DNA from: Streptomyces hainanensis
GTDB lineage: Bacteria; Actinomycetota; Actinomycetes; Streptomycetales; Streptomycetaceae
Direction: 5' to 3'
Assembly (NCBI RefSeq): GCF_004348415.1
Contig: NZ_SMKI01000007.1
Span: 1 to 38,787, forward strand
DNA length: 38,787 nucleotides
The number at the start of each line of letters is the position of its first letter. Within the stretch, counting starts at the first letter, position 1. Made by a program: the position numbers and the translations under genes. Shown here one piece after another: positions 1-38,787 of this stretch. The notes under the pieces are model-generated. The model saw only the letters and a list, made by a program, of their open reading frames with translations, searched no databases and was not told the origin of the DNA.

Positions 1-129
1 CCCCCACCCCCTACCCCGGTATGACATCCGGAATGGCTCCGTCGGGTGACGCGGTGACGTGATTCCCCGCCGCACTCTCCTCCCCGAACGGCCGCCGATC
101 CCCTCGGCGGCCCCGAGGGGAGGACCGCC

Positions 130-1221
130 ATGCCGCGCCGTCGACTCAAGCGGGTGCTGGCCACCGTCGCGCTCGCGCTGACCGCGGCCACCGCCACCGG
201 CGGGTGGACGTTCGGGCCGCACACCACGATCGTCAGCGGGCCGCCGCCCGGCGCCGAGGAGTGGCGGGCCGACGACAGCCTCGGCGTCACCCTCCCCGAT
301 CCGGGGGACGCGTCCCCCGCCGAGGTGGCCGCGTTCTTCGCCGGCCTCGGCCCGGCACAGCGGCAGGACCTCGCCGCCCGGCACCCGCTCACCGTCGGCA
401 ACCTCGACGGCGCCCCCGTCGAGCTGCGGTACGAGGCGAACGCCCGCGCCTGGCAGGACTTCCACGGCACGCCGCTCGACGAGGGCCGCCAACTGCTGGC
501 CTTCGACCCGCGCGGCCGGGGCACCTTCGTCGAGGTGTTCGGCGACCTGGTGGCCGCCGAACGCACCGCCGTCCTCGTACCCGGCATGGACAACGACCTC
601 GCGACGCACGGCACCCCCGTCTCCTGGGCCCGGAGCCTCCACGACGAGCTGACCGAGGACGCCCCCGGCGTGCCGGCCGCCACCGTCGCCTGGGTCGGCT
701 ACACCACCCCCGACGGCGTCGGCCCCGACGTCGCCACCGACCGGCTCGCCGGGGCCGGCGCCCCGCGCCTCGCACGGTTCCTCGACGGCCTCGCCCGCAC
801 CGCCCCCCGCACCGCTCCGCCCACCGTGCTGTGCCACAGCTACGGCTCGGTCGTCTGCGGCCTCGCCGCCCGCGACGGGTTCGCCGCCGGCGACCTCGTC
901 CTCCTGGGCAGCCCGGGCACCCGGGCCGGCACCGCGGACGCCCTGGGCACCGACGCCCGGGTGTGGGCCACCCGCGGCCCCGACGACTGGATCAGCGCCA
1001 TCCCCAACGTCCAGGTGCTGGGCCTCGGCCACGGCACGGACCCCACCGACCCCGCGTACGGCGCCCGCGTCGTCACCTCCGACGACGTCGAGGGCCACGG
1101 CGGCTACGGCGAGCCGGGCACCGACGCGCTGCGCAACCTCTCCGCCATCACCCTGGGCGCCTACGAGCTGATCAGCTGCGCCCCGAACTCCCCGGAGTGC
1201 TCCGATGCCACTGCCCGCTGA
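130..1221 (+). CDS. Secreted or membrane-anchored alpha/beta hydrolase, DUF1023 type
   Basis: A 363-residue protein. Residues 1-28 are Arg-rich and then hydrophobic (RRRLKRVLATVALAL), a signal peptide or N-terminal anchor. The body resembles the actinobacterial DUF1023 alpha/beta hydrolases: a strand ending in LVPGMDN, and a nucleophile elbow C-H-S-Y-G with Ser237. Candidate partners for the triad are the Asp in GPDDW (about residue 280) and the His in VEGHGGYG (about residue 321). The substrate is unknown; family members are only loosely annotated as esterases or lipases. The ATG is preceded by a strong GGGGAGG ribosome site. The 3' end overlaps the next gene by 17 bases, so the two are probably co-translated, which suggests a link with membrane acylation chemistry. 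The fold assignment is firm; the reaction is not known. Confidence 0.8.
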   Translation: MPRRRLKRVLATVALALTAATATGGWTFGPHTTIVSGPPPGAEEWRADDSLGVTLPDPGDASPAEVAAFFAGLGPAQRQDLAARHPLTVGNLDGAPVELRYEANARAWQDFHGTPLDEGRQLLAFDPRGRGTFVEVFGDLVAAERTAVLVPGMDNDLATHGTPVSWARSLHDELTEDAPGVPAATVAWVGYTTPDGVGPDVATDRLAGAGAPRLARFLDGLARTAPRTAPPTVLCHSYGSVVCGLAARDGFAAGDLVLLGSPGTRAGTADALGTDARVWATRGPDDWISAIPNVQVLGLGHGTDPTDPAYGARVVTSDDVEGHGGYGEPGTDALRNLSAITLGAYELISCAPNSPECSDATAR

Positions 1222-2437
1222 TCTCCGCGCCTTCGCCACCGCCATCGAGGCCCGCACGCCCGCCCACCGGGACCGCGCCGTCGACGGGCTGCGGGCGCTG
1301 GCCCTGCTGTCGGTCCCGGCCGGGCACTGGCTGGTCGGCGGCTTCACCCTGAACGACGAGGGCGCCCTGCACAACGCCAGCCCGCTGGCAGCCCTCGGCG
1401 CGCTGGCCCCGGCCAGCTGGCTGTTCCAACTGCTCGGCATCTTCTTCCTGGTCGGCGGCTACTCCGCGGCGCACTCCCTGCGACGGGCCACGGAGCGGGG
1501 CACGAGCACCGGCACCTGGCTGCGCGGCCGGCTGGTGCGCCTCGGGCGTCCGGTGCTCGGCGTGACGGCCGTGTGGGCGGCGCTGTTGCCGCTGCTGTCC
1601 CTGGCCGGGGTGCCCGGCACCACCCTGCGAACGGCGTCCGTGCTGGTCGTGCAGCCGCTGTGGTTCGTCGGCGTCTACGCGGCGATCACCGCGCTCACCC
1701 CGTACGCGCTGCGTGCCGCGGAGCGGGCGGGGCTGTGGTCGGCGCTGCCGCCGCTGCAGTCGGTGGCCGTGGTGGACGCCCTGCGCTACGGGCCGTTCGC
1801 GGACGCGATGCCGTCCTGGCTGGCGCTGCTGAACCTGCTGCCCGGCTGGCTGTTCGGCTACCAGCTGGGCCTGGTGTGGGGCGTGGGACGGCTGTCCAGG
1901 CGGGCGGCCGCCCGCCTGCTGCTGGGCGGCGGCGTGGTGCTGTTCGCCGTGCTGCTCACCGTCTTCGGCTATCCGGCGTCCCTGGTCGGCGTTCCCGGCG
2001 AGGCCCGGACGAACTCCCACCCGCCCTCGCTGCTGGTGCTGGCGCTGGCCGCCGCGCAGTCGGGGGTGGCGGTGCTGGCCAGGGAGCGGCTGGCGGCGCT
2101 GCTGGCACGGCCCGCGCTGTGGGCGCCGGTGGTGGTGATCAACCTCGCCGCGATGACGATCCTGTGCTGGCACCAGAGCGCGATGCTGGCCGCCGCGATC
2201 CCGGCCGCCGCGCTGAACGGCGGCGCCGCGGTCGCCGGCCTGACGGCGGACCCGACCTCGCTCGGCTGGGTGGCGGCGCGGCTGGCGTGGCTGCCGCTCT
2301 TCGCGGTGCTGCTGGCCGGTATCGCCTCGGTGACCAGGTACTTCGAGCAGCCGTGGACGGGCGCCTCGACCGGCCGTCGGGTGCTGGCCGGGGCGCTGGC
2401 GGCGGGGTTCTCGCTGTACGCCCTCGCCGTGGTCTGA
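1205..2437 (+). CDS. Integral membrane acyltransferase (acyltransferase 3 family)
   Basis: A 410-residue polytopic protein with about ten hydrophobic segments. The N-terminal motif RDRAVDGLRALALLSV followed by GHW matches the start of acyltransferase-3 (OafA/NodX-like) proteins, in which a membrane-embedded Arg/His pair moves an acyl group from the cytoplasm to a glycan or lipid acceptor outside. A second His is in CWHQSAM, late in the protein. The ATG lies inside the end of the hydrolase gene in another frame, which indicates translational coupling. The acceptor cannot be read from the sequence. A strong hairpin terminator follows the stop codon. A second, only distantly similar, acyltransferase lies at 6279-7409 on the other strand. 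Confidence 0.8.
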   Translation: MPLPADLRAFATAIEARTPAHRDRAVDGLRALALLSVPAGHWLVGGFTLNDEGALHNASPLAALGALAPASWLFQLLGIFFLVGGYSAAHSLRRATERGTSTGTWLRGRLVRLGRPVLGVTAVWAALLPLLSLAGVPGTTLRTASVLVVQPLWFVGVYAAITALTPYALRAAERAGLWSALPPLQSVAVVDALRYGPFADAMPSWLALLNLLPGWLFGYQLGLVWGVGRLSRRAAARLLLGGGVVLFAVLLTVFGYPASLVGVPGEARTNSHPPSLLVLALAAAQSGVAVLARERLAALLARPALWAPVVVINLAAMTILCWHQSAMLAAAIPAAALNGGAAVAGLTADPTSLGWVAARLAWLPLFAVLLAGIASVTRYFEQPWTGASTGRRVLAGALAAGFSLYALAVV

Positions 2438-2471
2438 GTGCCGGCGTGCGTGCCGGCGTACGCGCCGGCTC

Positions 2472-2507
2472 GGGTGCCGCCCGTGGGACGACCCGCGGGC
2501 GGCACCC
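2472..2507. terminator. Bidirectional hairpin terminator between convergent genes
   Basis: The arms GGGTGCCGCCCG and CGGGCGGCACCC pair perfectly and continue inward through a T-G wobble and three G-C pairs to an ACGA loop, giving a 16-bp stem. It lies between the stop of the acyltransferase (2437) and the stop of the convergent acetyltransferase (2514). There is no T-tract, as is usual for Streptomyces hairpin terminators. Confidence 0.75.
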
Positions 2508-2513
2508 CGCCGC

Positions 2514-3743
2514 TCAGAAGCCGTGCGGCAGCCAGGGGGCCAGTGCCGAGCCGAACGCCGTCGTCGCCACCTCCAACGCCCCGGGCCGCAGCTCCCGCAC
2601 CAGCCCCGCCCCGGCCAACGCCGTCAACGTGGTGTCGCCCAGATACGACGCGCCCAGCGCCCGCACGTCCACCGCCAGGTCGGCCGGGTCGGTGGTCGGC
2701 TCGCACACCGCGCCCTTGGGGCCGCCGCTCAGCCGCCAACGGCCCCCGTTCCACGGGCAGAAGTCGTCCTCGACGGCCAGCACCACGTCCACCTCGGTCC
2801 GGTACGTCCTGGCGGCCAGCGCCGCGCCCACGTCGACCGGCCTGAGGTAGAGGCGGTCGGTGATCCGCGGGTCGCAGCGGCGGACGTCGGAGACGAGCCG
2901 CAGCAGCGGGTCGTCGACGGGCCGGTTCGAGAGCCGCACGGTGGACGTCAGGTCGACCTCGCCGAGGAAACGCAGCAGCGCGGCGTACGCGGCCGGCTCC
3001 GCCGCCTCCAGGTCGCGGACGACCACCGTGCCGTCCGGCACCGAGGCCTCCCAGCGCACCTTCAACGCGTACCGCGCGTACCCCACCAACTCCCCGTCCC
3101 GCTCGGCGAGGACGCAGCGCAGCTCGGACGCGCCGTCCCGGTCCTGTGGCGGGTCGAGCAGCGGCGCCTTCTCCCAGCCGGGTTGCCGCGCCAGCATGCC
3201 GGGGCGGTGCGGCACCAGGCGCGTGTAGAGCGCCTCGCACCGGTCCACTGCCTCGGCGGGCTCCACCACGAGGAAGGTGATGCCGTCCGCGGCGGCCGGC
3301 ACGGCGACCGTGACCCGGGAGGTGTCGATGGCCACCCGCATCATCCGGGTGGCCATGCCGTAGCCGAAGCGCCCGTAGATCGCCGGCTCCGAGGCGGTCA
3401 GCCCGGCCAGCGGCACGCCGGCGGCGCGGTAGTCGTCGAGCGCCGACCGCATCATCCGGCGCAGCAGCCCGCGCCGCCGGTGGGTGGCGGCCACGCTCAC
3501 CATCGTGATGCCGGACGTCGGCACCAGGGCGCCGCCCGGCACCGCCATCCGGAAGGAGAAGGCGCCGAAGGAACCGACGATCCGGTCACCGTCCCAGGCC
3601 GCGACCGACCGATCGATTTCGGTCAGTTCTCGCCATAGTGCGCGTTCCTCGGGAGCGTCGGGTACGCCGCCGAACGCCCATTCGAGGCCGCCGTACCAGG
3701 CGTCCCAGTCCCCGGCCTCAAGACCGCGCAGCTCAATCGTCAT
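2514..3743 (-). CDS. Eis-like GNAT N-acetyltransferase
   Basis: A 409-residue protein whose length and layout match the Eis family (N-terminal GNAT, second GNAT-like domain, SCP2-like C-terminal domain). The acetyl-CoA loop is VAATHRRRGLL (residues 84-94). The motif IYGRFGYG (122-129) contains Tyr123, equivalent to the general-acid Tyr of mycobacterial Eis. The protein ends in Phe409, matching the Eis feature in which the C-terminal Phe carboxylate acts as base. Eis enzymes acetylate aminoglycosides at several positions and other amines; the natural substrate here is unknown. The start is the ATG at 3743, with AGGGA nine bases upstream; a longer reading frame exists but its extra residues resemble no family member. 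It diverges from the SpoIIE phosphatase across 127 bases. Confidence 0.88.
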   Translation of the reverse strand: MTIELRGLEAGDWDAWYGGLEWAFGGVPDAPEERALWRELTEIDRSVAAWDGDRIVGSFGAFSFRMAVPGGALVPTSGITMVSVAATHRRRGLLRRMMRSALDDYRAAGVPLAGLTASEPAIYGRFGYGMATRMMRVAIDTSRVTVAVPAAADGITFLVVEPAEAVDRCEALYTRLVPHRPGMLARQPGWEKAPLLDPPQDRDGASELRCVLAERDGELVGYARYALKVRWEASVPDGTVVVRDLEAAEPAAYAALLRFLGEVDLTSTVRLSNRPVDDPLLRLVSDVRRCDPRITDRLYLRPVDVGAALAARTYRTEVDVVLAVEDDFCPWNGGRWRLSGGPKGAVCEPTTDPADLAVDVRALGASYLGDTTLTALAGAGLVRELRPGALEVATTAFGSALAPWLPHGF

Positions 3744-3816
3744 ATCACCATCCCTATCAGCGCAGTCACCACGGGGCGACACAATTTCCTCACCACAGGT
3801 GTCCCGTACGCGTATC

Positions 3817-3835
3817 CGAACCTGGCAAAGGTTCG
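3817..3835. promoter_or_regulatory. Inverted repeat in a divergent promoter region (candidate operator)
   Basis: CGAACCT and AGGTTCG form a perfect 7-bp dyad around a 5-base spacer, between the divergent starts of the Eis-like gene (3743) and the phosphatase gene (3871). A second short dyad, CCACC-GAACG-GGTGG, follows at 3841-3855, just before the phosphatase ribosome site. Either could be a repressor site or an mRNA hairpin. The binding protein is unknown. Confidence 0.4.
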
Positions 3836-3870
3836 ACGTGCCACCGAACGGGTGGATAAGGTCCCTGGTC

Positions 3871-5025
3871 ATGGCACGCGGCAGCGAGACTGCACCGAGG
3901 AGCACCCGCAGACAGCGGGCCCAGAAGGCCGTCCACCGCGTCCGCGTCGGAATGCGTCGTTCCGCCGTCGACTACTTCCGGGGCGGCGGCTCGGACTGGT
4001 TGGCCTTCGGCGCCCTGCTCGCGACCGTCCCGCTGCTGAGCCTCGCGACCGTGGCCTGGCCGGAATGGTGCCCGCCCGAGGCGCTGGTCCTGCCTCTGGT
4101 CGCCGGCGGCCTCCTGCTGCGGCCGGCCAGCCTGCTCGGCCTCTACGCCGTCGTCGCCACCGCGCTGGTGCTGGAGACCGCGTTGATGGACTCCCGCCGC
4201 AGCGACCCCGACCCGGTCACGCCCGGCACCATCCTGGTGGTGGCCGCCGTCGCCCTGACCGGGCTGCTGATAGCCCAGTTCCGCAGCCGGGTCGGCGTGC
4301 CCTGGCGGCGCGGCGGCACCATGCTGTTCGACCTGCGGGAACGTATCCGCGCCCAGGGCGCGCTGCCGCCGCTGCCGAAGGGCTGGCACCGGGAGGTCTC
4401 GCTGCGGCCGGCCGGCGGCCAGTCGTTCTCCGGCGACTTCGTGGTCGCCGCCCGCACCGGCGCCGACCGGCGCACCCTGGAGGTCGTGCTCACCGACGTC
4501 TCGGGCAAGGGCATGGACGCGGCCTCCCGCTCGCTGCTGCTCTCCGGCGCCTTCGGCGGCCTGCTCGGCTCGCTGCCACCGCACGCCTTCCTGCCCGCCG
4601 CCAACGGCTACCTGCTCCGGCAGAACTGGGACGAGGGCTTCGCCACCTCGGCCCATCTGGTGCTCGACCTGGACACCGGCGACTTCGAGCTGCTGTCCGC
4701 CGGGCACCTCCCAGCCGTCCAGCTCAACGCCGGCACCGGCCGCTGGCAGGAGATCGCGGCCGAGGGCCCGCTGCTCGGCGTCTACGACGGCGCCGAGTTC
4801 CACCCGGCCAAGGGCACGCTGCGCCGCGGCGACGTGCTGATGCTGTTCACGGACGGCCTGGTGGAGCGCTCCGACCGCGACCTCTCCGAGGGCGTCGACC
4901 GGCTCACCGGCGAGGCCGACCGCTATGTGACGACCGGCTTCCGCGGCGCCGCCTGGCACCTGATCGAGTCGGTCGCCAAGGACGTCAACGACGACCGGGC
5001 GCTGCTGATCGTCAGCCGCGAGTAG
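3871..5025 (+). CDS. Membrane-anchored SpoIIE/PP2C-family serine phosphatase
   Basis: A 384-residue protein. Residues 1-40 are basic and cytoplasmic. Three or four membrane segments follow (about 43-64, 72-106, 118-137). The C-terminal half is a SpoIIE-type PPM phosphatase: metal-binding Asp in SFSGDF (Asp189), LTDVSGKGMDA (Asp209), the LFTDGLVER stretch and the closing NDDRALLIV. Such enzymes dephosphorylate anti-anti-sigma factors of the SpoIIAA/RsbV type and are numerous in Streptomyces. There is no GAF, PAS or kinase domain, so the sensing element would be the short membrane part. The ATG at 3871 has AAGG nine bases upstream; the open frame extends further back but runs antisense into the acetyltransferase gene. 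No anti-sigma partner gene is nearby. Confidence 0.88.
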   Translation: MARGSETAPRSTRRQRAQKAVHRVRVGMRRSAVDYFRGGGSDWLAFGALLATVPLLSLATVAWPEWCPPEALVLPLVAGGLLLRPASLLGLYAVVATALVLETALMDSRRSDPDPVTPGTILVVAAVALTGLLIAQFRSRVGVPWRRGGTMLFDLRERIRAQGALPPLPKGWHREVSLRPAGGQSFSGDFVVAARTGADRRTLEVVLTDVSGKGMDAASRSLLLSGAFGGLLGSLPPHAFLPAANGYLLRQNWDEGFATSAHLVLDLDTGDFELLSAGHLPAVQLNAGTGRWQEIAAEGPLLGVYDGAEFHPAKGTLRRGDVLMLFTDGLVERSDRDLSEGVDRLTGEADRYVTTGFRGAAWHLIESVAKDVNDDRALLIVSRE

Positions 5026-5223
5026 GCCGGTTGGGCCGGGAGGCGGCCGCCGCGGCGGTCACCCGGCGGGGCGGAATGTCACCACGCGCCGCTGACGCTC
5101 CGACAGGCCGCGCTGAACTGCGCCGATGGGCCGGCCCCGGCGGGCCGGCCTGTGCGCCGATCGGCGGTGCGGCCCGCGGCCCGGCGGATGCGGGACCCGG
5201 CGCCCTGCCGTTGGCTCGGACCC

Positions 5224-6090
5224 ATGAGCCGATCCACGAACCGCCCCGCGGACCGCCGGAACCGCCCCGCGAACCGATCGACGAGCCGACCCGCCGGCCG
5301 CGCCACGACCCGGCCCGCCACCGCGCCCCCGAGCCACGCCGCGCGCCGGCCGCCCGGTCAGGAGACCCGCGCCGGCGAACGACATCGACGCCCGAGGCCG
5401 AGCCTCCGCACCCGGCTGGCCCGCCGGGCCCTGGGCGGCGCCGCGTTGGGCGCCGTGGTGCTGGTCGGCCCGTGGACGGCCGCCGCCGCCGGCCACGCGG
5501 GGGCGCCGGGCGGCGCCACGGCGTCGCCGCAACCGTCCGGCGCGGCCGGCCCGTTGGCGCACCCCGGCCCGTCGCGGGCCGCCGACGTGTACGTCCCCTA
5601 CGAGCCGGCGTTCGGGCCGCTCCCCGTCTTCGACGGGCGGCGGAAGGCCACCAGGGACGCCGGCGTCGTGGACGGCTGGACCAGCCCGGTCAGCGGCTTC
5701 CCGGTCACCGCCGTCTACGCCCAACCCGGCGGCTGGGCGGCCGGCCACCACACGGGCGTGGACTTCGCCACCCCGGTCGGCACCCCGATCCGGGCCGTCG
5801 GCCCCGGCACCGTGGTGCTCGCCGAGTACGCCGGCTCGTACGGCAACCACGTGGTCACGAAGATGGCGGACGGCCACTACGTCCTCTACGCCCACCTCGC
5901 CGAACTGGCCGTCCGCGCCGGCCAGCGGATCGACGGCGGTACCCGGGTCGGCGACTCGGGCAACACCGGCAACAGCACCGGCCCGCACCTGCACTTCGAG
6001 GTGCGCGCCGGCCGCGGCTACGGCACCGACGTCGACCCGATCACCTACCTCGCCTCCCACGGCATCGCCGTCGACGTGGGGCCTGCCTGA
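5224..6090 (+). CDS. M23 family metallopeptidase (LytM-type peptidoglycan endopeptidase)
   Basis: A 288-residue protein from the chosen ATG. Residues 1-60 are an Arg/Pro-rich low-complexity tail, followed by a hydrophobic segment (ALGGAALGAVVLVGPW) that is a signal peptide or anchor. The C-terminal LytM domain carries the zinc motifs HHTGVDF (His176, Asp180) and HLHFE (His257) and the conserved YAHL. These enzymes cleave peptide cross-links in the wall. An in-frame GTG at 5152 would add 24 residues; neither start has a clear ribosome site, so the N-terminus is uncertain. The stop codon lies within the left arm of the inverted-repeat element at 6079-6269. The 198 bases before this gene hold no other gene. 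Confidence 0.82.
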   Translation: MSRSTNRPADRRNRPANRSTSRPAGRATTRPATAPPSHAARRPPGQETRAGERHRRPRPSLRTRLARRALGGAALGAVVLVGPWTAAAAGHAGAPGGATASPQPSGAAGPLAHPGPSRAADVYVPYEPAFGPLPVFDGRRKATRDAGVVDGWTSPVSGFPVTAVYAQPGGWAAGHHTGVDFATPVGTPIRAVGPGTVVLAEYAGSYGNHVVTKMADGHYVLYAHLAELAVRAGQRIDGGTRVGDSGNTGNSTGPHLHFEVRAGRGYGTDVDPITYLASHGIAVDVGPA

Positions 6091-6269
6091 CGACTCCCGG
6101 CGGGCTCGCGACGCCTGGCATCCCGCCTGGCCGCGTTGCCGAATCGCGCGAGTACGACCACGTACGAGCTGCGATCCGGCGCCTTGCCAGCGAATGGGGG
6201 CACCTCCCAGCGTTAGCTGGGGGAGCCATCCGCCGCTCGCCAATCCGCCGCGAGCCGTCAGGCAGGCCC
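6079..6269. repeat. 191-bp palindromic intergenic element with 14-bp perfect inverted termini
   Basis: The left end GGGCCTGCCTGACG (6079-6092) and the right end CGTCAGGCAGGCCC (6256-6269) are exact reverse complements, and the next 18 bases inward still match at about 13 positions. Inside are nested dyads: GCCGAATCGC against GCGATCCGGC, GTACG-ACCA-CGTAC, and CCCAGC-GTTA-GCTGGG within the GGGGGCACCTCCCAGC type of palindrome that I recall as widely dispersed in Streptomyces. The element fills the gap between two convergent genes and contains the peptidase stop codon. There is no transposase and no obvious target-site duplication. It may be a MITE-like or REP-like element and may also terminate transcription both ways. 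Confidence 0.6.
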
Positions 6270-6278
6270 TCGGCCGGG

Positions 6279-7409
6279 TCAGCCGGAGCGAGCCGGCCGG
6301 GGGCTCGTAGGCCGTCGCGCCTCCTGGGTGAACGCCCAGTCCATCGAGGGCTCCACCAGATGGCGGAAGACCCGCCGCACCGGGCGGGTGCACAGGACCG
6401 TGATCACGGCGGCGCCGATCAGGGTGACCAGCACCCGACCGGCCGGGGAGTTGACCCAGTCCACCGCGTACCAGTCCCACCAGCGCGAGCCCTTGGCGAT
6501 GAAGCCGTGCAGCAGATAGCCGTAGATGGTGCCGGTGCCCAGCGACGTGAACCAGGTGCGGCGGGTCGGGACCAGCGCCAGGAAGGCGGCCGTCAGCAGC
6601 AGCCCGACGGCGAACAGGGAGAGGCTGGCGGCCACCCCGACCCACACGCCGGACCCCATCTCCTGCGCGCTGTGCGTCCGGTACAACCAGTTGTGCTCCA
6701 TCCGGGGCGACACCCAGAACGCCGCGGCCAGACCGACCGCGAGCACCCCGACCGCCACGGGCCGCGCCCACCGGTGGCGCAGCAGTTCGAAGTGTGCCGG
6801 TCGTAGCAGCAGGCCGAGCACGAAGAAGGGGAGGAACTGGAGTACCCGCTGGATGTTGAGGTCGTCGCCGAGGTGCGGCGAGACGGAGGCGAGCGCCGCG
6901 ACGGCCAGCGCGACCGGCAGCGGCCAGCGGACGATCCGCCAGATGGGGGCGGTCAACCGCCAGACGAAGAGCGCGATCAGGAACCAGGTGACGTAGTAGG
7001 GGTCGAGCAGGCTGAAGGGGTAGTCGGGATCGTCGTCGCCCCACCGCTTGAACAGGATGTAGGCGACCTCGAACAGCAGGTAGGGGATGCCGATGCCGGT
7101 GATGAGGCGCTTGAGCTGCTCGGGGCGGCCGGTGAAGCCGCGCGAGAAGTAGCCGGCGATCAGGATGAACGCCGGCATGTGGAAGGCGTAGACGAAGTCG
7201 TAGAGGGCCGACGCGGTGCGCGAGTCGTCGCGCAGTGGGGTCCACGCGTGCCCGACGGCGACCAGCACGATCGCCAGGTACTTGGCGTTGTCGAAGAAGG
7301 GGTCCCGCGGCTTGACCTGGGCCGAACCGTCCGTGACCGCCGGTGGGGGGTCGGCCGCCGTGGCCCGGGCCGCGGGCAGGGAGGCGTCTTGATTACGGAC
7401 GTGCAACAT
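6279..7409 (-). CDS. Integral membrane acyltransferase, fucose 4-O-acetylase-like
   Basis: A 376-residue polytopic protein with about ten hydrophobic segments. It opens with a short cytoplasmic tail and FDNAKYLAIVLVAVGHAW, the first helix of the COG3594/acyltransferase-3 group, with the conserved His in VGHAW. FHMPAFILIAGYFS and the late GYLLHGF segment are also typical. Members O-acetylate surface sugars or related acceptors; the acceptor here is unknown. The ATG at 7409 lies seven bases after a TATCGT -10 box, so the transcript is probably leaderless, and this fixes the start. It converges on the M23 peptidase gene through the palindromic element. It is weakly related to the acyltransferase at 1205-2437 and is not a recent duplicate. 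Confidence 0.82.
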   Translation of the reverse strand: MLHVRNQDASLPAARATAADPPPAVTDGSAQVKPRDPFFDNAKYLAIVLVAVGHAWTPLRDDSRTASALYDFVYAFHMPAFILIAGYFSRGFTGRPEQLKRLITGIGIPYLLFEVAYILFKRWGDDDPDYPFSLLDPYYVTWFLIALFVWRLTAPIWRIVRWPLPVALAVAALASVSPHLGDDLNIQRVLQFLPFFVLGLLLRPAHFELLRHRWARPVAVGVLAVGLAAAFWVSPRMEHNWLYRTHSAQEMGSGVWVGVAASLSLFAVGLLLTAAFLALVPTRRTWFTSLGTGTIYGYLLHGFIAKGSRWWDWYAVDWVNSPAGRVLVTLIGAAVITVLCTRPVRRVFRHLVEPSMDWAFTQEARRPTSPRPARSG

Positions 7410-7915
7410 TGTCCGCACGATAGTGCTTCGTCGCCGCATCCGTAAATTCACCCGGCGGCACGCCGTACGCCATTCGAAGATCACGTCGGTGAATCGCGAC
7501 CGTCGGGTGGAAATCCCGGGAAGTAGTCGGGAAGGCGCCCCCCGCGCGCCCGAAATCATGGGATGTGACCCGCTTAAATGGCGCGTATCACCCGCCGTCG
7601 CATCGGCCACCGTTCGGGTACTCGCCGGTCGGCAAAGGGATTTCCGCGGCGGGCGCCGGGAATCGGCGAACGGCCGTGACGGCTGTGGTGAATTCGTCGC
7701 GCGGCACGCATGGACCGCTAACGGATGGGTAACAGGGTCACTTTGGTGCCGTGGTCGGCGCCGTGGGACCTGACGCATCGTGTGACATGGCCGGCGCGAT
7801 GGCCATCAACCTCCCCGGGAGGCCGAGTTGATGGCACGATGGACCCAGCGGGGGCGAGGCGGCCGTGGTCAAGCCCCCGAGGAGCGAGGCGGACCTTTCG
7901 AAGGTGTGATCTGTT
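7410..7915. other. 506-bp intergenic region with divergent promoters and a stem-loop
   Basis: No convincing gene is seen; open frames here have poor codon bias and no recognisable protein. The left end holds the acyltransferase promoter. At 7802-7835 a perfect 9-bp inverted repeat, GCCATCAAC and GTTGATGGC, encloses a 16-base loop that itself contains a CTCC/GGAG palindrome. It lies about 80 bases before the small membrane protein and could be an operator or a leader hairpin. The region is less GC-rich than the neighbouring genes. Confidence 0.45.
7417..7446 (-). promoter_or_regulatory. Promoter giving a leaderless acyltransferase transcript
   Basis: On the minus strand TTTACG (7446-7441) is followed after 18 bases by TATCGT (7422-7417). 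The ATG comes seven bases after the -10 box, at the expected transcription start. The match to TTGACN-N18-TANNNT is good and no ribosome site precedes the ATG. Confidence 0.6.
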
Positions 7916-8131
7916 GTGGTTATCTCATTCTCGCTGGCCCTGCTGTTCGGAGTGATCATGTTCTTCATGATCCGGGGCGGCGCCATAAGGTGGGGACCGG
8001 CCATCGTGGCGATCCTCTTCGGCTTCTCCCTCGCCTCCACCGGGGCCGCCGACCCCATAAACGACTTCCTGACGTCGATCACCAACGGTGTCAACGACGT
8101 CGACGACTCCATCAACAGCTCGGGCGACTGA
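7916..8131 (+). CDS. Small hypothetical membrane protein
   Basis: A 71-residue protein starting at GTG, with AAGGTG nine bases upstream. Two hydrophobic segments are visible, residues 2-18 (VISFSLALLFGVIMFFM) and about 26-42, joined by a basic turn (RGGAIRW). A polar acidic tail rich in Asp, Asn and Ser follows. The pattern of a short helix, R-x-G turn, W-x-P, LFGF-LA-T resembles small conserved actinobacterial membrane proteins of unknown role; no function can be assigned. It stands alone between a long leader and the tRNA-Gly terminator. Confidence 0.65.
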   Translation: MVISFSLALLFGVIMFFMIRGGAIRWGPAIVAILFGFSLASTGAADPINDFLTSITNGVNDVDDSINSSGD

Positions 8132-8153
8132 CGCCACGGCCGGTCATGACGAA

Positions 8154-8180
8154 GGCCCGGCCCCCAGAGGGGACCGGGCC
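8154..8180 (-). terminator. Hairpin terminator of tRNA-Gly
   Basis: On the minus strand GGCCCGG-T-CCCC and GGGG-G-CCGGGCC form a 12-bp stem with one G-U wobble and a 3-base loop, ending six bases beyond the mature tRNA 3' end and followed by TTCGTC. Read on the plus strand the wobble becomes a C-A mismatch, so the hairpin favours minus-strand RNA, although it may also end the small gene that stops at 8131. Confidence 0.65.
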
Positions 8181-8186
8181 GGGCTG

Positions 8187-8257
8187 AGCGGGCGACGGGA
8201 ATCGAACCCGCGTAGCTGGTTTGGAAGACCAGGGCTCTACCATTGAGCTACGCCCGC
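8187..8257 (-). tRNA. tRNA-Gly (UCC anticodon)
   Basis: A 71-base cloverleaf read on the minus strand: acceptor GCGGGCG pairs with CGCCCGC with T as discriminator, D-arm GTAGCTCAATGGTAGAGC, anticodon stem CTGGT/ACCAG with loop CTTCCAA (anticodon TCC), and T-loop GGTTCGATTCC. The CCA end is not encoded. Confidence 0.95.
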
Positions 8258-8443
8258 GTTCGGCCGCCAGGGGCCGTGGATTCGACGCCCGTGGGCGCCG
8301 GTGATCCCGGCTGCGGCTCGTCCAGCATCGTACCAGCGCACCGCCCGGCCCGGGCCGGGGCGAAAGAGCGTGCGGGGGCCTTGGGGCAGTGCCCCGCGGC
8401 CGGCGCTGTACGCTACGTGTCGCGTCGTGAGCCACGACCGCGG

Positions 8444-8520
8444 CGGGGTGTGGCGCAGCTTGGTAGCGCGTCCGCTTTGGGAGCGGAAGGCCGTCGGTTC
8501 GAATCCGGCCACCCCGACCA
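8444..8520 (+). tRNA. tRNA-Pro (UGG anticodon)
   Basis: A 77-base gene including an encoded CCA end (8518-8520). Acceptor CGGGGTG pairs with CACCCCG, discriminator A. The anticodon stem CCGCT/AGCGG holds loop TTTGGGA (anticodon TGG). The T-loop is GGTTCGAATCC. A -10-like TACGCT lies 30 bases upstream (8409-8414). It is transcribed away from tRNA-Gly and toward tig. Confidence 0.95.
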
Positions 8521-8633
8521 CGTAGTATGAGTCGCCTGTGCGGCCCAGGTGTGTCCGCAACCGGGCCGCCTCACGGGATCGGCTCAGGACAAGTTCGCAA
8601 CCTCCCCAGATGTCAGCCCCAAGGAGACCTACC

Positions 8634-10067
8634 GTGAAGAGCGCCGTGGAGACCCTGAACCCCACCCGGGTTCGGCTCACAGTCGAGGTGCCCTTCGAGG
8701 AGCTCAAGCCCAGCCTCGACGCGGCGTACCGGAAGATCAACCAGCAGGTCCAGGTGCCCGGTTTCCGGAAGGGCAAGATCCCGGCGCGCGTCATCGACCA
8801 GCGGTTCGGGCGCGGGGCTGTCCTGGAGGAGGCCGTCAACGACGCGCTTCCCAAGTTCTACACGGAGGCGGTCACCGAGGGTGAGCTCACCCCGCTCGGC
8901 CAGCCCGACGTGGACATCACCGAGCTTCGCGACAACGAGCTGCTGACCTTCACCGCCGAGGTCGACATCCGCCCCGAGATCGCGCTCCCCGACTACTCGG
9001 GCATCGCGGTCACGGTGGACGCCGTCGAGGTCCCCGACGAGGACGTGGACGAGGCCGTCGGGCGGCTGCGCGAGCGCTTCGCCTCCACCACGGTCGTCGA
9101 GCGCGCCGCCGCCGACGGCGACGTCGTCAAGATCGACCTGGAGGCCCGGGTCGACGGCGAGGTCCTGGCCGACGGCGTGGCCAACGGCGTCGACTACACC
9201 ATCGGCTCGGGCCAGATGCTCGACGGTCTCGACGAGGCCGTGACCGGCCTGGAGGCCGGCGGCACCGCCACCTTCACCAGCGAGCTCAAGGGCGGCTCCG
9301 CCGCCGGCAGCGAGGCCGAGATCGCGGTCACCGTGACCACCGTCTCCACCCGCGAACTGCCCGAGCTCGACGACGACTTCGCCCAGCTCGCCAGCGAGTT
9401 CGACACCCTTGAGGAGCTGCGCGCCTCGCACCGCGAGCGGCTCGTCGAGGAGAAGAAGTACGAGCAGGCCACCGAGGCCCAGGAGAAGGTCCTCGACGCG
9501 CTGCTCGAGCTGGTCGAGGTCCCGATCCCGCAGAAGCTCCTCGCGGACGAGATCGAGACCCGCAAGCACAACCTCGAGCACCACCAGCTCTCCCAGCTCG
9601 GCATGGACCTCGACGGTTACCTCAAGCTCCAGGAGAAGACGGCCGAGGAGTACGAGGCCGAGCTCAAGGAGCAGTCGGAGAAGGGCATTCGCACCCAGTT
9701 CGTGCTGGACGAGATCGCCAAGGTCGAGAAGCTGAACGTCAGCCAGGACGAGCTGACGGAGCACCTGGTGCGCCGCTCCCAGTCCTCCGGCATGAGCCCC
9801 GACCAGTTCGCCAAGGCCGTGGTCGAGGGTGGCCAGGTCCAGGTGCTGGTCGGCGAGGTCCGCCGCGGCAAGGCGCTGGCCACCGTCGTGGAGTCGGTCA
9901 CCGTCACCGACACCGAGGGCAACGACGTCCGGCTCGACGAGGACGAGGTCGAGGAGGGCGCGGAGGCCGCCACCGAGACCGCCGAGAGCGGCGCCGAGGC
10001 GGCCGAGGCGGCCGAGTCCGAGGCCACCACCTCGGGCGACGGGGCGGGCACGAAGTCCGGGGACTGA
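8634..10067 (+). CDS. tig: Trigger factor, ribosome-associated chaperone and prolyl isomerase
   Basis: A 477-residue protein. The N-terminal ribosome-binding domain holds the signature [10 protein letters not shown] (about residues 42-51), the middle FKBP-type peptidyl-prolyl isomerase domain is about residues 150-245, and the C-terminal chaperone arms reach about 425. A final Glu/Ala/Thr-rich tail of some 45 residues is low complexity and common in actinobacterial homologues. It docks at the ribosome exit tunnel and shields nascent chains. The GTG start at 8634 follows a clear AAGGAGA site (8621-8627); the open frame extends upstream but lacks family similarity there. Its position directly before clpP1-clpP2-clpX is the widespread tig-clp arrangement. 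A strong hairpin after the stop separates its transcript from clpP1. Confidence 0.97.
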
Positions 10068-10078
10068 GCTTCCCGATC

Positions 10079-10107
10079 GGGGCCGGGCGCGACTCGCGTC
10101 CGGCCCC
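10079..10107 (+). terminator. Hairpin terminator after tig
   Basis: GGGGCCGG-G-CGCG and CGCG-T-CCGGCCCC form a continuous 13-bp stem with one G-U wobble and a 3-base loop, 12 bases after the tig stop codon. Confidence 0.75.
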
Positions 10108-10155
10108 CACTGCTCCCCGGCCCCTGCCGGAACACGGCACCGGTGCGCCACCCTG

Positions 10156-10169
10156 CGCTCACAGCGAAC
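10156..10169 (+). promoter_or_regulatory. Candidate ClgR operator upstream of clpP1
   Basis: CGCTCACAGCGAAC is the reverse complement of GTTCGC-N5-GCG, the ClgR box as I recall it for Streptomyces. ClgR is the known activator of clpP1-clpP2 and clpC in that genus. The site is about 120 bases before the clpP1 start and about 50 bases before a -10-like TAGATA (10217-10222), a sensible activator position. The consensus is recalled, not looked up. Confidence 0.6.
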
Positions 10170-10288
10170 AGTTCCCTGGTCGGGAAGGGTCCGTCAGCAC
10201 CGCGCGTTAGGGTCCCTAGATACAACCCAGATGTCGAGCGACGGTCCGGGCGCCTGCCTGGCCGTTACGAGAATGAGCAGGTGGATAC

Positions 10289-10903
10289 GTGACGCTCATG
10301 AAGCCCTCCGCCATGGCGGAGCCAACGCACGGCGGCCTCGGCGATCAGGTCTACAACCGGCTCCTCGACGAGCGGATCATCTTCCTGGGGCAGCCGGTCG
10401 ACGATGACATCGCCAACCGGATCACCGCGCAGCTGCTGCTGCTCGCCGCCGATCCCGAGAAGGACATCTTCCTCTACATCAACAGCCCGGGCGGCTCGAT
10501 CACCGCCGGCATGGCGATCTACGACACCATGCAGTACATCAAGAACGACGTGGTCACCATCGCCATGGGCCTCGCGGCCTCGATGGGGCAGTTCCTGCTG
10601 ACCGCCGGCGCCGCGGGCAAGCGCTTCGCCCTGCCGAACGCCGAGGTGCTGATCCACCAGCCCTCGGCCGGCCTGGCCGGCTCCGCCTCGGACATCAAGA
10701 TCCACGCCGAGCAGCTGCTGCGCACCAAGCGCAAGATGGCGACGCTGTCCGCCCAGCACTCGGGCGTCAGCGAGGAGCAGTGGGAGCGGGACGCCGACCG
10801 GGACCGTTGGTTCAGCGCCGAGGAGGCCAAGGAGTACGGCCTGCTCGACCGGGTCATCACCAGCGCCGCCGACATCGCGGGCGGCGGCGGCACGGGCGCG
10901 TGA
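10289..10903 (+). CDS. clpP1: ATP-dependent Clp protease proteolytic subunit ClpP1
   Basis: A 204-residue serine protease subunit. The catalytic triad is Ser98 (AASMGQ), His123 (LIHQPS) and Asp172 (DRDRW), the standard spacing. [10 protein letters not shown] is the conserved substrate-binding strand. It assembles into the tetradecameric barrel that degrades proteins unfolded by ClpX or ClpC; in actinomycetes active particles usually combine ClpP1 and ClpP2. The GTG at 10289 is preceded by AGGTGG; an ATG nine bases later is possible, and the first 15-20 residues are in any case a propeptide-like stretch. It forms an operon with clpP2 55 bases downstream, probably under ClgR control. Confidence 0.97.
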
Positions 10904-10958
10904 GCGGCCGCCAGACAAGCCCCCGATCGCAGCCCAACACCAAGGCGGTAGAGAGACG

Positions 10959-11609
10959 ATGAACAACATCCCCGGTTCCGGCATCTACGACCGACTCCGC
11001 GCCGAGAGCCGCTACGTGGTCCCGCGCTTCATCGAGCGCACCTCGCAGGGCGTGCGCGAGTACGACCCGTACGCCAAGCTCTTCGAGGAGCGGGTGATCT
11101 TCCTCGGCGTGCAGATCGACGACGCGTCGGCCAACGACGTGATGGCGCAGCTGCTCTGCCTGGAGTCGATGGACCCGGACCGCGACATCCAGATCTACAT
11201 CAACAGCCCGGGCGGTTCCTTCACCGCGCTGACGGCCATCTACGACACCATGGAGTTCGTCAAGCCGGACATCCAGACGGTGTGCATGGGCCAGGCGGCC
11301 TCCGCCGCCGCGGTCCTGCTGGCGGCCGGCACCCGCGGCAAGCGGATGGCGCTGCCCAACGCGCGGATCCTGATCCACCAGCCGTACAGCGAGACCGGCC
11401 GCGGCCAGGTCTCCGACCTGGAGATCGCGGCCCGCGAGGTCCAGCGGATGCGCGTCCAGCTGGAGCAGATGCTGGCCAAGCACTCCAACACGGCCATCGA
11501 GCAGGTCAGCGACGACATCGAGCGGGACAAGATCCTCACCGCCGAGGAGGCCGTGAGCTACGGTCTGGTGGACCAGATCGTCACCACCCGCTCCACCACC
11601 GCGGTCTGA
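10959..11609 (+). CDS. clpP2: ATP-dependent Clp protease proteolytic subunit ClpP2
   Basis: A 216-residue ClpP with an extended N-terminus ([20 protein letters not shown]). Catalytic residues are Ser115 (QAASAAA), His140 (LIHQPY) and Asp190 (ERDKIL). IYINSPGGS is conserved. It is the second ring subunit partnering ClpP1 and is expected to be co-transcribed with it. The ATG at 10959 follows AGAGAGACG. The paired divergent clpP genes are typical of actinobacteria. There are 267 bases before clpX with no gene and no clear terminator, so read-through into clpX is possible. Confidence 0.97.
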
Positions 11610-11876
11610 GCGCCGCCGCCCGGCTCCCGAGCCCCGGCCACCCGGACCGTGCCGCACCACATCGCACCACCCGGCACCACCCCGCACGACCCAGTAACAC
11701 ACATCAGGCGACAACCGAGACGAACGACTGGCCGCCCCCTTTGGGCGGGAAGGCCCCGGCGAGGGGGATTCCCGTCAAGGGGGGCCTATCCGCCGGAGCG
11801 ACAAGGTACCGTCGTCTTCAGGCAAGCATGAGCGCGCCGTCTCCCCGGCGGTGCGCAGGCGAAGGGGAAGCACCTC

Positions 11877-13172
11877 GTGGCACGCATCGGTGATGGCGGC
11901 GATCTGCTCAAGTGCTCGTTCTGCGGCAAGAGCCAGAAACAGGTGAAGAAGCTCATCGCGGGCCCGGGGGTCTACATCTGCGACGAGTGCATCGAGCTCT
12001 GCAACGAGATCATCGAGGAGGAGCTCGCCGAGTCCTCCGAGTCCGATCTCGGCGAGCTGCCGAAGCCGCGGGAGATCTTCGACTTCCTGGAGAGCTACGT
12101 GGTCGGCCAGGAGGACGCCAAGAAGGCGCTCTCGGTGGCCGTCTACAACCACTACAAGCGGGTGCGGGCCAGCGAGGCCGACGGCCAGTCGCGTGACGAG
12201 GCCATCGAGCTCTCCAAGTCCAACATCCTGCTGCTCGGCCCCAGCGGCTCGGGCAAGACCCTGCTCGCCCAGACGCTGGCCCGGATGCTCAACGTCCCCT
12301 TCGCCATCACCGATGCCACCGCGCTCACCGAGGCCGGCTATGTCGGTGAGGACGTGGAGAACATCCTGCTCAAGCTGATCCAGGCCGCGGACTACGACAT
12401 CAAGAAGGCCGAGCAGGGGATCATCTACATCGACGAGATCGACAAGGTCGCGCGGAAGAGCGAGAACCCGTCGATCACCAGGGACGTCTCCGGGGAGGGC
12501 GTCCAGCAGGCCCTGCTGAAGATCCTGGAGGGCACCACCGCCGCGGTGCCGCCGCAGGGCGGGCGGAAGCACCCGCACCAGGAGTTCCTGCAGATCGACA
12601 CGTCGAACGTCCTCTTCATCGTCGGTGGCGCCTTCGCCGGCCTCGACGAGATCGTGCGCGCCAGGTCGGGCGCCCGGGGCATCGGCTTCGGCGCCGACAT
12701 CCGCTCCAAGCGGGACCGCGGCTCGGCCGAGCTGCTGCGCGAGGCGCTCCCCGAGGACCTCGTCAAGTACGGCATGATCCCCGAGTTCATCGGCCGGCTG
12801 CCGGTGATCACCTCCGTGCAGAACCTGGACCGCGAGGCGCTGCTGCGGATCCTGGTCGAGCCGCGGAACGCCCTGGTCAAGCAGTACCAGCGGCTCTTCG
12901 AGATCGACGGCGTCGAGCTGGAGTTCACGCTGCCGGCGCTGGAGGCCATCGCCGACCAGGCGATCCTGCGCGGTACCGGCGCCCGGGCGCTGCGCGCGAT
13001 CATCGAGGAGGTGCTGATGTCGGTGATGTACGAGGTGCCGTCCCGGCCCGACGTCGGCCAGGTCGTGATCACCGAGGACGTGGTGCGGTCGAACGTCAAC
13101 CCGACCCTGGTCCCGCGTTCCCGGCTGGCCAAGCAGCGCGGCTCGGTGCCCCCGCACGAGAAGACGGCCTGA
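11877..13172 (+). CDS. clpX: ATP-dependent Clp protease ATP-binding subunit ClpX
   Basis: A 431-residue AAA+ unfoldase. The N-terminal zinc-binding domain has two Cys pairs (CSFCGK and CDECIELC, residues about 14-43). The AAA+ module has Walker A GPSGSGKT (about residue 121), Walker [10 protein letters not shown] (about 184) and an IGF-type loop, GIGFGAD, for docking to ClpP. The GTG at 11877 follows AAGGGGAAG. It recognises tagged or native substrates, unfolds them by ATP hydrolysis and feeds ClpP1P2. It lies 267 bases after clpP2 and is closed by a 19-bp hairpin. Confidence 0.98.
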
Positions 13173-13189
13173 GCACCACCCGGACGAAG

Positions 13190-13230
13190 GGGCGGGGCCC
13201 GACACCGGCATCCGGTGTCGGGCCCCGCCC
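13190..13230. terminator. 19-bp perfect hairpin, bidirectional terminator
   Basis: The arm at 13190-13208 and the arm at 13212-13230 are exact reverse complements across a 3-base loop (CAT). It sits between the clpX stop (13172) and the stop of the convergent membrane protein (13252), so it can stop transcription from both sides. No T-tract is present. Confidence 0.85.
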
Positions 13231-13251
13231 TCGTCGTGCTCCGCCCCGCGG

Positions 13252-14397
13252 TCAGCCCTCGGTCTCGGCGCCACCCTCGGTCTCGGCGCCGCCCTCGGCC
13301 GACTGCAGCGAGTCGAGCCGCAACTGCCTGGCGATCTCGGCCGCCGCGTCGAGCGACATCGTCTCCGGCGCCGTCATCTCCGGGATCTCCTCGGAGTTCG
13401 GGTCGAAGTCCGCGGGCAGGCCCGGCATCCCCTGGTAGACCATCAGACCGACGGTGCTGAAGTCGGCCCAGATGCAGACCGGTGCCTCGATGACGTAGCC
13501 CAGGGTCGCATCGGGCTCGGTGCCGCGGACCAGCTGGCACTTGAGCACCACCTCGTCGTCGGAGAAGCTCTCCGGGCTGCCGACCAGCTCCATCTGCGCC
13601 GACTCGTCGGCCGACGCCTCGGACGCGGCCAGGCCGAACATGCCGTCGACGACGGCCGTGGGGTCGGGCACCTCGCCCCAGAGGGCGCCCACCATCAGGT
13701 AGGTGCCGTCCGGGTCGGGAATCTCCGCCGTGGCGTCGAAGTCCGCGTAGGCGCCGTTCTCGCCCTCCATGTTCTCGATGCCCATCTCGGCCTGCTCCTC
13801 CTCGTCGGGGAGGTCGACGCCGCTCTCGCCGGGCACCCGCGTGAAGTCCCCGCTGGCGTCCGGCAGCGACACCGTGAAGCGGCTGCCGTCGTCGGAGCTC
13901 GGCCCGTTGCCGCTGCCGTCGTCGCTGGTCAGGAAGTAGACGCCGCCGCCGATCACGGCGAGCGCCGCCACGACGGCCACCGCGATCAGGCCGGTCCGCT
14001 TCCGCCCGCCACCGCCACCGGCCGGCTGACCGTAGGAGGCCGGCTCGCCGTAGGGGGGCTGCCCCGGCGGCTGCTGTCCGGGAAAGGACTGGCCGGGCTG
14101 CTGCTGCCCGAAGTCACCGGGCTGCTGGGGCTGGCCGTAGGGTCCCGGCTGCTGCGGCGGCTGCTGCCCGTAGCCGCCGGGCGGCGGTGCGGGAGGCCCC
14201 GGCTGGGCCGGCTGGCCCGGCGTCTGCGGATAGCCGTAACCAGGCGAGCCCGAGGCGCCGGGCGCCCCCGGCTGCGCGTACGGATTCGGACCGCCGGGCG
14301 GCGGACCCTGCGGCGGCACCCCGTACGGCCCGGGCTGCCCGGGCGGCGGGCCCTGCGGCGGCTGCTGCCCGTACGGACCCGGCTGGTTCTGACTCAT
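13252..14397 (-). CDS. Pro/Gln/Gly-rich single-pass membrane protein of unknown function
   Basis: A 381-residue protein starting [16 protein letters not shown] at the ATG at 14397. The first 150 or so residues are low-complexity repeats of Pro, Gly, Gln and Tyr, then comes a basic GGGGRKR stretch, one transmembrane helix ([21 protein letters not shown]) and an extracellular domain of about 190 residues. That domain is acidic and has two Cys (CQLVRG and APVCIW) that could pair. It ends in the duplicated GGAETEG. This is a common actinobacterial layout, and a gene of this kind occupies the clpX-valS gap in Streptomyces. No enzymatic motif is seen. An open frame extends 51 codons upstream without family support. 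Confidence 0.75.
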
Positions 14398-14645
14398 CTG
14401 CTTCCCCTTATGCGGAGGCTCCTCGGCATTGCCTGCGCACATCCTGTCGGACGTGATGCCCTTCTGTACATCTGAACGGGAGCCAGTCACGGGGCCCACC
14501 ACTCCCCGACGCGGGCCGGCGGTGACGGCCCCGAAGGCCCTCCCGCGCACCGCGGACCACCGCCGTGATCGCTAAGGCGAACGCCCGTCCGGAGCCCGCT
14601 CCGGACCCCTCGGGAACTGATTCGAAACCGGTGCGGCCGGCCTCG

Positions 14646-14660
14646 TAGACTTCAGCCGTG
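14646..14660 (+). promoter_or_regulatory. -10 box and leaderless start of valS
   Basis: TAGACT (14646-14651) is followed by six bases and the GTG start at 14658. The start codon therefore falls where transcription should begin, and no ribosome site is present. The -35 is weak (TTCGAA at 14621-14626). A leaderless mRNA leaves no room for a T-box leader. Confidence 0.6.
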
Positions 14661-17318
14661 ACCGAGAACACCCAGCCGCCCGCCAGCGGGCCACACGCAG
14701 CCCCAGCCGATCTGCCGACGCAGTACACGCCGGCCGACGTAGAGGGGAAGCTGTACGAGCGCTGGGTGGAACGGGGCTACTTCACCGCGGACGCCGAGAG
14801 CGCCAAGGACCCGTACACGATCGTCATCCCGCCGCCCAACGTCACCGGCAGCCTCCACCTGGGCCACGCCTTCGAGCACACCCTGATCGACGCCCTCACC
14901 CGCCGTAAGCGGATGCAGGGCTACGAGACGCTGTGGCAGCCCGGCATGGACCACGCCGGCATCGCCACCCAGAACGTGGTGGAGCGCGAGCTGGCCAAGG
15001 AGGGCAAGTCCCGGCACGACCTGGGCCGCGAGGCGTTCGTCGAGCGCGTCTGGCAGTGGAAGGCCGAGTCGGGCGGGCAGATCTCCGGCCAGATGCGGCG
15101 GCTCGGCGACGGCGTCGACTGGTCCCGCGAGCGGTTCACCATGGACGAGGGCCTGTCCCGCGCCGTCCAGACGATCTTCAAGCGGCTCTTCGACGACGAC
15201 CTGATCTACCGCGCCGAGCGCATCATCAACTGGTGCCCGCGCTGCCTGACCGCGATCTCCGACATCGAGGTCGAGTACCAGGACGACGAGGGCGAGCTGG
15301 TCTCCATCCGCTACGGCGAAGGCGACGACTCCCTGGTCGTCGCCACCACCCGGGCCGAGACGATGCTCGGCGACACCGCCGTCGCCGTCCACCCGGAGGA
15401 CGAGCGCTACGCCCACCTCGTCGGCCGCACCGTCAGGCTGCCGCTCACCGACCGCGAGATCCCGGTCGTCGCGGACGAGCACGTCGACCCCGGGTTCGGC
15501 ACCGGCGCCGTCAAGGTCACTCCCGCGCACGACCCCAACGACTTCGAGATCGGCCGGCGCCACGGGCTGCCCCAGCTGACCGTCATGGACGAGCGCGGCA
15601 ACATCACCGTCCACGGCCCGTTCCAGGGCCTCGACCGGTTCGAGGCCCGCTCCGCGGTCGTCGCCGCGCTGCGCGCCGAGGGCCGGATCGTCGCCGAGAA
15701 GCGCCCCTACACGCACGCGGTCGGCCACTGCTCGCGCTGCAAGACGACCGTCGAGCCCCGGCTCTCCATGCAGTGGTGGGTCAAGGTCGACCCGCTGGCC
15801 AGGGCCGCGGGCGACGCCGTCCGGGACGGGCGGGTCGCGATCCACCCCAAGGAGATGTCCTCCCGCTACTTCGAGTGGGTCGACAACCTCCACGACTGGT
15901 GCATCTCGCGCCAGCTCTGGTGGGGCCACCGGATCCCCGTCTGGTACGGGCCCGACGGCGAGGTCGTCTGCGTCGGCCCCGACGAGGAGCCGCCGGCCGG
16001 CGAGGGCTGGCACCAGGACACGGACGTCCTCGACACCTGGTTCTCCTCCGGGCTCTGGCCGTTCTCCACGCTCGGCTGGCCCGAGCGGACCGAGAGCGTC
16101 GAGAAGTTCTACCCCAACTCGGTCCTCGTCACGGGCTACGACATCCTCTTCTTCTGGGTCGCCAGGATGATGATGTTCGGCCTCTACGCGATGGACGGCA
16201 CCCCGCCGTTCCACACCATCGCCCTGCACGGCATGGTCCGCGACCAGTTCGGCAAGAAGATGTCCAAGTCCTTCGGCAACGCGGTCAACCCGCTCGACTG
16301 GATGGACGCCTACGGCTCGGACGCGGTCCGCTTCACGCTGGCCCGCGGCGCCAACCCCGGCGTCGACGTGCCGATCGGCGAGGACTGGGTCCAGGCGTCG
16401 CGGAACTTCGCCAACAAGGTCTGGAACGCCACCCGGTTCGCGCTGCTCAACGGCGCCACCGTCGAGGGCCCGCTGCCCTCGCCGGAGGAGCTGTCGGCCA
16501 CCGACCGCTGGATCCTCTCCCGGCTGAACTCGGTGGTCGCCGAGACCGACGCCTACTACGACGACTACCAGTTCGCCAAGCTCAGCGACGCCCTCTTCCA
16601 CTTCGCCTGGGACGAGGTCTTCGACTGGTACGTCGAGCTGTCCAAGACCACCTTCGCCGCCGGCGGCCGCCCGGCCGAGCTCTCCCGCCGGGTCCTCGGC
16701 GAGGTCCTCGACGTCACGCTGCGGCTCCTGCACCCGGTGATCCCGTTCGTCACCGAGGAGCTGTGGACGACGCTGACCGGCGGCGAGTCCGTCGTCGTCG
16801 CCGACTGGCCGGCCGACTCCGGCTTCCGCGACGCGGAGGCCGAGCGGGAGATCGAGGCCGTCCAGCGCCTGGTCACCGAGGTCCGCAGGTTCCGCGCCGA
16901 CCAGGGCCTCCAGCCGGGCCAGCGGGTGCCGGCCACCCTCGACCTCACCGGCACCGGGCTCGCCGCGCACGAGGAGGCCATGCGCGCGCTGCTCCGCCTC
17001 CAGGCGGCCGGCGACGGCTTCACGGCCACCGCCACCCTGCCGGTCGGCGGCGCCACGGTCGCGCTCGACCTCTCCGGCGCCATCGACGTGGCGGCCGAGC
17101 GCAAGCGGCTCACCAAGGACCTGGCCGCGGCCGAGAAGGAGCTCGCGGGCACCAACGCCAAGCTGGGCAACGAGGCGTTCCTCGCCAAGGCCCCCGACCA
17201 GGTGGTCGACAAGATCCGGGCCCGCCGGGCCACCGCCGAGGAGGACATCGCCCGGATCACCGCCCAGCTGGCCAGGCTCCCCCAGACCCTGGCCGGCCCT
17301 GTCGGTGGCGCTTCGTAG
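14658..17318 (+). CDS. valS: Valyl-tRNA synthetase
   Basis: An 886-residue class I synthetase that charges tRNA-Val. The HIGH-type motif is LHLGH (about residue 68-72) in [12 protein letters not shown]. The CP1 editing domain, about residues 190-350, hydrolyses misacylated Thr-tRNA. KMSKS is intact (KKMSKSFGN, about 533-541). An anticodon-binding domain follows, and the last 70 residues form the Lys/Ala-rich coiled coil ([17 protein letters not shown]) that contacts the tRNA. The GTG start is fixed by the TAGACT box six bases upstream. Its TAG stop codon is the first three bases of the -10 box of folC. A divergent gene starts 260 bases upstream. Confidence 0.98.
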
Positions 17319-17330
17319 ACTGGGGTCGTG
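17316..17330 (+). promoter_or_regulatory. -10 box and leaderless start of folC, overlapping the valS stop
   Basis: TAGACT (17316-17321) plus six bases leads to the GTG at 17328, the same spacing as at valS. The valS TAG stop codon is the start of the hexamer. A -35 is not evident. Confidence 0.55.
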
Positions 17331-18842
17331 AGCGACGAGCAGAACGACGGTTCCGGCGAGGAATTCCAGGAGATCGTGGCCGCGGAGACCGACCGCGACC
17401 CCGATCTCGCCGTGATCGAGGCCGGCAGCCGCACCCTGCGCGCCCAGTCCGGGGCGCCGCGGGCGGGCGACCTGCCGGGCCGCCCGGCCGACCCCGAGCT
17501 CGACCGCGCGCTGCGCGAGGTCGAGACGGAGCTGTCCAAGCGGTGGCCGGAGACCAAGCTGGAGCCGTCGCTGAGTCGCATCCGCCCCCTGATGGACGTG
17601 CTGGGCGAGCCGCAGCGCGCCTACCCGGCCATCCACATCACCGGCACCAACGGCAAGACCACCACGGCCCGGATGATCGAGGCGCTGCTCGGCGCCTTCG
17701 AGCTGCGCACCGGCCGGTTCAGCAGCCCGCACGTCCAGTCGATCACCGAGCGGATCAGCCTGGACGGCGAGCCGATCGCGCCCGAGCGGTTCGTCGCCAC
17801 CTACGAGGACGTCAAGCCCTACGTCGAGCTGGTCGACTCCCGGGAGCCCTACCGGCTCTCCTTCTTCGAGGTGCTGACCGGCATGGCCTACGCGGCCTTC
17901 GCCGACGCCCCGGTCGACGTCGCGGTGGTCGAGGTCGGCATGGGCGGCACCTGGGACTCGACCAACGTGATCGACGCGCAGGTCGCCGTCCTCACCCCGA
18001 TCACGCTCGACCACACGGACCGGCTCGGCACCACGCCCGAGGCCATCGCCGGCGAGAAGTCCGGGATCGTCAAGCGGGGCGCCCGGGTGGTGCTGGCCCA
18101 GCAGCCCAGCATCGAGGCCGCCTCCGTGGTGCTGCGGCGGGCCGTCGAGGTCGACGCCACGGTGGCCAGGGAGGGCATGGAGTTCGGCGTCGTCGCCCGC
18201 GAGGTCGCGGTCGGCGGCCAGCTGCTGACGCTGCGCGGGCTCGGCGGCGACTACCCCGAGGTCTTCCTCCCGCTCTACGGCGAACACATGGCGCACAACG
18301 CGGTGGTCGCGCTGGCCGCCGTCGAGGCGTTCTTCGGCGTCGGCGACGGCCAGCCGGCCCGCCCCCTCGACCAGGAGGTGGTCCGCGCCGCGTTCGCCTC
18401 CGTCACCTCGCCAGGCCGCCTCGAGGTGGTGCGCAGCAGCCCCACGGTGGTGCTCGACGCGGCGCACAACCCGGCGGGCGCGCAGGCCACGGCGGCCGCC
18501 ATCACCGAGGCGTTCGGCTTCAGCCGGCTCGTCGGCGTGGTCGGCGCCTCGGCCGACAAGGACGTCCGCGGCCTCCTCGAAGCCTTCGAGCCGGTGTTCA
18601 CCGAGGTCGTCGTCACCAGCAACGCCAGCCACCGCGCGATGGACGTGGACGAGCTGGCCGCCCTCGCCGTCGAGGTCTTCGGCGAGGAGCGGGTCCAGGT
18701 CGAGCCGCGCCTCGACGACGCGTTGGACGCGGCCATCACGCTGGCCGAGGAGGAACAGGAGTACGCCGGGGCCGGAGTGCTGGTCACCGGCTCGGTGATC
18801 ACGGTCGGCGAGGCCCGGCTGCTGCTGGGGAGGTCCCGCTGA
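17328..18842 (+). CDS. folC: Bifunctional dihydrofolate synthase / folylpolyglutamate synthase
   Basis: A 504-residue Mur-ligase-family enzyme that adds Glu to dihydropteroate and extends polyglutamate on folates, using ATP. The P-loop is GTNGKTTTAR (residues 106-115). The FSSPH, SFFEVLTGMAY, VEVGMGGTWDSTN, GEKSGIVK and DAAHNPAGA motifs are all present. The N-terminal 60 residues are an acidic extension (DEQNDGSGEEFQ) beyond the usual core, seen in actinobacterial homologues. The leaderless GTG supports keeping it. The stop overlaps the next ATG (TGATG), coupling it to the DUF4233 gene. Confidence 0.95.
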   Translation: MSDEQNDGSGEEFQEIVAAETDRDPDLAVIEAGSRTLRAQSGAPRAGDLPGRPADPELDRALREVETELSKRWPETKLEPSLSRIRPLMDVLGEPQRAYPAIHITGTNGKTTTARMIEALLGAFELRTGRFSSPHVQSITERISLDGEPIAPERFVATYEDVKPYVELVDSREPYRLSFFEVLTGMAYAAFADAPVDVAVVEVGMGGTWDSTNVIDAQVAVLTPITLDHTDRLGTTPEAIAGEKSGIVKRGARVVLAQQPSIEAASVVLRRAVEVDATVAREGMEFGVVAREVAVGGQLLTLRGLGGDYPEVFLPLYGEHMAHNAVVALAAVEAFFGVGDGQPARPLDQEVVRAAFASVTSPGRLEVVRSSPTVVLDAAHNPAGAQATAAAITEAFGFSRLVGVVGASADKDVRGLLEAFEPVFTEVVVTSNASHRAMDVDELAALAVEVFGEERVQVEPRLDDALDAAITLAEEEQEYAGAGVLVTGSVITVGEARLLLGRSR

Positions 18843-19186
18843 TGCGCATGTTGCGGACGCTGTGCGCGTCCACGCTGGTCTGCGAGTTCATCGTCATCGG
18901 CCTGGCGGCGGTGGCGGCGATGCGGCTCTCCGACGACCTCTCCACCACCACGATCTGGGCGGTCAGCGGCCCCGCGATGGCGCTCTGCCTGCTGCTGTGC
19001 GGCCTGCTCCGCCTCCCGATCGCGCTGCCGCTCGGCTGGGCCCTCCAAGCCGCGCTGATCGCCGCCGGGTTCGTCATCCCCGCGATGTTCGTCCTCGGCG
19101 CGGCGTTCGCCGCGCTCTGGTGGGCCTCCATCCACTTCGGCCGCCACATCGACACGACCGCTCCGGGCGCGGCCCTCACCCGCTGA
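18842..19186 (+). CDS. DUF4233 membrane protein
   Basis: A 114-residue protein with three to four membrane segments: about residues 6-29 (TLCASTLVCEFIVIGLAAVA), 36-57, and a long hydrophobic stretch about 64-98. It matches the DUF4233 family, which is found directly after folC in actinobacteria; its role is unknown. The ATG shares one base with the folC stop (TGATG), so it is translated by re-initiation. The 244 bases that follow, before ndk, hold the ndk promoter region. Confidence 0.82.
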   Translation: MRMLRTLCASTLVCEFIVIGLAAVAAMRLSDDLSTTTIWAVSGPAMALCLLLCGLLRLPIALPLGWALQAALIAAGFVIPAMFVLGAAFAALWWASIHFGRHIDTTAPGAALTR

Positions 19187-19380
19187 CGGGCCGGGCATCC
19201 TCCCCACCCACGCGCCGCGCGCGGCCCGCCGGCCGGCCGCGGCGACCCGGGCCGTAGGCCCGCGGCGAAGCGGCCGCAGCGCTGGCGGCGGGTAGGCGAG
19301 CCTTCTTCACGCGCCGCGCGCGCCGCGTGGGCGGGGGGAACAACCACCGGTCCGCGTCGAGGGCATCGGGCCCGGAACGG

Positions 19381-19386
19381 TAATCT
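19381..19386 (+). promoter_or_regulatory. Candidate -10 box of ndk
   Basis: TAATCT fits TANNNT and lies 44 bases before the ndk ATG. The -35 is poor (GTCGAG about 19 bases upstream). A ribosome site TGGAG is at 19418-19422. Confidence 0.35.
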
Positions 19387-19430
19387 TGCGAACCCCATCC
19401 TGATATCCCTTTTCTCTGGAGCCGCCTGCC

Positions 19431-19835
19431 ATGAGCCAGCGCACTCTCGTCCTGCTCAAGCCGGACGCCGTCGCCCGCGGACTCGTCGGCGAGATCATCG
19501 GCCGGATCGAGCGCAAGGCCGGCTGGGCCGTGACCGCGCTGGAGCTGCGCACCCTGGACCGCGTCACGCTGGAGACGCACTACGCCGAGCACGTCGGCCG
19601 TCCGTTCTACGAGCCGCTGCTCGACTTCATGGCGTCCGGGCCGAGCGTCGTCATGGTCGTGGAGGGTGAGCGCGTCATCGAGGGGCTGCGCGTGCTGGCC
19701 GGTCCGACGGACCCCATCGTCGCGTCGCCGGGCTCCATTCGGGGTGACTATGGCACGATCGTGCGGGAGAACCTGATTCACGCCTCGGATTCCGAAGAGT
19801 CCGCCGAACGGGAACTGAAGATCTTCTTTCCGTGA
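19431..19835 (+). CDS. ndk: Nucleoside diphosphate kinase
   Basis: A 134-residue enzyme that transfers the gamma phosphate between nucleoside triphosphates and diphosphates through a phosphohistidine. The phosphorylated residue is His117 in NLIHASDS, the exact family position. RTLVLLKPDAV opens the fold and the Gly-rich RGDYG precedes the active site. The ATG at 19431 has TGGAG nine bases upstream. It stands as a single gene between the folC cluster and mreB, as in Streptomyces. The C-terminus ELKIFFP is close to the usual end of the family. Confidence 0.98.
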   Translation: MSQRTLVLLKPDAVARGLVGEIIGRIERKAGWAVTALELRTLDRVTLETHYAEHVGRPFYEPLLDFMASGPSVVMVVEGERVIEGLRVLAGPTDPIVASPGSIRGDYGTIVRENLIHASDSEESAERELKIFFP

Positions 19836-20144
19836 GCCGTCGTGAGCCGTCCTGACTCGCCGTCAGTGTTCACCTGAACGCCTTCGCTCAATGGGGTATG
19901 TACAGTCGAACGAGGGAACCCGTCACCCGAACACGACGTCACCATGACGGAGGGCGGGTCAGGTTCCGCCGACAATGGCGAAAGCGGCGCTCCGGCGCTC
20001 CGTGTTCGACCGGCCGTGGATACGATGGCATCGCCGCCCGGCTCTCCCCCGCGAGCGGGAGAGTCCTCCTGGCGTACCGTTCATCGCACCCCCTGCCGAC
20101 CTCCCCGCACAAATCGCTCCAGCTGGAAGGCCAGATGTATCCCT
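19836..20144 (+). promoter_or_regulatory. 309-bp mreB promoter and leader region
   Basis: No gene is seen. A 12-base dyad, GTTCA-CC-TGAAC, lies at 19868-19879. Two -10-like boxes, TACAGT (19901-19906) and TACGAT further on, lack good -35 partners. A stem-loop at 20042-20063 (CTCTCC against GGAGAG with an inner CGC/GCG pair) lies about 80 bases before mreB. The only ribosome-site-like sequence, GGAAGG (20125-20130), is 14 bases from the start codon, which is unusually far. Confidence 0.45.
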
Positions 20145-21176
<1,032 letters not shown>

Positions 21177-21317
21177 GCCCCGTCGCTGGTTCCCGGCGCC
21201 CGTGCCGCCACATCCGCCGCGCGGCCGGCCCCAGGACCGCGCGGCGGGCGCCGCCCGGGACCGCTCCCGGGCGCATGACCTTCCCAAGGACCGACCAGAA
21301 AGGCACGGCCTCCGCAC

Positions 21318-22409
21318 GTGAGGGACACACGAGAGAGCCGGCTGCTCCTCGTCCTGCTGGTTTCCATCGCACTCGCACTGATCTCGCTCGACCTCCGCGG
21401 GGGTGAGAACTCCCCGCTCGACGGGTCACGGGAGGCCGCCGCCTCGTTCTTCGGACCGGTCGAGGAGGGGGTGGCCGGCGCGGTCGACCCGGTGGCCAAC
21501 GCCATCTCGGCGATCCGTGACTCGGGTGACCGGCAGGACCGCATCGCCGACCTGGAGCGGGAGAACGCGGAGTTGCAGCAGCGGCTCGGCAGCGACGAGT
21601 ACCGCGACTCGCGGATGCAGCAGTTGGACGAGCTCCTGCGGACGTCCGGAGCCGGCGGCTACCGGATCGTCGGCGCGCAGGTGATCGCCATCGGCGCGGC
21701 CCAGGGCTTCTCCTGGACCGTGACGATCGACGCCGGCACCGAGGACGGCATCGCCCGCGACATGACGGTGCTCAACGGCGAGGGGCTGGTGGGCCGGGTC
21801 ACCACCGTGGGGCGCGGCCAGGCCACGGTGCTGCTGGCCAACGACCCGGAGTTCAGCGTCGGCACCCGGCTGGAGGGCAGCCAGGAACTGGGCCTCGCCA
21901 CCGGCCGCGGCGACAACACGTTCGACGTGCAGCTGTTCAACCAGCAGGCGCAGGTGGAGCGGGGCGACCGGATGGTCACCTTCGGCTCCTCGGACAACCG
22001 GCCGTTCGTGCCGGGCGTGCCGGTCGGCGAGGTCGTCAACGTCAACCGTTCCAACGGCGACCTCACCCGCACCGTGGAGGTGCGCCCCTTCGTCTCGTTC
22101 ACCCAGCTCGACCTGGTGGGTGTGGTCGTCGAGCCGCCCAGGGACAACCCGCGCGACTCCGTGTTGCCGCCCCGTCCCGAGGAGGAGAACCGGGACGAGC
22201 GGCGGGGTGACGACGAGCGCGACCAGGGCGCGCGCAACGAGGACGAGGAAGCCGGCGGCGAAGGCGAGGAGACCCAGGGCGAGTCCGGCGAGGACGTCGG
22301 CGAGCCCCAGCCGCCGACCGAGGGCGGGACCCCGACCGCCGAGCCAGGGACCGGAGAGGGCGAAGCGCCGCCCGGGACCGGCGAAGACGACACCGCCACC
22401 GAGGAGTGA
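21318..22409 (+). CDS. mreC: Rod-shape-determining protein MreC
   Basis: A 363-residue bitopic protein. A membrane anchor spans about residues 8-26. A coiled coil (DRIADLERENAELQQRL) at about 73-100 drives dimerisation. The beta-barrel MreC domain runs from about 118 to 270 and includes VGRVTTVGRGQATVLL and FVPGVPVGEV. The last 90 residues are an extreme acidic Glu/Asp/Gly/Pro tail outside the membrane, absent from classical MreC. It links MreB inside with PBP2 and RodA outside. The GTG at 21318 lacks a strong ribosome site, so translation may depend on upstream mreB. mreD starts five bases after its stop. Confidence 0.93.
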   Translation: MRDTRESRLLLVLLVSIALALISLDLRGGENSPLDGSREAAASFFGPVEEGVAGAVDPVANAISAIRDSGDRQDRIADLERENAELQQRLGSDEYRDSRMQQLDELLRTSGAGGYRIVGAQVIAIGAAQGFSWTVTIDAGTEDGIARDMTVLNGEGLVGRVTTVGRGQATVLLANDPEFSVGTRLEGSQELGLATGRGDNTFDVQLFNQQAQVERGDRMVTFGSSDNRPFVPGVPVGEVVNVNRSNGDLTRTVEVRPFVSFTQLDLVGVVVEPPRDNPRDSVLPPRPEEENRDERRGDDERDQGARNEDEEAGGEGEETQGESGEDVGEPQPPTEGGTPTAEPGTGEGEAPPGTGEDDTATEE

Positions 22410-22414
22410 GACCG

Positions 22415-23122
22415 ATGCGCGTCTCCCGCACCCTGCTGGCCACCATCCTGGTCACGGTGGCGCTGATCGTGCAGGTCACCGTGTTGGCCAGGCTCGGTCT
22501 GCCGGGCGCCACCCCCGACCTGCTGCTGCTCACCGTGCTGGCCCTCGCGCTGGTCTACGGCCATGTCGGCGGCTGCCTGGTCGGCTTCTTCGCCGGCCTG
22601 CTCGCCGACCTCGCGCCGCCCGCCGACCACGCCGTCGGCCGGTACGCGCTGGTGCTGTGCGTCATCGGCTACGCCGCCGGGCTGACCCGGCCGGAGACCG
22701 GCCAGCACCGCTCGGCCACCGTCCCGATGCTGGTGGTCGCCGCCGGCGCCGCCAGCTCCACGCTGCTCTACGCCGGCGTCGGCGCGCTGGTCGGCGACAC
22801 GGCGGCGCGCGACGTCGGCCTCGGCAGCCTGCTGCTGACGGCCACCCTCTACGACCTGCTGCTCGCCCCGTTCGTCGTGCCGCTGGTGATGGCCATGGCC
22901 CGCCGGCTGGAGAGCGACCCGCTGTCCGGCGAGCACAAGTCCGGCGGCGGTGGCGGCGACTCGGCCGTCAGTTGGCTCAAGGGCGGCGGCAGCCCACGCG
23001 GCCGCGGCCCGCGCCGCATCCGGTACGGCAAGGCCGCCCGGCTCGGCGGCACCCGTTCCACACTGCTCAGCCGGTCCGCCCGCAACCGTGCTGGACGTAT
23101 CAAGGGGGTCAAGCGGCTGTGA
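22415..23122 (+). CDS. mreD: Rod-shape-determining protein MreD
   Basis: A 235-residue membrane protein with five or so hydrophobic segments. It opens RVSRTLLATILVTVALIVQVTVL and has PDLLLLTVLALALVYGHVGG and GFFAGLLADLAPP, the MreD signatures. The C-terminal 55 residues are a basic Gly/Arg/Ser-rich cytoplasmic tail. The ATG at 22415 is preceded by GGAG eight bases away; a GTG nine bases earlier overlaps the mreC stop and has no room for a ribosome site. Its end overlaps the pbp2 GTG (GTGA), so the two are co-translated. It is part of the elongasome membrane complex. Confidence 0.9.
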   Translation: MRVSRTLLATILVTVALIVQVTVLARLGLPGATPDLLLLTVLALALVYGHVGGCLVGFFAGLLADLAPPADHAVGRYALVLCVIGYAAGLTRPETGQHRSATVPMLVVAAGAASSTLLYAGVGALVGDTAARDVGLGSLLLTATLYDLLLAPFVVPLVMAMARRLESDPLSGEHKSGGGGGDSAVSWLKGGGSPRGRGPRRIRYGKAARLGGTRSTLLSRSARNRAGRIKGVKRL

Positions 23123-25443
23123 CGAACATCCCGGAGACCGGCCGGACTTCGCGGATCACCATCCGGCTGGTCGTCATCCAGATACTGGTCTTCTCGCTGC
23201 TGCTCACGCTGGGCGGCCGGCTCTGGTACCTCCAGATCAGGCAGGGCGACGAGTTCGCCGCCGAGGCCGCCGGCAACCACGTGCAGCAGGCCGTCCGGCC
23301 CGCGGTGCGCGGCGCCATCCTGGACGCGCGCGGCGTGCCGATGGCCGACAACGAGACGCGGCTGGTCGTCACCGCCGACCGCACCGAGCTGAGCCGGCTG
23401 CCCGACGACGGCGAGGCGGTCCTCGTCCGGGTGGCGGAGCTGCTCGGCCTGGAGGTCGAGGCGGTCGCCAACCAGGTCCGGCTGTGCGACGCCGAGACCC
23501 CGCAGCCCTGCTGGAACGGTTCGCCGTACCAGCCGATCCCGATCACCGACGAGGCGACCACCCAGCAGGCGCTCCAGATCCGGGAGCGCGCCGAGGAGTT
23601 CCCCGGCATCTCCGCCGAACCCACGGCCGTGCGCCGCTACTCGGCACCCGACGGCGCCAACACCGCGCAGGTCCTCGGCTACCTCTCGCCGGTCACCGAC
23701 GAGGAGGTCGCCGACTCCGAGGACACCGACAACCCGCTGCTGCGCTCGGACCAGATCGGCCGCTCGGGTCTTGAGCGCCAGTACGACAGCTACCTGCGCG
23801 GCCAGGCCGGCGTCACCCGCTACGAGGTCGACAAGTTCGGCCGGGTGCTCGGCGAGTCCGAGAGCGAGACCGCCCAGGCCGGCGCCAACCTCGTCACCAC
23901 CATCGACAGCCGCGTCCAGGCCGTCGTGGAGCGGGAGCTCGTGCAGGCCATGGAGATGGCCAGGACGCAGCACGACGACATCTCGGGCCGCAACTACGAG
24001 GCGGACTCGGGCTCCGCGATAGTGCTGGAGAACGGCACAGGGCGTGTCGTCGCCATGGCCTCCGCCCCGGACTACGACCCCAACGTGTGGGTGGGCGGCA
24101 TCTCCAACGACGACTACACCCGCCTTACCGCCGAGGACGGCGGCAACCCGCTGCTCAACCGGGCCATCCAGGGCCAGGGCCCGCCCGGATCCACCTTCAA
24201 GGTGATCACCTCCACCGCCGCCGTCAACGCGGGCTACGACTTCGAGGGCTCGTACGAGTGCGGCTCCTCCTACGACGTCGGCGGCCAGACCTTCCGCAAC
24301 TTCGAGTCCCAGGCGTACGGCTCGATCAGCCTGGGCCGCGCCATCGAGGTCTCCTGCAACACCGTCTTCTACGGCATCGCGCACCGCGAGTGGCAGCGCG
24401 AGGGCGGCCTCGAGCCGGTGGACGATCCGGACGACTGGCTGTTCCGCACCGCCCACGACTTCGGGCTCGGCACGCCCACCGGCGTCGACCTGCCCAACGA
24501 GGCCGCTGGCCGCATCCCGGACCGGCAGTGGAAGCAGGAGTACTGGGAGGCCAACGAGGAGAACTGGTGCGAGATCGCGGACAGCGACCGCCAGGACTAC
24601 GTGGCCAGGATCGCCCGCGAGAACTGCACCGAGGGCATGAAGATGCGCGCCGGTGACATGCTCAACTTCTCCATCGGCCAGGGCGACGTGCTGGTCACCC
24701 CGCTCCAGCTGGCCTCCGTCTACGCGGCCCTCGGCAACGGCGGCACGCTCTACCAGCCGCAGGTCGGGCGGGCCGTGATCGCCGCCGACGGCACGGTGGT
24801 CGAGGAGTTCGAGCCGCGGTCCAGCGGCGAACTGCCGGCCAGCGACCAGACCATAGAGGATCTGCGGACCGCCACCGCCGGCGTGATCACCCGGGGCAGC
24901 GCCGACTGGAAGTTCGGCGGCTGGCCGCAGAACGACATCGTGCTGCACGGCAAGACCGGCACCGCGGAGGCGTCGGGCGACCAGCAGACGACGTCCTGGC
25001 TGGCCACCTACACCGACGACTACACCGTCGTGATGACCATCGCCCAGGCCGGCACCGGCTCCGGCGCCTCGGGTGACGCCGTCCGGCGCATCTGGGAGGC
25101 CATCTACGGCGTGCAGGGCAGCAGCGTCAACGAGGACGTCGCGCTGCTCGCCGAGCCGAACCGGGACCTGCCGGAGATCGACGAGAACGGCACCATCGTG
25201 CCGGACCGCGACGAGCCCCGGGAGGACGGGGGCGAGGGCGACGCCGACCAGGGCACCACCCCCGAGGAGGGGCAGGACCCCGACCAGGGCAACGGCTACG
25301 AGCCCGGCTTCGACCCCGACGCGATCATCACCCCGGACGGCGTGGGCAACGTCAGCGAGACGGCCACCGGGGATCCGGCCGGCGGGGGAGTGCCGGGGGA
25401 CACCGGCGAACGGACCGGCCGGCGCGAGGACCAGGACGACTGA
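23119..25443 (+). CDS. mrdA: Penicillin-binding protein 2, class B transpeptidase
   Basis: A 774-residue protein. One transmembrane anchor spans about residues 17-37 (LVVIQILVFSLLLTLGGRLW). A dimerisation/pedestal domain starting RPAVRGAILDARG follows, then the transpeptidase. Active-site motifs are S358-T-F-K361, S412-C-N414 and K612-T-G. It cross-links new peptidoglycan and is the partner of RodA. The last 90 residues are an acidic Gly/Pro-rich extracellular tail (GGEGDADQGTTPEEGQ), like that of MreC. The GTG start overlaps the mreD stop by four bases and its own stop overlaps the rodA ATG by one base. Confidence 0.95.
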   Translation: MTNIPETGRTSRITIRLVVIQILVFSLLLTLGGRLWYLQIRQGDEFAAEAAGNHVQQAVRPAVRGAILDARGVPMADNETRLVVTADRTELSRLPDDGEAVLVRVAELLGLEVEAVANQVRLCDAETPQPCWNGSPYQPIPITDEATTQQALQIRERAEEFPGISAEPTAVRRYSAPDGANTAQVLGYLSPVTDEEVADSEDTDNPLLRSDQIGRSGLERQYDSYLRGQAGVTRYEVDKFGRVLGESESETAQAGANLVTTIDSRVQAVVERELVQAMEMARTQHDDISGRNYEADSGSAIVLENGTGRVVAMASAPDYDPNVWVGGISNDDYTRLTAEDGGNPLLNRAIQGQGPPGSTFKVITSTAAVNAGYDFEGSYECGSSYDVGGQTFRNFESQAYGSISLGRAIEVSCNTVFYGIAHREWQREGGLEPVDDPDDWLFRTAHDFGLGTPTGVDLPNEAAGRIPDRQWKQEYWEANEENWCEIADSDRQDYVARIARENCTEGMKMRAGDMLNFSIGQGDVLVTPLQLASVYAALGNGGTLYQPQVGRAVIAADGTVVEEFEPRSSGELPASDQTIEDLRTATAGVITRGSADWKFGGWPQNDIVLHGKTGTAEASGDQQTTSWLATYTDDYTVVMTIAQAGTGSGASGDAVRRIWEAIYGVQGSSVNEDVALLAEPNRDLPEIDENGTIVPDRDEPREDGGEGDADQGTTPEEGQDPDQGNGYEPGFDPDAIITPDGVGNVSETATGDPAGGGVPGDTGERTGRREDQDD

Positions 25444-26633
25444 TGAGCGTGCACACCCTGACGGTCAGGCAGCCGGCCCGGCGCGGGAGCGCCTGGCGCC
25501 GGCTGGCCCACCGGGACTCCGTCGCCCGCCGCCTCGACTGGCTGCTGCTGTTCGCCGGCCTCGCGCTGTCCGTGCTCGGCATAGCCCTGATCTGGTCCGC
25601 CACCCGCAACCGCACCGGCATCACCGGCGGCGACCCGAACTACTTCCTGATACGCCAGAGCATCAACCTGGCCGTCGGCCTCACCCTCGCCGTCGGCATC
25701 ATCTGGCTCGGCCACCAACGGCTGCGCGCCGCCGTCTTCGTCTTCTACGCCCTCTCCCTCGGCGTCGTCCTGCTGGTGTTCACCCCGCTCGGCACCGAGA
25801 TCAACGGACAGCGCGCCTGGCTGTCCATCGGCGGCTACACCATCCAGCCCGGCGAGTTCGTCAAGGTCGCCGCCATCCTCGTGATGGCCACCGTCCTCGC
25901 CGACGCCGTCGACGCCGGCGACCGGGAGTTCCCCGGCCGGCGCGCCGTCCTCCAGGCCCTCGGCTTCGTCGCCGTGCCGCTCGCCGTCGTGCTGATGGAC
26001 GACATGGGCACCGCCATGGTCATCAGCATCACCGTGCTCGGCATGCTGCTCGCCTCGGGCGCCTCCCTGAAGTGGACCATCGGCCTGGTGCTGGCCGCCA
26101 CCGTCGGCGCGGTCCTGGTCTGGGTGCTCGGGGTGCTCGACGAGTACCAGATCAACCGGTTCGCCGCGTTCGCCAACCCGGCGCTCGACCCGTCGGGCGT
26201 CGGCTACAACACCAACCAGGCCAGGATCGCCATCGGCGGTGGCGGCATGTTCGGCTCCGGACTCGGCGAGGGCACCCAGACCACCGGGCAGTTCGTGCCC
26301 GAGCAGCACACCGACTTCATCTTCACGGTGGCCGGCGAGGAACTGGGATTCGTGGGCGCCGGCGGGATCATCCTGCTGATAGGCGTGGTGCTGTGGCGCG
26401 CGCTCCGCATAGCCCGCGAGTCCACCGACCTCTACAGCACGGTGATCGCGGCCGGCGTCGTCGCCTGGTTCGCGTTCCAGTGCTTCGAGAACATCGGGAT
26501 GGCCCTCGGCATCATGCCGGTCGCCGGCGTGCCGCTGCCGTTCCTCTCCTACGGCGGCACCTCGATGTTCGCGGTCTGGATCGCGATCGGCCTGCTCCAG
26601 TCCATCCGGATGAAGCGCCCGCTCTCCGCCTGA
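25443..26633 (+). CDS. rodA: RodA, SEDS-family peptidoglycan glycosyltransferase
   Basis: A 396-residue SEDS protein with ten or so membrane segments. The family signatures are present: INGQRAWLSIGGYTIQPGEFVKVA, the long extracellular loop GYNTNQARIAIGGGGMFGSG, FVPEQHTDFIFTVAGEE and VAGVPLPFLSYGGTS near the end. SEDS proteins polymerise lipid II into glycan strands, with a class B PBP as partner; the two genes here overlap by a single base (TGATG), which fits a 1:1 complex. It is the last gene of the mre operon. Its stop codon lies within the first unit of a 13-bp tandem repeat that forms the terminator. Confidence 0.96.
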   Translation: MSVHTLTVRQPARRGSAWRRLAHRDSVARRLDWLLLFAGLALSVLGIALIWSATRNRTGITGGDPNYFLIRQSINLAVGLTLAVGIIWLGHQRLRAAVFVFYALSLGVVLLVFTPLGTEINGQRAWLSIGGYTIQPGEFVKVAAILVMATVLADAVDAGDREFPGRRAVLQALGFVAVPLAVVLMDDMGTAMVISITVLGMLLASGASLKWTIGLVLAATVGAVLVWVLGVLDEYQINRFAAFANPALDPSGVGYNTNQARIAIGGGGMFGSGLGEGTQTTGQFVPEQHTDFIFTVAGEELGFVGAGGIILLIGVVLWRALRIARESTDLYSTVIAAGVVAWFAFQCFENIGMALGIMPVAGVPLPFLSYGGTSMFAVWIAIGLLQSIRMKRPLSA

Positions 26634-26679
26634 ACGCTCCGCCTGAACGCTCCGTCCGAGCGCTCCGTCCGAGCGTTTT
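26624..26679 (+). terminator. Terminator made from four 13-bp tandem repeats after rodA
   Basis: Two copies of CTCCGCCTGAACG (26624-26649) are followed by two copies of CTCCGTCCGAGCG (26650-26675) and then TTTT. Each of the latter makes a CGCTC-CGTCC-GAGCG hairpin; the longer pairing AACGCTC (26646-26652) with GAGCGTT (26671-26677) is also possible. The final hairpin plus TTTT is a rare classical intrinsic terminator for so GC-rich a genome. The first repeat contains the rodA stop codon. Confidence 0.75.
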
Positions 26680-26734
26680 GCCGGACGTGCCGCCGGCCTC
26701 GCCGCACCTGGGTGCGGCCGCCGGCCGGGAACCG

Positions 26735-26750
26735 TACGCTGGTGAGCGTG
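26735..26750 (+). promoter_or_regulatory. Candidate -10 box and leaderless start of the CYTH-CHAD gene
   Basis: TACGCT (26735-26740) is followed by seven bases and a GTG at 26748. The spacing matches the leaderless starts elsewhere in this window. A GTG at 26742 is only one base from the box and less likely. Confidence 0.45.
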
Positions 26751-28235
26751 GCCCTGGAACACGAGCGCAAGTACGAGTTCGCCGGCCCGCTGCCGGAGCT
26801 GGCAGGTGCGGGACCCGTCGCCACCGAGCACCGGTCGCCCGTCCGCCGCCTGAGCGCCCGCTACTACGACACCGAGGACGGGCGCCTCGCCGCCGCCGGC
26901 ATCACGCTGCGCCGGCGCACCGGCGGGCAGGACGCCGGCTGGCACCTGAAGCTCCCGGTGCACCACGCGCTCGGCGACACCGTCCGCGAGGAGATCCAGG
27001 CCCCGCTCGACCCCGAGGCCCCGAACGAGGCCCCGCCGGCCGAGCTGACCGCGCTGGTCCGCTCCCGGGTGCGCCGCGCCGCGCTGGTGCCCGTCGTCGA
27101 CCTCGACACCGAACGCGCCCCCACCCACCTGGTCGGCGTCGGCGGCGCCCCGCTCGCCGAGGCCGTGCTGGACCGCGTCACCGCCCGCCGCGCCGGGCGC
27201 ACCGCCGAGTGGACCGAGCTGGAGGTGGAGCTCGCCGAGGACGCCGACCCGACCGTGCTGGACGCCGTCGAGGAGCGCGTCACCGCCGCCGGCGCGCGCC
27301 GCTCGAAGGCGCCGTCCAAGCTCGCCCGCGCCCTCGCCGAGACCGGGGGCGCCCCCACGCCGCCGGCTCCGCCGCGCCGCCCCGCCGACTCGGCCGCGGC
27401 CCACGTCCTCGCGTACGCCCGCCGCCAGGTCGAGGCGATCGTCACGCTCGACCCCGCCGTCCGCCGCCAGCTGCCCGACGCCGTCCACCGGATGCGGGTC
27501 GCCAGCCGCCGGCTCCGCAGCCTGCTGCGCAGTGCCCGCGCCGTCCTCGACCGGGGCGCCACCGCCCACCTGGAGGCCGAGCTGCGGCACCTGGCGGGCG
27601 AGCTCGGCCTCGACCGCGACCGGGAGGTGCTGACCGAGCGGCTCACCGCCCTGCTCGACGAACTGCCGGACGAGCTCCGCGTCGGCCCGGTCGCCCAGCG
27701 GCTGGCCGCCTGGGACCACGAGCGCCGCACCGACACCTCGGCCCTCCTCACCCGGCTTCTCGACTCGCCGCGCCACCTCGACCTCCTCGACGCCCTCGAC
27801 CGGCTGCTCGCCGACCCGCCGCTGCGCCCCAAGGCCGACCGGCCGGCCGACCAGGTGCTCGCCAAGGCCATGCACCGGGACCGCGACCGGCTCGCCGACC
27901 GGCTGCGGACCGCGTTCGACTCGCCGCCGGGGCCCGAGCGGGACGCCGCGCTGCACTCCGCCCGCAAGGCCGCCAAGCGCGCCCGCTACGCCGCCGAGGC
28001 CGCCACCCCGGCCGTGGGCAAGCCGGCCCGCCGGCAGGTCAAGCGGTGCAAGGCGCTCCAGCAGGCACTCGGCGACCACCAGGACAGCGTCGTCGCCCGC
28101 GGCGCGCTGCGCGAGCTGGCCGACATCGCCCAGCGGGAGGGCGAGCCCTCCTTCAGCTACGGGGTGCTCCACGAGCGCGAGGTCGCCCTCGCGGCCGACC
28201 GCGAGCGGCGGGCCGCGGAACTCCCGGTAGGCTGA
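26748..28235 (+). CDS. CYTH and CHAD domain protein
   Basis: A 495-residue two-domain protein. The N-terminal CYTH (triphosphate tunnel) domain, about residues 1-190, begins ALEHERKYEF with the ExExK signature (EHERK) and continues with the paired Arg/Lys strands of the tunnel (ARYYDTEDGRLAAAG, ITLRRRTGG, WHLKLPV). The C-terminal CHAD domain, about 210-485, is alpha-helical and rich in conserved His and Arg (VHRMRVASRRLRSLLR and ARKAAKRARYAAE). CHAD domains bind polyphosphate, and CYTH domains hydrolyse triphosphates, so a polyphosphate-linked role is likely but unproven. The start at 26748 rests on a leaderless -10 box; 26742 is the alternative. Confidence 0.88.
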   Translation: MALEHERKYEFAGPLPELAGAGPVATEHRSPVRRLSARYYDTEDGRLAAAGITLRRRTGGQDAGWHLKLPVHHALGDTVREEIQAPLDPEAPNEAPPAELTALVRSRVRRAALVPVVDLDTERAPTHLVGVGGAPLAEAVLDRVTARRAGRTAEWTELEVELAEDADPTVLDAVEERVTAAGARRSKAPSKLARALAETGGAPTPPAPPRRPADSAAAHVLAYARRQVEAIVTLDPAVRRQLPDAVHRMRVASRRLRSLLRSARAVLDRGATAHLEAELRHLAGELGLDRDREVLTERLTALLDELPDELRVGPVAQRLAAWDHERRTDTSALLTRLLDSPRHLDLLDALDRLLADPPLRPKADRPADQVLAKAMHRDRDRLADRLRTAFDSPPGPERDAALHSARKAAKRARYAAEAATPAVGKPARRQVKRCKALQQALGDHQDSVVARGALRELADIAQREGEPSFSYGVLHEREVALAADRERRAAELPVG

Positions 28236-28281
28236 ACGGCCTACCCCCGCCTGTCCGCCAGCGTCCCGAAAGCCGGAAGCC

Positions 28282-30228
<1,947 letters not shown>

Positions 30229-30305
30229 ACCTGGGGGCTGCGGTTGGTGAGTGTGATGGACGTCACGCCGCTGGTTCAGCGGCGCATCTGCTGATCGGGT
30301 GACGG

Positions 30306-30332
30306 TGGCGCCCCGCCTCGTAGGGGGCGCCA
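30306..30332. terminator. Hairpin downstream of the radical SAM gene
   Basis: TGGCGCCCC and GGGGCGCCA form a perfect 9-bp stem around a 9-base loop, 77 bases after the stop codon at 30228. No T-tract follows. It may end the core transcript or mark the edge of the accessory island. Confidence 0.55.
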
Positions 30333-30428
30333 TCGCGGCGTGGGGGAGCGAGTCGGATCAGTGCTCCCCGCTGCGGAATGTGCTCGGGACGTTCTTTGGT
30401 GCCTGCTTCTTGGATCGCCGTGGCTTGC

Positions 30429-30721
30429 ACCTCGAACCCACCAGGGTTGATGACGGACCCGGCGCGCTGCGCGACCTGGTCGCCGAACTCCGCGGTTGCG
30501 AACCCACCAGGGTTGATGACGGACACGCCGACCCGCCGCCCGAACTGCGGCAGGCACCGATGTTGCGAACCCACCAGGGTTGATGACGGACCTGCTGCTC
30601 GCCGGGCTGCGCCAGCGCTACGCCGCGTTGCGAACCCACCAGGGTTGATGACGGACCTGATCGAGCGGCTGGCCCAGGACATCCTGAGCGGGTTGCGAAC
30701 CCACCAGGGTTGATGACGGAC
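30429..30721 (-). CRISPR. Five-repeat CRISPR array without cas genes in view
   Basis: Four identical 30-base repeats lie at 30495-30524, 30562-30591, 30627-30656 and 30692-30721. A fifth, at 30429-30458, matches in its last 26 bases only. Spacers are 36, 37, 35 and 35 bases (30459-30494, 30525-30561, 30592-30626, 30657-30691) and unrelated to one another. The repeat contains the dyad AACCC-ACCA-GGGTT. The degenerate unit is at the left end and is worn at what would be the 3' end of a minus-strand repeat, so the leader is probably on the right and transcription minus; that repeat would begin GTCC and end GCAAC. The 30-base form differs from the 28-29-base type I-E repeats common in Streptomyces. 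Subtype cannot be fixed without cas genes. Confidence 0.93.
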
Positions 30722-31057
30722 GCGAGGGTAAGGCCGCAGCTGAGGCCTACACCACCGCACCTGTTGGCGCGCGGATGTGCAGCGGTTCGGCGGTAGTGCA
30801 TCAGTGCAGGTCAAAGCGATGGGCGGATTGCTCCGCAGGTCTCTGTCTTGTCGCCTGCCAGGCTACGCGGGCCGATCCGCGATATGCCCTTCAGCTTCCC
30901 AGGGTTGGGCAGTTGAGTCTGCTGGCCCTGTCGCTTCGACCGCCCGTAACGGGATGACCAGCAGGTCCGTCCGGTTCCGCCTTTCGGGTAACGATCCGGT
31001 CTCGCCGTAGGCGTGTTGTCGTGATCACTGCCGATTTGTCGGCGTGAAGGTGCGTTG
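30722..31057. other. 336-bp non-coding region: candidate CRISPR leader and Rhs promoter
   Basis: No gene is seen. The first 36 or so bases after the last repeat look like a further spacer or coding fragment. At 30809-30814 the minus strand carries TTGACC, a -35-like box about 90 bases before the array, but no good -10 follows. The direct repeat AGTGCA-TC-AGTGCA lies at 30795-30808. The right end must hold the Rhs promoter; the palindrome GTGATCAC is at 31021-31028, and GAAGG (31046-31050) is the Rhs ribosome site. GC content is below that of the flanking genes. Confidence 0.4.
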
Positions 31058-34000
31058 ATGGTGCGACAGGGGTCTCGTGTAAATCTGAAGAGATCATGGA
31101 ATCTCTTGGTCGTCATGTCGACGATTCGTGGGGGGACCGTGCTTCGCGCGCGCTTTCTGGTGCTGTCCGCTGCCCTGTTGATGGCGGTTCTGACCGCTCT
31201 TGACCCGGGCACGGCCGCGGCGGCCAGCCGTTGGGTCGCCGCGTCGGAGGTCGCCGTCGAGGCCGGTGAGGCGCCGGGGCAGGAGTGGGGCTCGGCGGAT
31301 GGCCTGTCCCACGAGGCCGATGCCGCCGACACGACCGCCGAGGGGGACGGCAGCGGAGGTGAGCCGGGCGAGGCGCCGGGGCAACTGCCGCTCGACGAAG
31401 GTCAGTCCACGAGCGACGACCTGGGGGACACGGCCCCGCCGCTGGAGTCCGGTGACCCGGAGGTCATCGAGTCGCTGCCGCCGGCCGAACTCACCGGATT
31501 CGACGAGGAGACCAGCGTCGAGGTGCCGGAGGAGCGGACCGAGGACTCCCGCACGTTCCGCAACACGGACGGCACCTTCACCACCCGCTACTACAACGAG
31601 CCGGTCAACTACCCCGACCTGGACGGCGCCTGGCAGACGATCGACACCTCCCTCGTCCGCGCCGCCGGCGGTGAGTCGTGGGAGACGACAGCCACCGAAG
31701 CCGGCGTCAGCTTCGGCGCCATGGCCACGGACGACCCGTTGATGACGCTCCGTCTGGATGAGGAGTACGCCGTCGGCTACGCCTTGGCCGAGGCGAGCGC
31801 CGTCCCCGGCGAGGTCGAGGGGCCGCTCGTCACCTACCGCGACGTCCGGCCCTCCTCCGACATCGAGTTCCTCGGCGGCAACGCCGAGATCAAGGAAACG
31901 ATCGTCCTCCGCGACGCCGACGCCCCCACAGAGTGGCGGTTCCCGCTCCATCTCGACGGCCTCACCGCCACACTCGACGAGCACGGCGGGATCGCCTTCG
32001 CCGACGCCGAGGGCACCGTCCGTGCTCACATGCCGCCCGGCTGGATGGAGGACGCCGCCGTCGACGAGCGCTCCGGCGACGGCGCGATAACCGGCGGCGT
32101 CAGCTACGAACTGGCCACCGAGAACGGCCGCCAGGTGCTCGTCGTCACCCTGGACGAGGAGTGGCTGAGCGACCCCGAGCGGGTCTACCCAGTCCGCGTC
32201 GACCCGTCCGTGACCCGTGTCGAGGCCAGCTCCTCCACCTATGTGCAGCGTCCGTACAACATCAACTTCTCCACGGACACGATCCTGAAGGCCGGCACCC
32301 CCGACGGCGGCGACTCCGCCGCCACCTCGTTCCTCCGCTTCTCCGGCGTGCAGTCGTCGCTGCGCAACGCCTGGGTACTCGACGCGCGCCTCGCCCTCTA
32401 CAACTCCTGGTCGTACTCCTGCAACGCCCGTCCGGTCACCATCCACCCCATCACGCAGAACTGGTCGGCTTCCACCCTGGCCCAGTACCCAGGGCCGAAC
32501 GTCGGCGCCGCACTGGCCACCGACCGGTTCGCGCACGGCTGGCGGCCCGCCGGCACGACCAACTGGGCCTGCGCGCCGGCCTGGGAGAGCATCGCGCTCG
32601 GCTCCGCCGGTCGGCAGCTCGTGGATGACTGGACCCACGGCCGCAAGATCAACTACGGCCTGGCCATCCGCGCTTCGACGACCGACTCCTACGGGTGGAA
32701 GCAGTTCGGCTCCACCCGCTACCCCAACGGCGCGCCGAGCCTGGACGTCACGTGGACGCAGTACGGCGCCACCTACCGCCTCGGCCAGCTCACCCAGCCG
32801 GTGACGGCCGTGGGCGAGGGCGTGCAGCGCGTCACCGTCACCAACCAGGGGCAGGAGACCTGGCCCGCCGGCGGCCGGTTCAAGCTGCGCTACAACCTCT
32901 ACGACGCCAACGGCAACGAGCTCACCGACTCCTCGCTGCGCCGCTACACCGAGATGCCACGAGCCGTCGCGCCCGGTGAGAGCGTCACGCTCGACGCCCG
33001 GATCGCGCCGCTGACCCCCGGCACGTACACCGTCGACTGGACGATGACGGACTACGGCGTCACCCGTTTCACGAGCCAGGGCATCCCCGGCGCCCGGGTC
33101 CGGCTGGCGGCCGTCAACATCCCGCCCGAGCTGACCGGCGCCGCTCCCGGCAGTGGCGCGGTCGTCGACACCCTCACCCCGACCCTCTGGGCCGAGGGCA
33201 CCGACCGCGACCACTACCCCAACGCCCGCCTCCAGTACTCCTTCGAGGTCTGCGAGGTCGACGGCGAGAACACCCGCAAGAACTGCCGCACCGGCAGCCG
33301 CAGCGTCAACCAGCAGTGGGCCGTCCCCAGCGGCTGGCTCTCCTGGGACAAGACCTACGCCTGGTACGCCTACACCTACGACGGGCAGGCCACCTCGCTG
33401 CGTCCCAACCCGTCGCTGTTCTCCACGCGGGTGCCGCAGCCTGCCGTCACCGGTCACCTCGGCGGTTCCGACGGCCGCGACTTCAACCCGGTCAGCGGCA
33501 ACTTCGCCGCAGCCGCGACCGACGCCGCCGTCTCCACCATCGGCCCGCCGCTGGCCGTCACCCGCACCTACAACTCCCTCGACCCCCGCGCCGACCTTGC
33601 CTTCGGCCCCGGCTGGACCACGCGTTGGGACATGCGGGCCTCCGTCGAAGCCGACGGCAACGTGGTGGTCACCCTGGCCGAGGGCAACCGTGTCCGCTTC
33701 GGCCGTAACGCGAATGGCAGCTACACGGGCCCGTCCGGCGGCAGCCTCACCCTCACCACCGCGACGGGCGGCGGCTGGGTGCTGCGCGACGCGACCGGCG
33801 CCACCCACACCTTCAACGCCGCAGGCCAGCTCACCAAGGTCGCCGACACCGCCGGCCGCGAGCAGCGCCTCACCCACACGTCCGGCCGCCTGGCGACCGC
33901 CACCGACGCGCTCTCCGGCCGCACCCTGACCTTCACCTGGCGGGATGACCGGGTGGAGACCGTCACCACCAACGCCGTGGCCCCCGGCGAGGCGGGCCTG

Positions 34001-37000
34001 ACCTGGCGCTACGGCTACACAAGCGGCCGGCTCACCAGTGTCTGCCCGCCCGGCACGACGGAGGAGTGCACTCGCTACAGCTACGAGGACGGCTCGCTCT
34101 ACCGCAGCGCCGTCCTGGACGCAGGCCCCGTCTCCTACTGGCGGCTTGACGAGGCGGAGGGCGCCACCGCCGCCAGCTCAGCCCCCTCCCGCACCGGCTT
34201 CAACGACGCCGAGTACCTCAACACCTCGGGCGGCGCCCCCGGCGCGCTGGCCGGCACCAGCGACACCGCCGCCTCGTTCGACGGCACCGACACCGTCGTC
34301 CGCCTCCCGCACGACACCCTGCGCACCACCACCTTCCTCTCCATCGAACTGTGGTTCCGCACCACAGGTCCCGGCGTGCTGGTCGGCTTCCAGAGCCAAC
34401 GCCTCGAGGACGGCCAACCCGAGTCCTGGACCCCGCCGCTGACCGTCGACGCCAACGGCAAGCTCTCCGGCTACCTGTTCACCGGCGACCGCGGCAACAT
34501 CACCCCGATCAAGAGCTCCGCCACGGTCACCGACGGCGCCTGGCACCACGCCGTCCTCACCGCCGAGGGCACCACCCAGACCCTCTACCTCGACGGCCGC
34601 GCCGTCGGTACCCTCAACGGCACCATCGACCACCTCGACATGGCCTACACCTACCTCGGCGCCGGCTACTCCTCCTCCGGCTTCGACGGCATCGCCGGCG
34701 GCGTCCGCCGCCTCAACGGCCAACTCGACGAGGTCGCCGTCTACCACCGCGCCCTGGACGCCGCCACCGTCGCCGAACACCACGCCCTGCGGCAGCCGGC
34801 GGCCCGCCTCACCGAGGCCACCCTCCCCTCCGGCCGCACACACGCCACCAACACCTACGACGACGCCACCGGACGCATCACCGAACACACCGACGCCGAC
34901 GGCGGCACCTGGCAGCTCTCGCAGCCGTCGTTCACCAACGGATCGAGCACCTACGCCGACACCGTCCGCTCCGGCGACCCCACCGGCTACTGGCGCCTCA
35001 CCGAACGCTCGGGCGCTGCCGCCGCCAGCGCGATCGGCGACGAGACCAACGGCGCCTACCTCGATGGCGTACGTCCCGGTGGGCCAGGACCCTTCGCCGA
35101 CGGCGACACCACCGCCCCCTACTTCACCGGACAGTCCGACAGCGCCGTCGAGGTCCCCACCGACGCGTGGGGCGACACCGCCGCCCAGACCGTCGAACTC
35201 TGGTTCCGCACCACCGAATCCGGCGTCCTGGTGTCCATGCAGAACCAGCCCCTCGGCACCACCCCCACCAGCTGGTGGCCCATGCTCCTGGTCGACCAGG
35301 ACGGCTATCTGCGCGGCCGTCTCCGTTACCCGGGCGACGCCACCACGCTGCGCTCACGGGCGCGCGTCGACGACGGCGAGTGGCACCACGTCGCCCTCAC
35401 CGGCACACAAGAGGCGCAGATTCTCTTTCTCGATGGCGATCGCCAAGCGGACAACAGACAGGGCACCAATACAGGACGGTTGCCGTACACCTTCATCGGC
35501 GGTGGATACTCCTCGCCGAGCTGGGACGGGCAGTCAGACGGGTACCGCAACTTCTCCGGCCAGATCGCCGAGGTCGCCTTCTACGACACGTTGTGGATCA
35601 CCCACGTCACCGACAGCGGCATCGGCTGGTCCAACCACGGTGACAGCAGGATCAGCACGGCCACCGCTCTGGTGTCCGGCACCGGCGATGACTACCGCGC
35701 TGCCGTGATGGGCGACGGAGCCGCTGCCTACTGGCAGTTCAACGAGAACGGTAGCGCCACCGCGTACGACGAGGGCGGACGCCATCACGCCACGCTGGAA
35801 GGCACGCTCTACCGCAGCCAGCTCGGCCTCTTCGGCGTCGGCGACGGCAGATCCATTTACGGCACGACCAACGGAGCGGTCCGGATGCCGGGCGATGTCC
35901 TTGCCGGTACCACTGACATCTCCGCCGAGATGTGGTTCAGCACGACCTCGACAAAAGGTGTGCTGATGGCCTTCCAGGACGCCCCGTTGGGCAGCACCCC
36001 CGCGCACTGGCAACCAGTACTGCTGATCGACGGTGACGGCCGCCTGCGCGGACAGTGGTGGATACCCGATGCCGGTGGTCCTTCCCCCATCACCTCCCCC
36101 ACGCCCGTGAACGACGGGGAGTGGCACCACGTCGTCCTCTCCGGATCCGGGAACACCCAGACCCTCTACCTGGACGGCGTGGCGATCGGCACCAAGACCG
36201 GCGCCTTCGCGGACACCAGCCGGCCGTACGCCTACCTCGGCGGCGGATACAGCAGCAGCCAGTGGATGGGGCAACCGGCAGGCACCTACAACCTGTTCGG
36301 TTACCTGGACGAGGTCGCGCTCTACCGGCAGGCCCTGACGGCCGACGACGTCGCCGCCCACTACACCGCCCGCGTGGAGCGCGCCAGTTCGGCGCTCGGC
36401 GCCACCGTCACCGTGACCAACCCACTCGGCGACACCACCGACGCGACCTACGACGCGCTCCGCGGCTACCGCGTCACCTCCGTCACCGACGCCGAGGACG
36501 GCACCACCACCTACGCCTACGACACCGGCGGCTTCCTGCACACCGTCACCAACCCCAACGGCGACGCCACCATCACCGGGCACGACGAGCGCGGCAACAC
36601 CGTCTCGACCACCACCTGCCGTGGCCCGCGGGACTGCCAGACGTCGTACGCCGACCACTACCTCAACGCGAACAACCCGCTGGACCCGCGCAACGACAAG
36701 CCCACCGCCACCGCCGACGCCCGCTCGACCGGACCGGCCGACGCCACCTACCGCACCACCACCAGCTACACCACCCTCGGCCTGCCGGAGACGACCCGCC
36801 TCCCCGACGGCCGCACCACCCGCCGCACCTACACCACCGGCACCGAACCGGCGGTCGGCGGCGGCACCACCCCGCCGGGTCTGCTGGCCACCGACGTCCA
36901 ACCCGATGGCGCCACCACCCGGTACGCCTACTTCGCCAGCGGTGACGTCGCCCGCACCACCCAACCCTCGGGCCTGGCCCTGGAGTACACCTACGACGGC

Positions 37001-38787
37001 CTCGGCCGCCGGCTGACCGAGACCGAGATCTCGGACGCCCAACCCGACGGCGTCACCACGACGTTCGTCCACGACGCGCTCTCCCGTGTCACCTCGGAGA
37101 CCGGCGCCACCACCGAGAACGCCGTCACCGGCGAGGACCACACGGCCCAGGTGACGCGCGCCTACGACCCGGACGGCAACATCCTCACCGAGACGATCGC
37201 CGACCTGGGCGGCGACGACCCGGACCGCACCACCCAACAGCGGTACAACGAACACGGCCGCGTCGACCGCGTCATCGACCCCGAGAACGGCACCACCTAC
37301 TACGTCTACGACGACCTCGGCCGGCTCGCCCAGGAGACCGACCCCGCCGGCACGGTGCTGCGCCACACCTACACCCCGCGTGGCCAGCACGCCACCACCG
37401 TCCTCCAGGACTGGACCGGCGACCCGTCCGGTGAGGTCCGTGACCTCACGCTCGTCTCCAACGCCTACGACCCGGCCGGTCGCCTCGCCACCACCACCGA
37501 CGCCATGGGCGCCGTCACCGCCTACCGCTACTTCGGCGACGGCCTGACCGCCACCGTCACCGCCCAGGACGTCTCCGGCACCCGCGACATCGTCCTGGAG
37601 GACAACACCTACAACCGCGCCGGCCACCTCGTCCGGCAGGCCACCGGCAACCGCACCGTCGTGACCGAGCACGAAGTCGACGTCACCGGACGCGTCACCA
37701 CCACCGTCCTCGACCCGGACGACCTGAACCGGCGCACCGTCACCACCTACGACGACGCCGACCGCCCGCTGGAGGTCCGCCAACTAGGCTCCTCCGACGC
37801 CGACTTCCTCACCACCAGCTACACCTACGACCCGGTCGGCAACCCGCTCACCCAGACCGTCGCGGACGCCGACGAGCAGAGCACCACCCACCAGACCTTC
37901 GACCAGCGCGGCCTCGTCACCTCCAGCACCACTCCGCGCGGCCACACGACCGATTACGCCTACGACGCGCTCGGCCGCCCCATCGGGCAGACCGCTCCCG
38001 AGGTGGACGGCACCCGGCCCGAAACCCGTACCGGCTACAACGCGTTCGGCGACGCCACCGAGCAGCGCGACGCGCTCGGCGCGATCACCCGCATGGCCTA
38101 CGACCGACTCGGCCAGCCGACCACCGTCACCAGCCCCGAGTACACGCCTCTCGGCGGCCAGCCCATCACCGCCACCGCCGAGACCGTCTACGACACGCTC
38201 GGCCGCACCGTCGCCACCACCGACGCCCTCGGTCGCACCACGCGTTACGCCTACGACCAGCTCGGCAACCTCATCACCCGCACCGACCCGGATCCGGGCA
38301 CCGAGGCCACCGCCGCGTCCCGTTTCCTGCTCGACCCACCGGACGTGGAACTCGCCGACACCCCAGGCTCCGGCAGCGAGACCCACTACACCCACACGCC
38401 CACCGGCCTGCCCCTGTCCACCACCGACCCGACCGGCGCCCGCACCGAGGCCACCTACGACCCGCTGGGCCGCCAACTCACCGCCACCGTCGTCGAACGC
38501 CACCCCACCACGGCGAACCTGACCTCGACCTACACCTGGGACGACGCGGGCAACCAGACCGAATCCGTCACAGCGGAGGGCATCGTCGCCCGGGCGCGCT
38601 ACAACGCGGCCGGCGAACCGACCGGCGTCTTCCAGAGCGGCCACTGGACCACCATCGATCGGGACGCCTTCGGCCGCGAGACCCGCACCACCACCCCCGC
38701 CGGCTACCGCACCGACCTCACCCTCAACCACCTCGGCCAGGTCGTCCGCACCGACGAGTACGGCAGAGGCGACACCGTGCTGCGCAC
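31058..38787 (+). CDS. Giant secreted Rhs/YD-repeat protein, 5' part (runs off the window)
   Basis: At least 2,576 residues with no stop before the window end. The ATG at 31058 has GAAGG seven bases upstream; 31061, 31115 and 31139 are other in-frame starts. Residues 28-54 are a Sec signal (FLVLSAALLMAVLTAL, then AAAAS). A Glu/Asp/Gly-rich linker follows. A region resembling DNRLRE modules covers about 377-565 (YPVRVDPSVTRVEASSSTYV). DGRDFNPVSGNF (about 803) opens the Rhs shell, followed by three LamG-like domains (about 1018-1245, 1298-1510, 1546-1770) and YD repeats such as TYTYDPVGNPLTQT to the end. Family members form a hollow shell and often carry a C-terminal toxin released by self-cleavage; that part is not in view. 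No PAAR or VgrG-type domain is present. Confidence 0.9.
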   Translation, partial: MVRQGSRVNLKRSWNLLVVMSTIRGGTVLRARFLVLSAALLMAVLTALDPGTAAAASRWVAASEVAVEAGEAPGQEWGSADGLSHEADAADTTAEGDGSGGEPGEAPGQLPLDEGQSTSDDLGDTAPPLESGDPEVIESLPPAELTGFDEETSVEVPEERTEDSRTFRNTDGTFTTRYYNEPVNYPDLDGAWQTIDTSLVRAAGGESWETTATEAGVSFGAMATDDPLMTLRLDEEYAVGYALAEASAVPGEVEGPLVTYRDVRPSSDIEFLGGNAEIKETIVLRDADAPTEWRFPLHLDGLTATLDEHGGIAFADAEGTVRAHMPPGWMEDAAVDERSGDGAITGGVSYELATENGRQVLVVTLDEEWLSDPERVYPVRVDPSVTRVEASSSTYVQRPYNINFSTDTILKAGTPDGGDSAATSFLRFSGVQSSLRNAWVLDARLALYNSWSYSCNARPVTIHPITQNWSASTLAQYPGPNVGAALATDRFAHGWRPAGTTNWACAPAWESIALGSAGRQLVDDWTHGRKINYGLAIRASTTDSYGWKQFGSTRYPNGAPSLDVTWTQYGATYRLGQLTQPVTAVGEGVQRVTVTNQGQETWPAGGRFKLRYNLYDANGNELTDSSLRRYTEMPRAVAPGESVTLDARIAPLTPGTYTVDWTMTDYGVTRFTSQGIPGARVRLAAVNIPPELTGAAPGSGAVVDTLTPTLWAEGTDRDHYPNARLQYSFEVCEVDGENTRKNCRTGSRSVNQQWAVPSGWLSWDKTYAWYAYTYDGQATSLRPNPSLFSTRVPQPAVTGHLGGSDGRDFNPVSGNFAAAATDAAVSTIGPPLAVTRTYNSLDPRADLAFGPGWTTRWDMRASVEADGNVVVTLAEGNRVRFGRNANGSYTGPSGGSLTLTTATGGGWVLRDATGATHTFNAAGQLTKVADTAGREQRLTHTSGRLATATDALSGRTLTFTWRDDRVETVTTNAVAPGEAGLTWRYGYTSGRLTSVCPPGTTEECTRYSYEDGSLYRSAVLDAGPVSYWRLDEAEGATAASSAPSRTGFNDAEYLNTSGGAPGALAGTSDTAASFDGTDTVVRLPHDTLRTTTFLSIELWFRTTGPGVLVGFQSQRLEDGQPESWTPPLTVDANGKLSGYLFTGDRGNITPIKSSATVTDGAWHHAVLTAEGTTQTLYLDGRAVGTLNGTIDHLDMAYTYLGAGYSSSGFDGIAGGVRRLNGQLDEVAVYHRALDAATVAEHHALRQPAARLTEATLPSGRTHATNTYDDATGRITEHTDADGGTWQLSQPSFTNGSSTYADTVRSGDPTGYWRLTERSGAAAASAIGDETNGAYLDGVRPGGPGPFADGDTTAPYFTGQSDSAVEVPTDAWGDTAAQTVELWFRTTESGVLVSMQNQPLGTTPTSWWPMLLVDQDGYLRGRLRYPGDATTLRSRARVDDGEWHHVALTGTQEAQILFLDGDRQADNRQGTNTGRLPYTFIGGGYSSPSWDGQSDGYRNFSGQIAEVAFYDTLWITHVTDSGIGWSNHGDSRISTATALVSGTGDDYRAAVMGDGAAAYWQFNENGSATAYDEGGRHHATLEGTLYRSQLGLFGVGDGRSIYGTTNGAVRMPGDVLAGTTDISAEMWFSTTSTKGVLMAFQDAPLGSTPAHWQPVLLIDGDGRLRGQWWIPDAGGPSPITSPTPVNDGEWHHVVLSGSGNTQTLYLDGVAIGTKTGAFADTSRPYAYLGGGYSSSQWMGQPAGTYNLFGYLDEVALYRQALTADDVAAHYTARVERASSALGATVTVTNPLGDTTDATYDALRGYRVTSVTDAEDGTTTYAYDTGGFLHTVTNPNGDATITGHDERGNTVSTTTCRGPRDCQTSYADHYLNANNPLDPRNDKPTATADARSTGPADATYRTTTSYTTLGLPETTRLPDGRTTRRTYTTGTEPAVGGGTTPPGLLATDVQPDGATTRYAYFASGDVARTTQPSGLALEYTYDGLGRRLTETEISDAQPDGVTTTFVHDALSRVTSETGATTENAVTGEDHTAQVTRAYDPDGNILTETIADLGGDDPDRTTQQRYNEHGRVDRVIDPENGTTYYVYDDLGRLAQETDPAGTVLRHTYTPRGQHATTVLQDWTGDPSGEVRDLTLVSNAYDPAGRLATTTDAMGAVTAYRYFGDGLTATVTAQDVSGTRDIVLEDNTYNRAGHLVRQATGNRTVVTEHEVDVTGRVTTTVLDPDDLNRRTVTTYDDADRPLEVRQLGSSDADFLTTSYTYDPVGNPLTQTVADADEQSTTHQTFDQRGLVTSSTTPRGHTTDYAYDALGRPIGQTAPEVDGTRPETRTGYNAFGDATEQRDALGAITRMAYDRLGQPTTVTSPEYTPLGGQPITATAETVYDTLGRTVATTDALGRTTRYAYDQLGNLITRTDPDPGTEATAASRFLLDPPDVELADTPGSGSETHYTHTPTGLPLSTTDPTGARTEATYDPLGRQLTATVVERHPTTANLTSTYTWDDAGNQTESVTAEGIVARARYNAAGEPTGVFQSGHWTTIDRDAFGRETRTTTPAGYRTDLTLNHLGQVVRTDEYGRGDTVLR
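34111..36365 (+). repeat. Three tandem LamG-type units inside the Rhs protein
   Basis: Units begin near 34111, 34951 and 35695, each with a residue pattern SYWRLDE, GYWRLTE or AYWQFNE. Each has the LamG core IELWFRT/VELWFRT/AEMWFST, DGAWHH/DGEWHH, LYLDG and a closing DEVA-Y. The second unit is irregular: LYLDG is replaced by LFLDG, and it ends in FYDTLWITHVTDSG instead of the AA-HY/EHH ending of the other two. LamG folds bind carbohydrates or proteins. Confidence 0.8.

Follow-up and report, generated by a model that had tools for sequence, protein, structure and literature searches.

The short array of 30-base repeats in the window is, in our judgment, very probably a small CRISPR array, secondary to the main arrays of a type I-B system. 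The window (the whole stretch of DNA analysed, 38,787 bases) is one entire contig, C777, out of the 951 that make up the 7,991,366-base assembly, and the array, hereafter W, is not an orphan at the level of the genome: a second contig, C111, carries four related arrays together with a full type I-B cas locus. An earlier note on the window had taken W for an orphan-looking array in the core chromosome. The genome contradicts the first point, and the second overlooks that W follows directly on a conserved gene whose end is a reported attB of serine integrases; an RHS-type gene lies on the other side of W. W is new as a member only; what makes it interesting is that it sits where gene-restoring integrase elements enter. 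This landing site for mobile DNA is probably the route by which W arrived.

The array and the type I-B system on a second contig

The earlier note read the layout of W accurately, as four perfect repeats and a worn one with spacers of 35 to 37 bases (Table 1). Near-identical direct repeats alternate with unique spacers of even length, and a conserved leader stands at one end with the worn repeat at the other. Among all 30-mers of the window the W repeat alone occurs at least three times, so it is not a product of chance, and Tandem Repeats Finder recovers the array with a period of 65–67. The proposed stem AACCC/GGGTT does form in folds of single-repeat RNA, for both strands. Also as described, the 38.8 kb contain no cas gene that the eight Cas proteins of C111 could detect by tblastn (E 0.01), and a Cas1 search of the genome gave no match on C777. 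Because the window is the whole of that contig, this absence is an effect of the contig edge and not a property of the genome.

Table 1. Features at the array W locus of contig C777 (window coordinates)
Feature	Position	Strand	Remark
Radical SAM gene, TIGR03960 family, intact	28282–30228	+	attB of phiJoe-type integrases falls at its 3' end
Putative serine-integrase crossover dinucleotide	30136–30137		phiJoe attP centre, placed by eye
Terminal ~30 codons, probably element-supplied	30138–30228	+	copies at C111:2112, 40188 and 52573
Flank between gene and array	30229–30428		also at C111 A1 and A3; 12-bp inverted repeat 30303–30335
Worn terminal (trailer-end) repeat	30429–30458	-	4 mismatches, confined to first four bases
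Spacer 1	30459–30494	-	36 bases
Repeat	30495–30524	-	exact
Spacer 2	30525–30561	-	37 bases
Repeat	30562–30591	-	exact
Spacer 3	30592–30626	-	35 bases
Repeat	30627–30656	-	exact
Spacer 4	30657–30691	-	35 bases
Leader-proximal repeat	30692–30721	-	exact
Leader common to all five arrays	30722–30820	-	right boundary approximate; from pairwise scores
RHS-repeat/laminin-G protein gene	31055–38785	+	cut by the contig end; probably carried by the same island

The genome-wide search for repeat and cas genes that the earlier note had advised returns arrays on C777 and C111, and cas1, cas6 and effector genes on C111. A 26-base core of the repeat, allowing up to three mismatches, has 52 matches in the genome, five on C777 and 47 on C111. 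All 52 fall inside arrays, so that a 30-base unit dispersed singly through the genome, the finding named in advance as fatal to the array, is nowhere seen, and a dispersed repeat was rejected as a candidate. A laxer scan of C111 delimits four arrays: A1 (2408–3570), A2 (12529–13024), A3 (40471–41506) and A4 (50012–50641). Together with W these hold 57 repeats and 52 spacers, four of the spacers in W and 7–17 in each of the others. The W repeat matches those at the C111 cas locus with the main exception of the loop, and the main repeat variants differ in the loop only, which reads ACCA in W, ACCT in A2 and A3, and TCCG in A1 and A4. That the four repeats of W share a loop variant of their own points to spacer acquisition after the arrays had separated.

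Each of the five arrays has a leader of roughly 100 bp at its right end; the ten pairwise scores range from 18 to 45, whereas 300 random pairs from C111 never exceed 7.5. The W leader differs from the other four in its first base and in one base of the GGTAAAG motif. The position of the leader at the right end implies that W is read on the minus strand and that the worn repeat marks the trailer end, which is where such a repeat is expected.

Between A3 and A4, cas6-cas8b-cas7-cas5-cas3-cas4-cas1-cas2 run uninterrupted on the plus strand, a gene set of type I-B composition (Cas3, Cas8b, Cas7, Cas5, Cas6, Cas4, Cas1 and Cas2). PADLOC and NCBIfam profiles identify Cas6b, Cas7 (Cst2/DevR), Cas5, Cas3, Cas4, Cas1b and Cas2, and the C111 Cas3 carries the motifs we looked for, which we take to be those of the HD and helicase domains. 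The Cas8 protein has no PADLOC or NCBIfam match at E 1e-5 and no Pfam match at E 1. At a looser limit all six Cas8 homologues match PADLOC Cas8b, the C111 protein itself at E 1e-5 and the best at about 1e-12; the PADLOC profiles thus suggest, weakly for this protein, that it is Cas8b-like. An AlphaFold model (six sequences; mean pLDDT 72, pTM 0.59) matched nothing in the PDB with Foldseek at E 0.001, and sequence searches of solved structures returned nothing meaningful.

The integration site at the radical SAM gene end

The gene that precedes W scores 705 bits against NCBIfam TIGR03960, for which the cut-off is 462, and the worn repeat begins 200 bp past its stop codon. Passages of the published description of phiJoe place the attB of phiJoe and SCO2603-type integrases generally 74 bp from the end of the SCO2606-like gene, a B12-binding radical SAM gene whose site is used by mobile elements of varied content (PMC5311408). 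When the annotated phiJoe attP, as its reverse complement TGCCCCCAGATGGACAC, is set against the window TGCCCGCAGATGAACAC, the central dinucleotide falls, by eye, on 30136–30137.

The end of this gene, with its flank, is repeated at C111:2112 (92%) and C111:40188 (84%), leading into A1 and A3, where the recurrence spans gene tail, flank and array trailer from the crossover rightwards. A tail-only copy, R, lies at C111:52573 and is 82% identical. In the four tail copies similarity starts at 30131–30135, within a few bases of the crossover: to the right of CCCGCAG, pairs of copies are identical at 71–86 of 90 bases, to the left at 9–13 of 40, the exception being A1 against R (19 of 40). All four share an ending, LLPLQVV...GAD (SGAD), that is absent from each of 32 relatives, which were not selected for an integrase. 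These 32 also lack an integrase or cas match in the DNA beyond the gene (roughly 1.5 kb for most of them, 0.4 kb in one); one of them, G003, is also among the 29 integrase genomes considered below, its integrase lying further away. On C111 a recombinase (50909–52525) is 64% identical to the phiJoe integrase over 524 residues, and the gap between copy R and the predicted first codon of this recombinase is 47 bp, beside the cas locus. C111 holds a related serine integrase next to an att half-site, the half-sites being present on the unjoined C777 and C111.

In three relatives whose downstream DNA was read, the radical SAM gene has, by eye, a TIGR03936-like gene within a few kb after it. The TIGR03936 gene of the present genome is on a third contig, C333, where a different gene precedes it and the tail has no copy nearby, so this region has been rearranged or broken up. 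The right end of the window cuts an RHS-type gene with laminin-G domains. The left end of C111 begins with the end of a nuclease toxin lacking its beginning (Endonuclea_NS_2), followed by two SUKH-family genes (L021:2–787, 815–1393 and 1416–1964); a further RHS-type gene on C111, with a NucA/NucB nuclease end, occupies L021:4293–8771 on the minus strand. The incomplete RHS-type gene and the toxin end fit an adjacency of the two contigs, which is no proof of it.

Other genomes of the genus show how such elements treat the gene that they enter. A survey of 392 genomes at a threshold of 1e-120 found the integrase in 46, the present genome included, and the best 30 of these 46 loci, one our own and 29 from others, were examined. 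In 27 of these best 30 loci a radical SAM tail frame (attR) lies no more than about 125 bp from where the integrase begins. The radical SAM gene has a complete tail of its own in all 29 other genomes, and the attR tail, readable in 26, differs from the gene tail in every one. Seven genomes (G030, G097, G104, G119, G133, G152 and G265) have an identical gene tail, and the five readable attR tails among them all differ from each other. Across the loci of the 29 Streptomyces-group genomes (L101 and L175–L231), elements appear to bring their own radical SAM 3' end. The simplest reading is that the tail travels with the element and would thus restore the gene. None of the 26 integrase-gene intervals contained on one contig (of 29) holds a CRISPR-like array or these cas genes, three of the intervals having been trimmed inside the end genes and the detector being positive on the window and C111 arrays; CRISPR cargo is thus unusual here. 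In a search for the flank-array unit at this gene, 37 of the 392 genomes matched, the 36 besides our own within the gene tail only; the negatives of this search are weak, since just two candidates were scored in each genome and our own A3 copy escaped it. A second genome with the arrangement of W was not found in the flank-array, repeat-family or integrase-element surveys.

From these comparisons we infer that W came as cargo of a phiJoe-type integrase element. It would have arrived as the left end of the integrated element, which would also have given the radical SAM gene its substitute last ~30 codons, and repeated integration or duplication would then have produced the three units of tail, flank and array. 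A bolder proposal, which we put forward tentatively, is that the CRISPR-Cas system multiplies its arrays by means of a gene-restoring element. A substitute tail with an array attached would come in whenever such an element integrates at the radical SAM attB, so that arrays would pile up at one harmless site, all of them served by a single cas locus. The reverse history, with W native to the site, the window the original attB and the C111 units copies left by elements that took up the neighbouring array, deserves a hearing, doubtful as we find it. The window gene is intact across the crossover and its tail runs straight into the array, while the left arms of A1 and A3 are unrelated, as they would be for displaced right halves. 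Yet the search of the other 391 genomes (two candidates scored in each) found no flank-array unit at the gene, the 36 matches among them stop within the gene tail, and the gene keeps a tail of its own in all 29 integrase genomes, unlike the attR tail in the 26 where both can be read.

Function, spacers and competing readings

Judged from sequence, W is a real and probably working satellite array of the type I-B system, and most likely it serves standard type I-B immunity by drawing on the Cas6, Cascade and Cas3 of C111. W would be transcribed on the minus strand from its leader, the C111 Cas6 would cut its repeats, and the resulting crRNAs would direct the Cascade and Cas3 common to all the arrays to invading DNA. 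The earlier note had allowed that a distant cas locus might serve W in trans, for which the C111 locus is now a candidate, and had argued from the conserved repeats against long decay, as the four exact copies bear out; W as a relic is not favoured.

Against plasmids, at E up to 1, the whole array drew 60 records, the best among the matches listed at E 0.002, and against phages 66, the best of those listed at E 0.02, with no listed match spanning much of the query in either case. Searched singly against phages, spacer 1 returned 99 records, the best listed covering 31 of 36 bases at E 0.003 in Microbacterium phages, and spacer 2 returned two, at E 0.1; spacers 3 and 4 were covered within the whole-array query. 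Seeds of 20 bases from spacers 1 to 4 matched 2, 1, 1 and 0 stretches of viral contigs, none of which extends well (27/36, 25/36, 24/37 and 28/35). A convincing protospacer for the four W spacers was found in none of the plasmid, phage and viral-contig searches. The A3 array had no match among phages, and A1 had one (two records): its spacer at L021:3438–3474 is 88.9% identical, over 36 of 37 bases at E 0.008, to an HTH gene in Gordonia phage Finkle, a possible but unproven protospacer.

This lack of convincing targets is one of the points that speak for W as a stranded silent copy, duplicated along with its att-site flank and neither gaining spacers nor giving rise to useful crRNA; its small complement of spacers beside the 7–17 of the other arrays is a second, and the few changes in its leader a third. 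Even so, the four repeats of W are identical to one another in a loop variant of their own and the leader is mostly intact, and we regard the silent copy as unlikely. Service by a different CRISPR system of the same genome is very improbable. Two further arrays exist (G000:C299:117–397 and G000:C82:146–432), on contigs with cas1 matches, and their repeats are presumably type I-E-like. These repeats are different in kind from that of W, whereas those of C111 match it except for the loop. A type I-E relic was rejected on the same difference in repeats. That W is not CRISPR at all, merely an ordinary tandem or dispersed repeat, is scarcely credible: its 25.2 bits against Rfam CRISPR-DR12 fall short of the gathering score of 37, but its even-length spacers share no sequence, and it has a leader, membership of a set of five arrays, and linkage of that set to cas genes.

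With W taken, then, as a secondary array of the type I-B system, it shows that a contig edge alone can make an array look like an "orphan", and it is a case of CRISPR arrays tied, nearly to the base, to the point where a characterised integrase family crosses over. The element reading, if true, suggests how secondary arrays spread and duplicate, and it may be tested in a culturable genus.

Repeat family and comparison with known systems

Within three mismatches the W repeat occurs in two of 150 genomes of the genus, our own included, and a Cas8 search at 1e-10 matched 12 of 392 genomes, four of which (again counting our own) reach at least 61% identity. In the other three of these four the radical SAM gene lies on another contig or, in the single case of a shared contig, at a distance of 4.2 Mb, and the search for a tail copy came up empty in them. 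A pattern for the repeat family picked out 17 stretches in 13 named genomes, all Streptomyces or Wenjunlia, six of the stretches with a single match only. Related cas genes accompany the repeat in 11 of the 17 stretches fetched, two of these 11 at 27–45% identity, and this tie to cas genes in other genomes marks the system as of an established kind. The earlier view of the repeat therefore survives in part: it is unlike the I-E-like repeats of its own genome, but with a family of this extent it is not atypical. In one relative (G120:C141:350920–380688; L078 and L079) cas4-cas1-cas2 is inverted relative to cas6-cas3, and the type I-B cas genes come, by eye, after apparent type I-E cas genes.

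Among the closest known systems are the Streptomyces type I-B systems with this repeat family, for example those of S. lushanensis, S. zagrosensis and S. beigongshangae; they have the repeat family and related Cas proteins, Cas1 for instance being 83–86% identical in these three. The Streptomyces type I-B stretches differ from the present case in their surroundings, as none of the 17 for which DNA was fetched contains a radical SAM gene or a phiJoe-type integrase. The phiJoe/SCO2603-type elements, conversely, share the attachment gene end and the crossover seen here, and a word search in the text of their description found no mention of CRISPR, unlike the case of C777 and C111 (PMC5311408, in the portions consulted). 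Among the matches listed in a title and abstract search, no open-access PMC paper concerned CRISPR arrays at a radical SAM att site. For the sharing of one cas locus among arrays there is a parallel in Leptospira interrogans, where, in the portions of the study consulted, a single subtype I-B system has several arrays, as here, served by one Cas6 (PMC9372919). The Leptospira arrays lie between two cas operons, whereas here one array stands on another contig, at an integration site.
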